Assembly (NCBI GenBank): GCA_033391075.1
Contig: JAWPMV010000001.1
Coordinates: forward strand, 5,890,001-5,954,000
Length of the DNA stretch: 64,000 bases
Origin: Bacteroidia bacterium
GTDB taxonomy: Bacteria; Bacteroidota; Bacteroidia; J057
Reading direction: 5' to 3'
Part shown: piece after piece, positions 1 to 64,000 of the stretch
How positions within the stretch are numbered: position 1 is the stretch's first letter
Layout of the letters: each line of letters opens with the position of its first letter
Notes under the pieces: generated by a model
Told to the model about the DNA's origin: nothing
Databases searched by the model: none
The model's input: the letters and a program-made list of their open reading frames with translations, nothing else
Translations under genes and position numbers: made by a program

Positions 1-351
1 CAATAAACAAGTATCCTGATCGTAATCATAGGCATTGACGGAATTGGCCCAGAGGTTAACGCTTTGCCTTTCAGTATTCAATCCAAAAGCAAACAGACCA
101 TTTTGACCCAAATCCTCCATATTTTCGGGGATTTCACAATTTTCCAGGTCAAAGATTGCTTCAGCCTTTAGCGCCAGGTCTTCGTCCCATTCCAGATTTT
201 CAATCCCCAGCTGAGAACGAATTTCATTATGAGCTTTTACCATATTTTGGGCAAAAATAGAAAGCTGTCCCGGGGGTGGGGTAAAGCCCGCTTCTTCTTC
301 GCATGCAAAAAGGAGGATAAGCCCGGTAATAATAAGTAGCGTGTATTTCAT
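1..351 (-). CDS. CAP/SCP-domain lipoprotein, C-terminus cut by window edge
   Basis: The frame opens with ATG at 349-351 and runs off the window start without a stop, so only the first 117 residues are visible. A hydrophobic signal ends in LFAC with Cys at residue 17, a lipobox, so the protein should be a lipoprotein. From about residue 36 the sequence AHNEIRSQLGIENLEWDEDL matches the start of the CAP (PR-1/SCP) fold, whose hallmark is an HN..R....G...L.WD..L pattern; a later MEDLGQNG fits the GENL-like stretch. CAP proteins are secreted, and many bacterial members have no known activity. The cleft His/Glu residues of the C-terminal half lie outside the window. Confidence 0.82.
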   Translation of the reverse strand, partial: MKYTLLIITGLILLFACEEEAGFTPPPGQLSIFAQNMVKAHNEIRSQLGIENLEWDEDLALKAEAIFDLENCEIPENMEDLGQNGLFAFGLNTERQSVNLWANSVNAYDYDQDTCLL

Positions 352-439
352 AATAGATTTTTTTTATATCGATCATAGGATCGATGCATTATCCAGGATG
401 AAATAGCTTTGTGGTTTCTTCTCTATGAATTTAGGAAAA

Positions 440-832
440 TCAGCTTTCCCAAAGAACATACTTTTGTAAAAGCTTTTCGAGAATTTTTTCCGGCTCAGCA
501 CATAATCCCGGATGTACCTTGGAACTCTGAATAATGGTGCTCCTCGTAGCCGTCAACCATCTGAAGCGACCTGCCTGATCCAGTTTCGCTATTTCCCCGC
601 CTGCTTCACTTCCTTCACAGATCAATTCCCAGGCTTTCAGGTAGTTGTTTACCTCTTCCAGATCTATATCGGGGAAACTGGCCATCAGGCGTGCCTCATC
701 TAAATGATATTTCACCTCCAGATACTTCTTTCGCTTGCTAAATAGGATAACTCCCACATTGAGGAATTCTTCCCGCTCAACCCTTGGGACAAGCCGGATG
801 AATGCATATTCATATACCTGCTTATCTTGCAT
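440..832 (-). CDS. DUF3037 family protein
   Basis: A 130-residue soluble protein with the typical start of DUF3037: a YEYAFIRLVPRVEREEFLNVGVIL stretch in which the R(L/V)VP..ER.EF.NVGV pattern is characteristic. Its start codon overlaps the last 11 bases of the upstream HipA-like kinase gene, so the two are almost certainly translated together. DUF3037 genes are commonly found beside HipA_2-type kinases (my recall of the family), which suggests a shared function, but no activity is established. No signal peptide or membrane helix is visible. Confidence 0.85.
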   Translation of the reverse strand: MQDKQVYEYAFIRLVPRVEREEFLNVGVILFSKRKKYLEVKYHLDEARLMASFPDIDLEEVNNYLKAWELICEGSEAGGEIAKLDQAGRFRWLTATRSTIIQSSKVHPGLCAEPEKILEKLLQKYVLWES

Positions 833-1601
833 TTTCAGCTTCTATTCTAAAGGTGTCTATTTGAGAAAGTCGAGTAGAAATAAATTCCACATATGCTTTT
901 CTCTTTTCTTCGGGTCCCAAAGGATCAGCCTCTTCTTTCAACCATTCTTCCGGAATCACTGAAACGATATCCGCTATGGTTTCTCTGCTAACCTGCTTAC
1001 GGATTTCTTCTTCAGCTTCTGCAAGTGCGTCCGCAATTCCCAGCATCACATGATCTTTGACTGCAGCAAAACCCCGTTTAGCATGTTCCTCCCAATTGTT
1101 CCAGGAATGGTGAAAATAAAGGGCAGCTCCATGATCGATGAGCCAAAGCTCTTTATTCCAGATCAACATATTGGTATTGCGATGGGTGCGATCAATATTG
1201 GTGATAAGGGCATCAAGCAAAACCACTTTTGAAGCACTCAATGCATCCGCTTCTGAGACTAGCGGATCAAAGGTAATCGCGCCCGCCAGATAATGCAGCC
1301 CAAGATTCAAGCCGACACTAAAGCGCAGCAGGTCCTGAATCTCCTCATCTGGCTCCGTTTTGCTGAAAGAAGCATCCAGGTTCATAAAAACCAACTCAGG
1401 CACTTTCAGTCCCATTGCTCTGGCCAGCTCTCCCCCTATCAATTCTGCAATCAGGGCTTTCTTTCCCTGGCCTGCACCTCTGAATTTTATCACATAAGGA
1501 AAATCATCATCTGCATCTACGATAGCAGGCAATGATCCTCCCTCCCGTAAGGGAGTTACATATCGAATTACATCCACCGTTCGGATCTCCGGCTTACTCA
1601 T
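822..1601 (-). CDS. HipA-like kinase (HipA_2 type)
   Basis: A 259-residue protein resembling the HipA-like kinase fold. YVIKFRGAGQGKKAL near residues 35-49 looks like the nucleotide-binding strand and loop. NIDRTHRNTNML around 135-146 is the catalytic-loop equivalent (D..H.N.N), and LIDHGAALYF shortly after is the metal-binding DFG-equivalent. This is the short HipA_2 type, without the N-terminal half of classical HipA, and there is no HipB antitoxin next to it. The partner is the overlapping DUF3037 gene downstream. Whether it phosphorylates a protein such as a tRNA synthetase, as HipA does, cannot be said. Confidence 0.83.
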   Translation of the reverse strand: MSKPEIRTVDVIRYVTPLREGGSLPAIVDADDDFPYVIKFRGAGQGKKALIAELIGGELARAMGLKVPELVFMNLDASFSKTEPDEEIQDLLRFSVGLNLGLHYLAGAITFDPLVSEADALSASKVVLLDALITNIDRTHRNTNMLIWNKELWLIDHGAALYFHHSWNNWEEHAKRGFAAVKDHVMLGIADALAEAEEEIRKQVSRETIADIVSVIPEEWLKEEADPLGPEEKRKAYVEFISTRLSQIDTFRIEAENAR

Positions 1602-1621
1602 GCGGGCAAGATAGCAAAACC

Positions 1622-2038
1622 TTATTTCTTCACACGCTTTGAACGCATGGCTTTTACTTTCTTGATTGAATCATCTTGGAGGAAATGCTGATATTCTTCA
1701 GAATCAGCAGCAAAAATGGCGACCTTGCCTTCTGCATTGCTGTGGACGCCCCAGCCATATCTTTTGGTGAGAGGAGAACTTCGAAAGCAGGGCTGACCTT
1801 TGGAGAAATAGGAAGCTCTTTGCTCTTCCATTTCGTAGGATTGAAATTCCTTTCTAATAGCAAAGACCCCAAAAAGTACTTCGTCTGAAGTGTATGTGTA
1901 GGGATTGTCAATGAGCATTTCAAATTGAAGATTTGCCACGGTCTTTTTATCAGCTTTTAGTGGAGGTACATCTCCCTGATCGATGGGACAATCTTCTGCA
2001 ATCTCGATGAAGGTGTTGAAATAATTAGTGGTATGCAT
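1622..2038 (-). CDS. DUF6157 family protein
   Basis: The ATG at 2036-2038 gives a 138-residue protein starting MHTTNYFNTFIEIAEDCP, which is how DUF6157 members begin. I prefer it to an in-frame GTG at 2104 that would overlap the regulator gene upstream. A WGVHSNAEGKVAIF stretch in the C-terminal half is also typical. No catalytic motif is recognised and the function of the family is unknown to me. It lies 58 bp downstream of a WYL-type regulator on the same strand, so the two may be co-transcribed. Confidence 0.75.
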   Translation of the reverse strand: MHTTNYFNTFIEIAEDCPIDQGDVPPLKADKKTVANLQFEMLIDNPYTYTSDEVLFGVFAIRKEFQSYEMEEQRASYFSKGQPCFRSSPLTKRYGWGVHSNAEGKVAIFAADSEEYQHFLQDDSIKKVKAMRSKRVKK

Positions 2039-2096
2039 GTCTGTTGATTTATTGATTGATGAAGGCAAGATAAATGGGACTTGTGACAGCCCTTTG

Positions 2097-2819
2097 TCAA
2101 TCACTTCTTCCCAACCTCTTTTTTACCCTCTCAACATATTCTTCCAGACTGAGATCATGGGGAGAGAACTTTTCATCCATCACCCTCAACTCCTTTATTT
2201 TATCTACTCTAAAGGTTCGAAAATCATTTCTCCATCGACACCAGGCAATCAGAATCCAGTTTTCCTGGGTATTGAGGTAAATGGCAAAAGGCTCTACATT
2301 TCTTTCGGTCATCTCTGCTTGCGGATTTTTTTGATAATGAATGTGTAGCAAGCTGTAATTGGTCAGGCTGTGTTTGATATCCGCCAGATAGGAACTGCTG
2401 ATGTCCTCGTCCCAGTTTTTACCGATGATAATCCGATCTGCTAGCAAATCCACCTTCTCTTTTTCATTATCCAATAAGACCGACTTGATTTTATCGATGG
2501 CTTTATTGAAGTCCCGGATAAGGGATTTGTCCTTGCTTTTGGCGATAAACTTTTCAGCAATAATCAGGGCATTGGCTTCCTGCTCCGTAAACATGACTGG
2601 TGGTACATTATAGCCGGACATAAGGCGATAGCCTCTTCCTTCTTCTGACACCAAAGGTACACCAGCCTGTTCGAGGGAAGTCAGGTCACGATAAATGGTG
2701 CGTGTGCTTACTTCAAATTCCTCTGATAAGGATTGGACGGATACAAAAGGGCGGGTTTGCAGCTTAAGAAGAATAGCTGTAAGACGAGAAAGACGGGATA
2801 TGTTGTCCGTGTAGGCCAT
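2097..2819 (-). CDS. YafY-type HTH/WYL-domain transcriptional regulator
   Basis: A 240-residue regulator. Residues 1-65 form an HTH_11/DeoR-like winged helix with VSTRTIYRDLTSLEQAGVPL as the recognition region and EEGRGYRL as the wing. The C-terminal half (about 130-215) is a WYL-type ligand domain: ERNVEPFAIYLNTQENWILIAWC resembles the (W/F)YL strand region and RTFRVDKIKEL is the conserved closing segment. Such proteins repress or activate nearby genes in response to small ligands or nucleic acid. DUF6157 downstream is the likeliest co-transcribed partner; the SDR upstream is on the same strand too. Target sites were not identified. Confidence 0.92.
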   Translation of the reverse strand: MAYTDNISRLSRLTAILLKLQTRPFVSVQSLSEEFEVSTRTIYRDLTSLEQAGVPLVSEEGRGYRLMSGYNVPPVMFTEQEANALIIAEKFIAKSKDKSLIRDFNKAIDKIKSVLLDNEKEKVDLLADRIIIGKNWDEDISSSYLADIKHSLTNYSLLHIHYQKNPQAEMTERNVEPFAIYLNTQENWILIAWCRWRNDFRTFRVDKIKELRVMDEKFSPHDLSLEEYVERVKKRLGRSD

Positions 2820-2856
2820 GACCTACAGCAAGATAAGATATAGCAAGGAAAATTTC

Positions 2857-3597
2857 TTACCAGGCATGCTCACTTCCATCCCATTGGAAGAATTTGCCGG
2901 CATCTTCTTTCTTCAAATTCTCTACTACCTCGAGCATTCCTTTCACAGATTCCTCAGCAGTAAGAGGTGCGCGAGGGCCTCCCATGCTGGTCTGTACCCA
3001 TCCGGGATTGATCACGATAGAAAGGATCTCATGTTCTAGCAAGTCAAAAGCCAGAGCACGATTGAGCATATTCAAGGCAGCTTTACTACTGGCATAGCCA
3101 TAATTTCCGCCATTGTTTTTTATTGAAATGGAACCCAGCCAGGAGGAAATATTGAGTATGCGGGCTTGCTCGGAAGCTCTCAGTAATGGCAGCATGTATT
3201 TGGTCATGAAAACAGGTGCCAGAGAATTTACCTGAAAAAGCTCCATCAATACTTTTTGATCCAGAGATTCCAATTTGGTGCTGGTGAGGAAATCTGCCGG
3301 ACTGCCTACACTTTTTGCATTGATTCCGGCATTATTTACAAGGATATCCAGTTTGCCGAAATTGTCCTGGAGATTGCGAGAAAGTTTGGACATGTGCTCT
3401 TCGGAACGAACATCAAGGATATGATGCCAGGCTTCAATTCCTGCATCCTGTAATTCTTTGACTGCTGCCTGTCCGGGCTCTACTTTACGGGAAGTTAATA
3501 CGATCTTATAGCCCTTCTTTCCGAGTTGCCGACAAAATTCGAGCCCGAGTCCTCTAGCAGCGCCTGTGACGAGCGCTATTTTTTGTTCCATTCTCAC
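2857..3597 (-). CDS. Short-chain dehydrogenase/reductase (SDR)
   Basis: A classical 246-residue SDR: the NAD(P)-binding TGAARGLG is at residues 11-18, NNAG at 88-91, an ISSW active-site serine region at about 150-153, and the catalytic YASSK at 168-172. PGWVQTSMGG near 198-207 is the usual post-catalytic loop. The substrate is not predictable; the C-terminus (DGSEHAW) is like carbonyl-reductase-type SDRs that act on small carbonyls. There is no signal peptide, so it is cytosolic. A 37-bp gap separates it from the WYL regulator on the same strand. Confidence 0.93.
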   Translation of the reverse strand: MRMEQKIALVTGAARGLGLEFCRQLGKKGYKIVLTSRKVEPGQAAVKELQDAGIEAWHHILDVRSEEHMSKLSRNLQDNFGKLDILVNNAGINAKSVGSPADFLTSTKLESLDQKVLMELFQVNSLAPVFMTKYMLPLLRASEQARILNISSWLGSISIKNNGGNYGYASSKAALNMLNRALAFDLLEHEILSIVINPGWVQTSMGGPRAPLTAEESVKGMLEVVENLKKEDAGKFFQWDGSEHAW

Positions 3598-3671
3598 AAG
3601 TTAATGTTTCTGAGGGGAATTTTCATAGCCTATGAGTAGCTGAGTCTTTCCCCCTATTCTCTCATTAAAAC

Positions 3672-3703
3672 AAAAAAGCCGCCAACATGTATATGTCGAC
3701 GGC
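3672..3703 (-). terminator. Rho-independent terminator of the NDH-2 gene
   Basis: On the minus strand the RNA GCCGUCGACAU-AUAC-AUGUUGGCGGC pairs over 11 bp (two G-U pairs) and is followed by a run of U, 22 bases after the ndh stop codon. The arms are 3693-3703 and 3678-3688. Confidence 0.85.
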
Positions 3704-3724
3704 ATTTATTAAACCTATTTAATC

Positions 3725-5029
3725 TTAGTTGCTTAGCACAACTTCTTTTCTTTTTCGCTTTCTGTAGGGGCGAATGATCACCCGGGTTCCTTTGTCATAA
3801 GTAAAGTAACTCCAGACCCAGTTAATAAAGACAACTGCTTTATTTCTAAATCCAATCAGGAACAACAAGTGGACAAACATCCACATGATCCAGGCAAGTC
3901 TTCCTTTCACATGCATTTTCTTGAGGTCCACTACTGCTTTATTGCGCCCAATGGTTGCCATAGAGCCTTTATCATAATAACTGAATTCCTTGAGAGGAGC
4001 TCCTTTTTTGATTCTGCGGAGGTTTTTCCCGAGGTTTTCCCCTTGCTGAATGGCGGCCTGTGCAACTTGCGGGTGTCCATAAGGATACTTTTCGGTTATC
4101 ATACTCGCGACATCTCCAATTGCAAAGATATCATCCAGCCCTTCAACTCGATTATAGCGATCAACTTTCAATCTCGTTCCTCGAGCCATAAAGGACTCAT
4201 CTATACCCTCAGGTACATCTCCTTTGATTCCAGCTGCCCAGATCACCGTAGAGGCTTCAAATTTGCGGCCTTCTTTGGTGCTCAGTTCTTCTCCATCATA
4301 ACCCGTAACTCTGTGATTAAGCCAAACGTGAACTCCCATTTTTTCCAGAGACTCCAGGGCATCTTCAGAAGATTTTTCAGACATCCCTGCCAGGAGTTGA
4401 TCTCCTGCTTGTATAAGGTGAATTTCCATCTGCCGGAGATCTAGTTCAGGATAATCCGCAGGAAGGACATGTTTTTTCAATTCTGCCAGGGCTCCCGCTG
4501 TTTCCACTCCCGTAGGTCCTCCACCCACAACCACAAATTTGATCAGGTCTTCCCGATCGTCTTCATCATGCTCCTGCAGGTACTGCTCGAAATTCTGCAA
4601 GATCATAGAGCGAAGATCCAAAGACTCAGGAATGGTTTTCATCCCGACAGCATGGGCCTCCAGTTCAGTCATTCCAAAGAAATTGGTTTCACTACCCGTC
4701 GATAAAACGAGATAGTCATAGGCAATTTCTCCGATATTGGTATAGGCTACTTTTACTTCATGCTCAATCCTCTCCACCTCACACATACGGAAAATCAGGT
4801 TTTCCTGCTTGCTAAACATCTTCCGGAGAGGAAAAGCGATAGAATCAGGCTCAAGACCACCTGTAGCTACCTGGTACAACAATGGTTGGAACGTATGGTA
4901 ATTGTTCCGATCAACTAGGACAACCTGGAAAGGTTGTTTTTTAAGGGTTTGGGCGAGTTTTATTCCACCGAAACCTCCTCCAACGATAAGTATACGAGGG
5001 AGATTTGTACTGGGAATTTTCGCTTTCAT
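3725..5029 (-). CDS. ndh: Type II NADH dehydrogenase (NDH-2)
   Basis: A 434-residue flavoprotein that passes electrons from NADH to quinone at the inner face of the membrane without proton pumping. GGGFGG at 17-22 binds FAD, GGGPTG at 169-174 binds NADH, and IFAIGDVA at 301-308 is the second FAD contact. The C-terminal segment (about 378-408, rich in Trp, Phe and Leu, followed by a basic tail) is the membrane-attaching region usual in NDH-2. It is monocistronic with its own terminator. Confidence 0.93.
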   Translation of the reverse strand: MKAKIPSTNLPRILIVGGGFGGIKLAQTLKKQPFQVVLVDRNNYHTFQPLLYQVATGGLEPDSIAFPLRKMFSKQENLIFRMCEVERIEHEVKVAYTNIGEIAYDYLVLSTGSETNFFGMTELEAHAVGMKTIPESLDLRSMILQNFEQYLQEHDEDDREDLIKFVVVGGGPTGVETAGALAELKKHVLPADYPELDLRQMEIHLIQAGDQLLAGMSEKSSEDALESLEKMGVHVWLNHRVTGYDGEELSTKEGRKFEASTVIWAAGIKGDVPEGIDESFMARGTRLKVDRYNRVEGLDDIFAIGDVASMITEKYPYGHPQVAQAAIQQGENLGKNLRRIKKGAPLKEFSYYDKGSMATIGRNKAVVDLKKMHVKGRLAWIMWMFVHLLFLIGFRNKAVVFINWVWSYFTYDKGTRVIIRPYRKRKRKEVVLSN

Positions 5030-5154
5030 ATATGATAATTTTGTGTTGCTGTCTTCGGACGAAAGTACAGGAATTCTGCAGTTTCTCCGAATTCATTTAT
5101 CCAATTTTATATACGTTGGAGGCTAAAGGGGGTTGAGAAAGTCTTAGAGTTTTA

Positions 5155-5228
5155 GGGTGTTTGTGTGTTAGAAGGGATTGTTATTAAACCCGTATAAGAA
5201 CTCTGGCACCCTAATACACAAACAGCCC
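5155..5228. repeat. G/T-rich hairpin repeat, copy 1
   Basis: GGGTGTTTGTGTGTTAG (5155-5171) is nearly complementary to CTAATACACAAACAGCCC (5211-5228), giving a stem of about 17 bp with one bulge and one wobble around a 39-nt loop. It shares the TTAGGGTGTT and CACCCTAATAC words with the elements at 13791, 23204 and 45626. It lies between the divergent ndh and PaaE-like genes. Confidence 0.6.
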
Positions 5229-5239
5229 AACACTTTCCC

Positions 5240-5247
5240 TATATTTG
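5240..5247 (+). promoter_or_regulatory. Putative -7 box (TATATTTG) of the PaaE-like gene
   Basis: TATATTTG matches the Bacteroidota -7 consensus TAnnTTTG and ends 23 bases before the ATG at 5271. No convincing -33 TTTG was seen. Confidence 0.45.
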
Positions 5248-5270
5248 TAGGCCTTTAGCATATCCCTTAT

Positions 5271-6380
5271 ATGTCCAAATATTTTCACAAACTCCCCATC
5301 AAGGAAATCATCGCAGAAACCGAGGATGCCTATACCCTGGTCTTCCCCAAACCGGAAGCAGAGGATTTTTCCTACTTACCCGGACAGTACCTCACCTTGC
5401 GGGTAATGATTGATGGTACAGAAGAAAGGAGAGCTTATTCGCTTTCCAGTTGTCCCTTTACGGATGAAGATTTGGCCATAAGTATAAAGCGGGTGGAGCA
5501 GGGGAAAGTCTCTAATTATTTGGCCGATCGCCTAGAGGAAGGAGCTGAGGTGGAGCTTATGCGTCCTATGGGCAAGTTTCTCATAGAGCCGGACATCACC
5601 CAATCACGACATTGCATCATGATCGGAGCAGGAAGTGGGATCACCCCTTTATTCTCGATGATCAAAGGAGTTCTGGATCAGGAGCCGGAAAGCAAGGTGA
5701 GTCTTTGGTATGGAAACCGAAGAGAAGATTCCGTCATGTTCGCCCGACAATTAAGTCTTTTGCAGGAAAGATATCGGGAACGTTTACAAATTGTTCATGT
5801 GCTCTCCAGAGCTACAGAAGAATGGAAAGGACTTAGAGGAAGATTGGATAAAGATCGCGTTTACAAATTGCTCTCCAATCTTTTTATGGAGGATGATTTT
5901 CGAAAGGAATACTATCTATGCGGCCCAAGGGGGATGATGGATGCCGCCATAGAAGCTTTTGATAAACATTCTGTCCATCCTGGATTTATTCACCAGGAGC
6001 ATTTCAGTGCTGAATTGCCCAGTGATGAAGAACTGGACGCGCTGGCAGCAGCAGAAAATGAAAGCCTTACTGTCAGTGATGGGGAAGAAGAATATGAAAT
6101 TGTTGAGCAGGAGGTGAGCGTAAAGCTAAATGGAAATACGCATAAGCTTATAGTAAAACCCTCCGAAAGTGTCCTCTCTGCCTTATTGGATCAGGATATT
6201 GATGCACCTTATACCTGTTTGGCAGGTATTTGCACCACTTGTCTGGCAAAAATCAATAAAGGATTGGTGGCAATGGATACCACCGATGGACTTACTGATC
6301 AGGAAATGGAAGAAGGGTATATCCTCACCTGCCAGGCACATCCCCTGGATGATGAAGTAGAAATTGAATTTCCTGAATAA
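5271..6380 (+). CDS. PaaE/Hcr-like ferredoxin-NAD(P)H reductase with C-terminal 2Fe-2S domain
   Basis: A 369-residue electron-transfer flavoprotein. The N-terminal FNR barrel has RAYSLSS at 54-60 for FAD. The NAD(P) domain has GAGSGITP at 119-126 and CGPRGMMDA at 217-225. The C-terminal plant-type ferredoxin domain has Cys at about 316, 321, 324 and 354 (CxxxxCxxC...C). This arrangement is that of PaaE, the reductase of phenylacetyl-CoA epoxidase, and of related oxygenase reductases. No paaABCD genes are nearby, so the partner may be another oxygenase or desaturase encoded elsewhere. It ends one base before the convergent TPR gene. Confidence 0.9.
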   Translation: MSKYFHKLPIKEIIAETEDAYTLVFPKPEAEDFSYLPGQYLTLRVMIDGTEERRAYSLSSCPFTDEDLAISIKRVEQGKVSNYLADRLEEGAEVELMRPMGKFLIEPDITQSRHCIMIGAGSGITPLFSMIKGVLDQEPESKVSLWYGNRREDSVMFARQLSLLQERYRERLQIVHVLSRATEEWKGLRGRLDKDRVYKLLSNLFMEDDFRKEYYLCGPRGMMDAAIEAFDKHSVHPGFIHQEHFSAELPSDEELDALAAAENESLTVSDGEEEYEIVEQEVSVKLNGNTHKLIVKPSESVLSALLDQDIDAPYTCLAGICTTCLAKINKGLVAMDTTDGLTDQEMEEGYILTCQAHPLDDEVEIEFPE

Positions 6381-6381
6381 C

Positions 6382-8349
6382 TTAATTTTGCTTGAAATTG
6401 GTTTTCGCCTGAGCCAGTAGTTCTTTGGCTGCGGTAAGTCTGTAGTCTTGCTCAAGCGCTCTTTCGCAGGCTTTCTCCACCAGTTGCCAATTTTCCATTT
6501 TCGCATACACCTCTGCACGCTTTAGCCAGATCTCTGCATGATGGGGTTTCAGTACCCCTGCTTTTTCAAGATCAGCAAAAGCCTCATCAAAACTTTGCAA
6601 TTGGGACAGGGCCTCAGCTCGTTCCAGCAATGCTTCCCAGTGATCGGGTTCCTGTTCCAGGGTATAGTCCAGATAGGGTACAGCTTCATCTACTTTCCCC
6701 AGCCACATCAAAACTGTAGCATAATCATAAGCCAATTCCGGATAGATCTCATCTTCAATGGCGAGCTTATAATGTTCTGCAGCTTTATCGACCTCTTTCA
6801 GTGCGAGGAAACAAAGCGCCATTTCTTTATGCAATTCTTCGTCCTCACGCCCCAAACTCCTGGCCATTTTCAGAATAGAAACGGATTCTTCATAATTGGC
6901 CTTCATCCGAAGCAAACGTCCCTTCACCAGATAAAGTTCGGCCTTGTCGGGATCCAGGCGAATCGCTGTATCCAAATCAACCAGGGCTTCCTTTGGCCTA
7001 AACAACTCGGCCAGAATAATAGCTCTGTCTCGATAATAATCAGACTCGTCATCTACCATTTCGATGACTTTATTTATATCTACCAATGCATAAGGCAACT
7101 GTTCCAGTTCTCTCCGGATCATAGCTCTGCCATGCAAGAGCAGGGGATTCTTGGGGTCAAGATTTAACGCCCGATCCCAATGCCCTAAAGCCTCTTCCGG
7201 CCTTCCAATCATATTGAGGAAATGCGCCCGGCGTATATAAGCCTGAGGATCTCCCGGATTCCTGCTGATCGCCCATCGGTAATGATCATCTATTTGTTCA
7301 ATCCCTTCATGTGCCTGATAGGCTCTGGAATTGAGATCCAGGGTACTGCAGAAATCTCGCGCAGCCTCCATCCAGCTTTCGTCATCCAGATGAAGTAAGC
7401 CCCTGAATTGGTAGGCCTCCCAAAAATCCGGAAGCATTTTCAAAGAATAATTTAAATCTTTGAAGGCAGCATCCCGATCATTATTTGCTTTACACTCCGC
7501 ACGATAGGCATATGCTTCTGCCAATTCCGCATCCATTTCTATCGCCTTCTCTAGTTCGACTAAAGCTTTCTTTCGTTCCCCCATTCGAAGCAGAATATAG
7601 CCTTTGCTCATCCGCAGACTCGCAGACTTTTCATCCAGTTCGATAGATTGTTCAATATCAATCAAGGCATTCCTATAGTCGTACATGCGGATATAGGCCT
7701 GCGCCCGATTCGCCAAGGCCAGACTATGCCGAGGATTTAAATCAAGCACCTCAGCATACAGGGCAATAGCTGCCGGATACACTTGCTTATTGAAAGAAGC
7801 CAGAGCTCCTTCCATGAGATGATCGATTCTATTTTGGATGGCCGGATCTTCCTCTCCCAGCATTTTATTTAAAAGTTCCTGGGCCTCCGCCAATAATTCA
7901 TTATCGGAGGAATCAACATATTGAACCGTTTGCTCTAAATCAGTTTTGGCGTGGAGCTCATTTCCCAATAAAAGATGTAAACGTGCCCTTTGTACATATA
8001 CCCGGGCATTTTTCTTATCTATTTTCAGGCAATTGGTCAAATCCTCAAATGCCTCATCAAAATTTTCAAGCTTTTCATGAGCCATGGAACGCTCCAAATA
8101 TAAATCAGTGCCATTGGGCTTTAGCTTGATCGCTTCCCCGAAATGGATGATGGCAGCTTCGTAGTCGCCTTGAGAAACACTTACTTTCGCAAGCTTATAA
8201 TATGCGGTATGACTGCTGGGAGCTTGATAGCTTGCCTCTTTGAAGGCATGCAAAGTCGAACTAAACTTTTGGGCAAAGTTCTTCAGCCCGGCTGATTTAG
8301 GGCCAGAATTCAGGTTTTGAGCATCAGGATGTGAGGAGTGTCGCTGCAT
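6382..8349 (-). CDS. Large tetratricopeptide-repeat protein
   Basis: A 655-residue protein made almost wholly of tetratricopeptide repeats from about residue 50 to the end, with the usual spacing of small and aromatic residues (for example A...L..G....A......A..LDP..). No signal peptide or membrane helix is seen at the Ser/His-rich N-terminus, so it is probably a cytosolic scaffold. No enzymatic domain is present. It is monocistronic and convergent with the PaaE-like gene, and its partners are unknown. Confidence 0.9.
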   Translation of the reverse strand: MQRHSSHPDAQNLNSGPKSAGLKNFAQKFSSTLHAFKEASYQAPSSHTAYYKLAKVSVSQGDYEAAIIHFGEAIKLKPNGTDLYLERSMAHEKLENFDEAFEDLTNCLKIDKKNARVYVQRARLHLLLGNELHAKTDLEQTVQYVDSSDNELLAEAQELLNKMLGEEDPAIQNRIDHLMEGALASFNKQVYPAAIALYAEVLDLNPRHSLALANRAQAYIRMYDYRNALIDIEQSIELDEKSASLRMSKGYILLRMGERKKALVELEKAIEMDAELAEAYAYRAECKANNDRDAAFKDLNYSLKMLPDFWEAYQFRGLLHLDDESWMEAARDFCSTLDLNSRAYQAHEGIEQIDDHYRWAISRNPGDPQAYIRRAHFLNMIGRPEEALGHWDRALNLDPKNPLLLHGRAMIRRELEQLPYALVDINKVIEMVDDESDYYRDRAIILAELFRPKEALVDLDTAIRLDPDKAELYLVKGRLLRMKANYEESVSILKMARSLGREDEELHKEMALCFLALKEVDKAAEHYKLAIEDEIYPELAYDYATVLMWLGKVDEAVPYLDYTLEQEPDHWEALLERAEALSQLQSFDEAFADLEKAGVLKPHHAEIWLKRAEVYAKMENWQLVEKACERALEQDYRLTAAKELLAQAKTNFKQN

Positions 8350-8579
8350 AGCTTAACCAGTACAATAAAGGTACGCTGTACTATTCCCTTGAATTCCGCA
8401 TGAATGGATTGTTAGGGAGAAGATAACAAAAACCTTTCCATTTTTTGTAAAAAGCAGAAGCTCGCAGGAATAATCTGGAAATTATTTGACAGACTCGAAG
8501 CCAAGGTATTTAAAATAGAACCCTATATGAATCTATCTTGAAAAAATACTAGATTGACCTTATCTAAAAAACTATTACT

Positions 8580-9332
8580 ATGTCTGAATTTATCGCAGAA
8601 TTTATTGGAACTATGATCCTCCTCCTTTTGGGAAATGGAGTAGTTGCGAATGTCTTACTGAAAGACACCGCAGGCAATGACTCCGGCTGGATCGTTATTA
8701 CTGCTGGCTGGGGAATGGCCGTATTTGTGGGGGTATTTATCACCATGGATATCAGCGGGGCACATCTCAATCCGGCTGTAACGCTGGGTTTGGCAGCCGC
8801 TGGCAAATTTGCCTGGGCCAAAGCCCCCTCTTATATTTTGGCTCAATGTCTGGGTGCCGCGACTGGAACTACCCTGGCCTGGCTCACCTACCGAAAACAC
8901 TATGCCATTACCGAAGATCAGGGAGCAAAACTGGGGACCTTCGCAACAGCTCCGGCTATCCCAAGTACCATAGATAACTTTATCGCGGAGATGGTAGGAA
9001 CCTTTGTTCTGGTATTTGCTGTCTTGTTTGCCACCTCACCTGAACTATCCATTGGTGCAATTGATGGAGTAGCTGTAGAAGGATCCAAGATTGGATTGGG
9101 AGCTATTGGTGCTCTGCCCGTTGGATTACTGGTATTTGCTATCGGTTTATCTCTGGGAGGACCTACCGGTTATGCAATCAACCCTGCCCGAGACCTTATG
9201 CCAAGAATTATGCACACGCTCCTGCCTATACCCGGAAAGGGAAGTAGTGATTGGGGATACTCCTGGATACCCGTAGCAGGGCCTATAGCAGGAGGATTAG
9301 TTGCAGCGGGATTATTCATGGCTATACAATAA
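8580..9332 (+). CDS. glpF: MIP-family aquaglyceroporin
   Basis: A 250-residue channel with six membrane helices and the two half-helix motifs: HLNPAVTLG (NPA at 64-66) and YAINPARDLMPR (NPA at 201-203). The Asp directly after NPAR, as in GlpF, favours glycerol conduction over water only. There is no glycerol kinase or glycerol-3-phosphate dehydrogenase nearby, so the physiological solute is uncertain. The stop codon directly abuts the ATG of hemW, so the two genes are likely co-transcribed. Confidence 0.93.
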   Translation: MSEFIAEFIGTMILLLLGNGVVANVLLKDTAGNDSGWIVITAGWGMAVFVGVFITMDISGAHLNPAVTLGLAAAGKFAWAKAPSYILAQCLGAATGTTLAWLTYRKHYAITEDQGAKLGTFATAPAIPSTIDNFIAEMVGTFVLVFAVLFATSPELSIGAIDGVAVEGSKIGLGAIGALPVGLLVFAIGLSLGGPTGYAINPARDLMPRIMHTLLPIPGKGSSDWGYSWIPVAGPIAGGLVAAGLFMAIQ

Positions 9333-10475
9333 ATGGGAGGCATCTATCTCCATATACCTTTTTGTCGAAAAGCCTGTATTTACTGCGACTTTCATTTTTC
9401 TACCAATCTTAGTCGAAAGGAAGTCTTGCTAGATGCACTTCAACAGGAGATAGACCTACGAAAAAATGAACTCAAAGCGCTGGGGCAATTGAACACCCTC
9501 TATTTTGGAGGAGGTACGCCCAGCGTTCTACATAAAAAGGAGATTCGGGATTTGATTGACCAAATCCGGGATCTCCTTCCCTTTTCCCCCGATATAGAAA
9601 TCAGCCTTGAAGCTAATCCAGACGACCTCAAAACTGATTACCTAAGGGAGTTATCGAGCATCGGAGTAAATCGCCTGAGTATCGGCATACAATCTTTTTC
9701 AGAAGAAGTGCTGAGATGGATGAATCGTAGCCACAATAGTCATCAATCCAGACAGGCCATAGAGGATGCCCGGGCTGCCGGATTTACTAACTTCTCCTGT
9801 GATCTCATTTTTGGAAATCCAGGCATTGATCAGGAACTCTGGGAAAAAGATCTACAACAGCTAATCGAACTCAAGGCTCCTCATATTTCTGTCTATGCTT
9901 TGACGGTAGAGGAAAGGACTGCCCTGGCCTATCAGGTCGAAAAAGGAAAAGCCTTTATTCCGGCAGAAGAAATTTACCAGGAACAATTTCTCCTGGCTCA
10001 TCAAAGGCTTACAGCTGCCGGATATGAGCATTATGAATTATCCAACTACGCCTTGCCGGGATATCGCTCTAAACATAATAGTGCTTATTGGAAGGGAATA
10101 CCCTATGTAGGTCTGGGTCCCTCCGCTCATAGCTATGATGGGAAACATCGCTCCTGGAACCTTGCCAATAATGCGCGCTATATTCAAAAGCTGGCAGCAG
10201 GAGAAAGTCCTGTGGAGGAATCGGAACTCCTTTCGCCCAAAGACCAATACCACGAATACCTTATGACCCACCTGAGAAAAATGGAGGGCATAGATATAGA
10301 TTGGATCGAAAAGAATTGGGTAGGCGATTGGAGAGAAAGATTTTCAGAAAGTCTGACTCAGCTGAAAGCAAAAAATGAAATTCATTTGGAGGGCTCCAGA
10401 CTCCACATAAAGCCTGCGTCCTGGCTGCTTTCTGATCAAATTATCAGGGATTTTTTTATAGATGAACTTTTATAG
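9333..10475 (+). CDS. hemW: Radical SAM heme chaperone HemW
   Basis: A 380-residue radical SAM protein. IPFCRKACIYCDF gives the CxxxCxxC cluster motif at C11, C15 and C18, GGGTPS at 59-64 is the SAM-binding loop, and EANPDD follows at about 93. The short IYLHIPFC start and full-length C-terminal HemW domain distinguish it from the oxygen-independent coproporphyrinogen oxidase HemN, with which it is often confused. HemW binds heme and delivers it to respiratory enzymes. It starts immediately after glpF. Confidence 0.92.
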   Translation: MGGIYLHIPFCRKACIYCDFHFSTNLSRKEVLLDALQQEIDLRKNELKALGQLNTLYFGGGTPSVLHKKEIRDLIDQIRDLLPFSPDIEISLEANPDDLKTDYLRELSSIGVNRLSIGIQSFSEEVLRWMNRSHNSHQSRQAIEDARAAGFTNFSCDLIFGNPGIDQELWEKDLQQLIELKAPHISVYALTVEERTALAYQVEKGKAFIPAEEIYQEQFLLAHQRLTAAGYEHYELSNYALPGYRSKHNSAYWKGIPYVGLGPSAHSYDGKHRSWNLANNARYIQKLAAGESPVEESELLSPKDQYHEYLMTHLRKMEGIDIDWIEKNWVGDWRERFSESLTQLKAKNEIHLEGSRLHIKPASWLLSDQIIRDFFIDELL

Positions 10476-10486
10476 GAAAGAATTTC

Positions 10487-10494
10487 TATTTTTG
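10487..10494 (+). promoter_or_regulatory. Putative -7 box (TATTTTTG) of the Wzz-like gene
   Basis: TATTTTTG fits TAnnTTTG and lies 32 bases before the ATG at 10527. Confidence 0.45.
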
Positions 10495-10526
10495 CTCTTC
10501 ACTGAATATACCCTAATTGATCCCTT

Positions 10527-11603
10527 ATGGCTCAGGCAACACAGGAGAATGCTTTTAACTTGTTATATATCTTTGAGGTAATCAAAAGACGCCTCACCTT
10601 TATAGCAGTAGTAGTTGGCGTATCAGCCCTCCTGGCGATCATTCTTACCCTTCCTTTTATTTACAAACCCGAGTTCAAGTCCAGTACGGTGATTTATCCT
10701 ACTGCGGCCGAAAGGTATGATGCCATCAATCTTTTCCACGATGAACCTATCCTCTATCTCTATGGAGAATCAAAGGATGTAGAGAAACTGGAAACCCTGG
10801 CCAATTCAGAGCGGATCAAAATGTTTGTCATTGATTCTCTGAATCTGTGGGAAGCCTATGGAGTCGATCCCAAAAATGATGCTGCGCCTAAACATGAGGT
10901 ATTGAAAACCTATGATGGCATGATCAATACGGTTCGAATTTCTGGAAATGGATTAGAGATACAGGCCTATGATACCGATCCGCAGAGAGCTGCCGACATT
11001 GTCAATCTGATCGTTGATCAGGTGGACGTTGTCAATAAGGAGATGATAAATAAGAACAAGAGTTCGATCTACTCTATGTATAAAGGAGTCTATGAGGAAT
11101 TGGTGGAGCAAATGGAATTGTACACAGACAGTGCCCGCGAAGTACGTAAGCGCTATAATGTCCTGAATACAGAAACACAGACCGAAAGTTTGACTGAGCA
11201 AATTTTGCTTGCACAAAATGAACTGGCCGTTGCCAAAGCCAGGGGAGGATCAAACCGGGTCCCCATGAGCAAGCTCAAAAGCCTCGTAGAAGACAATCCC
11301 GAATACCCCATCAACCTTGAATCCTTTCGGGAAGGACTGGATCAGGTGCTTTCGCTGGAGGAAATTATCGAATACATTTCTCGAGATGTAAAAGATGTCA
11401 GGGAGAAGGTAGAGGTTTTGGAAATGATGCAGAACCAGAGTTTCACCACCATCCTTATCACAGAAGAAGCTCAGGCCGCAGATAAAAAAGCGCGGCCTAT
11501 TCGTTGGATCATTCTTTTGGTTACCCTTGTACTATCAGCCCTGGTGAGTATACTCGGAGCGGTTCTGATGGATCAGATTACGGGTTCTTTTGCAAAAAAG
11601 TAG
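10527..11603 (+). CDS. Wzz/chain-length-determinant-like inner membrane protein
   Basis: A 358-residue protein with the polysaccharide co-polymerase plan: a short cytosolic start, a membrane helix at about 24-48, a long periplasmic part rich in coiled coil, and a second helix at about 327-348. FEVIKRRLTFIAVVVGVSAL followed by a YPT stretch is typical of the Wzz domain. Such proteins set polymer length during O-antigen or capsule synthesis. There is no fused tyrosine kinase and no glycosyltransferase nearby, so it is an isolated member. Confidence 0.82.
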   Translation: MAQATQENAFNLLYIFEVIKRRLTFIAVVVGVSALLAIILTLPFIYKPEFKSSTVIYPTAAERYDAINLFHDEPILYLYGESKDVEKLETLANSERIKMFVIDSLNLWEAYGVDPKNDAAPKHEVLKTYDGMINTVRISGNGLEIQAYDTDPQRAADIVNLIVDQVDVVNKEMINKNKSSIYSMYKGVYEELVEQMELYTDSAREVRKRYNVLNTETQTESLTEQILLAQNELAVAKARGGSNRVPMSKLKSLVEDNPEYPINLESFREGLDQVLSLEEIIEYISRDVKDVREKVEVLEMMQNQSFTTILITEEAQAADKKARPIRWIILLVTLVLSALVSILGAVLMDQITGSFAKK

Positions 11604-11605
11604 CC

Positions 11606-11675
11606 GACGATTGATATCGCCGGCCATTATTCAAAAATCTTTTTGTGTTTTGCTTTGCAGACGATATCAATCGTC
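11606..11675. repeat. Perfect 14-bp inverted repeat with 42-bp spacer
   Basis: GACGATTGATATCG (11606-11619) is exactly repeated in reverse complement as CGATATCAATCGTC (11662-11675). It begins 2 bases after the Wzz-like stop and precedes the convergent TolB-like gene. It may be a shared terminator structure, although no long T-run follows on either side, or a remnant palindromic element. Confidence 0.7.
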
Positions 11676-11706
11676 AAGCAAGATCTGTTGACAAATCCTT
11701 TATAAG

Positions 11707-12825
11707 CTATTCAACCCAGTCTGCAATAAATACATTGGTTTCACGGGTTCCCCCATTATTTCTGTTAGAAGCAAAGACCAGTTTACTTCCATCTCTGGAG
11801 AACATTGGGAAAGAATCAAATTGCTCATCATACGTAATTTGTTCCAAACCTGTACCATCAACATTGATCATAAAGAGGTTGAAGGTACGCGGACCACCGG
11901 AATGATTAGAGCAGAAAATAATCTTTTCACCAGAGGGGTGGAAATAAGGAGCCCAATTGGCATTTCCCAATTCGGTGATCTTCTGCATATTACTTCCATC
12001 TACATCGCAGATATAAAGCTCCATATCGCTAGGCGTAACCAAATCCTGAGCCAGCAAGTCCTGGTATTCTTTCAGCAAAGAATCATTGTCAAAACGAGAG
12101 GCACGGAAAAGCAATTTGCTTCCATCAGGAGAAAAGAAGGCTCCCCCATCATATCCCGGCTCATGGGTAATTCGCTTTACATTGGAACCATCTACATCCA
12201 TGGTATAAAGTTCTATATCCCCATCGCGTGTGGAGGTAAAGACCACCTTATCTCCATTTGGAGAAAGGGTAGCTTCTGCATCATAAAATTCATTATCAGT
12301 AAGCTGCTTCTTTACATTTCCTTCCTTGTCAGAAATGAACAATTCGAAGCTGCTGTAGATGGGCCATACATATTTTCCAATCTTGCGGCTATCTGGCGTA
12401 GGAGGGCAAGCTTCATCTGCTTTATGTGTGGAGGCAAAAATGATTTCTTCATCTCCGGGCAAGAAGAAGGCACAGGTAGTTCTTCCAGTACCAGTACTCA
12501 CAAGATTCATTTCAAATTTTTCCTCTGCGCTTGTAGGAATCTTCCCATAAAAGATCTGATCACATTCGATTCCTTCTGATGCATGTGTTCTTTGCAGAAC
12601 TAAATATTCGTCATTATAACTAAAATAGGCCTCTGCATTATCGCCCCCGAAGGTAAGCTGACGTACATTAGCCAAATGTTTTTCTTCTGGATAAAGGAGA
12701 GTTCCTTCTGTGTTTTCTGCTTTTTCTGTTTTTTCTTCCGCTGTACTATCAGCGGCATTTTGCTTATTGGGCTGGCAGGAGAAAAGCATAAATGCTGCCA
12801 GCAGGAACAGTAGCTGATTTTTCAT
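11707..12825 (-). CDS. TolB-like WD40/PD40 beta-propeller lipoprotein
   Basis: A 372-residue lipoprotein with the lipobox LFSC (Cys 17). After a Glu-rich linker it carries repeats of the PD40/TolB kind: the words SPDG, SPNGDKVVFTS and SRDGSKLVFAS recur about every 45 residues and end in GTGLEQIT-type turns. This predicts a beta-propeller exposed at the periplasmic or outer-membrane surface. TolB itself works in the Tol-Pal system, but no tol or pal gene is adjacent, so only the fold is claimed. Confidence 0.85.
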   Translation of the reverse strand: MKNQLLFLLAAFMLFSCQPNKQNAADSTAEEKTEKAENTEGTLLYPEEKHLANVRQLTFGGDNAEAYFSYNDEYLVLQRTHASEGIECDQIFYGKIPTSAEEKFEMNLVSTGTGRTTCAFFLPGDEEIIFASTHKADEACPPTPDSRKIGKYVWPIYSSFELFISDKEGNVKKQLTDNEFYDAEATLSPNGDKVVFTSTRDGDIELYTMDVDGSNVKRITHEPGYDGGAFFSPDGSKLLFRASRFDNDSLLKEYQDLLAQDLVTPSDMELYICDVDGSNMQKITELGNANWAPYFHPSGEKIIFCSNHSGGPRTFNLFMINVDGTGLEQITYDEQFDSFPMFSRDGSKLVFASNRNNGGTRETNVFIADWVE

Positions 12826-13024
12826 CCGGCAAAGATAGATAAAAAAAGCTATAGGTAAACATGATAGAACTCATGGCCTGGGATTCATAAATCCTTCACA
12901 TTTATGCACATATTTTTTTACCGGAAAAAGCTACTTTCTGACTACTCATGCCCCAAATAATTTTATCATTTCTACTTGAAAGCATTTTTATGAAACTGCT
13001 TTGGGTACTTCCCGTATTCCAATT

Positions 13025-13438
13025 ATGTTTGTGATGAAATTATCGAAAACTTTGAAAAGGCTTAGTTGGTTATTTTTCCTATTCCTGGCAGCAATTATTT
13101 TCACCAAAGATGTAGGTTTCGCGAAGAGTTTCTTTCGCATGATTGACTCCATACCCCTCGGAGACAAAATGGGACACTTCTTTCTCATGGGTACCATGGT
13201 CTTCCTGGTCAATCTCAGTCTAAAGTGTAAAAAAATTCAGATTGGGAGATTCTGGATTCAAAAAGGATTGGTCATTGTGGCCCCTTTTGTATTTCTGGAA
13301 GAATTCAGTCAGATGTTCATAAGTTCCCGACAATTTTCTTCCGGGGATATGCTGGCGGACTTACTGGGTTTGCTCTTTTTTAGCTATCTCTCCCAGAAAG
13401 TTTTTGAAAACCCTATATTACGATCCACAGTATCATAG
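13025..13438 (+). CDS. VanZ-like membrane protein
   Basis: I take the ATG at 13025 as start (137 residues) over an in-frame TTG at 13001. Three to four membrane helices are visible. DKMGHFFLMG (about 43-52) and EEFSQMFISSRQFSSGDMLA (about 89-108) match the D..H.......... and E..Q.F...R....DM.A.. patterns of the VanZ family. VanZ-like proteins are small integral membrane proteins, some affecting glycopeptide resistance, and most have no known role. It stands alone. Confidence 0.75.
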   Translation: MFVMKLSKTLKRLSWLFFLFLAAIIFTKDVGFAKSFFRMIDSIPLGDKMGHFFLMGTMVFLVNLSLKCKKIQIGRFWIQKGLVIVAPFVFLEEFSQMFISSRQFSSGDMLADLLGLLFFSYLSQKVFENPILRSTVS

Positions 13439-13495
13439 GCTTTCTCCTATAAATTACCGATATTTAAGAAGGAATTACGCCTAATCTTTGAAAGT

Positions 13496-13792
13496 ATGAA
13501 TCAGTACATGGTTGAGATTTTTTTACCCCACACCCTCACCCAAGAATTCATGTCACTCATTCCTGCGCAAAGAGCCGTTGTGAACCGACTGGTACATGAT
13601 GGAACTATACGCAGTTATACACTGACGTTAAATCGCTCCAGGCTTTGGGTTGTGTTGACGGCAAAGGATCAGGAAGAAGTCAATAAGATTTTGGACGAAT
13701 TTCCAATCATGCCCTATTCAGAATCTGAATTGCATGAGTTGATGTTCCATGATATGGCTTCCCATGAGTTGCCCAGGTTGTCTCTGAATTAA
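13496..13792 (+). CDS. Small ferredoxin-fold protein, muconolactone-isomerase/YciI-like
   Basis: A 98-residue soluble protein with the pattern MVEIFLP...F..LIPAQRAVVN.L...G.I.SYTL..NRSRLWVV, then a DEFPIMPY segment. This layout is like muconolactone isomerase and YciI-type dimeric alpha/beta-barrel proteins. It is short of clear catalytic residues and there is no aromatic-degradation operon beside it, so the function is left open. Confidence 0.65.
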   Translation: MNQYMVEIFLPHTLTQEFMSLIPAQRAVVNRLVHDGTIRSYTLTLNRSRLWVVLTAKDQEEVNKILDEFPIMPYSESELHELMFHDMASHELPRLSLN

Positions 13793-13865
13793 ACGTTTAG
13801 GAGTGTATTAGTGCGGTCGTGTTGCAGTTTAAAAATACAACTACAACACTTAAAAACTATAACAC
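13791..13865. repeat. G/T-rich hairpin repeat, copy 2 (degenerate)
   Basis: It starts with AAACGTTTAGGAGTGTATTAG, like the AAACGTGTTRGGGTGTTRG start of the copies at 23204 and 45626. An internal stem pairs GTGTTGCAGTT (13819-13829) with AACTACAACAC (13839-13849). It overlaps the last two bases of the preceding stop codon region and ends just before the T9SS protein stop. Confidence 0.5.
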
Positions 13866-13872
13866 CTTCCTG

Positions 13873-15621
13873 CTACCGCTTCCTCACTTTCTCCACAAAA
13901 GTCGCTCCCTCACTTTCTCCTCTGAGCAAATACCAGCCAGCAGGTAGTTCCTCTATTTGCAGGAAATAATGTTGATTTCCAGATTGAGTAAGGTATTCCT
14001 TTTCCCATACCCTTTGCCCATGGAGATTGAGGATTTCCAGGCGAAAGTCAGAACTTTTTCTCCAGCTCAGCTCAAGATTGATATGGGATTGACTGGGATT
14101 TGGGTAAAGCTTCCAGCTTTCAGCAAGGCTGGAAAAATCAGGATTTCGAGAAGTGCCAAATATTCCCAGAGAACCTTCAGGTGAAAATCGCAATACAAAG
14201 GCATCTCTTCCTCCTTCACTGATCAAATTGAGCTCATTTACTCCGGGATCAACATCCATGCTTTGGTAAAAGCCGCCGCAAAAGTATATATCTCCCAATT
14301 CACTGATGAACATATTTTCTACGCTTTGACTCAGAGGATCATTGGCTTGAATGACTCCCAGCTGTTGTTCCCAGGATGGATTCCCATCTCGATCCCTTCT
14401 TCGCACATACAGAAGGCCCTCTGTTGATCCGCTCGTATACACAAAGCCGGGATTATCAACTCCCACATCCGTCAATCGATCAATGCCTGTACCTCCATCT
14501 CTTCGCGTCCATCCATAAGTCCCATCCAGTTCAAATCGACTTATATACATATCGCTCATTCCCTGAGAACTGATTTCCTGCAAAGCAGCACCTGGATCGA
14601 AATCTACATTACCCTCAAAATTTCCTCCTACGAATAACTGTCCTCCCAAATTGAAATCTATAGCTCCCTGTGCAACTTCATCTATCCCACCGCTTCCCCA
14701 GCTATGGCCCCAATCAAAAGTCCCATCTGAAGCCTGGTAGCGTGCAAGAAAAGCATCATAATCTCCATTGCTACTAAAATTACGCTGTTGACCAGAGGGA
14801 TTGAGATCGGTAGTGCCTCTAAACTTTCCTCCGACAAATAATTGTCCCTGCCGAAAACGGATAGCTTGTGCCTCTTCACTTTCCATTCCCCCTACTCCAA
14901 AACCCCATCGGTAATTCCCAACTGGATCATAACTCACCACGAAAATGTCTTGACTGGGAAGGCCGTTTCCATCATTTACACTGAAAAAAGAATCAAAAGG
15001 AGAACTATTATTGGGTTCAAAGTCAATAATTCCTTCAAATACCCCCGCTACATATACATTGCCGCTTCCATCTGCACTCAGATCATAGGCAAGTTCATAG
15101 CGATCATCTTCTGGTAAAAAGGGTGCTCCTTCATCATCTCCCAGCACTTGTGCCCATCGAAAATTCCCCAGGGTGTCATATGCGGCTATGAAGGCATCCT
15201 GCCCACTGCCCGAATTCAAGATGGCTGTAGTAACTGCAGGATCAAAATCCGCCTCTCCCTGAATAAAACCACAGACAAAAACGAATCCCCCAATCGCTTC
15301 CACAGCAAATGATTTATCTCGTCCGGGTGAAGATATAGCAAATCCCCAGGCAAGACTTCCATCCGGATTGTATCGTGCCAGAAATACATCTTGTGAATCA
15401 GGGGAAACCGCATCCCCTTGTGCTAGCAAATTGCTACTAGCAGAACCCGGGTCAAGATCAAAACTATCCTGAAAACTACCTGTCAGATAGATATTTCCCG
15501 CTTCATCTCGGTCAATGGCGGTAGCTCGGTCCTGAAAGGAGGAACCCAAATTGAAGGCAATTTGTGCCTTACTAAATTGAAATAGTACAATAAGGGGAAC
15601 GCAAAGGAGAAGTTTTTTCAT
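13873..15621 (-). CDS. Secreted SBBP-type beta-propeller protein with T9SS sorting tail
   Basis: Starting at the ATG at 15619-15621 (582 residues) the protein opens with MKKLLLCVPLIVLFQFSKAQ, a clean signal peptide; an upstream in-frame start would bury it. The body has at least eight repeats of about 50-70 residues containing D(F/L/V)(D/N/E)P and FLARY or FIAAYD words, an SBBP-like propeller pattern. The last 75 residues (LYPNPSQ..., LEILNLHGQRVWE, ELPAGWYLLR) are a type A T9SS C-terminal domain, so it is probably exported through the outer membrane and anchored at the cell surface. Ligands are unknown. Confidence 0.88.
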   Translation of the reverse strand: MKKLLLCVPLIVLFQFSKAQIAFNLGSSFQDRATAIDRDEAGNIYLTGSFQDSFDLDPGSASSNLLAQGDAVSPDSQDVFLARYNPDGSLAWGFAISSPGRDKSFAVEAIGGFVFVCGFIQGEADFDPAVTTAILNSGSGQDAFIAAYDTLGNFRWAQVLGDDEGAPFLPEDDRYELAYDLSADGSGNVYVAGVFEGIIDFEPNNSSPFDSFFSVNDGNGLPSQDIFVVSYDPVGNYRWGFGVGGMESEEAQAIRFRQGQLFVGGKFRGTTDLNPSGQQRNFSSNGDYDAFLARYQASDGTFDWGHSWGSGGIDEVAQGAIDFNLGGQLFVGGNFEGNVDFDPGAALQEISSQGMSDMYISRFELDGTYGWTRRDGGTGIDRLTDVGVDNPGFVYTSGSTEGLLYVRRRDRDGNPSWEQQLGVIQANDPLSQSVENMFISELGDIYFCGGFYQSMDVDPGVNELNLISEGGRDAFVLRFSPEGSLGIFGTSRNPDFSSLAESWKLYPNPSQSHINLELSWRKSSDFRLEILNLHGQRVWEKEYLTQSGNQHYFLQIEELPAGWYLLRGESEGATFVEKVRKR

Positions 15622-15684
15622 AGATCCAAATTCAGCTGCTTTCGAAAATTCAATTGTCGGCAATATGCCAACAATAATTATCTC

Positions 15685-16446
15685 TTAATAAATCCTGTAG
15701 TTGAATTTTAACTTTACTATCAAATTGATAGCTCGCAGCTTTCCACTCTGCTTATCATTATATCTGTTTATTCCGTCATCCAGAAAATTGCGGGGTACCA
15801 ACACTCCATTGACATAGCTATAATCCCGATCATATTCGATCATGCCAAAACCCAGACTGGATTCTACCTCAAGTCTTTCCGACAGTTTCAAATAGTATCC
15901 AGTTCTAATTCCATAGGCCCAGACTTGCTTGTCCAATTCGGCGGAAGAAAAATCAATCCTATTACCGGAGAGGACTGAGAAGCTATTGTCAATCGAGGAA
16001 GAACCAGAACCAAAGTATAGGTCAAATGCGATATAACTGAACCGAGGAAACTTAACAGAAAGCAACTCATACTCATCAGCGGCTCTGCGGTCAGCAAAAT
16101 GAAATTTAGGAGAAAACCAGAATTTATGATAGTTATCCAGCACATGATAATCCTGTGGAGAGTGCTGGTAGAAATTAGGCGTTTTCAATCCATACATCAG
16201 CTCCAAACTCCATTTGGGATTGAACTGATATTCCAGGCCAAAATCCAGACTGGAAGCTGTAGGGTGAAGCATATTTAGTATACCAAGAGAGGCATAGATG
16301 GCAGAAAATGTATCTGCTTTCCGCTCTTTTTCATTCGGAGGAGCTGTATAGACAGGCACCTGATCTTTATCCTGGCCAAATGAGGAAAGCGTGATTGAGG
16401 ATAGACAAAGAAAGAGGAAAAAATTCCTGATAGATCTCAGCATCAT
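15685..16446 (-). CDS. Outer-membrane barrel-like protein, tandem paralogue 3
   Basis: A 253-residue protein with a signal peptide (cleavage probably after SSFG). It belongs to a local family of three adjacent genes that share a core near residues 50-95: a short strand, N(M/L)LHPTA.S.D.G.EY, then a YGL..P segment, then HKFW.S..Y. Alternating strands and a terminal aromatic (final residues NYRIY) point to an outer-membrane beta-barrel. No known name is recognised. The gap to the next paralogue is 18 bp, so they should be co-transcribed. Confidence 0.75.
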   Translation of the reverse strand: MMLRSIRNFFLFLCLSSITLSSFGQDKDQVPVYTAPPNEKERKADTFSAIYASLGILNMLHPTASSLDFGLEYQFNPKWSLELMYGLKTPNFYQHSPQDYHVLDNYHKFWFSPKFHFADRRAADEYELLSVKFPRFSYIAFDLYFGSGSSSIDNSFSVLSGNRIDFSSAELDKQVWAYGIRTGYYLKLSERLEVESSLGFGMIEYDRDYSYVNGVLVPRNFLDDGINRYNDKQSGKLRAINLIVKLKFNYRIY

Positions 16447-16464
16447 GTATTCAGATTTTAGAGA

Positions 16465-17178
16465 TTATAGGAGTTGATAATTCAAACGAATCTGCACAAT
16501 CAGATTTATATAATCGGTCCTTCCTATATTCCGATCATCATAGGGGCCAATTAAATCTTCAAACAGGCCTTGCTGAGTAATAATGGGGTTTTGAATGACA
16601 AGGTATTTTCGGTTAAAAGAAATAAGCCCAATTCCACTAGAAGCTTCAAGCTCTAAACGTTTTGTGAGTTGAAAGATAGTCCCTGCTTTCACATGCGCAG
16701 CAATAGCTTCTTTTTCAATATCTGCACTTATATAATCCAGCTTTGTATCCGCTTCATTGCTTAAGGCAAAATTATCTCTTGCTTCTGTTTCTCCTTTAGA
16801 ATAGTAGCCTTCCAGAGAAATAAATGCCGGTCCAAAAGAAAGGGGTTCAGCTATACCTCTCCGCCCATAGAAATAGCGAAGGCTTGTGAAGAATTTTTGA
16901 TAGGTATCAAATTGGATTCTATTCTCAAAACTCGCATAATTCAATTGAGGGCTTCTGAATCCATACAAAAGGTCTAGCCCAAGGTTTTCTGAGAACATTA
17001 TTCCTATTCCCACATCCATGCTGGGAGCTGTGGGATGAAGCAGATTGGAAAGCCCGGTTTTCAGGTAAAGCCTGCCGATATTTCCACTGAAATCATTTCT
17101 ATCTTTCTTTCGTTGACTATATCCTTCTGTAATAAAAAAGATGAGAAGTATTAGGATAGTGCTCAGTTTTCGAGTCAT
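16465..17178 (-). CDS. Outer-membrane barrel-like protein, tandem paralogue 2
   Basis: A 237-residue protein with a signal peptide (ITEGYS then Q). It has the same core as its neighbours: SNLLHPTAPSMDVGIG at about 42-57 and YGFRSPQLNYA at about 69-79. It ends in RLNYQLL, an alternating terminal strand. The three paralogues differ strongly outside the core, which suggests an old duplication or surface variation. Function unknown. Confidence 0.75.
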   Translation of the reverse strand: MTRKLSTILILLIFFITEGYSQRKKDRNDFSGNIGRLYLKTGLSNLLHPTAPSMDVGIGIMFSENLGLDLLYGFRSPQLNYASFENRIQFDTYQKFFTSLRYFYGRRGIAEPLSFGPAFISLEGYYSKGETEARDNFALSNEADTKLDYISADIEKEAIAAHVKAGTIFQLTKRLELEASSGIGLISFNRKYLVIQNPIITQQGLFEDLIGPYDDRNIGRTDYINLIVQIRLNYQLL

Positions 17179-17268
17179 GTCATTGTGTTTTGAAACAAAA
17201 AGGTGAGTAGTTGGAATCTAAACGCAGCAAGTGAATTAGCATAAAATACCAGCCCCCATTGAAAAAAG

Positions 17269-18006
17269 CTACCGGAGTCTATAACTAAGAGAAATCCGGT
17301 GTAAAAATTTAACCGTAAAGACTCTGTTTAATTGACGATCATCCTCCGCACGCAAATCCAATAAATTGGGAGGTCTTCCTCTAAGTTCACTGGAAAATAT
17401 GGTATAATTTCGATGAATCCAGCGTGTTCCTACGCCAAAAGAATACTCCAATTCCAGATCATCCTTCCATTTCCAGAGATAGCCCGTTCTGAGGTTGAAT
17501 CCCAACTGCCATTTTCGGATATCAGCAGATGTATAATTGATGCGCAAGGCCCTGTAGCCAACAGCGAAACCAAAGTCATTTCTTGTCTTTCCCCGGGAAT
17601 AAAAACTCTCTGCTTCATAAAAGCTGGGGAAAAAGCGATTGCCTGCTGTTGTACTTACATAACGTCCTATTCGTACATAGCGTAGGCTTGCCCAAAATTT
17701 ATGGGTAGTTGGAAAATGAAAACGATTTGGAAACCAATCGGTCTGAAGGCGAGGAAGACCAAGTCCATATTGAAATAAAGCACTAAACTTCCGATTTACC
17801 ACATACTCTACTCCCAGATCTAATGAAGGCGAAACGAGGTGGATTATATTTCCCAAACCTATACGCGCATACAATTTCCCCCGCATAAAGCTATAATCCT
17901 TTTTCTCAAGGCGGGCTGTATCAAGAGGAGCACGTGGACTTAGCTGGGCAAAAGAAGACGTCCACATCAATCCCAAAAATAGTAATGGCAGGTAGTAGGC
18001 TTTCAT
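17269..18006 (-). CDS. Outer-membrane barrel-like protein, tandem paralogue 1
   Basis: A 245-residue protein, first in the transcript of the three. It has a signal peptide (MWTSSFAQ). The core reads GNIIHLVSPSLDLGVEYVV at about 55-73 and YGLGLPRL at about 83-90, with THKFWASLRYVR after it. The HPTA word of its paralogues is HLVS here. It ends in RISLSYRLR. The 90-bp gap to paralogue 2 is short enough for a single transcript. Function unknown. Confidence 0.75.
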   Translation of the reverse strand: MKAYYLPLLFLGLMWTSSFAQLSPRAPLDTARLEKKDYSFMRGKLYARIGLGNIIHLVSPSLDLGVEYVVNRKFSALFQYGLGLPRLQTDWFPNRFHFPTTHKFWASLRYVRIGRYVSTTAGNRFFPSFYEAESFYSRGKTRNDFGFAVGYRALRINYTSADIRKWQLGFNLRTGYLWKWKDDLELEYSFGVGTRWIHRNYTIFSSELRGRPPNLLDLRAEDDRQLNRVFTVKFLHRISLSYRLR

Positions 18007-18086
18007 CGAGCGAAATCTTAATAGAAAAATAAAGAAGTGAAACCTTATTTCCCATTAAGAGATGCATTTTTACCCATCATTACCAA

Positions 18087-18620
18087 TCAATGGGTCCAGG
18101 CACCTAAATGCACTGCTTTAAATCCTTCTTTAAGGTCTTCGATATATTTTCTGATAGCATAGCTGCTGGAAGGAAAGGCCATTTCCTCATAGGGGATTTC
18201 ATCCAGTTCAAATAATTTTGCTTCCAGACTTTCTTCTCCGGGATCCAGTTCAGGTCCTCTCATATCAGCGAGAAAAAAGATATAAACCTGGCTGATACGA
18301 GGAATATTGTAGATCGCATGCATTCGAACGATATCAACTTCAGCACCCGATTCTTCCAGGGTTTCTCTCAAGGCGCCTTCTTCAACGCTCTCCTTATTTT
18401 CAAGATAACCTGCAGGTAATCCCCAATATCCTTTGCGAGGCTCGATAGCTCTTTTACACAATAGAATTTTCCCTTCCCAAACGGGTAAACAACCAACCAC
18501 CATTTTGGGATTTCTGTAATGAATGCTATCGCAATTTTCACAACAGATTCGTGGCCTATTATCTCCCTCGGGGATTTTTTTCACCAATTGCTCACTTCCA
18601 CAATTGCTACAATAGTTCAT
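18087..18620 (-). CDS. Nudix hydrolase with N-terminal zinc ribbon
   Basis: A 177-residue protein. Cys 4, 7, 27 and 30 form a zinc ribbon (YCSNCG ... CCENCD). The Nudix box runs from Gly 71 to Ala 93 and fits Gx5Ex7REUxEExGU exactly (REETL-type core: [10 protein letters not shown]). The zinc ribbon plus Nudix layout is seen in NudC-like NADH pyrophosphatases and ADP-ribose pyrophosphatase relatives; the NudC SQPWPFP motif is absent, so I call only the family. Confidence 0.9.
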
Positions 18621-18749
18621 AAAGGAAAGATAGGATAAAGAAGAGAGGAATACAGATTATTTTAATTTTTAAACCAAATCTCCTCCCTTTAGTTAATCTA
18701 GCATACAAAATTTGGACAAAACAGACTAATTGTTGAACTACCAGGATTT

Positions 18750-20225
18750 ATGGCAGGCAAAAAAGTAATCATCATCGGAGCAGGTTTCGCAGGTTTGGCA
18801 TCCGCTGCTTTATTGGGAAAAGCGGGCTACGAAGTAAAAATTCTAGAGAAGAACGATCAGGCCGGAGGAAGAGCCAGAAAATGGGAAAAATCAGGATTTA
18901 CCTTCGATATGGGACCCAGTTGGTATTGGATGCCCGATGTCTTTGAGCAGTTTTTTGGACTTTTTGATAAAAAAGTTTCTGATTACTACAATCTGATCCG
19001 ACTTGATCCTTCTTATCGGGTGTATTTTGGAAAGGATGATTATGTAGATGTACCGGCCAAAATGGAGGAGCTAGAAGAGCTTTTCGAATCCATTGAACCC
19101 GGCAGCAGAGAAAATCTAAGAGAATTTCTCAAACAAGCAGCATACAAATACGAAGTGGGCATGCGGGATTATGTATTTCGCCCTTCCCATAGCATTGGTG
19201 AATTTATTGATTTTCGCCTGATCAAAGAAAGTTTTCGAATCCAGATGTTCAACTCTATGAGTAAGCATGTGCGGAAATTTTTCTCAAATTCACGCCTTAT
19301 CAAAATCCTCGAATTTCCCGTACTCTTTTTAGGAGCTACTCCAGAAAATACGCCTGCGCTTTACTCCATGATGAATCATGCGGATTTGAGCCTGGGAACC
19401 TGGTATCCCATGGGAGGCATGCACAAGATTGTGGAAGGCATGGTAGAAGTAGCCAAAGAGCAGGGAGTAGAATTCGAATTGAATACAGAAGTAGAAAAAA
19501 TCGTCGTTGAGCAGGGAAAAGCAAAAAAAGTCATTGCCGGAGGAAAGGAATTTGAAGCGGACATTGTAGTAGCTAATTCTGATTATCAACATACCGATCA
19601 GGTTCTATTGGAAAAGAACTGGCGAAGTTATACCCCTAAATATTGGGACAAACGCACCATGTCTCCTTCCAGTTTGCTTTTTTATCTGGGCATGGATAAA
19701 AGGATTGATGAGATCAAGCATCACAACCTCTTCTTCGACGAAGACTTTCAGCTTCATGCAGAAGAAATCTATTCTGATCCCAAATGGCCAAGCAAGCCTC
19801 TCTTTTATGTCTCCTCGACTTCCAAGACTGATCCTAGCGTAGCTCCTCAGGGACAGGAAAATGTATTCATCCTGATTCCATTAGCTCCAGGTTTAGAAGA
19901 TTCAGAGGAAATGAGAGAGAAATACTACCATATCGTCATGGATCGTCTGGAAAAGATCACCAATCAAAACGTACGTGATCATGTCATCCTCAAGCGAAGT
20001 TATGCCATGAGCGATTTCGAAAAGGACTATCATTCTTTCAAAGGAAATGCATACGGCCTTGCCAATACCCTTTTGCAAACGGCCTTCTTCAAACCCAAAC
20101 TCAAATCCAAAAAGGTCAAGAACCTCTATTACACGGGTCAACTTACCGTTCCCGGTCCCGGCGTACCTCCTTCCTTGATATCCGGCCAGGTCGTGGCAAG
20201 AGAGGTAGCCAAGGAATTTGGATAA
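18750..20225 (+). CDS. crtI: Phytoene desaturase family protein (carotenoid)
   Basis: A 491-residue flavoenzyme. IIIGAGFAGLASAALL (7-22) is the FAD fold, followed by GGRARKWEKSGFTFDMGPSW, the CrtI-type region, and the C-terminus has YYTGQLTVPGPGVPPSLISG, the carotenoid-desaturase signature. It introduces double bonds into phytoene on the path to coloured carotenoids. It is the only carotenoid gene in the window: no crtB, crtY or crtZ neighbour is present, which is unusual because these often cluster. A structured repeat follows its stop. Confidence 0.93.
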   Translation: MAGKKVIIIGAGFAGLASAALLGKAGYEVKILEKNDQAGGRARKWEKSGFTFDMGPSWYWMPDVFEQFFGLFDKKVSDYYNLIRLDPSYRVYFGKDDYVDVPAKMEELEELFESIEPGSRENLREFLKQAAYKYEVGMRDYVFRPSHSIGEFIDFRLIKESFRIQMFNSMSKHVRKFFSNSRLIKILEFPVLFLGATPENTPALYSMMNHADLSLGTWYPMGGMHKIVEGMVEVAKEQGVEFELNTEVEKIVVEQGKAKKVIAGGKEFEADIVVANSDYQHTDQVLLEKNWRSYTPKYWDKRTMSPSSLLFYLGMDKRIDEIKHHNLFFDEDFQLHAEEIYSDPKWPSKPLFYVSSTSKTDPSVAPQGQENVFILIPLAPGLEDSEEMREKYYHIVMDRLEKITNQNVRDHVILKRSYAMSDFEKDYHSFKGNAYGLANTLLQTAFFKPKLKSKKVKNLYYTGQLTVPGPGVPPSLISGQVVAREVAKEFG

Positions 20226-20291
20226 ACTCTTGGCGGCGATCACAATGCGCCTCCTATGAAAAAACTTCTTTTGCTAATTGAAGATATGCAG

Positions 20292-20388
20292 GCGCGTTGG
20301 CCCGCAAGATATGGTGGTCGGGGCGGACTGAGGCGATGCTTTAAAATCTTGCCGGTTTTTGCGCAACTTTTTGCCGCCAAAAAGTTGC
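20292..20388 (+). repeat. Two-hairpin structured repeat, copy A
   Basis: The element starts GCGCGTTGG. Stem 1 pairs CCGCAAGAT (20302-20310) with ATCTTGCCGG (20346-20355) and its loop holds GGTCGGGGCGGA. Hairpin 2 pairs GCAACTTTTT (20363-20372) perfectly with AAAAAGTTGC (20379-20388) around GCCGCC. It is about 90 percent identical to copy C at 24021. A GCGCCT/AGGCGC pair at 20247/20290 may add an outer stem. Confidence 0.85.
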
Positions 20389-20455
20389 AAAAGATTGCGT
20401 CACGATTTTCCCTATATTTATGTTATAGAAGAAAGTAATTATTTCTTCCCGACCT

Positions 20456-21103
20456 ATGGCCATCGAAAAATTAAGTACAGACGAGCTCAAAGAGATCCAG
20501 GAACTCTATGGAAAAAACCTGGAAAGCCTCGATACCGAGTCTTTCGATAAACTCCACAAAGAACTCCGCCTCAAATACCATCCGGACAAATTTGAAAAAT
20601 TCGATGATGAGATCGTGCGGGAAATGGCGAATGAAAAATTCAAACGCATTGAGGCCTTAGGAGAAAAAATCAAAGCTTATCTAATTACTGGAGCCAATAA
20701 AGCGCCCAGGCTTTCAGATCATGAATTTGGTCCAGAAGCCCAATTCGCTTATGACGATATGAAAATTGAGATTCTCACCCGTGAGAAAGACCTCAAATAT
20801 GTGCTTTTTGGAAAGTCTTTGCGCTGGTTGGAAAGAGGAGAAAGCTTTAAAATTCCAGATACCCAGGCCTCTCTTATTATCGACAATGATTACAAAGGAA
20901 GCAGTATCGGTTTTGTGGAAACCGTAAGACTTTATTTGAGCTTTGGCCCGGAAGATTCACTAGAAGAAATAAGCACCTGGTTGTATAGTCGTGTCAGCGC
21001 CTATGCCTCAGCCCTCATTATTGAAGGACAAAGAATTCCTCCTGATCTCTTCCAAATGATCTCTCTCATCCGCAGAAAATCTCTTTTACAACTGGGGGAA
21101 TAA
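20456..21103 (+). CDS. J-domain-like protein of unknown function
   Basis: A 215-residue soluble protein. Residues 5-75 resemble a DnaJ J-domain: LRLKYHPDKFEKFDDEIVREM has the HPD triad needed to stimulate Hsp70, and a helix with EKFKRIEALGEKI follows. The remaining 130 residues match nothing I recognise; there is no Gly/Phe region, zinc finger or membrane helix. It may be a specialised DnaK co-chaperone. The gene is flanked on both sides by copies A and B of the same structured repeat. Confidence 0.78.
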   Translation: MAIEKLSTDELKEIQELYGKNLESLDTESFDKLHKELRLKYHPDKFEKFDDEIVREMANEKFKRIEALGEKIKAYLITGANKAPRLSDHEFGPEAQFAYDDMKIEILTREKDLKYVLFGKSLRWLERGESFKIPDTQASLIIDNDYKGSSIGFVETVRLYLSFGPEDSLEEISTWLYSRVSAYASALIIEGQRIPPDLFQMISLIRRKSLLQLGE

Positions 21104-21487
21104 AATTCTTATTTCCCTTTAGACTGACTCAAATAAGGCGCGTTGGGGATGGAACGAAAATGTAGCGGATGGAGATGCGGGAGGGCCTTGGTTTTTTCGT
21201 TCCGATTTTGTGCAACTTTTCTAAAAAGTTGCGAAAAAACCCAATAAACTAAACTCAAAAAGATAAGGTGCTAATTTTCTAAACCTATTCGCTGAAATTG
21301 ATACAGTTTTATATAGTACTTTCTCATCAAAAAGGACAGGAAAACTCCTAAATTCCTCACAATCATCAGAAAGCACTAAGAAGTATGATTTAAAATTCTT
21401 TTTCCCTACATTTTGAAGTCAAAAGCGGAAATCGGGCGCTAATACTACACTGCTTTTTGGATCAAAAAACGCTAATTAACTACTAAG
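21104..21487. other. Intergenic region holding a structured repeat
   Basis: A 384-bp gap. The first part contains repeat copy B (21138-21232). The rest is AT-rich and probably carries the promoter of the dehydratase gene, but no clear TAnnTTTG box at a convincing distance was found. No small gene was supported. Confidence 0.6.
21138..21232 (+). repeat. Two-hairpin structured repeat, copy B (divergent stems)
   Basis: It starts GCGCGTTGG like copy A, but stem 1 is a different sequence that still pairs: GGAACGAAAA (21151-21160) with TTTTCGTTCC (21194-21203). Hairpin 2 pairs GCAACTTTT (21212-21220) with AAAAGTTGC (21224-21232) around CTA. The change on both sides of the stem is compensatory. Confidence 0.8.
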
Positions 21488-23203
21488 ATGAAAAAGAAAC
21501 TACGCAGCCATTCCTGGTTCGGGAAAAGAGATGAAATGGGATTTATTTATCGCTCCTGGATGCGCAACCAGGGCATACCGGATCACGAATTTGATGGTCG
21601 TCCTGTAATTGGTATTTGCAATACCTGGTCAGAACTCACCCCCTGCAATGCTCATTTCCGCGAACTTGCCGAATCTGTAAAAAGAGGTGTATTGGAAGCT
21701 GGTGGATTTCCTTTAGAATTTCCCGTAACCTCTTTGGGAGAAACCTTGATGCGCCCTACAGCCATGTTGTTCAGAAATCTGGCTAGCATGGATACAGAAG
21801 AATCCATTCGAGCCAATCCTCTTGACGGAGTGGTTCTCCTTTGTGGCTGTGATAAAACGACTCCCTCTACCCTTATGGGAGCGGCTAGTGTCGATTTACC
21901 TACCATCGTTGTTTCTGGTGGTCCTATGCTAAATGGAAAATATCGAGGCGAAGACATCGGCTCCGGTACTTCTGTCTGGAAATACAATGCCGATCTAAGA
22001 GCGGGTAGAATGAGTCCTGCCGAATTTGCCATAGCCGAAAGTTGTATGTCTCGAAGTAGGGGACACTGTATGACTATGGGAACAGCTTCCACCATGGCCT
22101 GTATGGTCGAATCATTAGGCATGACGCTAAGCGGAGGGGCAGCCATCCCTGCTGCTGATTCTCGCAGAAAAGTACTTTCTCATATGGTAGGTGCGAGGAT
22201 CGTTGAGATGGTGCATGAAGATCTCAAAATGTCTGACATCCTGACCCGAAAAGCTTTCGAGAATGCCATCAAGGTAAATGCCGCTATTGGAGGTTCCACC
22301 AATTTCATCATCCACCTATTGGCCATAGCCGGAAGGATAGGCGTTGAGTTGGAACTGGATGATTTCGACAAATTGGGGAGTGATATTCCTTTGCTGGTGA
22401 ATCTTATGCCTTCCGGAAAATTCCTCATGGAAGATTTTTACTATGCAGGTGGCTTACCCGTAGTTATAAAAGAACTTTCTCACCTTTTGCATACAGATAC
22501 AGTCAGTGTAAATGGGAAAAGCCTGATTGAAAACTCCAAAGATTCGGAGTGCTTCAATCGAGAGGTGATCGCAACTTATGAGAATCCGGTACAGGAAAAA
22601 GCAGGGATTACAGTAGTCAAAGGAAATATCTGCGAAGAAGGAGCTGTCATCAAGCCTTCCGCAGCCTCGCCGCATTTGATGAAGCATAGAGGCAGGGCGG
22701 TTGTTTTTGAAGGAAGACAGGATTTTCACGATCGAGTGGATGATCCAGATTTAGACATAGATGAAAATTGCGTGATGGTAATGAAGTATGTAGGGCCAAA
22801 AGGATATCCCGGTATGCCGGAAGTTGGCAACATGCCTTTACCCAAAAAGCTCCTCAAAAAAGGGATTTCTGATATGGTACGTATTTCCGACGGCCGTATG
22901 AGTGGTACTGCGTATGGAACCGTCTTTCTCCATGTTGCTCCCGAATCAGCTATCGGCGGAAATCTTGCCCTGATTCAGGATGGCGATATGATAGAAGTAG
23001 ATGTAGCCAATAAAAAACTTCATCTCGAAGTCAGCGATGAAGAGTTGGAACGCAGACGTGCAGCCTGGACGGCTCCAGAAAACACCACGGCCAGAGGCTA
23101 TGTGAAAATGTATGTGGATCACGTAATGGGAGCTGACAAAGGAGCGGATCTCGATTTTTTAATTGGGAAGACAGGTTCGGCTGTACCAAAGGATAATCAT
23201 TAA
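21488..23203 (+). CDS. IlvD/Edd-family dehydratase, probably sugar-acid type
   Basis: A 571-residue Fe-S dehydratase. The cluster cysteines are at C53 (TPCNAH), C121 (GCDKTTP) and C194 (RGHCMTMGTAST). The GFIYRSWMRNQG start with WFG before it is that of pentonate dehydratases such as L-arabinonate dehydratase rather than of IlvD, and no ilv genes are adjacent. The expected reaction is removal of water from a sugar acid to a 2-keto-3-deoxy acid in the cytosol. Without further sugar-acid genes here the exact substrate is open. Confidence 0.9.
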   Translation: MKKKLRSHSWFGKRDEMGFIYRSWMRNQGIPDHEFDGRPVIGICNTWSELTPCNAHFRELAESVKRGVLEAGGFPLEFPVTSLGETLMRPTAMLFRNLASMDTEESIRANPLDGVVLLCGCDKTTPSTLMGAASVDLPTIVVSGGPMLNGKYRGEDIGSGTSVWKYNADLRAGRMSPAEFAIAESCMSRSRGHCMTMGTASTMACMVESLGMTLSGGAAIPAADSRRKVLSHMVGARIVEMVHEDLKMSDILTRKAFENAIKVNAAIGGSTNFIIHLLAIAGRIGVELELDDFDKLGSDIPLLVNLMPSGKFLMEDFYYAGGLPVVIKELSHLLHTDTVSVNGKSLIENSKDSECFNREVIATYENPVQEKAGITVVKGNICEEGAVIKPSAASPHLMKHRGRAVVFEGRQDFHDRVDDPDLDIDENCVMVMKYVGPKGYPGMPEVGNMPLPKKLLKKGISDMVRISDGRMSGTAYGTVFLHVAPESAIGGNLALIQDGDMIEVDVANKKLHLEVSDEELERRRAAWTAPENTTARGYVKMYVDHVMGADKGADLDFLIGKTGSAVPKDNH

Positions 23204-23300
23204 TAAACGTGTTGGGGTGTTGGAGTTTTAGGGTATTAGCGTCTCGGCGATCCATATACCAACTCCAACACACCAACACCCTAATACGCTAACACGTTTA
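23204..23300. repeat. G/T-rich hairpin repeat, copy 3 (both arms)
   Basis: TAAACGTGTTGGGGTGTTGG (23204-23223) faces CTAATACGCTAACACGTTTA (23281-23300). Reverse complement of the right arm matches the left at 16 of 20 positions and three of the four differences are G-T wobbles. Inside, CCAACTCCAACACACCAACACCC mirrors GGGTGTTGGAG. It fills the gap between the dehydratase and the methyltransferase. Confidence 0.75.
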
Positions 23301-23306
23301 CCTCCT

Positions 23307-23990
23307 ATGGACTGGCAAGCCTTTTGGGACAAAAAAGCACTGCATGAGGATCCTCATGTTCAGGTAGCACGTACCAAAGGGGGCAAACAAAGCGATAAGC
23401 AGGAATTAGCGAAAATAGCAGCCTACATAAAGGAAAAACTGGAATTGAGTGAGGAGGATACCTTGCTTGATTTGTGTTGTGGGAATGGTATGCTGAGCAA
23501 AGAGCTTTCACCCTTTGTAAAAGAATTGCTGGGCGTTGATTTTTCAGAACCACACATTGAGATTGCCCGACAGCAATTTATCGCTCCCAATGTCATGTTT
23601 CTGAGAGGAAATGCTACTAAGCTTGCCTTGCTAACCGAAAAATCTTTCGACAAGATCAACCTCTATTTCTCCTTTCAGTATTTCGATACCTATAAAATGG
23701 GCGAGCTGGTGGTAAAGGAAATGGCCAAGTGTTTGAAACCTGGAGGGAAGATATTGATCGGAGATGTGCCCGATAAAGAAAGACTAGCTGTCTTTTACCC
23801 TAAACCGATGGATAGGTTTCGTTATCATCTGGCACGCATAAGAGGTCGAGATCAAATGGGAAAATTCTGGAGCGAAGCAGAAATGCAAAAAATCGCAGCT
23901 GCCAGCGGCCTTCAAATCCAAAAACTAAAGCAACCCGCCGACTTTCTCTATCAGCATTACCGCTCGGATTATCTTTTATGGAAAGAATAA
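23307..23990 (+). CDS. Class I SAM-dependent methyltransferase
   Basis: A 227-residue soluble enzyme. LLDLCCGNGMLSKEL (about 50-64) is motif I with the SAM-binding glycine-rich loop, LGVDFSEPHIEIAR (about 73-86) holds the ribose-binding acidic residue, and LKPGGKILIGD is the post-motif III strand. The substrate cannot be deduced; the RFRYHLARIRGRD segment is reminiscent of small-molecule methyltransferases. It lies between two structured repeats with no operon partner. Confidence 0.88.
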   Translation: MDWQAFWDKKALHEDPHVQVARTKGGKQSDKQELAKIAAYIKEKLELSEEDTLLDLCCGNGMLSKELSPFVKELLGVDFSEPHIEIARQQFIAPNVMFLRGNATKLALLTEKSFDKINLYFSFQYFDTYKMGELVVKEMAKCLKPGGKILIGDVPDKERLAVFYPKPMDRFRYHLARIRGRDQMGKFWSEAEMQKIAAASGLQIQKLKQPADFLYQHYRSDYLLWKE

Positions 23991-24020
23991 AGAATTTGTA
24001 ACTCCCCCTCTAATACCCAT

Positions 24021-24116
24021 GCGCGTAGGACCGCAAGATATGGTGGTCGGGGCGGATTGCGGGGCTGGTTTAAAATCTTGCCGGTTTTTGCTCAACTTTT
24101 TGCCGTCAAAAAGTTG
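24021..24116 (+). repeat. Two-hairpin structured repeat, copy C
   Basis: It starts GCGCGTAGG. Stem 1 pairs CCGCAAGAT (24031-24039) with ATCTTGCCGG (24075-24084), with the same GGTCGGGGCGGA loop word as copy A. Hairpin 2 pairs CAACTTTTT (24093-24101) with AAAAAGTTG (24108-24116) around GCCGTC. It lies between convergent genes. Confidence 0.85.
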
Positions 24117-24126
24117 AAAGAAACAA

Positions 24127-24783
24127 TTAAAGACTCCCCTGACTATAGGCCAACATAAAATAATTAGTCTGCTTCTCAACACCTATAGAAGTCTCAGGAC
24201 CATGGCCCGGCCAAACGACCACATCATCTCCTAGCGGAACAACTTTCTTGAAAATACTTTCCATCAAGACCTCCATAGATCCACCGGGCAGGTCAACCCG
24301 CCCTATACTTCCCTGAAAAAGCACATCTCCGGAGAAGAGATTCTTACTTTCTCTATGATAAAAACTAATATGACCCGGGGAATGTCCGGGAGTAAAGTAG
24401 ACTTCCAGTTCCAAATCACCGACTTTGATTACCTCACCCTCATCCACCAATTGGTCCGGATCAGGGGAAGGCATAGCAGAAAGCCCCATCATTGTCGCAT
24501 ATCCAGGCACAGCAGCTAATTCACCGATTACCTTTTCATGGGTAAGGAAAGGAATATCAAAGGTCTTCTTTACAAAATCATTGCCTAGCATATGATCAAT
24601 GTGACCATGGGTATTGAGCAAGTAGACAGGTTTCAAACCGGAAGAGGTGATATAGTCTCTCAACTGGGCCTGTTCTTCCTGTGTATAGCAACCGGGGTCA
24701 ATGATGGCGCAATTTCCATTCTGATCAGAGATCACATAGGTATTTTCCTGATACGGATTGAAAGTAAATTGCTTTATTTCCAT
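24127..24783 (-). CDS. MBL-fold hydrolase, glyoxalase-II-like
   Basis: Start at the ATG at 24781-24783 gives 218 residues beginning MEIKQFTFNPYQENTYV, the usual opening; an earlier in-frame codon would add an unlikely leader. NTHGHIDHMLGN is the HxHxDH zinc motif, TPGHSPGHIS the next histidine region and FSGDVLFQGSIGRVDLPGG the metal-bridging Asp region. Members hydrolyse glutathione or other thioesters, or persulfides; the lack of a C-terminal glutathione-binding domain argues against classical GloB. Confidence 0.9.
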   Translation of the reverse strand: MEIKQFTFNPYQENTYVISDQNGNCAIIDPGCYTQEEQAQLRDYITSSGLKPVYLLNTHGHIDHMLGNDFVKKTFDIPFLTHEKVIGELAAVPGYATMMGLSAMPSPDPDQLVDEGEVIKVGDLELEVYFTPGHSPGHISFYHRESKNLFSGDVLFQGSIGRVDLPGGSMEVLMESIFKKVVPLGDDVVVWPGHGPETSIGVEKQTNYFMLAYSQGSL

Positions 24784-24885
24784 TGTTAAATATTTCTTAA
24801 TTCGTATTTGACATATGCCTAATTCCCGCACAAGTTACAGGAATTTCCTATATTACCCGCCGATAAGAAATCACTGACCCATTTT

Positions 24886-25404
24886 ATGAATTATCCAGTA
24901 GTGAAGGTCTCTATTAAGTTCCCTCAAAATTACAAGGCGGTACTTTTGATCTTTCTGGGGCTGAGTCTTCACCTTAGTATCTTTGCTCAACCCGAGCCGG
25001 CTTCTGCTGAGGCTCAGGGAGCCAGTAGGGGTGCCGGAGCTGGTACCTTAGATACCCGCTTATCCACCATTAATTATAAATCCGGAATCATCAGCCTGGA
25101 TGATACCGCGATAGAGGAGTTGGACTACGTTTTACAACTATTCAAACTCAATCCCAATCTCATTCTGGCTGTGCAAGGGCACTCAGATGATCAGGGAACT
25201 ATAGGTCGACACAATTACCTTTCCGAATATAGAGCCTGGTTGGTATGGGCCTATCTGGTTTCCAGAGGAGTTCCACACCATCAGATTAGCTATTATGGAT
25301 TTGGCTATCGAAAACCCAAGGTACAGGGAGTGGATAGCAAATCAAGAAAAGAAAACCGAAGGGTAGAAATTCATGTGGTGCTCCCGGATAATCCGGATGA
25401 GTGA
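24886..25404 (+). CDS. OmpA-family peptidoglycan-binding protein
   Basis: A 172-residue exported protein with a signal peptide ending around SIFAQ. Residues 65-165 are an OmpA C-terminal domain: GHSDDQGTIGRHNYLSEYRA and the closing SRKENRRVEI give the Asp and Arg that bind diaminopimelate. YYGFGYRKP replaces the common G.GE..P stretch. No barrel precedes it, so it is a stand-alone periplasmic anchor protein. It is divergently placed from the MBL gene. Confidence 0.87.
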   Translation: MNYPVVKVSIKFPQNYKAVLLIFLGLSLHLSIFAQPEPASAEAQGASRGAGAGTLDTRLSTINYKSGIISLDDTAIEELDYVLQLFKLNPNLILAVQGHSDDQGTIGRHNYLSEYRAWLVWAYLVSRGVPHHQISYYGFGYRKPKVQGVDSKSRKENRRVEIHVVLPDNPDE

Positions 25405-25406
25405 TC

Positions 25407-25757
25407 TCAAAAAGGCCACCATCTACGCTTTCGCTTTTTGACTTTTATCCACAATTGGCCCTTTTCCTCTTTGACAGGATAGGTATCAATGAAATAGCCT
25501 CCGCTCTCTGACTGGCCCGTATTCAGGTCGAAGCCAAATCGGTGCCAGGGACAAAGAATTTGATTCCCTTCTATTTTCCCGGCAAACAATGGACCTCCTG
25601 CATGCGGACATTTTCCATCCAATGCATACCATTTGCCCTCTTTAAGAATAATACATAGGGTTTTTCGTCCCAAAGTACCCTTTCCTATGTAATTTGCACC
25701 CGAAAATGAAGACTTATCCGGAGACAGATCATGTAAAATTTGCCACTCGTGGTTCAT
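25407..25757 (-). CDS. Rieske [2Fe-2S] protein
   Basis: A 116-residue soluble Rieske domain. CPHAGGPLFAGKIEGNQILC followed by PWHRFGFDLNTG gives CxHx15-17CxxH, with two Cys and two His for the cluster. Members of this size act as ferredoxin components for oxygenases or nitrite reductase (NirD-like). No oxygenase gene is adjacent. It is convergent with the OmpA gene (2-bp gap) and divergent from the PP2C gene. Confidence 0.9.
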   Translation of the reverse strand: MNHEWQILHDLSPDKSSFSGANYIGKGTLGRKTLCIILKEGKWYALDGKCPHAGGPLFAGKIEGNQILCPWHRFGFDLNTGQSESGGYFIDTYPVKEEKGQLWIKVKKRKRRWWPF

Positions 25758-25772
25758 TCTCTTAAGTTTTTA

Positions 25773-25780
25773 TACCTTTG
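25773..25780 (+). promoter_or_regulatory. Putative -7 box (TACCTTTG) of the Rsb-type operon
   Basis: TACCTTTG matches TAnnTTTG and ends 17 bases before the TTG start codon at 25798, implying a very short leader. Confidence 0.5.
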
Positions 25781-25797
25781 ATAGTTTAATTTACGAT

Positions 25798-27855
25798 TTG
25801 AAGCCCAAGATTCTCAATGGCATATTAATCACTATTTCGCTCCTCTTTTGGTTGCTGATCCTCCTCTTCCAAATGGCGGAACATGTGGCTGCGCAATTTC
25901 CGGTAGCGCAAATGGTTCTGGGAGTCGATGAACTATGGTACAGATTTGCCCTGGTTGCTTTCTTTGCCGTAAATACCCTGCTAATAAGCAGGATATTCTC
26001 CAATATCCGAAAATTGCATGTCACCACCCTCCTGTGGCGACTCTTTTTGATAGGTATGATAGGGGTAACCTTTATCATGATTATCACCTTTGCCAATAAA
26101 GCGAGTGCAAAGCTACTTACCTATCCCTACTTAAAAGCCATCTATTATACCATTGGGCTTTATGCGATCCTGATATACTTCCTTTCAGCCCTCTTTATAT
26201 ACAGACGCTTCATCCTCTACCCACGTACCCGCCGAAAGCTGTATGCCTGGCGTGTATTTATGGGGCTGGTGCTCTTTTCCCTGATCCTTACTTTCTTTGC
26301 AAATACTCCAGGTATCGTTATTCTGGTATTGAGCTGTTATGCGATTTATATTATCGTATCACTCCTCATCAGTGCCAATGTAAGATGGATCTCTTACCTC
26401 AATTTCAATCAAAAATTGAGGGCTCTGGGCTTATCAGTGATGATGTTGATTGTTGATATTACCTACATCATCGCTGCAGTACGCCTCCCGGCTCAAATGG
26501 GTCTGGAACTGGATGTCACCCTGATCTTCCTGAATTTCATCATCGTTTTCAGCCTGATCTATACGACCTTTTCGATCCTGGTTCTTTTCTTTAATCTCCC
26601 GACTTCTTCCATTTTTGAAAGACAGGGAGTGGAAATGGCTTCTTTCAGCAAGATCAACCAGGCTATCCAGAGCAATCTGGATTTTACCGAAATCATGAAC
26701 ACCCTCCTGGATGTAACCATGATGTCCAGCAATGCCAAAGCAGGTTGGGTAGAAAATATCATTGAAGAAACCCATACGACAGAGATTACTATCTGTAAAA
26801 AGATTACCAAGCAGGATATAGAAGAAATTTTCCAACACGGTAGCCTGACTGAAAAGATCGTTCAGGATCAACGGGCCCTGTACATAAGGAACCTGAAAAA
26901 GTACAAGGGATTAAGATCAGGAAGTGGACGTTTTCGCTCGATGCTCGTAGTCCCTATTGTTTCCAGCAGTCAGACCTATGGTGCCCTTTATCTGGTAAAT
27001 GAATTGGAAAATGGCTTTGAAGAGGTGGGCCTGGAATCTGCCAGGAAATATGCAGAGCAAGCAGGTATCGCTTTGGAAAATGCCAGTTTGCTCAAAAACT
27101 CTATCGAAGTAGAAAGGTACCAGGAGCAATTAAAGATTGCCACAGAAGTGCAAAGCAAATTGCTGCCCACTCAGATGCCGTATTCAGACAGTATCGATTT
27201 TGCAGCAAAATATGAGAATGCCTATGAAGTAGGAGGAGATTATTTTGATATGGCTCAGCCTGATGAAGATCGTTTCCGGATAGCAATAGGGGATGTTTCG
27301 GGCAAAGGAACTACCGCAGCCTTTTATATGGCTGAAGTCAAGGGGATTTTCCATGCGCTTTCCCAATTGGAAATAAGCGTAAGGGATTTTATTCTGGCTG
27401 CAAATAAAGCCGTTTCTGCCTGCCTGCAAAAAGGTTTTTTTGTAACTCTCACCTATCTGGAGGTCAACCTCAAAAAACGTAAAATCGAATTTATTCGAGC
27501 AGGGCATTGTCCGGCTTTCTTCTACAATAAAGAAGAAGACAGAATCTGTCGCTTTAAAGAAGGAACCCTGGGATTGGGAATTAATCGTACAGACAAATTT
27601 GCCAATTTCATTAACAAGACTGAAAATTTGGCTTTCAGTCCCGGAGATGTGTTGGCATTATATACAGATGGGATCATAGAGGCCAGAAATATGGACAAGG
27701 AAGAATATGGCTATGATCGCTTCGAAGAAATTTTGCTTCAAAACAAAAATGGATCAGCAGAAGAAATCGCGGAATCTATCGTAAGTAGCGTAAAATCTTT
27801 CGTTCATGGAGAGCTCCAGGACGACTATACGGTGCTCATCCTGAAATTTAAATAG
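25798..27855 (+). CDS. Membrane GAF-PP2C (SpoIIE/RsbU-type) phosphatase
   Basis: A 685-residue sensor phosphatase. Residues 1-270 contain about seven to eight membrane helices, 285-430 a GAF-like sensor, and 450-685 the PP2C/SpoIIE catalytic domain: GGDYFDM (about 480), IAIGDVSGKG (about 500), ALYTDGIIEARN and DDYTVLILKF at the end hold the metal-binding Asp residues. It would dephosphorylate the STAS antagonist encoded 36 bp downstream. I use the TTG at 25798 as start because no ATG upstream is in frame and the first membrane helix begins right after it; this start is less certain than the gene. Confidence 0.9.
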   Translation: MKPKILNGILITISLLFWLLILLFQMAEHVAAQFPVAQMVLGVDELWYRFALVAFFAVNTLLISRIFSNIRKLHVTTLLWRLFLIGMIGVTFIMIITFANKASAKLLTYPYLKAIYYTIGLYAILIYFLSALFIYRRFILYPRTRRKLYAWRVFMGLVLFSLILTFFANTPGIVILVLSCYAIYIIVSLLISANVRWISYLNFNQKLRALGLSVMMLIVDITYIIAAVRLPAQMGLELDVTLIFLNFIIVFSLIYTTFSILVLFFNLPTSSIFERQGVEMASFSKINQAIQSNLDFTEIMNTLLDVTMMSSNAKAGWVENIIEETHTTEITICKKITKQDIEEIFQHGSLTEKIVQDQRALYIRNLKKYKGLRSGSGRFRSMLVVPIVSSSQTYGALYLVNELENGFEEVGLESARKYAEQAGIALENASLLKNSIEVERYQEQLKIATEVQSKLLPTQMPYSDSIDFAAKYENAYEVGGDYFDMAQPDEDRFRIAIGDVSGKGTTAAFYMAEVKGIFHALSQLEISVRDFILAANKAVSACLQKGFFVTLTYLEVNLKKRKIEFIRAGHCPAFFYNKEEDRICRFKEGTLGLGINRTDKFANFINKTENLAFSPGDVLALYTDGIIEARNMDKEEYGYDRFEEILLQNKNGSAEEIAESIVSSVKSFVHGELQDDYTVLILKFK

Positions 27856-27891
27856 AACAAAAGTTCAAAACATATCGTAATAATTGCATAG

Positions 27892-28233
27892 ATGGAGATA
27901 AAAACGGAAAAGCACCCTCAGTACACGACGGTGGTCCCAATAGGAGATATTGATGCGAATTCATCAGTAGATTTGGATCAGGCAGTTGGGGAGTTGCTAG
28001 AAGGAGGAGAAAGCAACATTCATATCAGCTGTAAGGAAGTCCCTTACATTTCCAGCGCTGGTTTAGGAGTGTTTATCTCAAAGCTTGATGAAATCACCGC
28101 TCAATCGGGCGATTTGGTTTTATCAGGTATGCGAGAAAATGTGTACGAGGCATTCAATTTACTCGGTCTTCATCAGATGGTCCGTATTTTTGAAAATGAA
28201 GTAGACGTAGAAAAATACTTTAGCCAGGAATGA
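27892..28233 (+). CDS. STAS-domain anti-sigma-factor antagonist
   Basis: A 113-residue single STAS domain. CKEVPYISSAGLGVFIS carries the phosphorylatable serine (Ser 54 or 55), although the usual Asp before it is Ile here. In partner switching the dephosphorylated form binds and sequesters the HATPase kinase/anti-sigma factor. Its stop overlaps the start of that HATPase gene by four bases (ATGA), which indicates translational coupling. Confidence 0.9.
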   Translation: MEIKTEKHPQYTTVVPIGDIDANSSVDLDQAVGELLEGGESNIHISCKEVPYISSAGLGVFISKLDEITAQSGDLVLSGMRENVYEAFNLLGLHQMVRIFENEVDVEKYFSQE

Positions 28234-28643
28234 AATCGTATTTAAGGGTTCGTTGTAACAAGAAATTTCTTGCCACTATTCGCGACTTCGTGAAGAAGAA
28301 GCTTGCGGATATGGATATCAATGGCAGGGTTTCTCACCAGATTGTCCTGGCGGTGGATGAGGCTTGCGCAAATTGTATGATCCATCAACATCAATGCGAC
28401 AACCTTTCAACCCTCGAAATCACCATATATAAAAAAGACAACACCCTTTACACAGAAATAAAAGATCCCGGCAAAGCTTTCCCCATGCATACCTATCAGC
28501 CCGAGCAATTGCAGGAGATTATCAAGAAAAGAGCCAAGGGAGGCTTGGGTATCAGCTTGATACACAAGATTATGGATGAAATTCAAGTCGAACAAGAATC
28601 TAATTACTCCCTCTACCGCCTCGGAAAAAATCTCGAAGCCTGA
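28230..28643 (+). CDS. RsbW/SpoIIAB-like HATPase (serine kinase/anti-sigma factor)
   Basis: A 137-residue HATPase_c_2 protein. VDEACANCMIHQH is the N-box equivalent and GGLGISLIHKIMDEI the G-box region; EIKDPGKAF is the G1 DxG motif. It is expected to phosphorylate the STAS protein and hold a target, classically a sigma factor. No sigma gene is in the window, so the output may be another protein. The three genes (phosphatase, STAS, kinase) form a complete Rsb module. Confidence 0.88.
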   Translation: MKSYLRVRCNKKFLATIRDFVKKKLADMDINGRVSHQIVLAVDEACANCMIHQHQCDNLSTLEITIYKKDNTLYTEIKDPGKAFPMHTYQPEQLQEIIKKRAKGGLGISLIHKIMDEIQVEQESNYSLYRLGKNLEA

Positions 28644-28740
28644 ATCCTTCCCCCACTCTCGAGTACCAAAGTCCCTCTCTTTCCTACATCTCTCCTATTT
28701 TCCCTTCCTATTCTTTCTTTCCCCATTTCTTTATTAGGCT
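28644..28740. other. Pyrimidine-rich intergenic tract
   Basis: After the HATPase stop about 90 bases are almost all C and T on the plus strand (CTCTC, CCCC, TTTCC runs). A C-rich, G-poor RNA of this kind could serve as a Rho loading site. No hairpin terminator is present here. Confidence 0.4.
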
Positions 28741-28748
28741 CAGATTGC

Positions 28749-28756
28749 TAAATTTG
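28749..28756 (+). promoter_or_regulatory. Putative -7 box (TAAATTTG) of the folding-factor operon
   Basis: TAAATTTG fits TAnnTTTG, 29 bases before the ATG at 28785. Confidence 0.45.
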
Positions 28757-28784
28757 CACATTGCAAAAAATCATAGAAGAAATT

Positions 28785-30797
28785 ATGGGAATTCGTCTTA
28801 GTCGCGTTTTTCTTTCCTTGTTAGTTATATCTCTCCTCTCCATTAGCTGTAAATCCAGCAAAAGCGGAGTTGTATCCAGTAAAACCCAAACAGAAGGTCC
28901 AGAACCCGAGCTCTTAAGTTTTGACAAAGGCGCGGTAAGTCAGGAGGAATTCGAAAGGGTTTATGCGAAAAATAATGGGGGTCGGGAAGCAGTAGCATCA
29001 CATACAGCAGAACAATACAGAGAGTATCTCGATCTGTATGTAAAATTCAAACGTAAGGTTTTCGAAGCGGAAGACCTGGGTCTGGATGAAACCCCTGCTT
29101 TCAAACAGGAATTTGAGACCTATCGCAAACAATTGGTAAAACCTTACCTTTCTGCCAAAGAAGTAGAAGATAGACTGGTACAAGAGGCGTATGATCGATC
29201 CAAATACATCGTCAATGCAGCTCATCTTCTTTTGGGAGCGAAAGAAAATGCAAGCCCTAGCGATACCCTCAGGGTATATAATCAAATTCAGGCCATTCGG
29301 GATTCCATTTTATCCGGACAGAAGAGCTTTGAAGAAATGGCCATTGCCTATTCAGAAGATCCTTCTGCCAAGCAAAACAAAGGAGACCTTGGCTATTTCA
29401 CTGTTTTCGAAATGGTGTATCCCTTCGAAAATGCAGCTTTTTCTACTGAGCCAGGCAGTGTTTCAACTCCCGTCCGTACTCGTTTTGGATACCACCTACT
29501 GAAGGTAAAAGACAAAAAAGAAAATATTGGCAAAAAGCAGGTAGCTCATATCATCGTTCGCATCGGAGATCGCTATTCTGCCAAAAATGAACAGGAAGCA
29601 CAGGCAAAGGTCAATGAGATCTATGAAAAGCTCAATAGCGGATCTGACTTTGCAACACTTGCCAATCAATATTCTGATGATCCGGCTTCCTCTGCAAAAG
29701 GAGGAGATTTGGGTACCGGGAGATTATTGCCGGAAATGGAAGAATGGAAAATCAAGCTGAACGAAGGTCAGCATTCCAAACCTTTCAAAACCCGTTTTGG
29801 CTGGCATATCCTCCAAGTTTCCAATGTAGAAAAGGTAAAGACTTTTGAAGAGTCAGAAGCCAGCCTGAAACAAAGAATCTCTCGCGATAGCCGTTCACAA
29901 TTAGGAAGATTGGCCCTGATCAATCGAATCAAAAGAGAAAACAATTACGAATTTGATCAGGCAGCTTTTGAAAGCTTTAGTACGAGTCTCGATCAGAATT
30001 TCCCAAGAGGAAGCTGGCGGCCGGATTCTACACAGGAAGCCATGAGAACCCAAGTGCTCATGAAGCTGAATGGAGGAGAACAGACCTATTCGATTGGAGA
30101 TTTTACCGACTTTTATATCAAAGCCAGGCCTCGTAAACCAGGGATGACTCCTCCGGCCGCAGCTATGGAAGTTTACAATAGCTTTGCAGAAGAGAGTCTC
30201 ATGGCTTTTGAAGAAAGTCAACTACCCAAGAAAAATCCCGAATTCAGACATCTGCTTCAGGAATATAGAGATGGGATTTTGCTCTTTACCCTGATGGAAC
30301 AAAAAGTCTGGAAAAAAGCAGTAGAAGATACAACGGGACTCAAGGCCTTTTATGAAGGAAATAAAAAGCTCTTTCACAAGGATAAAACCATTGATGTGAA
30401 AGAATACAGAACTACAGATCAGGATGCAATCAATCAAGTCAATGCATATCTGGCTGAAGGCAAAGCAGATGAGTATATCGACTCTTTGCTAAATCAGAGT
30501 TCAAAACTTACCTTACGTATTATAAATCAGACATATGAGACTGGAGATGATAACATTCCAGCCGCTATGTTTGACAAAGAAATAGGTCAAAGAAGCGACA
30601 TAATCGGAGAAAATAACTTCTACCGTATACTTGTGTTGGTTTCAAAAAACGAAGCGGGAGTTCCTCCGTTTAATAAGGTTAAGTCTGAAGCAATTACCCG
30701 CTATCAGGACCACCTTGAAAAGACCTGGTTAGATGAACTGGCAATTAAATACCCAGTAAATATAGATGAAGAGGTATTCAGTAAATTATACAAGTAG
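28785..30797 (+). CDS. Two-domain parvulin peptidyl-prolyl isomerase lipoprotein
   Basis: Start at the ATG at 28785 (670 residues) places a lipoprotein signal at the front, with Cys 22 after LLSIS. Two parvulin domains follow: one at about 135-240 (NAAHLLL ... NKGDLGYF ... RFGYHLLKV) and one at about 245-350 (VAHIIVRIG ... KGGDLGTG ... RFGWHILQV). The C-terminal 300 residues are helical and chaperone-like. It should assist folding of outer-membrane or secreted proteins in the periplasm, as SurA/PpiD do. Its end overlaps the next gene by 32 bp. Confidence 0.9.
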   Translation: MGIRLSRVFLSLLVISLLSISCKSSKSGVVSSKTQTEGPEPELLSFDKGAVSQEEFERVYAKNNGGREAVASHTAEQYREYLDLYVKFKRKVFEAEDLGLDETPAFKQEFETYRKQLVKPYLSAKEVEDRLVQEAYDRSKYIVNAAHLLLGAKENASPSDTLRVYNQIQAIRDSILSGQKSFEEMAIAYSEDPSAKQNKGDLGYFTVFEMVYPFENAAFSTEPGSVSTPVRTRFGYHLLKVKDKKENIGKKQVAHIIVRIGDRYSAKNEQEAQAKVNEIYEKLNSGSDFATLANQYSDDPASSAKGGDLGTGRLLPEMEEWKIKLNEGQHSKPFKTRFGWHILQVSNVEKVKTFEESEASLKQRISRDSRSQLGRLALINRIKRENNYEFDQAAFESFSTSLDQNFPRGSWRPDSTQEAMRTQVLMKLNGGEQTYSIGDFTDFYIKARPRKPGMTPPAAAMEVYNSFAEESLMAFEESQLPKKNPEFRHLLQEYRDGILLFTLMEQKVWKKAVEDTTGLKAFYEGNKKLFHKDKTIDVKEYRTTDQDAINQVNAYLAEGKADEYIDSLLNQSSKLTLRIINQTYETGDDNIPAAMFDKEIGQRSDIIGENNFYRILVLVSKNEAGVPPFNKVKSEAITRYQDHLEKTWLDELAIKYPVNIDEEVFSKLYK

Positions 30798-31668
30798 AAA
30801 GGTTCGAAACAACCTTTTATACTTCCTTGCCGTCTTATTTTCGGTGCATGGAACGGGATGTGATACCGTTAGCCAACCCGGAAAGGATGTTTTGGCACGT
30901 TATGGTGGCAATCAATTGCTGAGAGAAGAAATAGATTTCTTCATGCCGGATGACTTGCCAAATTCAGATAGTGCCCGATATGCCGAACAGTATATCGACA
31001 AGTGGATAAGAAGGCAGACCATAAAAGAAGAGGCAAAGAAAGAAATCGAGGACCTGGACAAGAAGCTGCAATTTGCCCTGGATAATTATGAATCAGAACT
31101 GGTTGCCAGTGAATTTGCCAAGCACCTGATCGAATCAAAGGCTTCGCAAATCCGGGTTACGGAAGGAGACATTCTCAACCATTACACCAAATATCCGGAG
31201 CGCTTTGTCAGCAATGGAAATTTTTATCAGTTCTTCTACGTACGAACCATTTTGCCCAATCAGTATAAGCTCCAGAATCTAATGAGGAGCGACGAAGCAG
31301 AGAAGATTGATGAACTACGTCAATGGGCAAAAGATAATGCCAACGAATGGCGACTGGACAGTTCCTATGTACAGGATTCTGAACTGGATCGCATTTCGAA
31401 GGGTTATTATTTCGGAAATATAAGAAAGGCCAATACAAAAACGCCTTATGTATATAGCAGCAAGGAAGGCAAACAAACCAATTTCCATTTCTTCCGCATG
31501 TTGCAAGTGATAGAGCCGGGGGATCAACTTCCCCTGAGGATAGTCCGGGACAGGATCATAAACAGCATCAAGAATCAAACGATCAACACCATGATCCAGC
31601 AAACAGAAGCCCGACTTATCCAGGCTGCCAGAAAATCGAATAAGATTAAAATCTTTGATGAGGAATAA
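30766..31668 (+). CDS. SurA-like folding factor without a visible isomerase domain
   Basis: A 300-residue exported protein, probably a lipoprotein (Cys 32, weak lipobox GTGC). The region at about 35-150 is like the SurA/PrsA N-terminal chaperone helices (LREEIDFFMP..., RQTIKEEAKKEIEDLDKKL, VTEGDILNHYTKYPERFV). Where a parvulin domain would follow, the GDLG and FGYH(L/V) motifs are missing, so it is probably a pure chaperone or degenerate paralogue. The 32-bp overlap with the preceding gene shows tight coupling. Confidence 0.75.
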   Translation: MKRYSVNYTSRKVRNNLLYFLAVLFSVHGTGCDTVSQPGKDVLARYGGNQLLREEIDFFMPDDLPNSDSARYAEQYIDKWIRRQTIKEEAKKEIEDLDKKLQFALDNYESELVASEFAKHLIESKASQIRVTEGDILNHYTKYPERFVSNGNFYQFFYVRTILPNQYKLQNLMRSDEAEKIDELRQWAKDNANEWRLDSSYVQDSELDRISKGYYFGNIRKANTKTPYVYSSKEGKQTNFHFFRMLQVIEPGDQLPLRIVRDRIINSIKNQTINTMIQQTEARLIQAARKSNKIKIFDEE

Positions 31669-31697
31669 GTGATTTCCCCATCGCATAACAGACATTT

Positions 31698-33041
31698 ATG
31701 AAAAAATTCACGCATTATGTGCTTACTGTCCTTTTGGCAGTTTGTTTTTCCCAATCTCTTCAGGCACAGGAAGTCGTTGATCGTATCGTAGCGATCGTAG
31801 GGGAAGAGATCATTCTTACCTCTGATATAGATAATCAGTACAATTATCTCATTATAAATGGAGAGAAAGATGATGGTAGTTTACATTGTCGTGTAATGGA
31901 ATCGCTCATTGTCAATAAACTCCTGCTAAATAAAGCCGAACAGGATAGTATCGAGGTAACTGAAGAGCAGGTTACAGGTGAAGTAGACCGCAGGGTGCAG
32001 TTTTTCCTCAATCAAATGAAAGGGAATGTACAGGAGTTTGAAAGGATCTATGGAAAGTCTGTTGCACAGTTCAGAGAAGATATCAAAGAGGATATCAAAG
32101 ACGAACTATTGGTTGAACAGCAAAGAGGTATCCTTTTCCGCGAATCAACCATCACCCCCAAAGAAGTAAAAGAGTTTTATGAATCTATTCCCATCGATAG
32201 TTTGGGACTGCTTCCTGCAGAGGTTCAGATCAATCATATCGTAATCACACCTCCTTTCTCCGAAGCCAGTGAAAAAAGGGCGGTAGAAATGTTGGAGAAG
32301 GCGATAAATGAGGCCAATGATGGAGCAGATTTTGGAAGCCTAGCATCCAAGTATACCATGGAGCCCGGAGGAAAAGAGCGTAAGGGTAGTTTGAGCTGGT
32401 TTGGTCGTGGACAAATGGTTCCCGAGTTTGAAGAAGTAGTATACCAAATGCGTGTTGGAGACATCTCTGAGCCTTTCAAAACAGAATTTGGATATCATGT
32501 CGTGAAGTTGAATGATAAACGAGGAGAAAGGGTAAATGCCAGCCATATCCTGAGAAGATTGTCAGTAAGTGCAGATGGAGATTCCATTGCTATGGATTCC
32601 CTGAGAAAGATACTCGATCTCATTTCCCTTGATTCTATGACTTTTGAGCAGGCGGCTATTCGGTACTCTTCCGATCGCTACTCCAAGCACTGCGGGGGAT
32701 GTATCAGTAATCCCAAAACCCAGGAGCTTCGCATTCCTTTGGACGCATTGGACGCAGATACCTACTTCAAAATTGATGCAATGAAAGAAGGGGATATCTC
32801 CGAGCCTGTAGAATATATTCAACCGGATGGTTCCCGTGTTTTCCGGGTCATTCAACTAAAAAATAAGATACCTCCGCATAAGCCCAATTTGAAGGATGAC
32901 TATCAAAAGATCATGAAGGCAGCTTTACAAGCCAAACAGGCAGAGAAGTTCGAGGAGTGGCTGGAATCGGCCAAGAAAAATATCTATATTGATATCAAAC
33001 CTACCGAATGTCAAAACGCACTTAAAAATTGGGTTGAGTAA
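31698..33041 (+). CDS. surA: SurA-type periplasmic chaperone/peptidyl-prolyl isomerase
   Basis: A 447-residue exported protein with a signal peptide ending SLQAQ. VVDRIVAIVGEEIILTSDID is the SurA N-domain signature (VD.IVAVV....I..SD). One parvulin domain lies at about 170-275 (NHIVITPP ... RKGSLSWFGRG ... EFGYHVVKL), and a second, weaker one at about 280-385 (ASHILRRLS ... CGGCISNP). A Cys pair in that second domain is unusual. It should escort barrel proteins across the periplasm. The stop codon shares one base with the MoxR ATG. Confidence 0.88.
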   Translation: MKKFTHYVLTVLLAVCFSQSLQAQEVVDRIVAIVGEEIILTSDIDNQYNYLIINGEKDDGSLHCRVMESLIVNKLLLNKAEQDSIEVTEEQVTGEVDRRVQFFLNQMKGNVQEFERIYGKSVAQFREDIKEDIKDELLVEQQRGILFRESTITPKEVKEFYESIPIDSLGLLPAEVQINHIVITPPFSEASEKRAVEMLEKAINEANDGADFGSLASKYTMEPGGKERKGSLSWFGRGQMVPEFEEVVYQMRVGDISEPFKTEFGYHVVKLNDKRGERVNASHILRRLSVSADGDSIAMDSLRKILDLISLDSMTFEQAAIRYSSDRYSKHCGGCISNPKTQELRIPLDALDADTYFKIDAMKEGDISEPVEYIQPDGSRVFRVIQLKNKIPPHKPNLKDDYQKIMKAALQAKQAEKFEEWLESAKKNIYIDIKPTECQNALKNWVE

Positions 33042-34021
33042 TGCAGAAATTTAATACGCCCGTAGAGGCTGCGGATGCGCTTGCAAAGAAATACCAGGAA
33101 CTTAAAGAAGAAATAGGAAAGGTCATCATCGGGCAAGAGGACGTAGTAGAAAAACTCCTCATTGCATTGTTCTGTAAAGGACATACTCTCCTCGTTGGAG
33201 TGCCCGGTTTGGCAAAAACCCTCTTGATTAGCACCATCTCGGAAGCCCTGGATTTGAGCTTTAGTCGAATTCAGTTTACCCCGGACTTGATGCCAAGTGA
33301 TATTGTGGGGACTGAGATTCTTGAGATAGACGAAGATACCAATAAGAAATACTTCAAATTCATCAAAGGGCCGATCTTTGGGAATATCATCCTGGCAGAT
33401 GAGATCAACCGTACTCCTCCTAAAACCCAGGCAGCTTTGCTTGAGGCTATGCAGGAAAAACGGGTTACCATTGCAGGAGATGTCCATAAGCTTGAACCTC
33501 CATTCTTTGTGCTCGCCACTCAAAACCCTATTGAACAGGAAGGGACCTATCCATTGCCAGAAGCGCAGCTGGACCGTTTCATGTTCAATATCAAAGTTGA
33601 CTATCCGAGTATCGAAGAGGAGATTGAGATCGTTCGTCGTACCACTTCCAATGTAAGTCCTCAGGTAAATACGGTACTTACCCGAGAGGAAATCATTGAG
33701 TTCCAAAAACTGGTTCGCGAAGTTCCCGTTCCGGACAATGTCCTTAGCTATGCCGTAAACCTGGTCAATAAGACGCGAATCAATACGCCTCATGCAACGG
33801 ATGAAATTCGCGACCTGATCACCTGGGGTGCAGGACCGAGAGCTTCTCAATACCTTATTTTGGCGGCAAAAGCGCTTTCTCTCTTAAAAGGAAAATACTC
33901 TCCGGATATCGAGGAAGTAAATGAAGTTGCTGACTCCGTATTGAGACACCGGATCGTGCCGAGCTTTACAGCAGAAGCAGAAGGTATCAGTCCTGAGGAC
34001 ATCATTCGGAAATTGATGTAA
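33041..34021 (+). CDS. MoxR-family AAA+ ATPase
   Basis: A 326-residue MoxR ATPase. Walker A is GVPGLAKT (53-60), Walker B is IILADEIN (116-123), and LEAMQEK plus ATQNPIEQEGTYPLPEAQLDR follow, the usual sensor and pore regions. MoxR proteins are chaperone-like and normally sit beside DUF58 and von Willebrand A-domain genes (as in BatA/BatB systems). None is present here; instead the gene closes the folding-factor operon, with a one-base overlap of start and stop (TAATG). Confidence 0.93.
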   Translation: MQKFNTPVEAADALAKKYQELKEEIGKVIIGQEDVVEKLLIALFCKGHTLLVGVPGLAKTLLISTISEALDLSFSRIQFTPDLMPSDIVGTEILEIDEDTNKKYFKFIKGPIFGNIILADEINRTPPKTQAALLEAMQEKRVTIAGDVHKLEPPFFVLATQNPIEQEGTYPLPEAQLDRFMFNIKVDYPSIEEEIEIVRRTTSNVSPQVNTVLTREEIIEFQKLVREVPVPDNVLSYAVNLVNKTRINTPHATDEIRDLITWGAGPRASQYLILAAKALSLLKGKYSPDIEEVNEVADSVLRHRIVPSFTAEAEGISPEDIIRKLM

Positions 34022-34042
34022 ACAAAAATCTTTATAAAGATG

Positions 34043-34082
34043 AAGTCGGACAAGATCTTGAATCTTGTCCGACTTTTTTTAT
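34043..34082 (+). terminator. Rho-independent terminator of the folding-factor/MoxR operon
   Basis: AAGTCGGACAAGAT (34043-34056) pairs perfectly with ATCTTGTCCGACTT (34062-34075) around a 5-nt loop, followed by a run of T. It lies 21 bases after the MoxR stop. Confidence 0.93.
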
Positions 34083-34089
34083 ACAGAAA

Positions 34090-34151
34090 AGCAGTCAAAT
34101 GAGTCTACGTAGCTTTTCCCTAACAACGTAAAATGACTCATTTGGACTGCT
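34090..34151. repeat. Long imperfect palindrome after the MoxR terminator
   Basis: AGCAGTCAAATGAGT (34090-34104) pairs with ACTCATTTGGACTGCT (34136-34151) with one bulged base, and TACGT/ACGTA in the loop could extend it. It is a second hairpin only 8 bases beyond a strong terminator. Confidence 0.65.
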
Positions 34152-34252
34152 CTGAAATAAGGGCGTTTTCTCCTTGACTAATACTTATATAAAAGTATCA
34201 GCAATATTCTATCTTTTCTCTACCTGTTTACCGGTATTTTTCCGCCTAATCC

Positions 34253-34852
34253 TCAAGTATTTTTCTTGATATCCTTTTGGATTGCCTTGTAAATCAGCTT
34301 ACTGGCTTGGCGCTCATTTGTAGCTCCCCCAATATGTACCGAGAAAACATTACCCTCTTTATCCAGAACAAAAGTGGTCGGATAACCAGTAATTCTAAAG
34401 GCATCTGAAACAGATCGCGTCTCAGGGAGAACGGTAAATCCTACTTCTCTTTTCTTAACAAATTTATCCAGGGCTGCTTTCTCATCTGTAGCCAAAGCCA
34501 ACAACACAACATCCTCCCGAGCCCCAAATTCATCAGCCAATTGTTTCAAGCCCGGCAATTCAGCAATACAGGGGGGACAGGCAATGAACCAAAAATTCAA
34601 GACCACAATTTTTCCTCGAAGTTGATGCAGTTCGATCGTATCACCAGCAAGAGTCGTCGCAGTAAAATTGGGGGCTTCACAACCGACCAGTTCTTCTTGT
34701 GCGTCATGCAGTTTCTGAAAATATTCCTGCATTTCCTCCTTCCCCATCTTGCGGGGATCCACATCGTGAACAATAGGAGCAAAACAATCAGATTGGGCGG
34801 AAAGGCTTGTTGAGATCAACAAAAAAGCAAAAAAGAGCAAAGGAATACGCAT
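34253..34852 (-). CDS. TlpA/ResA-like thioredoxin-fold protein
   Basis: A 199-residue exported protein with signal peptide (STSLSAQ). FWFIACPPCIAELPGLK holds the redox pair Cys 92 and Cys 95, and RITGYPTTFVLDKEGNV (about 155-171) has the cis-Pro. NFTATTLAGDTIELHQLRG is the AhpC/TSA-type start. Such proteins reduce disulfides of periplasmic proteins, for instance in cytochrome c maturation; no such genes are adjacent. Additional Cys 23 and 58 are present. Confidence 0.88.
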   Translation of the reverse strand: MRIPLLFFAFLLISTSLSAQSDCFAPIVHDVDPRKMGKEEMQEYFQKLHDAQEELVGCEAPNFTATTLAGDTIELHQLRGKIVVLNFWFIACPPCIAELPGLKQLADEFGAREDVVLLALATDEKAALDKFVKKREVGFTVLPETRSVSDAFRITGYPTTFVLDKEGNVFSVHIGGATNERQASKLIYKAIQKDIKKNT

Positions 34853-34991
34853 GGGGAAATAATTAGGTTGAATAAGATCGGCTTTTCCGATACATTCTCC
34901 TTAAAAATAGTACCTTTAATAGCATTTTTCCTCAAATCTGGAAAAATGTTACCTCCCCTCACCCCAAACATTCGCATATATCATCTTTGGC

Positions 34992-34999
34992 TATTTTTG
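34992..34999 (+). promoter_or_regulatory. Putative -7 box (TATTTTTG) of the DinB gene
   Basis: TATTTTTG matches TAnnTTTG, 13 bases before the ATG at 35013. Confidence 0.45.
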
Positions 35000-35012
35000 C
35001 CAGAGCATTTTA

Positions 35013-35471
35013 ATGAATAAAATGAAAGAAAAACTCCTTAAACTAATTGCCTACAGCCTTTGGGCAAATCGCCTGATGTTTCAGCTCCTGCTGGATGAAA
35101 AAACTACTGATGAGAAAATGATTTTTTGGGCCGGCCACATCCTCAATGCAGAGGAAATTTGGATGGATAGGATTGAGGGAAAAGAAGTAAAAGTCTCCCC
35201 TATGGAAATGCGAAGCCTGAATAGCATTATGCCAGACTTAGAAAGACTAAATTCCCGCTTCCAACAATTGGTGGATTCCCGAGAGGAAACGGACTTATAT
35301 AGCATCATTCATTATCAGGATAGCAAAGGCAATCCTTATGAAAATGTGCTTTCAGATATCTTGTTTCATATGGTCAATCATGAAACACATCATCGCTCCC
35401 AAATTGCTGCAAGGCTTAGGGAGCAGGGGATTGCCCCTCCCAAAACTGACTACATATTCTTTGTTCGCTAA
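35013..35471 (+). CDS. DinB-family putative metal-dependent protein
   Basis: A 152-residue four-helix-bundle protein. His 42 (AGHILNAEEIW) and HMVNHETHHRSQIA (about 117-130) supply the three metal-binding histidines of the DinB/YfiT fold. Family members include thiol transferases (bacillithiol or mycothiol S-transferases), but the substrate here is unknown. It is monocistronic. Confidence 0.88.
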   Translation: MNKMKEKLLKLIAYSLWANRLMFQLLLDEKTTDEKMIFWAGHILNAEEIWMDRIEGKEVKVSPMEMRSLNSIMPDLERLNSRFQQLVDSREETDLYSIIHYQDSKGNPYENVLSDILFHMVNHETHHRSQIAARLREQGIAPPKTDYIFFVR

Positions 35472-35521
35472 AAATTGGCTTCAAAAATCCTAATTTCCTG
35501 CTAACTTCGGCTTGAATCAAT

Positions 35522-38494
35522 ATGAACCACATGAAAAGCGCGCTGGAATCGAAATTAAGCATCTTAGAAGCTTCCCTCGATGGAGAGCTCTACTATGATT
35601 CCATGATGCGAGCACTCTATGCTACTGACGCATCTGTATATCGTGAACTTCCCCTGGCTGTGGCCATGCCCAGGCATGCAGAAGATGTAAAACAACTCAT
35701 TCATTTTGCCCATACAGAAGGGACTTCTCTTATCCCCAGGACCGCCGGGACCTCCCTGGCAGGACAATGTGTGGGTCAAGGCATAGTCGTCGACTGTAGC
35801 CGCTATATGACCCGAATTCTTGAACTCAATGAAGAGGAGTCCTGGGTACGGGTTCAGCCGGCCGTAGTACGAGATGATCTCAATGTTCATTTAAAGCCTC
35901 ATGGCTTTTTATTTGGTCCCAATACCTCCACCTCCAATCGCGCCATGATCGGAGGTATGGTAGGAAACAATTCTTCCGGCACCTATTCTTTGGTGTATGG
36001 AACTACCCGGGATCATCTCATGGAGGTTCGCGCCATTTTGAGTGATGGCTCGGATGTGATTTTCAAGGAACTGACAGAGAAAGAGTTTCAGGCGAAACTT
36101 GAATTGGACAATCTCGAAGGAGAAATTTATCGCCACCTGGTAGAAGAGCTCAGCGATGAAGCGCAAAGGAATCGCATCCGTAAGGAATTTCCCAAAGCCA
36201 GCATTCATAGAAGAAACACCGGTTATGCCTTAGATCTACTGCTGGAGACTGAAGTTTTTTCTACCAAAGATATTCCCTTCAACTTCTGCAAGTTGATCGC
36301 TGGCTCGGAAGGGACCCTGGCATTTATAACAGAAATCAAGATCCATATTGATCCCTTGCCTCCTCCAGAGATCGGTCTGATCTGCGTTCACTTCAATTCT
36401 GTAGGAGAATCTCTCAAAGCAGTTCTTCAGGTCATGGAGCATAAACCTCGTGCGGTAGAGTTGATGGATAAAATCATCATGGATCGCACCAAGGATAGCC
36501 TCATGTACAGAGACTATCGCTTCTTCATCAAAGGCGATCCGGAAGCCATTCTGGTGATAGAAGTTGGAGGAGAGACAGAGGATGAAGTAGACCAAAAGCT
36601 GGACAAGCTGGAAATAAATCTTAAGAACACTGGATTTGGCTACCATTACCACAAGGTTTTTGGAGACAAAATCAAGAAAGTATGGAACCTTCGAAAAGCA
36701 GGCCTGGGTCTGCTCTTTAATATAAAAGGAGATAGAAAATACGTAGCCGTAATTGAAGATACAGCCGTCCATATCGAGGACCTTCCCGACTACATTTCTG
36801 AATTTGGGGAAATGATGGATCGCTATGGACAAACCTCTGTGTATTATGCCCATGCAGGAGCAGGAGAAATCCACCTTCGCCCCATCCTGAACCTAAAGGA
36901 TCCGGATGATCGCAAAATGTTCCGCAAGATTGGACATGATACAGCCGTCTTGGTAAAAAAATTCCAGGGTTCACTCAGTGGAGAGCATGGAGATGGAAGA
37001 GTAAGGGGGGAATTTATTCCCATCATGGTGGGAGAAGAGAATTATGAATTATTCCGCCGTTTAAAGGATAAATGGGATCCTAAGCATATTTTTAATCCCG
37101 GCAAAATCGTCAATGCGCCTCCTATGGATGTTTCCATGCGCTTCGACGAAAATCCTCCAGAGAAAAGATACGATACCGCCTTTGATTTTAGTTCGACTGA
37201 TGGTATCCTGAGAGCTACGGAGAAATGTAATGGTTCTGGCGATTGTCGGAAAACCCATTTATCCGGAGGTACCATGTGCCCCAGTTATATGGCCACGCGT
37301 CAGGAAAAAGATACAACAAGAGCCAGGGCTAATATCCTCCGAGAAGTACTTACTCGATCTGAGGCAGAAAATCCTTTTGCCAATGATGACATTTACAATG
37401 TGATGGATCTTTGTCTCTCTTGTAAAGGTTGTGCATCAGAGTGTCCTTCAAATGTAAATGTGGCAACCCTCAAAGCAGAATTTCAGCATCAATATTACAA
37501 GACGCACGGAATTCCCTTTCGTTCGAAAGCTTTCGCCAATATCTCCCGCTTAAATGGGCTGGGATCAATTGCTCCCGGACTGACCAATTTCTTTCTCCAA
37601 AAAGCGGGAAGTGGCCTGGTAAAAAGCATCTTGAAACTTGCACCTAAAAGGAAACTACCCGGACTCTACCATACCACCCTGAGAAAGTGGTACAAGAAAG
37701 TATATAAGAATATAGTTACCGGTCCGGTTGAAGCGGGTTCCAAAGGCAAAGTATACTTCTTTTGCGATGAGTTTAGCAATTTCAATGATACCGAAATCGG
37801 CATCATTGCCATTCGCTTATTACATGCCCTCGGATATGAGGTAATCATGCCGAATCATGTGGAGAGTGGAAGGGCACATATTTCTAAAGGCATCCTAAAT
37901 CCGGTCAAAAAGCTGGCAAGGAAGAATGTTGAAATCTTTAGTCAATTGGTCAGTGCGGATACGCCATTGATCGGACTTGAGCCTTCTGCAATTCTGAGTT
38001 TTAGAGATGAATATCCCCTACTGGTTCCGGAAAACATGAAGGAGGCTGCAATTAAATTGGGAGAAAATGCCCTAATGATAGATGAGTTTCTCTCCAGGGA
38101 AATCGATGCAGGCAATCTGGATGAATCTTTATTCTCCGATCAGGAGAAAGACATCCTCCTGCATGGACATTGCCATCAAAAAGCTTTATCCTCTGTCAAT
38201 CATAGTCAAAAGATTCTTTCTCTTCCCAGCAATTATGAAGTCGAAATTATTCCTTCCGGTTGTTGCGGTATGGCGGGTTCATTTGGCTATGAAGCTGAAC
38301 ACTTTGACCTATCTATGAAAATAGGAGAACTTGTCCTCTTCCCCAGTATCCGAAAAGCCCCGGAAAAAATGGTAGTCGCGCCTGGTACCAGTTGCAGACA
38401 TCAGATCATGGATGGCACCAATCGGAAAGCTATGCATCCGGTAGAAGTGCTTTGGAATGCCCTGGAAGGAAGAGATAGAAGCAATGAGGATTAG
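35522..38494 (+). CDS. FAD-linked oxidase fused to a GlpC-like Fe-S domain (D-lactate/glycolate dehydrogenase-like)
   Basis: A 990-residue fusion. The first 540 residues are a GlcD/Dld-type FAD oxidase: PRTAGTSLAGQCVG, then NNSSGTYSLVYGTTRDH, then AGSEGTLAFITE and GEHGDGRVRGEF. Around 565-650 lie two iron-sulfur motifs (CNGSGDC..., CLSCKGCASECP), and the last 260 residues are a CCG-type region (GHCHQKAL at about 880, GCCGMAG at about 915, TSCRH near the end). Single-chain proteins like this (YdiJ/Dld-II type) oxidise 2-hydroxy acids such as D-lactate or D-2-hydroxyglutarate into the respiratory chain. There is no lactate permease adjacent. Confidence 0.92.
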   Translation: MNHMKSALESKLSILEASLDGELYYDSMMRALYATDASVYRELPLAVAMPRHAEDVKQLIHFAHTEGTSLIPRTAGTSLAGQCVGQGIVVDCSRYMTRILELNEEESWVRVQPAVVRDDLNVHLKPHGFLFGPNTSTSNRAMIGGMVGNNSSGTYSLVYGTTRDHLMEVRAILSDGSDVIFKELTEKEFQAKLELDNLEGEIYRHLVEELSDEAQRNRIRKEFPKASIHRRNTGYALDLLLETEVFSTKDIPFNFCKLIAGSEGTLAFITEIKIHIDPLPPPEIGLICVHFNSVGESLKAVLQVMEHKPRAVELMDKIIMDRTKDSLMYRDYRFFIKGDPEAILVIEVGGETEDEVDQKLDKLEINLKNTGFGYHYHKVFGDKIKKVWNLRKAGLGLLFNIKGDRKYVAVIEDTAVHIEDLPDYISEFGEMMDRYGQTSVYYAHAGAGEIHLRPILNLKDPDDRKMFRKIGHDTAVLVKKFQGSLSGEHGDGRVRGEFIPIMVGEENYELFRRLKDKWDPKHIFNPGKIVNAPPMDVSMRFDENPPEKRYDTAFDFSSTDGILRATEKCNGSGDCRKTHLSGGTMCPSYMATRQEKDTTRARANILREVLTRSEAENPFANDDIYNVMDLCLSCKGCASECPSNVNVATLKAEFQHQYYKTHGIPFRSKAFANISRLNGLGSIAPGLTNFFLQKAGSGLVKSILKLAPKRKLPGLYHTTLRKWYKKVYKNIVTGPVEAGSKGKVYFFCDEFSNFNDTEIGIIAIRLLHALGYEVIMPNHVESGRAHISKGILNPVKKLARKNVEIFSQLVSADTPLIGLEPSAILSFRDEYPLLVPENMKEAAIKLGENALMIDEFLSREIDAGNLDESLFSDQEKDILLHGHCHQKALSSVNHSQKILSLPSNYEVEIIPSGCCGMAGSFGYEAEHFDLSMKIGELVLFPSIRKAPEKMVVAPGTSCRHQIMDGTNRKAMHPVEVLWNALEGRDRSNED

Positions 38495-38556
38495 AAAATA
38501 AGCTCTATCTTGAGCTTTTTCTCATTTCCCCTAAAAAGCATAAGGCCAGACGTAGC

Positions 38557-39861
38557 GTGAAGAATTCCCAGAAAATAGGACTGTATACCGCAATGGCGGT
38601 TGTGATCGCCAATATGATTGGTACAGGTGTATTTACCAGCCTGGGTTTTCAGGTAGTGGAAATACAATCGGTGTTTGTACTCATGCTACTTTGGATCACA
38701 GGAGGGGTTCTGGCTTTTTGTGGGGCTGTCAGTTATGCTGAGCTGGGAGCCGTAATGCCTCGTTCCGGAGGTGAATATCATTTTCTCTCGAAAATTTATC
38801 ATCCGGCTCTGGGTTTTGTTGGGGGATGGATCTCCGCAACTGTCGGTTTCGCTGCCCCTGTTGCCCTTGCAGCAATTACCTTTGGAAAATATTTACAAGG
38901 CGTTTTTCCCGGATGGAATGCTGAAGTTCTGGCTATAATCGTTTTGATAGCTGTTACCTATGCCCATTTACATACGGTAAAAAACAGTGGCCGCTTTCAG
39001 CGACTATTTACAGCCATAAAGTTATTGCTGGTCTTTGCTTTCATTGCGGGTACTTTCCTCTTTACACCGGAACCTCAAAATCTCAGCTTATTCCCGGAAG
39101 TAGGGGATGGAAAGCTCCTGCTGGGTTCGGCATTTGCGGTCTCTTTGATTTATGTTTCCTATGCTTATACAGGCTGGAATGCAGCTACCTACCTCATCAA
39201 TGAGATGGAAAATCCTCAAAAACATTTGCCCATAGCATTAGGCGGAGGAACCCTCATTGTGATGACGCTATATGTACTGCTCAATTACTCCTTCCTTTAT
39301 GCTGCCCCTATGGATGCGCTTGCCAATGAAGTCGAGGTGGGTTTCATTGCCGCCACCTTTGCCTTCAATACAGGCGTAGCTAAATTTATGGGTGTGGTAC
39401 TGGCCCTTCTCCTTGTTTCTACGGTAAGTTCTATGGTCTTTGCCGGGCCAAGGGTGATTCAAGTCATGGGACAGGACTATCCGGCCTTCAAAGCCATGTC
39501 CAAGACCAATGCACATGGCGTTCCGGTTCGTGCCATTCTCATTCAGTCAACAATTTCTCTTTTATTCATCATTACGTCCTCCTTTGATAAGATTCTCGTA
39601 TTTGCAGGCTTCACCCTGGGTTGTACGACCTTTTTAGCAGTACTTTCTCTCCTCGTCCATAGATGGAAACATAAAGACATAGAACGTCCCTACAAAGCCT
39701 GGGGCTATCCACTTTCCCCTATCATCTACCTCGTCCTCATGGGCTGGACCCTTACTTATCTCCTGATCGAACAAACCCAGGAATCAGTAGCGGGACTTGC
39801 GCTCGGCGGCATAGGATTATTGTTATACTATTTTGGGAACCGGGAGAAAGCAGATACGTAG
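38557..39861 (+). CDS. APC-family amino acid permease
   Basis: A 434-residue membrane protein with about twelve helices. VVIANMIGTGVF in helix 1 is the APC GxG substrate-binding motif, and SYAELGAVMPRSGGEYHFL follows in helix 2-3. It starts with GTG at 38557; the first helix begins 8 residues later, so this start is sound. It probably imports or exchanges an amino acid or polyamine. The 9-bp gap to dgkA suggests co-transcription. Confidence 0.9.
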   Translation: MKNSQKIGLYTAMAVVIANMIGTGVFTSLGFQVVEIQSVFVLMLLWITGGVLAFCGAVSYAELGAVMPRSGGEYHFLSKIYHPALGFVGGWISATVGFAAPVALAAITFGKYLQGVFPGWNAEVLAIIVLIAVTYAHLHTVKNSGRFQRLFTAIKLLLVFAFIAGTFLFTPEPQNLSLFPEVGDGKLLLGSAFAVSLIYVSYAYTGWNAATYLINEMENPQKHLPIALGGGTLIVMTLYVLLNYSFLYAAPMDALANEVEVGFIAATFAFNTGVAKFMGVVLALLLVSTVSSMVFAGPRVIQVMGQDYPAFKAMSKTNAHGVPVRAILIQSTISLLFIITSSFDKILVFAGFTLGCTTFLAVLSLLVHRWKHKDIERPYKAWGYPLSPIIYLVLMGWTLTYLLIEQTQESVAGLALGGIGLLLYYFGNREKADT

Positions 39862-39870
39862 AATTCTGAG

Positions 39871-40245
39871 ATGAGTATGATCAAATTCCTCCAACAAAGG
39901 CTCAAAAGTTTTGGCTATGCCTTCAAAGGTATTGCCACCTTTTTCTCTGATGAGGCGCATCCCAAAATTCACCTGCTCGCCATTCTTGTCATTACGGCAT
40001 TGGGATTTTATCTGGGGCTCAATACTACGGAGTGGTGTCTCATCATCATTTGTATGGCCCTTACGCTTTGTGCAGAAGCTTTCAATAGTGCGTTGGAAGC
40101 TTTGACTGATTTGGTTTCTCCCGATCATCATCCTCTGGCCGGAAAAGCAAAGGACATAGCAGCAGGAGCTGTACTGCTTACGGTTATATTCGGAGGAATT
40201 GTTTGGGGCATTATTTTCCTGCCGAAGATTTTTGCCTTGTTTTAG
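39871..40245 (+). CDS. dgkA: Diacylglycerol/undecaprenol kinase
   Basis: A 124-residue protein with three membrane helices. AEAFNSALEALTDLVSPDHH followed by PLAGKAKDIAAGAVL is the DgkA signature, with the catalytic Glu and the E..N....E metal-binding region. It phosphorylates diacylglycerol or undecaprenol at the inner membrane to recycle lipid carriers. It follows the APC permease by 9 bp. Confidence 0.92.
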   Translation: MSMIKFLQQRLKSFGYAFKGIATFFSDEAHPKIHLLAILVITALGFYLGLNTTEWCLIIICMALTLCAEAFNSALEALTDLVSPDHHPLAGKAKDIAAGAVLLTVIFGGIVWGIIFLPKIFALF

Positions 40246-40284
40246 GGGAAATTCAACCCACCAAAACCCTTTCGCGCGAGCCCC

Positions 40285-40313
40285 ATTTCCCTTAATGCTC
40301 AATTAATGGAAAT
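40285..40313. repeat. 12-bp stem hairpin downstream of dgkA
   Basis: ATTTCCCTTAAT pairs with ATTAATGGAAAT at 11 of 12 positions around GCTCA. There is no T-run, so it is not a typical terminator. Confidence 0.5.
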
Positions 40314-40423
40314 GCGCTACAAGCCCTGACTCTCTTTGGCTACGCGGGTCGTTTCCATTTTTTGCGATACAGTGGTAACTAAGCCATGTCCAGCAAAATC
40401 GACTTATATCTGTCCTTAACAGC

Positions 40424-40515
40424 TGTCATCCCGGCCTTAACCTAAGAGCCGGGATCCCTAGCAAACACAGGATAAGGCTAGAGTTCCCGGACACCTAATA
40501 GGTTCCGGGATGACA
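40424..40515. repeat. TGTCAT palindromic element, copy 1 (four-way-junction shape)
   Basis: TGTCATCCCGG (40424-40434) is perfectly complementary to CCGGGATGACA (40505-40515). Between them are three smaller hairpins: CCGG..CCTAAG..CCGG, CCGGGATCCCTAGC with GCTAGAGTTCCCGG, and CCGGACACCTA with TAGGTTCCGG. This cloverleaf plan with TGTCAT ends recurs at 50277 and 56102. Confidence 0.85.
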
Positions 40516-40637
40516 AAATTTTTTGTTTAGTTTTCAACTATAGAACTGAAATCCTTTTTCTTTTTTGGTCCAGCGGCTCGTTTCCTTTGTTGCTTAAAAA
40601 GAGACACGGGCCAAAAGCGGAAGGCTTCCCAGGACTC

Positions 40638-42767
40638 CTATCGCAATTGCAACAAAAACTTCTCAAAAAAGACTGCATCATCTACTTCGATTTTCATCAA
40701 ATAGGCTCCGGAAGCAGGGAGCTCAAGCAGTAGATTTTCTTCCATCAATCCCCATTTTTCGCCTATATTTTTCTGCATCAATTCTCTCCCTTGCAGATCA
40801 AATATCGAATATTTCACATTTTCTCCATGCAGATTATTCAGGCTCAGCTTCATTTGGCCGGAACTGGGATTAGGATAAAGTTTAACAGCATGAAGTTCTG
40901 CCAACTCTGGCTCTATTCCTACCAGATTACAGCTTCCTTCGATGCGGATATTGTCGAGGTAGATATTGTTGCCGAAATCTGAAACGGTCTCAAATCGCAA
41001 GGCAAATTGAGATTGACCGGCATAGGCACTCAAATCTATTTCTACACATGCTGCTCCATCTCCGGCATAACACCAATCCTCGTCTGCCGCTGGAACAAAC
41101 GGGCCAGGATTGCTTCCCGTTGGAGGAGCTGTTGCGAAACTTTGCATACCATCATCTCCCATTCTGATCAATACATCTGAAAAAGTATTACCTCCATCTG
41201 TGGAAGCATAAATGATCAGGCTGTCCCTTTCTGTTCCTGCTTCCTGCACATAGCTGTAATCAAAATTAAAGCTGATATTATCGACCTCACTTAAATCAAT
41301 AGTCGGAGAAATGAGTCCATCCCTTGCCCCAACAGCTGCATAAAAATATAATTGGACATAAGCGCTATTGCTACCCGCTCTGTTTCCTCCTGCTGCCTGG
41401 GTCTCCCAGCTCAGAGCATTGTCTGGGTTGTCGATGGTCCAGCTCGCAGGAATTCCATTTTCAAATTGCTCCTCAAATACGATAGCAGGATCGCTGCTAT
41501 TGACGGTGATTTGATCTGTGAGGCTTAAGGTCCGATTTCCAAAGGAATTGCCGACTTCCAGACTTACTGAATAAATTCCTGCTGTGGGATAGGTAACCAG
41601 CGGATTGGGATCCGTAGAAGTTGCAGGAATTCCTCCCGGAAAACTCCAGTTCCATTCATCGGGATCATTTACAGAAGCGTCAGTAAAACGAATCGACTGT
41701 CCTGCACAAACTATGGTACTGCTACTTGTAAAGGCCACTGCAGGCGGAAGATCTTCTGTACAGCTATTTGCATTAGCGAGTATACCTCTACGCGGAGAAT
41801 TTGTCAGTACCGTTCGCATACGCGTCTTTTGATCCTGGGTGAAGATATTCATACAGGCATCATCTGAGGAGTCCATATAATTTCTCACCATGTCCGCGGA
41901 GCTACAAGAGACGTGGCCTACATCACAGCCAAAGTTCTGTGCATCGGTTTGTGGCGTATCATCACAAAAATCATCCTGGCTACATCCGCCACGATCTCTT
42001 CCTTCCAGATGAAATACACCCAACCAATGCCCAATCTCGTGGGTAGCGGTTCGGCCTTCATTGTATGGAAAAGAAAGATTACCGGTTCGACCGAAAAAGG
42101 TCGGGGCTACCACTATCCCATCTGTACTGGCACCCCCATTGTCTGCGGGAAGCCCATTGATTCCGGCCATATTGGGAAATTGGGCGAACCCCAGCACATT
42201 GCCCGTAATCTCTGCTACCCAGATATTGAGATAGCGATCCGGATCCCAGAAAGTCAGGGGTTTGATATTATTGTCAATATAGATATCGGACCAGGGTGGA
42301 GCGGTCCAGCTGAAATCATTGCGGTCAATTCGGTTGATGCCTCTTTCCAGTAAAGGATCTCCATTAGGATCGAGCGTGGCCGGACAAAATTCTATTTCTA
42401 TATCAGCTCCAACCGGATCATTGTTAAAACCAGGCGTTCCTGACTTTTTTCTAAAGTCTTCATTTAGTACCTCAATTTGAGACATGACCTGTTCCATACT
42501 CAAATTGCTTCCCACGCCTACATCTTCTCCATTGTGAACGATATGGACGATAACAGGTAAGGTCAGTAGCATGCGATTTTCGATTCGATTGGCGCCCAAA
42601 GCTATATTTCTCTGCATAAGCATCTCGAAATCATCCAGGCTTCCCAATGAGGGATCATTCGCCCGACGAATACTATCCATTTCCATTGCCCGACAAAGCC
42701 TTCTGCCTTGCCCATAAACATCTATACATAGCAGTAAAAACCCCAAAAGGAAGACGGTATATCTCAT
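40638..42767 (-). CDS. M43 (pappalysin-like) zinc metalloprotease with PKD domain and T9SS tail
   Basis: A 709-residue secreted protein with a signal peptide (MRYTVFLLGFLLLCIDVYGQ). THEIGHWLGVFH (His 243, Glu 244, His 247, His 253) is the metzincin zinc site, with the Met-turn in MVRNYMD about 50 residues later. A PKD domain is at about 345-425 (EWNWSFPGGIP, VTYPTAGIYSVSLEV) and a MAM-like jellyroll at 430-620. The end (KLYPNPSSGQMKLSL ... GAYLMKIEVDD) is a T9SS type A sorting domain. It should be a cell-surface or released protease. Confidence 0.92.
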   Translation of the reverse strand: MRYTVFLLGFLLLCIDVYGQGRRLCRAMEMDSIRRANDPSLGSLDDFEMLMQRNIALGANRIENRMLLTLPVIVHIVHNGEDVGVGSNLSMEQVMSQIEVLNEDFRKKSGTPGFNNDPVGADIEIEFCPATLDPNGDPLLERGINRIDRNDFSWTAPPWSDIYIDNNIKPLTFWDPDRYLNIWVAEITGNVLGFAQFPNMAGINGLPADNGGASTDGIVVAPTFFGRTGNLSFPYNEGRTATHEIGHWLGVFHLEGRDRGGCSQDDFCDDTPQTDAQNFGCDVGHVSCSSADMVRNYMDSSDDACMNIFTQDQKTRMRTVLTNSPRRGILANANSCTEDLPPAVAFTSSSTIVCAGQSIRFTDASVNDPDEWNWSFPGGIPATSTDPNPLVTYPTAGIYSVSLEVGNSFGNRTLSLTDQITVNSSDPAIVFEEQFENGIPASWTIDNPDNALSWETQAAGGNRAGSNSAYVQLYFYAAVGARDGLISPTIDLSEVDNISFNFDYSYVQEAGTERDSLIIYASTDGGNTFSDVLIRMGDDGMQSFATAPPTGSNPGPFVPAADEDWCYAGDGAACVEIDLSAYAGQSQFALRFETVSDFGNNIYLDNIRIEGSCNLVGIEPELAELHAVKLYPNPSSGQMKLSLNNLHGENVKYSIFDLQGRELMQKNIGEKWGLMEENLLLELPASGAYLMKIEVDDAVFFEKFLLQLR

Positions 42768-42892
42768 TCCAGTTCTTTTGTCCCAAGAAATCTAAGTTTT
42801 TGCTTACAAACAAGGATAAAATTTGGGAGACAGGCTTTTTCAACTTGCCCCTCAGTCAATTTTTTGCAAATTGAAGGCAAGAATATTACCTC

Positions 42893-43426
42893 ATGCAACT
42901 GATCATAGCTTCCCGCAATCCTATCAAAGTCAATGCTAGCCTCAAAGGCTTTCAGGCCATGTTTCCCCAGGAATCTTTTGAAGTAGAAGGCGTCTCGGTA
43001 GCCTCCGATGTATCCGACCAACCCATGAGCGATACAGAAACTCTCCAGGGAGCTATCAACCGGGCTCATCATGCAAAGGAGCTTTATCCAAAGGCAGATT
43101 TTTGGGTTGGAATAGAGGGAGGATTAGAAGAAAGGGAGGAAGATTATCATGCTTTTGCCTGGGTCTATGTATTGAGTCATACACAAAAGGGTCAAAGCAG
43201 AAGTGCATCCTTTCAACTCCCGCCGCAAGTTTGCCAATTGATCAGGCAAGGAATGGAACTGGGAGATGCAGATGATGTTGTGTTTGGAAGCAAAAATTCC
43301 AAACAGGCAAATGGCGCAGTAGGTTTACTGAGTGGAGATGCAATTGTGCGGGAAACGCTCTACATTCCTGCAGTTACCCTTGCTTTGGTTCCTTTCAGAA
43401 ATCAGGATTTATTTAGGCAGGAGTAG
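42893..43426 (+). CDS. yjjX: Non-canonical purine nucleoside triphosphatase (inosine/xanthosine triphosphatase)
   Basis: A 177-residue protein with the YjjX/NTPase_I-T signature: IIASRNPIKVNA at the N-terminus, VSDQPMSDTETLQGAINRA and FWVGIEGGLE. It removes ITP/XTP from the nucleotide pool, preventing misincorporation. It overlaps the convergent membrane-protein gene by 14 bp at its 3' end. Confidence 0.9.
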   Translation: MQLIIASRNPIKVNASLKGFQAMFPQESFEVEGVSVASDVSDQPMSDTETLQGAINRAHHAKELYPKADFWVGIEGGLEEREEDYHAFAWVYVLSHTQKGQSRSASFQLPPQVCQLIRQGMELGDADDVVFGSKNSKQANGAVGLLSGDAIVRETLYIPAVTLALVPFRNQDLFRQE

Positions 43427-43895
43427 ATTCGAGGAAAGCCTGAATGTGTTTGCCCAGATATTCCAGCTTTTGTAGATCAGCTGTATTCTTCTGCTGAAGG
43501 GCAAACCATTTCTCCTGCTCATCCTTAACACTCAATCTGTATTTTGCAGGATTCCCTTTTTGGTCGATTCTCAAGCCCTGAATCTCGGATAAAGGTTTAT
43601 CTATAATGAGTTTTTTCGTCCAGCCTTTTCTATGGTAAAGTTTGAAATTGTCATTTTCCTTATCGAAAATGGCTTTACTGGTCCGAAGCAGGAAGGTAAA
43701 GCCTGCGAGCGAGGCCAGGCAGAGTACTCCTCCCATCCAATAGGTAAAGCGATAGGTGGACTGGGCACCAAAATGTCTGGCTGTTCCCACAGTAAGTGAA
43801 ACACCTGCTACGAATAAGGATGCCAGGATACCTTGCAAGAGTAATCCTCTTTGTTCTACTACCAGTTTTTTTGCGGTATGTTCGGTTATGTCCAT
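43413..43895 (-). CDS. Two-helix membrane protein, unknown function
   Basis: A 160-residue protein with two membrane helices (about 19-38 and 49-70) and a cytosolic C-terminal part of about 90 residues whose strand pattern (KLYHRKGWTKKLIIDKPLSEIQGLRID) is like a bacterial PH-type domain. I do not recognise the family with certainty. It converges on yjjX with a 14-bp overlap. Confidence 0.65.
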   Translation of the reverse strand: MDITEHTAKKLVVEQRGLLLQGILASLFVAGVSLTVGTARHFGAQSTYRFTYWMGGVLCLASLAGFTFLLRTSKAIFDKENDNFKLYHRKGWTKKLIIDKPLSEIQGLRIDQKGNPAKYRLSVKDEQEKWFALQQKNTADLQKLEYLGKHIQAFLESTPA

Positions 43896-44023
43896 AATCT
43901 GTACCTCATTAACAAGAAAAAGCCCCTCAAATACGCCAAATTCCCTCTTTCTTCAAAGGAAAAGAGATTTCTGCGAAAAGGGTTCTCTTTTTTCTCGATT
44001 TATTCGCAATTTTAACCCCCGAA

Positions 44024-44569
44024 ATGAAAGCAGATAAACTAGACCTCTTTCCCAAAGGAAAACTCCAGATCACCTTACTGAGGCTTTGCCATCAATTGAT
44101 GGAAAAGTATGATGATTTTTCTCATGTTGTATTGCTGGGGGTTCAAACCAGCGGTGTACACCTGGGCCGAAGAATTCAGGCCATGATGAAAGAACTGGTG
44201 GGAGTAGATCTCCTGACCGGGGAATTGGATGCTACTTTCTTCCGCGATGATTTCCGCATGCGAAAAGAACCGCTGGAACCCAATCGTACTAATATTGATT
44301 TTCTGATCGAAGACAAACATGTCATTCTGCTGGATGATGTGCTCTATACCGGTCGTACCATACGAGCTGGCCTGGATGCTATGCTTGCTTATGGAAGGCC
44401 CAAAAGTGTAGAGCTCTTTGTACTGGTTGATCGAAAACATAAGCGCGAATTACCCATCCAGCCCTCTTATGTAGGAATTCAGGTAGATACCATCAAGACC
44501 CAAAGGGTATTGGTAAATCTAAAAGAAGCAGGAGGCAAAGATCAGGTTTTACTGGTTTCACAGGAATAG
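44024..44569 (+). CDS. pyrR: PyrR: pyrimidine-operon regulator/uracil phosphoribosyltransferase-like
   Basis: A 181-residue phosphoribosyltransferase-fold protein. VILLDDVLYTGRTIRAGLDA (100-119) is the PRPP-binding loop and LLGVQTSGVHLGRRI the N-terminal part typical of PyrR. In Bacillus it binds pyr mRNA to promote attenuation and has weak UPRTase activity. It precedes pyrB by 9 bp, the expected operon. No clear PyrR-binding anti-antiterminator was found upstream. Confidence 0.92.
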   Translation: MKADKLDLFPKGKLQITLLRLCHQLMEKYDDFSHVVLLGVQTSGVHLGRRIQAMMKELVGVDLLTGELDATFFRDDFRMRKEPLEPNRTNIDFLIEDKHVILLDDVLYTGRTIRAGLDAMLAYGRPKSVELFVLVDRKHKRELPIQPSYVGIQVDTIKTQRVLVNLKEAGGKDQVLLVSQE

Positions 44570-44578
44570 AATAAGCAA

Positions 44579-45508
44579 ATGGCATTAAGTACGAGGCATC
44601 TACTGGGCATCAAATATATCACGGCTGAGGATATGCATAGTATCTTCGAAACCGCGGATAATTTCAAAGAAGTCATCAACAGGCCCATTAAAAAAGTCCC
44701 TTCACTCAGAGATATTACCATAGCCAACCTGTTTTTCGAAAACTCTACCCGAACCAGAATTTCCTTTGAATTGGCAGAAAAAAGACTTTCTGCTGATGTG
44801 GTCAATTTTTCGGCTTCGTCTAGCAGTGTGAAAAAAGGAGAAACCCTGCTGGATACCGTCAATAATATTCTGGCGATGAAGGTGGACATGGTGGTTATGC
44901 GACATCCTCATCCCGGAGCGCCAGTTTACCTGAGTAAACATATTCCCGCCCAGATCATCAATGCTGGCGATGGAACGCATGAGCATCCGACCCAGGCTTT
45001 ATTAGACTGCTTTTCTCTAAGAGAGAACTTTGGCTCTTTCAAAGGACTGAAAGTAGCCATCGTGGGCGATATCACACATAGCCGGGTTGCCTTATCCAAT
45101 ATTTTCGCCCTCAAAAAACTGGGAGCTGAAGTAACCGTTTGTGGTCCTCCGACCTTGATCCCTAAACATATTGAAAGTCTGGGAGCCAAGGTAAACTACA
45201 ACCTTTATGAAACCCTCAAATGGTGTGATGCAGTAAATATGCTCCGCATCCAATTGGAAAGACAGGATATCAAATTTTTTCCAAGTCTGAGAGATTATTC
45301 TTTACAATACCAGCTCAATATGGATATGCTGGACCGACTGAATAAAAAACTCGTCATCATGCATCCGGGCCCAATCAATAGAGGAGTAGAAATCACCAGC
45401 GAAGTGGCCGATAGCGATCAATCCGTGATATTGGAGCAGGTACAGAATGGAGTGGCGACACGCATGGCGGTACTTTATCTTTTGGCAGGGGTTAAAGGGG
45501 AGAATTAA
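44579..45508 (+). CDS. pyrB: Aspartate carbamoyltransferase catalytic subunit
   Basis: A 309-residue enzyme that makes carbamoyl aspartate in pyrimidine synthesis. FFENSTRTRISFE (52-64) is the carbamoyl-phosphate motif, HPTQALLDCFSL follows at about 136, and HPGPINRGVEI at about 262 is the C-terminal motif. It is the second gene of a pyrR-pyrB operon; pyrC and the carbamoyl phosphate synthetase genes are not in the window. Confidence 0.95.
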   Translation: MALSTRHLLGIKYITAEDMHSIFETADNFKEVINRPIKKVPSLRDITIANLFFENSTRTRISFELAEKRLSADVVNFSASSSSVKKGETLLDTVNNILAMKVDMVVMRHPHPGAPVYLSKHIPAQIINAGDGTHEHPTQALLDCFSLRENFGSFKGLKVAIVGDITHSRVALSNIFALKKLGAEVTVCGPPTLIPKHIESLGAKVNYNLYETLKWCDAVNMLRIQLERQDIKFFPSLRDYSLQYQLNMDMLDRLNKKLVIMHPGPINRGVEITSEVADSDQSVILEQVQNGVATRMAVLYLLAGVKGEN

Positions 45509-45625
45509 ATTTCTTTTTCTGCCATTACTTATATTTTCTTTATAGGTTTCTTCTTCTTTTCCTTAGATAGATCCTTCATACATTATTCAGGACAGGCATC
45601 GCAAAAATCAAGCTGCTGCAAAGGG

Positions 45626-45663
45626 AAACGTGTTGGTGTTTTTGGGTGTTAGGGTGTTAGGGT
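45626..45663. repeat. G/T-rich repeat, copy 4 (one arm only)
   Basis: AAACGTGTTGGTGTTTTTGG continues as GTGTTAGGGTGTTAGGG. It shares the AAACGTGTTGG start with copy 3, but no complementary right arm is found within the following 300 bases. Confidence 0.6.
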
Positions 45664-45753
45664 CGTTTTTTATTCATCCAGATCTTTTTCGATTCCAATT
45701 ACCGTAGGCGCTGATTGCTATCTGCGGCAATGATTCTCAAAATCCCTAGCCAA

Positions 45754-45851
45754 GCGCAATGACCGGGCAGCGCCAATCGGGAAATGGGGCGGCTAGGTGC
45801 GGCAGGTTCTTGTCGCTGCGATTTTTGCCCCACTTTTTCTAAAAAAGTGGG
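45754..45851 (+). repeat. Two-hairpin structured repeat, copy D (divergent stems)
   Basis: It opens GCGCAAT. Stem 1 pairs GCAGCG (45767-45772) with CGCTGC (45814-45819) and the loop contains TGGGGCGG, as in copies A and C. Hairpin 2 pairs CCCACTTTTT (45829-45838) with AAAAAGTGGG (45842-45851) around CTA, the same loop as copy B. Confidence 0.75.
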
Positions 45852-45890
45852 AAAAGACAAGCCTCATACAACCGAGTTCTGCTTTTTTAC

Positions 45891-45898
45891 TACTTTTG
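45891..45898 (+). promoter_or_regulatory. Putative -7 box (TACTTTTG) of the LptF/G gene
   Basis: TACTTTTG matches TAnnTTTG, 71 bases before the TTG start at 45970. Confidence 0.4.
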
Positions 45899-45969
45899 TT
45901 TGCGCTTAGAAGCAAACAAATTTCTGTAAAAGCGTTTTAAGCTAGTATAAGTCTTAGTCATTAAGAGAA

Positions 45970-47433
45970 TTGTTTAGAATTACCCGCATAGACAAACTTG
46001 TATTGAAGGCATTTCTTCCGCCTTTCCTTATGAGCTTTCTGATCATCCTCTTTATCCTGGTGATGCAGTTTATGGCTGTATACATGGATAAGATTTTGGG
46101 GAAAGGTCTGGGTATAGGCATACTCTTCAAAATGATAGGTTTTGCGGGGGGAAAGCTGGCCATAAGTGCCATGCCCGTTGCCGTACTTGCGGGAGCCCTG
46201 ATTTCTTTTGGAAGCTTTGGAGAGCATTATGAATTGGCAGCTATAAAATCCAGTGGGATCAGCTTGCTAAAAGCTATGCGTTCCTCGATCATCCTCGGGG
46301 TAGTTCTGGTAGTAGGTTCTATTGTTCTTTCACACAATATCGTTCCCCTTTCCAATCTAAAGTTCTATTCCCTTTATTATGATATCAGCCGAAAAAAGGC
46401 AGAACTAGCCCTTACCCCGGGTATTTTTTACTGGGATATCACCAATTATGTGATACGGGTCGCGGATAAAAATAATGACAGAGGCACCCTGTATGATGTC
46501 CTCATTTATGACCATACGGAAAATCGGGGCAATAATGATGTGATCATTGCAGACTCTGCGAAAACCTATACAGAAGAGGATCGCCTTCAAATGGTTCTGT
46601 ATGCCGGAGTGAGACATGAAGAAATCAAGCCGGAAAGTGGTAGAAAAAACTTTCCCCACGGAAGGACCTATTTCGATTCTCTTTACTATACTTTCAATCT
46701 GGAGGATTTCAAACTTAGTCGAACAGAAGAATCACAATTCCGACATCAGATTACCCTTTCACAGGAAGAATTGGGATCAGCTATTGATAGTCTAGGGGAT
46801 TTGCAGGTGGACTATCTGGAGAAAGCTTTTAATCAAATCGGAAGATATACCAAAGTTGACAGCAATTTTCTCACAGGTCCCAAGGATACGCTTACTTATG
46901 ATAAGCCTTTAGTCGTATATGATATGGCTCCGGGCGATAGTATCATTGGATGTGATACCATCCTTGATCACAGTGATGCGCTCAGCCGGTCTTTGGTAAA
47001 TATCAGAGCTGTAAAAAGTTACCTGGATTTCATGAATAAAAAGAAATCCGATCAGAATCGCACGCAAAGAAAATTCCAATACGAATATTACCTCCGATAT
47101 GCGGTTCCTATCAATTGTCTGGTATTTATGATTATCGGGGTTTCTTTGGGAGCCATTATCAGGAAAGGAGGATTAGGTATGCCTGCCATTGTCAGCATCA
47201 TCTTTTTCATTATATCTCATATCGCGGGAACCTATGGTCGGAAATTTTCTAAAGAAGGAGTACTGAGTCCTGAAGTCGGAGCTTTTCTACCCGTCATCAT
47301 CTTTACACCTGTAGCTCTGATCGTTGTTTACCAGGCAACTATGGATACCCGCATCATGGAAGCAGAAAGCTGGAAGAAGATCAGTAAATTCTTCAGATTC
47401 TTTCGACTTATCAGAAACTTCCTGCCCGTTTAA
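45970..47433 (+). CDS. LptF/LptG-family LPS transport permease
   Basis: A 487-residue YjgP/YjgQ-type protein: three helices near the N-terminus (about 15-120), a long periplasmic domain (about 125-365), and three C-terminal helices (about 375-475). IDKLVLKAFLPPFLMSFLII is the usual start. LptF and LptG form the membrane part of the LPS exporter driven by LptB. The start codon is TTG at 45970, chosen because the conserved N-terminal helix requires it; the next ATG would cut it. No lptB or lptC is adjacent. Confidence 0.9.
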   Translation: MFRITRIDKLVLKAFLPPFLMSFLIILFILVMQFMAVYMDKILGKGLGIGILFKMIGFAGGKLAISAMPVAVLAGALISFGSFGEHYELAAIKSSGISLLKAMRSSIILGVVLVVGSIVLSHNIVPLSNLKFYSLYYDISRKKAELALTPGIFYWDITNYVIRVADKNNDRGTLYDVLIYDHTENRGNNDVIIADSAKTYTEEDRLQMVLYAGVRHEEIKPESGRKNFPHGRTYFDSLYYTFNLEDFKLSRTEESQFRHQITLSQEELGSAIDSLGDLQVDYLEKAFNQIGRYTKVDSNFLTGPKDTLTYDKPLVVYDMAPGDSIIGCDTILDHSDALSRSLVNIRAVKSYLDFMNKKKSDQNRTQRKFQYEYYLRYAVPINCLVFMIIGVSLGAIIRKGGLGMPAIVSIIFFIISHIAGTYGRKFSKEGVLSPEVGAFLPVIIFTPVALIVVYQATMDTRIMEAESWKKISKFFRFFRLIRNFLPV

Positions 47434-47538
47434 TCCTATTTTTTCAGACTTTCCATTTAGATTTTATACTCAAATCATACTTAGCTATGAATTGCCTTCA
47501 TTTGAATGCGCAATCATCACTAAACCCAAACAAAGCTT

Positions 47539-48669
47539 ATGTATCGATTTGCGATTTTGGTCCTGATAGGACTATGGAACTTCTTTGTCCCTCTGCAAGC
47601 TCAAGACAAGCCATCGCCTCCTAATCCAAATAATGGACGCATATTGATTGTGTCTGGAGGAGGAGCAACGGGAGCCTGGGGAGGAGGTGTTACACAGGCA
47701 CTTCATAACAAAGGTTTTAGATATGATGCTGTAATCGGCTCCAGTACAGGCAGCCTGATCGCCCCATTTATTTTGAATGAGTCATTTGATGAACTCAAGG
47801 AAGGATATACCAATATCACAGACAAGGACATCTTTAATGTCCGCCCTTTTAAAACCAAAGGAAAAAAGAAAGGAGAGCTTCGGATGTTCAATGCTTTATG
47901 GCGGATCATTTCCCCCAAAAAGACCCTGGGAGAAAGTAAAAATCTGCTGAAAACCATCCGGAAATTCTTTACCCAGTCCGACTTCGATTCGCTTCGAAAT
48001 ACAGAATGCGATTTCTTTGTTACGGTAGTAAATGTGCTGGAGGATGAAATTGAATATAAATCTATCCATGATCCCGAATTGGGAATGGTGGATGGGATAT
48101 ATGATTCAGTTGAAGCTTATAAATCCTATACACGTTGGATCTGGGCCTCTGCCAACTTTCCGGTATTTATGTCTATGCATAGTGTGAAGGATGATGCAGG
48201 AGTCCGAAGTTATTATTTTGATGGAGGGATTAAAGAAAGCATTCCCTTAGAGAAAGGGCTGGCACTGGCCAGAGAAAAAGGTTATAGAAATATAGATGTC
48301 ATCATTCACAGTACCGGAGATCCTCAACTTACGCAGGATAGCAAGGTGAATAAAGCCATGAAGCTCTTGGGGAGAACCATTGAAATATTTCGCAGTGAAG
48401 TCCGGCAGAATGATGTGAAGCTGGCAGAAGCCATCGGTAAACTGGAGCCTCGCCCTTTGAAAGATGATGCGATTGGAATTACCATTTACTATATGGCACC
48501 TGAGGATTATAATCTCATTCCCAATCAGCTGGTCTTTGAAAAACATGAGATGAATGCACTTTGGGAAAGCGGCACACAAATCTTCGACCTGGACCGATAC
48601 AAAGGGAAAATTGTCAAATTCAGCATAGATAATGACCAGACACTGGAAGACCTATTGGGTCTCCGCTAA
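47539..48669 (+). CDS. Patatin-like phospholipase, exported
   Basis: A 376-residue protein with a signal peptide ending PLQAQ. SGGGATGAWGGG (39-50) is the oxyanion hole, GSSTG (67-71) the nucleophile Ser 69, and YFDGGIKESIPL (about 227-238) the catalytic Asp in a DGG motif. It would hydrolyse acyl ester bonds in lipids at the periplasmic side. It ends at a bidirectional terminator. Confidence 0.92.
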   Translation: MYRFAILVLIGLWNFFVPLQAQDKPSPPNPNNGRILIVSGGGATGAWGGGVTQALHNKGFRYDAVIGSSTGSLIAPFILNESFDELKEGYTNITDKDIFNVRPFKTKGKKKGELRMFNALWRIISPKKTLGESKNLLKTIRKFFTQSDFDSLRNTECDFFVTVVNVLEDEIEYKSIHDPELGMVDGIYDSVEAYKSYTRWIWASANFPVFMSMHSVKDDAGVRSYYFDGGIKESIPLEKGLALAREKGYRNIDVIIHSTGDPQLTQDSKVNKAMKLLGRTIEIFRSEVRQNDVKLAEAIGKLEPRPLKDDAIGITIYYMAPEDYNLIPNQLVFEKHEMNALWESGTQIFDLDRYKGKIVKFSIDNDQTLEDLLGLR

Positions 48670-48696
48670 GCCCGGCTGTATGTGAAATGAAATACA

Positions 48697-48729
48697 AAAG
48701 AGCCTTCTCATATACTGAGAAGGCTCTTT
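48697..48729. terminator. Bidirectional Rho-independent terminator
   Basis: AAAGAGCCTTCTCA (48697-48710) pairs perfectly with TGAGAAGGCTCTTT (48716-48729) around TATAC. It serves the convergent patatin (+) and SnoaL-like (-) genes. Confidence 0.92.
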
Positions 48730-48754
48730 AATCTTGTGTGCTTTCTTCGCTCGT

Positions 48755-49135
48755 TTATTGCTGTTGTTGTAAGTGCGGAGGAATGTTGTAATAGTAACGC
48801 TCATGAACGATTTGACCGTCCTTCCAGCGTTGCACACATACCTCTTCCATTTTCATCCGATTACCATCATGAAAAGTTACATCAGTCCAGGCTTCTACCA
48901 TAGTCACCGCAGCATCCTCATCAGCTGTAATGGAATGGTAGCCTCCGCCATGATGCTCTTTTACCATCGTAAACCATTCTTGCAGCGATTTGCGATTGGT
49001 ATCTTTTCCTTCGCGCTTTTTCCCGTCGGCCTCTACCGCGACTACCTCTGGATGGTAGTGCTTTTCAAATGCTTCCATGGCTTGTCCTTGCCCGAGCATA
49101 GCATAGAGATCTTCTGCCTTTTCTTTGTAGGTCAT
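48755..49135 (-). CDS. SnoaL/NTF2-like protein
   Basis: A 126-residue single-domain protein of the SnoaL-like cone fold: AMEAFEKHYHPEVVAVEADG early, SLQEWFTMVKEHHGGGYHSI mid, and EEVCVQRWKDGQIVHERYYY at the end. The family includes small hydrolases, isomerases and non-catalytic proteins, and no substrate can be named. It is monocistronic, ending at the shared terminator. Confidence 0.82.
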   Translation of the reverse strand: MTYKEKAEDLYAMLGQGQAMEAFEKHYHPEVVAVEADGKKREGKDTNRKSLQEWFTMVKEHHGGGYHSITADEDAAVTMVEAWTDVTFHDGNRMKMEEVCVQRWKDGQIVHERYYYNIPPHLQQQQ

Positions 49136-49270
49136 TACTGAAAAAATTAAGGGTTAAAAAATGTAAAAGAATACTCTGTGTTCAGAGATGAACACAAATT
49201 GCGCGTGTATTCCACATGATAAGTAGGTAGGTAATTTGGAGACCTTAAATTAGGCTTTTTCTCTCCGATT

Positions 49271-50203
49271 TCAAACCGTTTTTTCTTTCAGAGCTTTTCG
49301 TAAAACTTTGGCTCGCCTGTCTGGACCATCATGGCTCCAACCTGGGGCCAAAAAGATATAGCGAAGTTTATCAGACCAATTTTCTGCCCGTTTTACATCC
49401 TTCCAAATGGCTCCATATTCGTGGGTGGCGACAGTAAGAGGATGATGAGATTCGATATTTTTAGTCAAGCCATATACCGGTTTTTCCACATCCTTTTCTT
49501 CTGAAAATGTCCCAAATATGCGATCCCAAATGATCAATACTCCTGCATGATTGCAATCCAGGTAACGAATATTGGAGGCATGGTGCACCCGATGGTGAGA
49601 AGGCGTATTGAAAATGAGTTCGATGGCTTTCGGAAATTTCCCCACCAATTCCGTATGTACCCAAAATTGATACAGGAGATTGAGGGAGATCATGCTAAAA
49701 ATCATGAGGGCATCAAATCCCAAAAGGGGGAGCCACAACCAGAAAACATATTTGTGAATTCTTTCTCCTACCCCTTGCCTCAAAGCGGTTCCAAAGTTCA
49801 TTTTCACAGAGGAATGATGCGGCACATGTCCGGCCCAAAAAAGCCTCACCTCATGATTGAGTCGATGAAACCAGTAATAGGTAAAATCGTCCAGAAAAAA
49901 GAGGAGTATCCAGGCCCACCATTGTCTTTGTATCACCTCTCTCAAGGGACTGATCTCATGTAAATAATAGATTAGAATAAAGAGCAATAGTTTGGGAACT
50001 ATTTCGACTATGGCTGAAGCTACCGCCATAGAAATAGAGGCCCAGGTATCTTTGCCATGATATAAATCCAATTGCTCTTTGCGGTCGTACCACATTTCCA
50101 GCAACATGACAATAATGAATAATGGGAAGGCCAAAACCAGGAGTTGGTCCTGGGACATTTGTTCGGCGAAGTAGGCAAAGTCCATGGGGAAAATTTTTAA
50201 CAA
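49271..50203 (-). CDS. Fatty acid hydroxylase/sterol desaturase superfamily membrane enzyme
   Basis: A 310-residue membrane protein with about five helices and the di-iron histidine clusters: WFHRLNHEVR, HVPHHSS, HHRVHH and NHAG. These fit the fatty acid hydroxylase superfamily, which acts on sterols, carotenoids or acyl chains. A start at the ATG six codons later (50185) is possible. With crtI in the window a carotenoid role is conceivable but unsupported. Confidence 0.9.
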   Translation of the reverse strand: MLKIFPMDFAYFAEQMSQDQLLVLAFPLFIIVMLLEMWYDRKEQLDLYHGKDTWASISMAVASAIVEIVPKLLLFILIYYLHEISPLREVIQRQWWAWILLFFLDDFTYYWFHRLNHEVRLFWAGHVPHHSSVKMNFGTALRQGVGERIHKYVFWLWLPLLGFDALMIFSMISLNLLYQFWVHTELVGKFPKAIELIFNTPSHHRVHHASNIRYLDCNHAGVLIIWDRIFGTFSEEKDVEKPVYGLTKNIESHHPLTVATHEYGAIWKDVKRAENWSDKLRYIFLAPGWSHDGPDRRAKVLRKALKEKTV

Positions 50204-50276
50204 AATACGGAAAATGCAGCAAGAAACCGCTTGACTACTTTAGAGCTAGGAAAACGGCAATTCACAAAAAACAATC

Positions 50277-50321
50277 TGTCATCCTATACTTGCCTAAGAG
50301 CTAGGGAAGTATAGGATGACA
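50277..50321. repeat. TGTCAT palindromic element, copy 2 (simple hairpin)
   Basis: TGTCATCCTATACTT (50277-50291) is perfectly complementary to AAGTATAGGATGACA (50307-50321), a 15-bp stem. The loop GCCTAAGAGCTAGGG shares CCTAAGAGC with copy 1. Confidence 0.9.
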
Positions 50322-50433
50322 TGCGTTCAGATTGATTTGCAAAAAATGCCAAAGAACCTAATAGGAATGGCTCTTTTCGCAAATAATTGCAGAAAAAAAA
50401 GGGAGGCTGTACCTTGGTTTCAAATACTGATTC

Positions 50434-51465
50434 ATGAAAACACTGGCAAGGGTATATGGCCCTTTTCTCGTTCTCATCCTCTCCTTATCTCAACTTTTCA
50501 GCCAACAGGTAGCCCACAATATTTACTTCCCTACAGAACTCTATTCTTTGGGAAAGGAATCCTTTTTCATCTATCTGGACAATGATAAATTCATTCCTCC
50601 CAGCCTGGATGAAGATCGGGACTATACCAATGGGATTGCATTCTCCTACAGCAATAAAGGCTTACTAAATTTCCCCTTACATAAAATCAATAATTGGCTC
50701 CTGCAAGAGGTACTAAACCCTCAGTCAGATAGTAATTTTCAATTCCTTTCCCCCGAAATCAAACTAGGCAGCCTCGCGTATACGCCCAGAGACATTGCAG
50801 AGTCCCGCTTGATTCTGGATGACAGGCCCTATGCCAGCGTCCACTATATAGAAATCAAAAGTCGACTCTGGAATAAACAGAAAAATCAGGTTCACAGCCT
50901 GGGCATATCTTATGGAGTACTTGCCAGTCCCATCGCTGAATTTGCCCAAATAATCATCCATACCATAGGTAGGATAAGACCTGTACCTGAAGGCTGGGAC
51001 AATCAGATCGCTCATCCCTGGGAACCGACCCTCCTGATGTCCTATCAAAGAGATCGAATCTGGCGGAAAGAAAAAGCTCACTCCTTTCTGGATTTGAAAG
51101 AAAGTATTTCTCTTGATGTGGGTTTCCGACTTATGGGAGCTTATGCGCTCACAGGGAGATGGGGTACGAAAGTGGGTAAAAGGGATCAGGGGCAGGCTTT
51201 TCTTTATCTCAGATTGAAACCTCATGCACTGGCTTATGATGCTAATCTGGAAGGACAGTTTCGCCCTTCTTTATATACCGTCCCGCGAAAAGACATCTAT
51301 TTTTTCCGGGCTGAAGCGGCGGCAGGGATTAGTTTTAATTGGGATTGGGCGAAAAGGAGTCTAAAGACCGGTTATGGTTTTTATGCGCAAAGCCCGGAGG
51401 CAAGATATCCTACTCATACACGCTTTCATTATTGGGGAAGATTCTGGTTAGGATGGGTGTTTTAG
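50434..51465 (+). CDS. LpxR-like (DUF2219) outer-membrane lipid A 3'-O-deacylase
   Basis: A 343-residue outer-membrane barrel with a signal peptide (LSQLFSQ). YLDNDKF (N50, D51) and DRDYTNGIAFSYS (61-73) match the catalytic/calcium region of LpxR, and DDRPYASVHYIE (about 128-139) is the second conserved stretch. It ends in a barrel-type aromatic (LGWVF). In Salmonella LpxR removes the 3' acyloxyacyl group of lipid A; here it would modify the outer leaflet of this organism. Confidence 0.88.
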   Translation: MKTLARVYGPFLVLILSLSQLFSQQVAHNIYFPTELYSLGKESFFIYLDNDKFIPPSLDEDRDYTNGIAFSYSNKGLLNFPLHKINNWLLQEVLNPQSDSNFQFLSPEIKLGSLAYTPRDIAESRLILDDRPYASVHYIEIKSRLWNKQKNQVHSLGISYGVLASPIAEFAQIIIHTIGRIRPVPEGWDNQIAHPWEPTLLMSYQRDRIWRKEKAHSFLDLKESISLDVGFRLMGAYALTGRWGTKVGKRDQGQAFLYLRLKPHALAYDANLEGQFRPSLYTVPRKDIYFFRAEAAAGISFNWDWAKRSLKTGYGFYAQSPEARYPTHTRFHYWGRFWLGWVF

Positions 51466-51590
51466 CAAAAAAGTTCGAAGTGAAAGCGAAAACTCGTGCT
51501 AAAACAGTCCTTTTCTTTATCTCCCATCTTTCCTCAAAAAAAATTAACTTAAAATTGAACTATTGATTTGCGGTATTCAAAATAGCAGAT

Positions 51591-52106
51591 ATGTCTCGCC
51601 ATTCTTTCCATTCCCAAGCAAACTGCTTTCAGCAGAAATTCTCCCACATAACTTTTCTCTTGCTTTTTATCAGTTGCTCAGCATGTGAAACGGCTGTAGT
51701 ACCTGTCTCGGGCACTTATACGGGCCTCTCTGAAACAATTAGTTTCAGGTTTGAAGAAATTTTTGATGGAAATGGTAATATGGTCGGGATAATGGAAGTC
51801 CGGGATACCCTGATCAATCAGGCAGATGTATTGAGTTTAAATCAAGTAGGTAAGGAAAGTAAATTCAAACTGGAAGTAGGAACAGGTTTAGACAAATTAA
51901 AAACCTTCAGCAATCACGAATTTAGCTATGAAGGCCAATCAGAATTTAGTGTAGTCAGTCTGACTGATAGAGTTGAGACACGGCGCCTGGAATTCAGCAT
52001 AGACGGCAGTGGAAATATGGAACTCAGCTTTTCGGAAGACGAAAATCCTGATCCCAATGCAAGACCGGCAGGAACAAGAATTCTTTTCTCGGGCATAAAA
52101 AACTAG
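51591..52106 (+). CDS. Hypothetical lipoprotein
   Basis: A 171-residue protein with a long positively starting leader and lipobox-like FISCSAC (Cys 29 or 32). The mature part is rich in beta strands with D-G-N-G words (DGNGNMVGIM, SIDGSGNMEL), like small Bacteroidota lipocalin or barrel-plug lipoproteins, but no family is recognised. It ends at a strong terminator. Confidence 0.65.
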   Translation: MSRHSFHSQANCFQQKFSHITFLLLFISCSACETAVVPVSGTYTGLSETISFRFEEIFDGNGNMVGIMEVRDTLINQADVLSLNQVGKESKFKLEVGTGLDKLKTFSNHEFSYEGQSEFSVVSLTDRVETRRLEFSIDGSGNMELSFSEDENPDPNARPAGTRILFSGIKN

Positions 52107-52118
52107 AACTCTTTCCAT

Positions 52119-52151
52119 AAAAAAAGCTCCCCGAAGAGGGGAGCTTTTTTT
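52119..52151. terminator. Bidirectional Rho-independent terminator
   Basis: AAAAAAAGCTCCCC (52119-52132) pairs with GGGGAGCTTTTTTT (52138-52151) around GAAGA. It is shared by the lipoprotein (+) and the stator-like operon (-). Confidence 0.92.
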
Positions 52152-52165
52152 ATGAATGGATGCTC

Positions 52166-52924
52166 TTAGGCGGGTACATAGATCCTACTGATCAAATTGT
52201 CAATGATATAGGATTTGGTACGCGAATAAAAGGTATCGATATACTCGAGGTAGCGGTGGTATAGGAAATTGAGAATCAATCCTATCAACAAAGCTACCAG
52301 GGTGGTGTCAAAAGCAATGTTCAGGTTGCGGGTAATCTCTGGCATTCCTTCTTCTGTTTGGGCTAAATGCGCCATACCGATAGAAGAAGACAATCCAATC
52401 AGGGTTCCGATGAAGCCCAAAGAGATGATGGCTCCGAGCAAGTAACGAACGATCTCCAGTTTGGATTCCAATTCTTCTTTGCTGTTGTCAACCTGTGCAT
52501 TGAATACCTGCAGGGTATCAGGGATAGATTTATCGTTACGATACTGGGTACAGGCTTTCTTGATGAAATTGGTGATCATAAAACGCTTGCCGGATTTCTC
52601 CAACTCAATCACCTCCAATTTAATCTTACCTACTTCTTCTGGAGAAAGGACCAATTGATCTTTTTCAGGAAGGAGGTTTAGTTGAAAACCTTCAAATTCC
52701 GTTTTGATGGCTCTTTTTCTTTCAAATAGTTCAAATAGACTATAGAAAAAGAGGATGTAAATGGCGGCCTGGATATATCCTTTGCCAGAACCTCCTAATA
52801 CTTCAAAGAAACGGTGCAGGCCGGATACTCCTTCGAAAAGGTTTCCCATAAGGGTTAGAGCTGTCCAAAGCCCCAGAGCGGCCACTATACTAAATATTAG
52901 TTGAGTTATTTTCGTCTTAAACAT
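52166..52924 (-). CDS. MotA/TolQ/ExbB-like proton-channel protein
   Basis: Start at the ATG at 52922-52924 (252 residues) leaves a 13-bp gap to the partner gene; an earlier in-frame start would overlap it by 29 bp. Helices are at about 8-27, 50-67, 160-182 and 205-223. The last two form the MotA/TolQ/ExbB core: GFIGTLIGLSSSIG and FDTTLVALLIGLILNFLYH. These channels turn proton flow into mechanical work with a MotB/ExbD/TolR partner, here encoded just upstream. Confidence 0.85.
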   Translation of the reverse strand: MFKTKITQLIFSIVAALGLWTALTLMGNLFEGVSGLHRFFEVLGGSGKGYIQAAIYILFFYSLFELFERKRAIKTEFEGFQLNLLPEKDQLVLSPEEVGKIKLEVIELEKSGKRFMITNFIKKACTQYRNDKSIPDTLQVFNAQVDNSKEELESKLEIVRYLLGAIISLGFIGTLIGLSSSIGMAHLAQTEEGMPEITRNLNIAFDTTLVALLIGLILNFLYHRYLEYIDTFYSRTKSYIIDNLISRIYVPA

Positions 52925-52937
52925 ATCTTTTGAGATT

Positions 52938-53801
52938 TTATCTTTTGGTGAATTGATAGTTACCATCGGCTTGTAGCCTCACAGTTCCCAATAAGATTCT
53001 GTTCTTGCCGAGCGGTAATGTTTTGGTAAATATTTCTCCTCTTTGCTGGCGGGAGGCGTCCTTTGTGAAGATCAAACCTTTGATGATTACGGTCTTGTTA
53101 GTCTTTTTACTCTCTTTGAACTGAGCATAAAGCTTGTATTCACCTGGGATGATCTTATCAAATTGCCTTACGGATTCCTGGTTGGTTCGAAGGTCATTAC
53201 CGAATAAACGGTTTCTTGACTTTCCACTATCCCAGTTTCCAACGGCGCGATTTTTCTTTCTTCCTCCATATACACAGTCATTTCCTTTACATACAAAGAA
53301 GTCTACATTATCTGCCTGGTCTAACCAGCTGACTTCAAAGGAAACTTTACAGGGAACGGATGGTGCATCGCCGGTGAAGAGCGGAGAGTTCTTGGTACCA
53401 GAGGTCTCATTGATGGTCTCCTTAGGATCTTCTTTCGGCTTTTCGACTTCCTCTACCTTGACTTTTGGAATAGGAGGTGCGGGTTTTGGGTCTCGTACAG
53501 CTACCGGTACAGGTATGTCTGCCGGCTTTTCTACTTTTCTCTCTTCCACTTTAGGGAAGGCCTTATAATCTACCAGGACGGTAAAGAGGGTATCTCCCAC
53601 TCTTTTTGTCTTGAGACTATCGTCCAGTGTTCCAAATAATTTCATCTGCGTGGTATCCATATACATGACTACCTGGTTCACGTCAGGAGCCGAACTCCCG
53701 CCTTTTGGTGTGATGATGAAAAGGAAGATCACTGCACCCAGGGCACCTGTTACCAGGTCGAGAAAAGAGAGATTAAATACTTGATTTGTTCTTCTTGCCA
53801 T
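52938..53801 (-). CDS. MotB/ExbD-like single-helix protein with C-terminal beta domain
   Basis: A 287-residue protein. FNLSFLDLVTGALGAVIFLFI (9-29) is one membrane helix with Asp 15, the position of the proton-carrying Asp in MotB/ExbD/TolR. A Pro/Lys/Glu-rich linker (about 85-140) follows, then a compact periplasmic beta domain (about 150-285) containing Cys and VSWLDQADNVDFFVC, NWDSGKSRNRLFGND and PGEYKLYAQFKESKKTNK. The OmpA peptidoglycan-binding domain of MotB is absent. The C-terminal domain is not one I recognise; the Y-A-Q-F strand is reminiscent of DUF2135. Confidence 0.78.
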   Translation of the reverse strand: MARRTNQVFNLSFLDLVTGALGAVIFLFIITPKGGSSAPDVNQVVMYMDTTQMKLFGTLDDSLKTKRVGDTLFTVLVDYKAFPKVEERKVEKPADIPVPVAVRDPKPAPPIPKVKVEEVEKPKEDPKETINETSGTKNSPLFTGDAPSVPCKVSFEVSWLDQADNVDFFVCKGNDCVYGGRKKNRAVGNWDSGKSRNRLFGNDLRTNQESVRQFDKIIPGEYKLYAQFKESKKTNKTVIIKGLIFTKDASRQQRGEIFTKTLPLGKNRILLGTVRLQADGNYQFTKR

Positions 53802-53858
53802 GGATCATTGGTTTATTCTGTGTGTAGAACATTCTTCATTTACAAGCTTGCCTTTCGG

Positions 53859-54170
53859 CTATCCTGTCTTTTGGTTACTAATCTCCCAGGGTTGAAAAGA
53901 ACCATAGTTGCCTTGTGTTCTTTTGGGTGCCTGAGGTGCTTTGGGTTTGGGCTTTGATTGTGGCAGGGGAAAGTGGCAATGAACGCATTTGTCATCTTTG
54001 CCGGGAGCCTCGCTCCCGCAGTTTTTACACTGCGTGAGGCTCTTTTCCACTACTATAAAATCAGTTATATCTTGTTGACCGAAGGGAACTAATTTGCCCT
54101 CCATGTTGCACTGTACACACTTGACAGCGCCGTCAACATTTTCACTATTGCAATTCTTACAGATTAACAT
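53859..54170 (-). CDS. Double zinc-ribbon protein
   Basis: A 103-residue soluble protein with two zinc ribbons: Cys 4, 7, 18, 21 and Cys 48, 51, 62, 65 (CxxC pairs). The C-terminal third is Pro/Lys rich and disordered. It lies between the barrel gene (8-bp gap) and the MotB-like gene in one transcript, so it may be a cytosolic adaptor for the complex, although its placement there is inference. Confidence 0.85.
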   Translation of the reverse strand: MLICKNCNSENVDGAVKCVQCNMEGKLVPFGQQDITDFIVVEKSLTQCKNCGSEAPGKDDKCVHCHFPLPQSKPKPKAPQAPKRTQGNYGSFQPWEISNQKTG

Positions 54171-54178
54171 GGTTTTTA

Positions 54179-54922
54179 TTAATATTTATCAGAAAAGTTG
54201 AGGTGGTACTCATATCCTATAGTCAGGACAGTTGAGCGGTTGAATTGACTTCCTTTATAGTCGTCAAAGAAAGTATTGGCTTGCTTATATCTTTGGTTGA
54301 AAGCATCTCTGAAGTCATTGTCCCAGGTAAAGTTGAAAGTAATGGTACTTCTGTTGTTCAACTTGAAATACATACCGGGAGAAAACTGAAAGCTTACCTG
54401 CGTACTTTTGTAATCGTCATTTACACCGGTTCCAAAATCAACAGAATATTGTTCGTTGGTAACTTCTTCCGATGCATAATATTCAATGTTCTCATCGATC
54501 TTTCCACTGAATCCCATATTGAATGAAGGACCCATATCGAGGGAGAATCCAAAATTGTCAGAAAGCGGAGCGCGATATCCTACCAGTACCGGGATAGCTA
54601 CATAATGCAGTCTTTCTTTTGCTGAGAGGAAACCTACGCCATTTTGATCACTGAAATTATCTGTTGCATAATTACCGCCTTTTTGCATGTAATTCACTCC
54701 ACTGGTAATTGTCCAATTGGAAAGTTGCAAACCGAATTCTACACCACCGTTCAAGCCGCTTAAGGAACTTGAAGTTGTGTACAACTCTGCAAGGTCAATC
54801 GTATGCTTGAACTTGGAAAAGTTTGCTCCTCCATTTGCGCCGATAAAAAATGAGCTCTGTGCTACCAAAGCGTTGAGAGGAAAAAATAATGCTATAACAA
54901 GTAATTTTGTAAGCGATTTCAT
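54179..54922 (-). CDS. Outer-membrane beta-barrel protein (OMP_b-brl type)
   Basis: A 247-residue protein with a signal peptide (LNALVAQ) and a GANGGANFSKF start, the usual opening of Bacteroidota PorT-like barrels, then alternating strands (ISGVNYMQKGG..., GPSFNMGFSG, STITFNFTWDNDFRDAF) to a Tyr-rich end. It is the first gene of the stator-like operon, which would give that complex an outer-membrane partner. Confidence 0.85.
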   Translation of the reverse strand: MKSLTKLLVIALFFPLNALVAQSSFFIGANGGANFSKFKHTIDLAELYTTSSSLSGLNGGVEFGLQLSNWTITSGVNYMQKGGNYATDNFSDQNGVGFLSAKERLHYVAIPVLVGYRAPLSDNFGFSLDMGPSFNMGFSGKIDENIEYYASEEVTNEQYSVDFGTGVNDDYKSTQVSFQFSPGMYFKLNNRSTITFNFTWDNDFRDAFNQRYKQANTFFDDYKGSQFNRSTVLTIGYEYHLNFSDKY

Positions 54923-55182
54923 AAGTGATAAGAGTTTATTTGTTGAAAGTTAAGGGAGATTCTTAGTGATTGATTTTCTGTATAGACCTCAAAAATGCCC
55001 CCAAGTTGCGTGTCTGGAAGCGAGAATGTACATCCGTGGCAATCACAGCATGAAGTGTGATCCATTGATATGCATTTGTGAAGAAAAATTTTCGGCCTAA
55101 AGAAGGGTTAACAGGCCAATTCTTCTCATTTTGAGAGAATTCGCTCCCTAAATGAGAAATTTTGAAGGGAAAATGAGAAGGT

Positions 55183-56049
55183 CTAAGCCTCTCTAGGACT
55201 GATATAGCGGAAGATTACAAAGGCAGCGAGTACAGAAAAAATAGGAATAAAGAAGATATAAAGAGTGGGAATCACCAAAAGATCCTCAACCAATTCCCCG
55301 TCAAAACTCAGCCCAATAACTCCCACAGTTAGTACCGCATTTTGGATCCCTGTTTCAAGCGAAACAGTCTTACTCTGGGCTATGCTCAATTTGAAGATTC
55401 TACTCAGAATATATCCAAAGCACATCCCTGCTGCAGCGATGAGTCCGGAAGCCACAAAAACCCTGCTTGGGACCTCAAACATTTCTCGATTATTGATAAG
55501 CGGAATTACGAAGATGAGGATGATGGCTACAATGCCAATTCTGGCTCCCAGCTTTTCGATGAGTTGACCCCACTTAGCATTCCTACTCTTAATTAATACT
55601 CCTATACTCACGGGCACAAGCAAGAGGATAAGAGAAATAAGAATCTTACTGAAAGGTATACTGATTTCGCTCCCAATCCCCAAAGCCTCCGAATAGAACT
55701 TTAATAATAAGGGCATCATAAATGTAGCTGCCAGACTGGAAGCAACTGTCATGGAGATACTCAGAGCCACATCTCCTTTCGCATAATAGGTATATAGATT
55801 GGAGGTACTACCTCCCGGTGTACAGGCAATCATCAAAAGTCCCAAACCCATAACAGCAGATAAATCCAAGCCCAGGACGATGAGATAGGCCAAGAAGGGG
55901 AGCAAGGCAAATTGGGAAAGCATACCTACCAGAAAAGGCTTGGGATATTTCAGGGCATGTTTAAATGAATCCCAGCTCAAACTCGCTCCCATAGCTAGCA
56001 TGATGGAAAACAACATGACATTAATGAGTGTGGAGAAGGATATGCCCAT
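55183..56049 (-). CDS. BASS-family (bile acid:sodium symporter-like) transporter
   Basis: A 288-residue membrane protein with about nine helices. ACTPGGSTSNLYTYYAKGD (about 96-114) and VSLETGIQNAVLT (about 228-240) are the two crossed-helix motifs of the family, and the sodium-site residues are in place. Bacterial members carry organic anions such as pantoate, pyruvate or sulfate-like compounds. It is divergent from the cyclase cassette. Confidence 0.9.
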   Translation of the reverse strand: MGISFSTLINVMLFSIMLAMGASLSWDSFKHALKYPKPFLVGMLSQFALLPFLAYLIVLGLDLSAVMGLGLLMIACTPGGSTSNLYTYYAKGDVALSISMTVASSLAATFMMPLLLKFYSEALGIGSEISIPFSKILISLILLLVPVSIGVLIKSRNAKWGQLIEKLGARIGIVAIILIFVIPLINNREMFEVPSRVFVASGLIAAAGMCFGYILSRIFKLSIAQSKTVSLETGIQNAVLTVGVIGLSFDGELVEDLLVIPTLYIFFIPIFSVLAAFVIFRYISPREA

Positions 56050-56101
56050 GGTTCTTTCTGGATTAATTCTTTGAGAATGTAAATATAACTATCCAGCAGT
56101 A

Positions 56102-56205
56102 TGTCATTGCGAGCTCAAATTTTGAGCGCAGCAATCCCCTTGACTAAGATAAACTATCGGGAATCAAGGGGATTGCTTCGCCTTTCATAAAGGCTTGCAA
56201 TGACA
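56102..56205. repeat. TGTCAT palindromic element, copy 3 (cloverleaf shape)
   Basis: TGTCATTGC (56102-56110) pairs with GCAATGACA (56197-56205). Inside are three hairpins: GCTCAAATTTTGAGC, GCAATCCCCTTGA with TCAAGGGGATTGC, and GCCTTTCATAAAGGC. It lies upstream of the cyclase cassette; an in-frame ATG within its right arm should not be taken as the gene start. Confidence 0.9.
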
Positions 56206-56316
56206 GCAGAGCTGAAATATATTCTGTTTTCCTTCTTCCTCCCCTTCAAACCTCACCTTCTACTTAAAGAAAAGATAAAAAAATTCGTAGATTCGAAAGA
56301 CCTAAATACCCCCATA

Positions 56317-58023
56317 ATGCTTGAAACCAGAAAACTAGCCATCATAGTATTTGCAGATATTGCAGGGTATTCGGCTTTGATGCAAGCTGATGAGAAGCAG
56401 GCACTCCATGTTTTGGACCAGTTTAAGTCCATCCTGGAGGAAGAGATGAATATGCATGATGGCGAGATTGTACAGTATTATGGAGATGGTTGCTTGCTCT
56501 CTTTTGAAAGTGCTTTCCATAGTGTCAGCGCTGCAACCTCTCTACAAAGAGCCTTTATTTATGCCAAAGTCCCTGTCCGGATCGGTATGCACCTTGGCGA
56601 TGTATTGTATAAAAACAACAATGCCTTTGGAGATGGTGTAAATATCGCTTCACGGGTCGAATCCCTGGGCGTGCCAGGCTCTATCTTATTATCCAAAACG
56701 GTTGCCAATCAGATCCGCAACAAATCAGATTTCTCCCTGCAAAACCTGGGACCCTTCCATTTCAAAAATATTGATGAACCCATGGAAGTGTTTGCCGTAT
56801 CAAATCCGGGTTTTGTGATTCCACGTCCGGACCAGATGGAAGGGAAATTGCAAAAACCCAAGCCCAAGCAGGAAGAAGTTGCGAACCAATCCGAATGGGA
56901 GCGCTACCAGATGCTAGAGATCATGGATGCCCTTGAGGATGAGAAATGTGTCTTGATTTTGGGAAATTATGCTTTTTCCCGACCGGCAGATAGCTCCGGC
57001 ATGAATGACTCTGAATTTTCTATTCCGGAGCTGATCATGCGAGAGCAGCAAAAATGGGCCACAGCCAATTCTGCTGAATCTTTGGCAGATTTTTATACAG
57101 CAGCTCAGAGTCTGATAGGAAGGGCAGGAGGGCAACGCATGTTTATGGAGCTTTCAGATATCAAACTGAAAGACCTGGGAAGCAAGCAGCAGGATCGATT
57201 CAAAAAGATCAGTGAGATTCCATTTGATCTCATCGTCTCAACCTATCCCTTCAACCTCTTGCAAGAGGTTTTCAATAAAAATAAGATTGCCCATAACTTT
57301 GAATATTATAGTTTCCTCGAAGACAGTGGAGCCCTGGAGCCTTTTTCTTCCGAAAAACCCCTGATATATAATCTTTTCGGTAGTGTAAAGCATAAGGACT
57401 CTATGGTAATCTCCCTGGATCGCCTGTACCAATTCATTTTTGGTATTCTGGGAGTGAGGCAGTTGCCAAAGAAAATACAGGACAAAGTAAAACAGGCCAG
57501 CCACCTTGTATTTCTGGGTTTCTCCTTTGATGCCTGGTATATGAAACTGCTGCTCCGTGTCCTGAAGGTACATGAGAAAGAGATTTCCTATGCTCATCCT
57601 CCCGGACCCGCAGGCCTGCGTCAGCAAAACAGAATGTTCTTTGAGTCCAATTTCAAAGTAACCTTCCTCAATAAGAAAGTAGATGATTTTGTCAGCGAAC
57701 TCCATGATCATTGCGATCGTTCGGATATGCTGCGGAAGGCAAGTGCAGAGGAAATTCCCACTCCCTATGAGCAATTGCAGGAATTGACTGCACGATATAG
57801 GCTGGAGGAAGTAATGGAAAGTCTGGATGAAATCATCATCAAAAATGGAAAAGCGGGTAGCCTTCTGAGAAAATTGGGAGATTATCAGAGGCGCTTTCAC
57901 AAAATTAAAGAATGGGAGAATTATGAAACCTATGGGGATGAGGAGTTGGAACCGATGTGGGAAAAGCTTAAAACAGATGTTTCCCTTTTTATTGACCTCG
58001 TATCCGAAATGATCCCATCCTAA
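56317..58023 (+). CDS. Class III nucleotide cyclase - SIR2-like - effector-associated domain protein
   Basis: Start at the ATG at 56317 (568 residues): MLETRKLAIIVFADIAGYS is the usual cyclase start, and the extra 39 codons upstream run into a palindromic repeat. Cyclase domain (5-165): Asp 14 and Asp 57 (YYGDGCLLSF) bind metal, and VNIASR (Asn 109, Arg 113) is the transition-state pair. The substrate-selecting Lys and Asp positions appear to be Gln 53 and Asn 102. SIR2-like domain (about 205-465): CVLILGNYAF, FDLIVSTYPF, YNLFGSV and LVFLGFSFDAWYMKLLLR. The last 85 residues (LQELTARYRLEEVMESL...) resemble an effector-associated helical domain (EAD11-like). It abuts the STAND gene by 2 bp. Confidence 0.85.
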   Translation: MLETRKLAIIVFADIAGYSALMQADEKQALHVLDQFKSILEEEMNMHDGEIVQYYGDGCLLSFESAFHSVSAATSLQRAFIYAKVPVRIGMHLGDVLYKNNNAFGDGVNIASRVESLGVPGSILLSKTVANQIRNKSDFSLQNLGPFHFKNIDEPMEVFAVSNPGFVIPRPDQMEGKLQKPKPKQEEVANQSEWERYQMLEIMDALEDEKCVLILGNYAFSRPADSSGMNDSEFSIPELIMREQQKWATANSAESLADFYTAAQSLIGRAGGQRMFMELSDIKLKDLGSKQQDRFKKISEIPFDLIVSTYPFNLLQEVFNKNKIAHNFEYYSFLEDSGALEPFSSEKPLIYNLFGSVKHKDSMVISLDRLYQFIFGILGVRQLPKKIQDKVKQASHLVFLGFSFDAWYMKLLLRVLKVHEKEISYAHPPGPAGLRQQNRMFFESNFKVTFLNKKVDDFVSELHDHCDRSDMLRKASAEEIPTPYEQLQELTARYRLEEVMESLDEIIIKNGKAGSLLRKLGDYQRRFHKIKEWENYETYGDEELEPMWEKLKTDVSLFIDLVSEMIPS

Positions 58024-58025
58024 GC

Positions 58026-59042
58026 ATGCAAAACATGAGTACCCTTAGATCAAGATATCCGGGCTTAAGGCCCTTTGATGCAGAAGAGAAAAGCTATTTC
58101 TTCGGAAGGGACGAAGAGATAGAAGCGGTATGCCGACTATTGGATCTCGATAGTCTGACGATTCTTCATGGTCCCTCCGGCATGGGAAAATCCTCCCTCA
58201 TCAATGCAGGCATACTTCCCGCTTTGAGTAAAGTCAGGAATTGGGATGTTCCTTATCATATCGTACAGGTTCGTTTTACCAATTACGATCCCATTTTAGC
58301 CCGAATCCGAAGAGAGAGACAAGGTAGAAAAGAAGAAGAAACCGAAATCGTCAAAGATCCTATTGATAGATTTATCAGCGCCTGTCTGGGAAATGAACAT
58401 GAATGGAAAGACATCATTCCCATGCCCAAAGCCAGTCTATGGTTGAGTGCCAAAAAGATGTTGGTGGACCAGGGCATTCATCCTTTACGGCTGATCTTTA
58501 TTCTCGATCAATTTGAAGAACTATTTACCTATCCAGAAGAAAGGGTTGAGGAATTTGGTCGGCAGTTAGGAGAACTCTATCACCAAATCATGCCCGAAAG
58601 TGTGAGAAAAGGATTGGAAAGAAAGATGATCATTGAGTCAGATGCGGAGGGAGAAAAAGCTCCCCTGCCTGGACCGAAAGTAGCGCAATATCTGGGAAGA
58701 ATAGAAGAATCCCTGGATTGTAAAATTCTGATCTCCATGCGCTCTGATAAACTTCATTTTCTGGAACGCTTCAAAGCTTATTTACCAGAAATGATGCTCA
58801 ATAGCTATGAGCTAAGAAGTTTCGACCAGAAACAGGCAAAAAAAGCCATAGCTGAACCCGCTTCTTTACAAGGAGAAAACTTCATTTCCCCCAAATTCAA
58901 TATCAGAGAGGAAGTACTCGATGAACTGATTGGATTTTTGGAAGACAAAATCACCAGAAGAATAGATCCCTCACAGCTCCAGATCGTTTGCCAGCATATT
59001 GAGAAACGAATGGTAGAGCGGGGAGAAAAACAAAATAAATAG
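58026..59042 (+). CDS. STAND-type NTPase core (nSTAND1-like)
   Basis: A 338-residue soluble NTPase. YPGLRPFDAEEKSYFFGRDEEI (11-32) is the nSTAND1 lead-in, Walker A is GPSGMGKSS (49-57), Walker B is LIFILDQFEELF (156-167), and ISMRSDKLHFLERFKAYLPE (about 240) is the sensor region. Proteins of this family usually continue into a winged-helix arm and a repeat sensor; here translation stops after LQIVCQHIEKRM and that arm is encoded by the next gene. It starts 2 bp after the cyclase-SIR2 stop. Role: an NTP-driven switch that should control the cyclase/SIR2 protein or be controlled by the LysM protein. Confidence 0.9.
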   Translation: MQNMSTLRSRYPGLRPFDAEEKSYFFGRDEEIEAVCRLLDLDSLTILHGPSGMGKSSLINAGILPALSKVRNWDVPYHIVQVRFTNYDPILARIRRERQGRKEEETEIVKDPIDRFISACLGNEHEWKDIIPMPKASLWLSAKKMLVDQGIHPLRLIFILDQFEELFTYPEERVEEFGRQLGELYHQIMPESVRKGLERKMIIESDAEGEKAPLPGPKVAQYLGRIEESLDCKILISMRSDKLHFLERFKAYLPEMMLNSYELRSFDQKQAKKAIAEPASLQGENFISPKFNIREEVLDELIGFLEDKITRRIDPSQLQIVCQHIEKRMVERGEKQNK

Positions 59043-59049
59043 CAGTATT

Positions 59050-59055
59050 AAGGAG
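59050..59055 (+). promoter_or_regulatory. Strong Shine-Dalgarno (AAGGAG) deciding the start of the LysM gene
   Basis: AAGGAG lies 7 bases before the ATG at 59063 and 8 bases after the previous stop. Strong SD sites are uncommon in Bacteroidota, so it supports a real separate gene rather than a sequencing frameshift. Confidence 0.7.
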
Positions 59056-59062
59056 AAAGGCA

Positions 59063-60439
59063 ATGGCTGAGATTTTACAGGAACATATTGAGATGAATGG
59101 GCAAAACGCTGCTCCTCTTGAACTGAGAATAGAGGATGTGGGGAATCTTGATAGCGTTTTGCGGGGATATTATTTGAGTCAGATCAAAAAGTTGGAGAAG
59201 AGAGGCGACCGCAAACTGGCTCGCAAACTCATCGAAAATCACCTCGTACTCCCCAAATCACGACAAAGAACCTCCAAGGATGCCGCCTTTATTCGTGAAA
59301 AACTGGGAATAGAACCCTTACTTCTGGAAAAACTGGAAAATTCTCGACTCATCAGGAGAATCAGCAAAAGAGGAAATAACCCTATATATGAAATCAGTCA
59401 TGATACCCTGGTAGAACCTATCCTCGCAGGCAAAAGAGAAAGAGAAGCAATTGCGCTATTCTTGGGACGTATCTGGAAATGGGTACTGGGTTTTCTTATT
59501 CTTTGGTTTCTCTTTGGGATGATCGTAGAAAGTTGTTTTCAGGTAATCCCTCATCCCCTGGATGAACCCAAAAAAGTCAATATTGATCTTGGGAAAAAGA
59601 TGTTTAGCCCCAATGAAGGGAATACTTCTTTTACCATTCCTATCGGCCCTTTATTATCTGAGAACGAAATCGATACCAATGACTCCCTCTATTTTACCCT
59701 GAGACTGGACGCAATTGATAGGGAAGTCCTTGCAAAAAGCCGAGGCGGAACGGGAAATGATACTGTGCCTATATATTTGTCAAAGCCCATAGAAGTACCG
59801 ATATCGGCAGAAAATCCTGAGGAATATCATAGTTTCCCCAATTTGGTTGTCCCCCTAACAGTACTGGCAGGTGAAGATGGAACGGAGCCCAGACAAATTT
59901 ATGGGCAGCTCATTGGTAGTGTAAAGCTGAATTTTGAGGAAATCGGAGGTACACGGGGTATGGAAAATAAAAGACTCTCAAAATCTGAAATAAATATGCG
60001 ACTGGATACCACAGTCAAAGCTGAGACCGCTGAAAAAATGGTTCCACTCAAAAAGGATTTAATGCTATCTGACCTTTTCGAAAGTGAAGATGATAAAAAT
60101 AAGATCAGAAATACCCTGGGTGATCGTCCACTGAAACTGAACTACAACTTACAGCTTCAACCAGCTGATTATACTCCCCCTCCCCCCAAAACGAAATATG
60201 TATCCGTTCAGGGAATCGAGGTACAATATTCAGACGGTACGCGCAGATTTATTTCTCCCGGAGAAGACGGAAGCGGTGCAAGGGGAGCTGTCATTGGCAC
60301 CCATACGGTCGCAAATGGAGAAACCTTGTTCGGTATTGCCAAAAGGTATAACACGACTGCAGATGAGATCAAACGCCTCAATAATCTGAGAGGTAATAGT
60401 ATTTCGGTTGGGCAGGAATTGAAGATTCCCCTAAGGTAA
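59063..60439 (+). CDS. STAND-arm winged-helix membrane protein with LysM domain
   Basis: A 458-residue protein. Residues 20-125 match the winged-helix arm that follows the NTPase in nSTAND1 proteins (LRGYYLSQI ... LIRRI ... YEISHDTLVEPIL). One membrane helix spans about 138-157 (WVLGFLILWFLFGMIV). A periplasmic part of about 250 residues follows (beta-rich, unknown), and the C-terminus (414-457, HTVANGETLFGIAKRYNTTA ... VGQELKIPL) is a LysM peptidoglycan-binding domain. The protein thus links the cytosolic NTPase partner to the cell wall. It overlaps the convergent next gene by 9 bp. Confidence 0.88.
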   Translation: MAEILQEHIEMNGQNAAPLELRIEDVGNLDSVLRGYYLSQIKKLEKRGDRKLARKLIENHLVLPKSRQRTSKDAAFIREKLGIEPLLLEKLENSRLIRRISKRGNNPIYEISHDTLVEPILAGKREREAIALFLGRIWKWVLGFLILWFLFGMIVESCFQVIPHPLDEPKKVNIDLGKKMFSPNEGNTSFTIPIGPLLSENEIDTNDSLYFTLRLDAIDREVLAKSRGGTGNDTVPIYLSKPIEVPISAENPEEYHSFPNLVVPLTVLAGEDGTEPRQIYGQLIGSVKLNFEEIGGTRGMENKRLSKSEINMRLDTTVKAETAEKMVPLKKDLMLSDLFESEDDKNKIRNTLGDRPLKLNYNLQLQPADYTPPPPKTKYVSVQGIEVQYSDGTRRFISPGEDGSGARGAVIGTHTVANGETLFGIAKRYNTTADEIKRLNNLRGNSISVGQELKIPLR

Positions 60440-61237
60440 TTGGGGTATGAGAGCTGCCATTCTCAGTGGTCCACCACTGCCCCCTTTGATCTTCATTGGT
60501 AAGGCAATAACCCAGGCTCCTTTTTCCGGAAGCTCCTCAAGATTGGCCAGATTTTCCAGGCCCAGAATATTCTTTTCGTACAGGATGCGATGGCTTTCGA
60601 ATAAAGTCGATTGACCATAATCAATGCTAGGCGTATCCAGTCCAGCAGCTTTGATCTTCCTGTTTTCCACCAACCAACTCGCCAAGTCTGGTCCTATGCC
60701 GGGAAAATGAAGTTCTGCGACTCCTTCTGGTCCCAACTTGGCCGTACCCATATATTTCACCCGATCCGGCCAGAATTTTCCATAACCGGTTCTGAAAAGT
60801 AAGATAGCATCTTCGGGAATTTGACCATGGGTAGCTTCCCAGCTTTCCACATCTGCAACAGAAATAAGGTAATCTGGATCTGCCAAAGCTTTCTCAGAAA
60901 CATCTACTACCACTGCCTCGCCAATCCCCCTGTCAATGGGGATTTCATCCGCTGCCCACTTCCCTTCAGAAAAATGAATGGGCGCATCCAAATGAGTTCC
61001 TCCATGCTCTGCCAGGCAAAATTTAAAGGCGGTATAGTAATAGCCTCCTTCCGCCATACCCGCAAAAACGGTATCTAATTGAAAAGATTCTGAAGTAGGC
61101 CAAAAGATGGTTTGCTCATCATAGGCATAAGTGAGGTCTATCCATGTTCCACTAGGAAAAGTAGAAGTTTTTTCTTTGGGAGGAGGCGTACAGGCGAAAA
61201 GGGAAAGTATCAGGCTAAGGGCTGCTAGTTTTTTCAT
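60431..61237 (-). CDS. Cyclase-family (kynurenine formamidase-like) lipoprotein
   Basis: A 268-residue protein with lipobox LFAC (Cys 16). HGGTHLDAPIHF (78-89) is the metal-binding HxGTHxDxPxHF motif of the cyclase/KynB family. Known members hydrolyse N-formylkynurenine or related amides. A lipoprotein form outside the cytosol is unusual for kynurenine metabolism, so the substrate is open. The gene converges on the LysM gene with a 9-bp overlap. Confidence 0.9.
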   Translation of the reverse strand: MKKLAALSLILSLFACTPPPKEKTSTFPSGTWIDLTYAYDEQTIFWPTSESFQLDTVFAGMAEGGYYYTAFKFCLAEHGGTHLDAPIHFSEGKWAADEIPIDRGIGEAVVVDVSEKALADPDYLISVADVESWEATHGQIPEDAILLFRTGYGKFWPDRVKYMGTAKLGPEGVAELHFPGIGPDLASWLVENRKIKAAGLDTPSIDYGQSTLFESHRILYEKNILGLENLANLEELPEKGAWVIALPMKIKGGSGGPLRMAALIPQLP

Positions 61238-61428
61238 AATCTCATTCTTGGCATTAGAGAACAGCTTTTATGGCTATTCTTCCAGAAATTATAAAAAACA
61301 GAGCAATTAGGAGAAAGGGGAATAAAGAATTATTCATAATCTTCTTCGCCAAATACAAAGAATTGCTTCTGTAATGCTGCCTCTTGCACTTGAACTTTCC
61401 CTAATCGTTTCCAGTTGGAGAAAACTTT

Positions 61429-62895
61429 CTATTCATTTTTCATCCATTCTACCAGCCTTGATTCAATCTCAGCCATTTCTTCATCCGTATGTGTCCAATC
61501 ACTCAATATGCGTATGTACATTCGTTTTGCAGTCTCCAATCCGCCTTCTTTATACAATGCTTCATAGGTATCCAGCAGTTTTTCTTCCACCTTATGAGTA
61601 AAAGCCATTTCCAAAGCAGGATCTTTCCCTTGAAAATAATCTGTACCTGAAAGCTTCACAGCTAAATCCGGGGCTGTCCATTCCCGGTATTCATCTCCTC
61701 CCCAATCTCTCCAGTAAATCGAGGAAACCCTCAGGGTCAAATTTGAATGAGTCAATTGCTTCTTTTTTGAATCTCCATAATGACTGGGAGTCGCGCCCGT
61801 CGGTTCTCCTACAAAAATCACATTTGTCCATTTACTGAAATCATTGACCAGATATTGGGCAGCGGAAAAGGTCTTACGCCCCATGAGGGTATAAAACTTT
61901 CCATATTGATTTAACTCAGGATTCTTGACCAAAAGATTTACGATAGGCAAAGCATATCCATTGCTGCCACCAAAATTATTTCTTAGATCTAAAATGAGTC
62001 GATCCACTTCATTTTGCTGGATAAACGTATGAAGATTTCCCAGAAAACGAATCAAACCTACTCCCGACTCTGCCCGATTCATTTGATTGATCTGAAGATA
62101 GATGGCCTTATTTTCCGCTACATATTCATACCAGTAATATTCTTCATTCTTCTGCCTACTTAGTATTGTGCTTTCCCCCAATACTTTTTCACTCAATCTT
62201 TCCTCCGTAAACCGATCAAGGGCCTTAAGTTTGATTTCTTCGGTCCCATCAGCTGATTCCATGCGAAGCTTCACTTCCTCATTTTCCCCAACTATATCCA
62301 GTGCCATAAGGGTTTCCAGGATACTCAATCGGGACGGAGCGATTAATCGATAGCCATACTCATTATCAAAATGGCAAAGTCCTTTCACTGCTTCCAGGGC
62401 ATTTTCAATCGAGGTATCATTAATCCTCAACAGCTTCTTTCCAATATGTTTTTCCAGGGATGGAATGGCTTTCAGCACATATACTCCATCGTCAAAGTAA
62501 TAAAATTCCAGAGGCAAATGTCGAAATACCAATTGATCATCCGATGGAAAAGGCGTATTAGTATGCGCCTGACTCAAGCCTACTCCTTTTTGCATAGGAA
62601 GCGTCAATCGAGTATGGCCATCATTTGCCAAAGCTGCCAAACGAGCAAACTCAGCAATAATTTTATGATCCGGCCATTGTGGGATATTGGCTTTTATTCT
62701 TTGGAATTCTTCTTCAAAAAGCTCTGCTTCGGTTTTAAAATACAGGTCCCGATGTTCTGTTTTCAATAAGTGATAGAGTTCCTCTAAATCTTCTTCCCAG
62801 GCAGTTGCACTCAATATCTGCGGCCCTGATTGAGCCAGTATATCAGAACTGCTCCAAAGAATACAAAGACAGAATAGTAGGTAAATTGACTTCAT
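61429..62895 (-). CDS. S41-like (tail-specific protease family) exported protein
   Basis: A 488-residue protein with a signal peptide (SSSDILAQ). A PDZ-like stretch is at about 130-170. RLILDLRNNFGGSNGYALPIV (about 295-315) and GRKTFSAAQYLVNDF (about 338-352, Ser about 342) match the S41 catalytic core, with Ser as the nucleophile. Whether the Lys partner is kept was not verified. It probably degrades or processes periplasmic proteins or peptides. Confidence 0.85.
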   Translation of the reverse strand: MKSIYLLFCLCILWSSSDILAQSGPQILSATAWEEDLEELYHLLKTEHRDLYFKTEAELFEEEFQRIKANIPQWPDHKIIAEFARLAALANDGHTRLTLPMQKGVGLSQAHTNTPFPSDDQLVFRHLPLEFYYFDDGVYVLKAIPSLEKHIGKKLLRINDTSIENALEAVKGLCHFDNEYGYRLIAPSRLSILETLMALDIVGENEEVKLRMESADGTEEIKLKALDRFTEERLSEKVLGESTILSRQKNEEYYWYEYVAENKAIYLQINQMNRAESGVGLIRFLGNLHTFIQQNEVDRLILDLRNNFGGSNGYALPIVNLLVKNPELNQYGKFYTLMGRKTFSAAQYLVNDFSKWTNVIFVGEPTGATPSHYGDSKKKQLTHSNLTLRVSSIYWRDWGGDEYREWTAPDLAVKLSGTDYFQGKDPALEMAFTHKVEEKLLDTYEALYKEGGLETAKRMYIRILSDWTHTDEEMAEIESRLVEWMKNE

Positions 62896-63156
62896 AAAGC
62901 GTGTATTAAGGAGAAAATTGAATCAATAAATGGGGAGTTTGGGCTCCCTGCTTTATAAAGATGCTTCAATAAAGTATGCTAAAGAGGAAATAAAGCCGAA
63001 GGAAGTATTAGTGTCGATAGACACAGTATTTCTAAGGACAAAAGGCAGAAGCTTTGCCTTAACCCATCAAAAATTGGAGCTATTTAGGTAGTAATTATGT
63101 AGCAGTATTTTCCTAATTTACTTATTGAATCTATTTAAGCTAATCAGGCAAAACCT

Positions 63157-64000
63157 ATGTCGAATTACAACTACAATTATAATATTGACGCGAAAAAGAA
63201 TATGACCTATGATGCCATTGTCATAGGTTCAGGTATGAGTGGGAGTTGGGCCGCAAAAGAACTTTGTGAAGCCGGGCTGAAAACCCTCGTTCTGGAAAGA
63301 GGAAGAATCGTAAAGCATATTGAGGATTATCCGGATATGCAGAAAGAATCCTGGGATTGGGAACTTCGGGGAGGAGTTACACCTGAAGAAAGGAAAAAAC
63401 ACTACAAAGCCGTTCGTTCCAATTGGTTGGGAGAAGCCAGCAAAAAATTCTGGGCCAATGATGAGGAAAATCCCTATACGGAGATCAAGCCTTTCATGTG
63501 GTTGCGAGCCCATCAGATGGGAGGAAGGTCGCAACTTTGGGGAAAGCAAACCTATCGTTGGAGTGATCTGGATTTTGAAGCCAATGCAAAGGAAGGCATA
63601 GGGGTTGATTGGCCCATCCGCTACAAAGACATTGCTCCCTGGTACAGCCATGTGGAGAAATACATAGGTATTAGTGGGCAGGCATTGGGATTGCCGCAGC
63701 TTCCTGATAGTGAATTCCTGCCTCCTATGCAGCTGAATTGTGTAGAGAAAGATGTAAAAGCGAGAATAGAGAATGCCTTTCCCGGAAGAACCATGACCAT
63801 CGGTCGGGTGGCGCATTTGACTCAACCACATAATGGACGCGGTCAGTGTATGTCTCGAAATAAGTGTAGCATGGGTTGTCCGTATAGTGCTTTCTTTAGC
63901 GCCAATTCCGTTACGCTTCCTGCCGCCAACTATACCGGCAATCTTACGATCAGACCCTGGTCCATTGCTCATTCTGTTATTTATGATGATAAGAAAGGCA
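63157..64000 (+). CDS. GMC-family oxidoreductase, C-terminus cut by window edge
   Basis: The frame opens with ATG at 63157 and has no stop before 64000 (281 residues seen). AIVIGSGMSGSWAAKELCE (20-38) is the FAD-binding fold, and LRAHQMGGRSQLWGKQTYRW is the GMC-type second motif; a cysteine pair (CMSRNKCSMGC, about 228-238) follows, as in GMC dehydrogenases. The C-terminal His/Asn catalytic part lies outside the window. Members oxidise sugars or alcohols such as gluconate, fructose or choline. Confidence 0.88.
   Translation, partial: MSNYNYNYNIDAKKNMTYDAIVIGSGMSGSWAAKELCEAGLKTLVLERGRIVKHIEDYPDMQKESWDWELRGGVTPEERKKHYKAVRSNWLGEASKKFWANDEENPYTEIKPFMWLRAHQMGGRSQLWGKQTYRWSDLDFEANAKEGIGVDWPIRYKDIAPWYSHVEKYIGISGQALGLPQLPDSEFLPPMQLNCVEKDVKARIENAFPGRTMTIGRVAHLTQPHNGRGQCMSRNKCSMGCPYSAFFSANSVTLPAANYTGNLTIRPWSIAHSVIYDDKKG

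Follow-up and report, generated by a model that had tools for sequence, protein, structure and literature searches.

A conserved operon of marine Saprospiraceae-type bacteria combines a stator-type gene pair with an outer-membrane barrel and a zinc ribbon, and probably encodes an envelope force transducer

What might a stator-like gene pair drive when it is encoded in one row with an outer-membrane beta-barrel and a zinc ribbon protein? The best-known members of this motor family power flagella, gliding, Ton/Tol or phage defence. The locus considered here lies in the 9.5 Mb genome of a Bacteroidia bacterium, and we call the whole 64,000-nucleotide stretch that was analysed the window. A preliminary description had proposed an operon of four genes, and its coordinates, order and gaps were all reproduced from the list of ORFs: four minus-strand ORFs run from the barrel through the zinc ribbon and the MotB/ExbD-like gene to the MotA/ExbB-like gene, separated by 8, 57 and 13 bp.

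54179..54922, minus strand: outer-membrane beta-barrel protein of 247 aa, the first gene, with a signal sequence (PF13568, OMP_b-brl_2)
53859..54170, minus strand: double zinc ribbon protein of 103 aa, without a signal sequence (PF13240/PF12773 (DZR), E 4e-5 to 8e-5)
52938..53801, minus strand: MotB/ExbD-like axle protein of 287 aa (32 homologues aligned)
53709..53771, minus strand: transmembrane helix LSFLDLVTGALGAVIFLFIIT of the MotB-like protein, about residues 11-31, with Asp15 (from hydropathy)
53376..53570, minus strand: Pro/Lys/Glu-rich linker of the MotB-like protein, about residues 78-142 (from composition)
52941..53375, minus strand: predicted C-terminal beta-sandwich of the MotB-like protein, residues 143-287, classed as a diverged DUF2135 (AlphaFold2 and hhalign)
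52166..52924, minus strand: MotA/ExbB/TolQ-like channel protein of 252 aa with four transmembrane helices (PF01618 above cut-off)
52114..52156, minus strand: intrinsic terminator hairpin (folded stretch -34.5 kcal/mol, z -7.8)

The last gap measures 13 bp because we place the MotA-like start at 52924; the frame is also open from 52966, and the internal Met at 52924, which corresponds to the start of the nearest relative, is the more likely initiation site. The hairpin is near-perfect (19 pairs) and is common to the operon and to a convergent plus-strand gene ending at 52106; a simple terminator scan gave no match there, and it was RNA folding that revealed it. The shared terminator of the preliminary description is thus upheld by folding, whereas its single transcript is something that we infer from the layout. 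The neighbours in the window encode an SBF transporter, a small ORF without a family, an LpxR-like protein and a fatty-acid hydroxylase-like protein, and it is indeed the case, as had been said, that none of them is a motility, Tol, gliding or Zorya gene. Further along, on the plus strand at 56200-60439, a guanylate/adenylate cyclase-SIR2_2 fusion, an nSTAND1 NTPase and a LysM protein stand in tandem and resemble a conflict system; this row is absent from the other four-gene loci described below.

Assignment of the two core proteins to a stator-type complex, likewise proposed earlier, held up well. The MotA-like protein scores 34 bits against PF01618 MotA_ExbB (cut-off 22.9) and has four hydrophobic segments by hydropathy, and the polar Thr residues of its last two helices are strongly conserved in the homologue alignment (T174, 97%; T207, 94%). 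When it is aligned with PomA and TolQ, its TM3 motif Gly-x-x-Gly-Thr and its TM4 Thr find counterparts there, in PDB matches that are themselves weak (E 0.04-0.3). The MotB-like protein has one transmembrane helix, and its Asp15, the residue that the preliminary description had singled out, is invariant in 32/32 homologues. The nearest relatives outside the four-gene clade have the same N-terminal helix motif, and vWA-tipped relatives carry a transmembrane Asp at the same place; some vWA proteins of Gammaproteobacteria may share this helix. Kinship of the operon to the MotA/TolQ/ExbB motor superfamily is much more certain than the full statement about its function to which we come below.

The MotB-like protein gave zero family matches in Pfam, NCBIfam and PADLOC, no match to ExbD/TolR (PF02472) at E values up to 1, and none in Pfam to the OmpA-like peptidoglycan-binding domain, MotB_plug or the TonB C-terminal domain. 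It is encoded by a single-copy gene in the window genome, which also holds two further PF01618 genes, each adjoining a gene that we judged from its sequence to be ExbD/TolR-like. Helix and tip are, as a rule, joined by a linker of 65-106 aa (mean 79; P 19.5%, K 18.8%, E 11.9%; n=27 sequences) that resembles the proline-rich TonB arms described in PMC12204202.

The C-terminal region had been called a novel beta domain rather than OmpA, and fold prediction bears out the beta and non-OmpA parts of that statement, though not its novelty. AlphaFold2 modelled residues 143-287 as a confident ten-strand, all-beta domain with neither a TonB nor an ExbD fold (pLDDT 90.8, pTM 0.86, from a 47-sequence alignment; a model from only four sequences reached pLDDT 48.5). 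Profile comparison by hhalign matched it to DUF2135 (PF09906) over ~120 residues with a probability of 98.3% (E 1.5e-14), against 0.3% or less for six column-shuffled control profiles, and we therefore class the tip, on model and profile together, as a diverged DUF2135-type beta-sandwich, neither OmpA nor ExbD. The window tip does not reach the Pfam gathering score for DUF2135 and gave no match; 2/47 relatives gave one (best E 0.003); the Bacteroidota DUF2135 matches used in the comparison sit in open frames of ~1000 codons. Two cysteines of the tip, Cys 171 and Cys 176 in the motif VCKGNDC, are 97% conserved and may form a disulfide. Foldseek returned no PDB entry with E < 1e-3 for the tip model. 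In the VIA structure ranking a radial-spoke chain (Z 8.8) and four TerD-family entries (Z 8.2, 6.9, 6.8 and 6.8) stood near the top, Z values below or near 8 being common; with TerD the tip shows a resemblance of fold and no kinship of sequence (hhalign 0.3%), and kinship to vWA was rejected (hhalign to the vWA relatives only 0.1-0.3%).

The barrel protein scores 47 bits against PF13568 (cut-off 27) and begins with a hydrophobic segment by hydropathy; PF13568 barrels are very common in Bacteroidota. The zinc ribbon protein, which we predict to be cytosolic, falls slightly under the curated cut-off of PF13240/PF12773, and its eight cysteines (Cys 4, 7, 18, 21 and Cys 48, 51, 62, 65) are all invariant in 31/31 sequences. 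Many ribbons of the clade finish with a short basic [RK]-x-[GS] tail (QKTG in the window, 53859-53890), which could serve for docking.

Are these four genes a unit, or does the window hold a chance arrangement? Comparison of the MotA-like alignment with 84,980 species genomes yielded 371 relatives; we retained the 80 best, a sample biased to near relatives. Among these 80, barrel, MotB and MotA stand in this order at 31 loci, nearly all from Saprospiria, with gaps that are mostly short. The zinc ribbon lies between barrel and MotB in 30/31 (L072 is without it); the barrel is present in 31/31, a count that follows from the selection of loci, which itself demanded barrel, MotB and MotA. A search of conserved neighbourhoods, as the preliminary description had suggested, thus finds homologues that are not scattered. 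The MotA-like proteins of the 31 loci form one clade (support 100/100). It has two further members, L074 and L078, whose contigs start inside or at the MotB-like gene. We regard the unit as exactly four genes because the flanks differ and the next most frequent gene cluster reaches only 8 loci; no common fifth gene was found around the 31 loci, and the genes beside the operon in the window are not conserved at the others. The divergence of the barrel tracks that of MotA and MotB (Mantel r 0.90 and 0.89), as co-inheritance alone would also bring about. Synonymous sites were saturated among the homologues, so dN was obtained and dN/dS was not. Distribution is sporadic, with the MotB-like gene present in 2/13 genomes of the window genome's family; the second of these (L005/L036) has the same four genes between other flanks, and the MAG DT_111 carries two operon copies (L061, L068) diverged in all four genes. 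Taken from sequence, the four-gene set is a conserved operon of marine Saprospiraceae-type bacteria and no accident.

The preliminary description had not considered a wider group to which this operon is related. Frequent among sister loci (Bacteroidales, Chitinophagales and others) is the order zinc-ribbon-FHA, kinase-FHA, MotB-like, MotA-like, FHA-trypsin, PP2C and kinase(s); among 30 sister loci, with gene labels assigned by similarity to L046/L047 genes, we counted ZnR-FHA-type genes in 21, Ser/Thr kinase-type genes in 26, PP2C in 21 and the FHA-trypsin protease in 19. An outer-membrane barrel lies upstream of the ribbon gene in five of them (L083, L087, L089, L091 and L099; PF13568 established for four), and L091, which falls outside the main clade, has barrel, ribbon, MotB and MotA alone on a short contig. 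Sister MotB tips are mostly DUF2135-like, with vWA in L037, L038, L084 and all Bdellovibrionota-type operons, which consist of two genes. L078 is kinase-linked, sits within the four-gene clade and has a long branch; in it (L078:2-1790), two tandem DUF2135-like genes lie upstream of the MotA-like gene, the second opening with a signal-peptide-like segment and not with a stator helix. The more distant L047, L048 and L049 encode a MotA-like protein, FHA, PP2C, an FHA-containing protein and a vWA-tipped MotB-like protein, and Ser/Thr kinases adjoin the L047 and L048 operons. On a Rhizobium leguminosarum plasmid (L157:2740-5533) PP2C, MotA-like and MotB-like genes stand in tandem, with a MotB C-terminus that looks DUF2135-like by eye; given these genes, the family extends to Alphaproteobacteria. 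A MotA/TolQ/ExbB gene on the Anabaena cylindrica plasmid pANACY.03 (L156, 5839-7239) follows type III-B CRISPR genes and precedes a viperin gene.

Since the sister ribbon carries FHA beside Ser/Thr kinases and PP2C, phosphorylation probably acts as a switch in the wider family, and the four-gene operon apparently belongs to this phosphorylation-linked branch of bacterial motors. The account that we prefer is that ribbon, barrel and stator came together early in this branch and that the four-gene form arose by loss of the kinase module, the direction of change being read from a midpoint-rooted tree. An FHA-protease of the sister type was not found in the window genome, and phospho-regulation is therefore not simply transferable to the operon studied here.

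We propose that the four products build a dedicated trans-envelope motor, that is, an envelope force transducer of MotA/TolQ/ExbB type acting on the outer envelope, and we put the probability of this reading at about 0.58. In 5:2 motors, Zorya included, the A pentamer presents a ring of Ser/Thr residues to the Asp of the B subunit (PMC11890865, PMC9389320, PMC12204202). By analogy, a MotA-like pentamer would surround a MotB-like dimer in the inner membrane, and a flow of ions (protons or Na+) past Asp15 would turn or pull the axle. The putatively stiff Pro/Lys/Glu-rich arm, which would be long enough to span the periplasm, carries the DUF2135-type tip in place of an OmpA domain, and the tip would exert a mechanical action on the outer membrane layer, where it would most likely dock on the co-encoded barrel. 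The double zinc ribbon could be an adaptor on the cytosolic side, gating the stator or anchoring it. We favour a force transducer because the operon fits the plan set out in PMC12204202 with another tip, and with a barrel and a cytosolic ribbon in addition. Much of this had been anticipated in the preliminary description, whose trans-envelope motor draws strength from a stator-type complex in a conserved operon with an outer-membrane barrel and a predicted cytosolic ribbon; what has to be amended is its novel tip, and the motor is to be seen beside the sister operons with their kinases, PP2C and FHA and in an architecture related to the vWA-tipped transducers of PMC12204202.

The main rival holds that the machine is chiefly a sensor, in which tip and barrel detect a ligand or damage to the envelope, tension in the arm opens the channel and the stator signals to the ribbon, and from there, in the sister operons, on to kinases and phosphatase; we consider this rather unlikely. 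The abundance of signalling enzymes in the sister operons and the sporadic distribution within the family speak for it, as does Zorya, which employs its stator as a sensor, as proposed for ZorAB (PMC11890865). The four-gene clade itself, however, is without a dedicated kinase or effector, and the neighbours of the 31 loci show no enrichment for defence. A Ton-like energiser, which would open the barrel or a nutrient transporter with the DUF2135 tip in TonB's role, could account for the TonB-like linker and for an outer-membrane barrel in every four-gene operon, yet the barrel is of the small PF13568 type (~247 aa) and no TonB-dependent transporter, ordinary ExbBD/TolQR-type pairs are present elsewhere in the genome, and the neighbourhoods have no transport or catabolic genes in common, so we hold this to be quite improbable. 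Least probable is a machine made of the MotA-like and MotB-like proteins alone with barrel and ribbon as operon passengers, as the two-gene operons of Bdellovibrionota relatives and the ribbon-less L072 might suggest, for the four genes stay together in 30/31 loci despite varying flanks, barrel and ribbon are likewise found ahead of the stator genes in the kinase-linked sister clade, where L091 consists of just these four genes.

If the force-transducer reading is right, then a channel, an axle with a built-in arm, a cytosolic adaptor and an outer-membrane barrel in one operon would make up a compact system for converting ion flow into outer-membrane work, and the sister operons would connect Ser/Thr phosphorylation to such a motor. 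A bolder version, which we advance tentatively and regard as doubtful, is that phosphorylation-controlled trans-envelope rotary motors occur across Bacteroidota and have a relative in the PP2C-MotA-MotB (DUF2135-like) operon of a Rhizobium plasmid; that kinase-FHA, PP2C and zinc-ribbon-FHA act as their clutch; and that the four-gene form of Saprospiria is stripped down, unregulated or otherwise regulated, and drives the barrel through its DUF2135 arm. The motor superfamily and the cousin vWA architecture are already published (PMC12204202). We came across no account of a DUF2135 tip, of barrel and ribbon as fixed partners or of sister operons with kinases, PP2C and FHA in the open-access literature, where our search for stators with FHA, PP2C or a zinc ribbon did not find the kinase-linked type described.

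How, then, does this operon compare with known systems? With flagellar MotAB/PomAB it shares an A subunit of four transmembrane helices and a B-subunit helix with an Asp; in contrast to them, its MotB-like protein has no OmpA-like peptidoglycan-binding domain or MotB_plug, and no flagellar genes are adjacent. ExbBD-TonB and TolQR-TolA likewise use a MotA/TolQ/ExbB channel and an arm rich in Pro that points to the outer membrane, whereas here axle and arm are a single protein without matches to ExbD/TolR or the TonB C-terminal domain, and a small barrel stands where Ton has a TonB-dependent receptor. Zorya ZorAB (PMC11890865) has in common with it a MotA/MotB-type core, the conserved membrane Asp and accessory genes within one operon; unlike Zorya, the window operon has a MotA-like protein of 252 aa without the long cytosolic ZorA tail (ZorA matches are weak only, E 1.6e-5), a MotB-like protein without an OmpA-type PG domain, and no ZorC/D/E. 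A Zorya or defence-island setting was also rejected from the neighbours of the 31 loci, among which PADLOC yielded only 'mad2' (2/91 proteins, probably two ECF sigma factors). The C-terminal domain aligns by profile with DUF2135 (PF09906), and differs from it in lying under Pfam detection. Akin to it in plan are the TPH-vWA force transducers (PMC12204202; Mol Biol Evol 2025, Fig. 4c-d), in which vWA proteins with a trans-pore helix are encoded beside tolQ-like genes and are proposed to pull the outer membrane; the main text of that paper makes no mention of zinc, kinases or any DUF. Both systems pair a TolQ-like gene with an Asp-bearing trans-pore helix fused to a large periplasmic domain, and in both an ExbD/TolR/MotB gene is absent. 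In the window operon, however, the tip is of DUF2135 type and not vWA, the arm is rich in Pro, Lys and Glu, one axle gene takes the place of a heterologous pair, and the zinc ribbon and the outer-membrane barrel are fixed parts.
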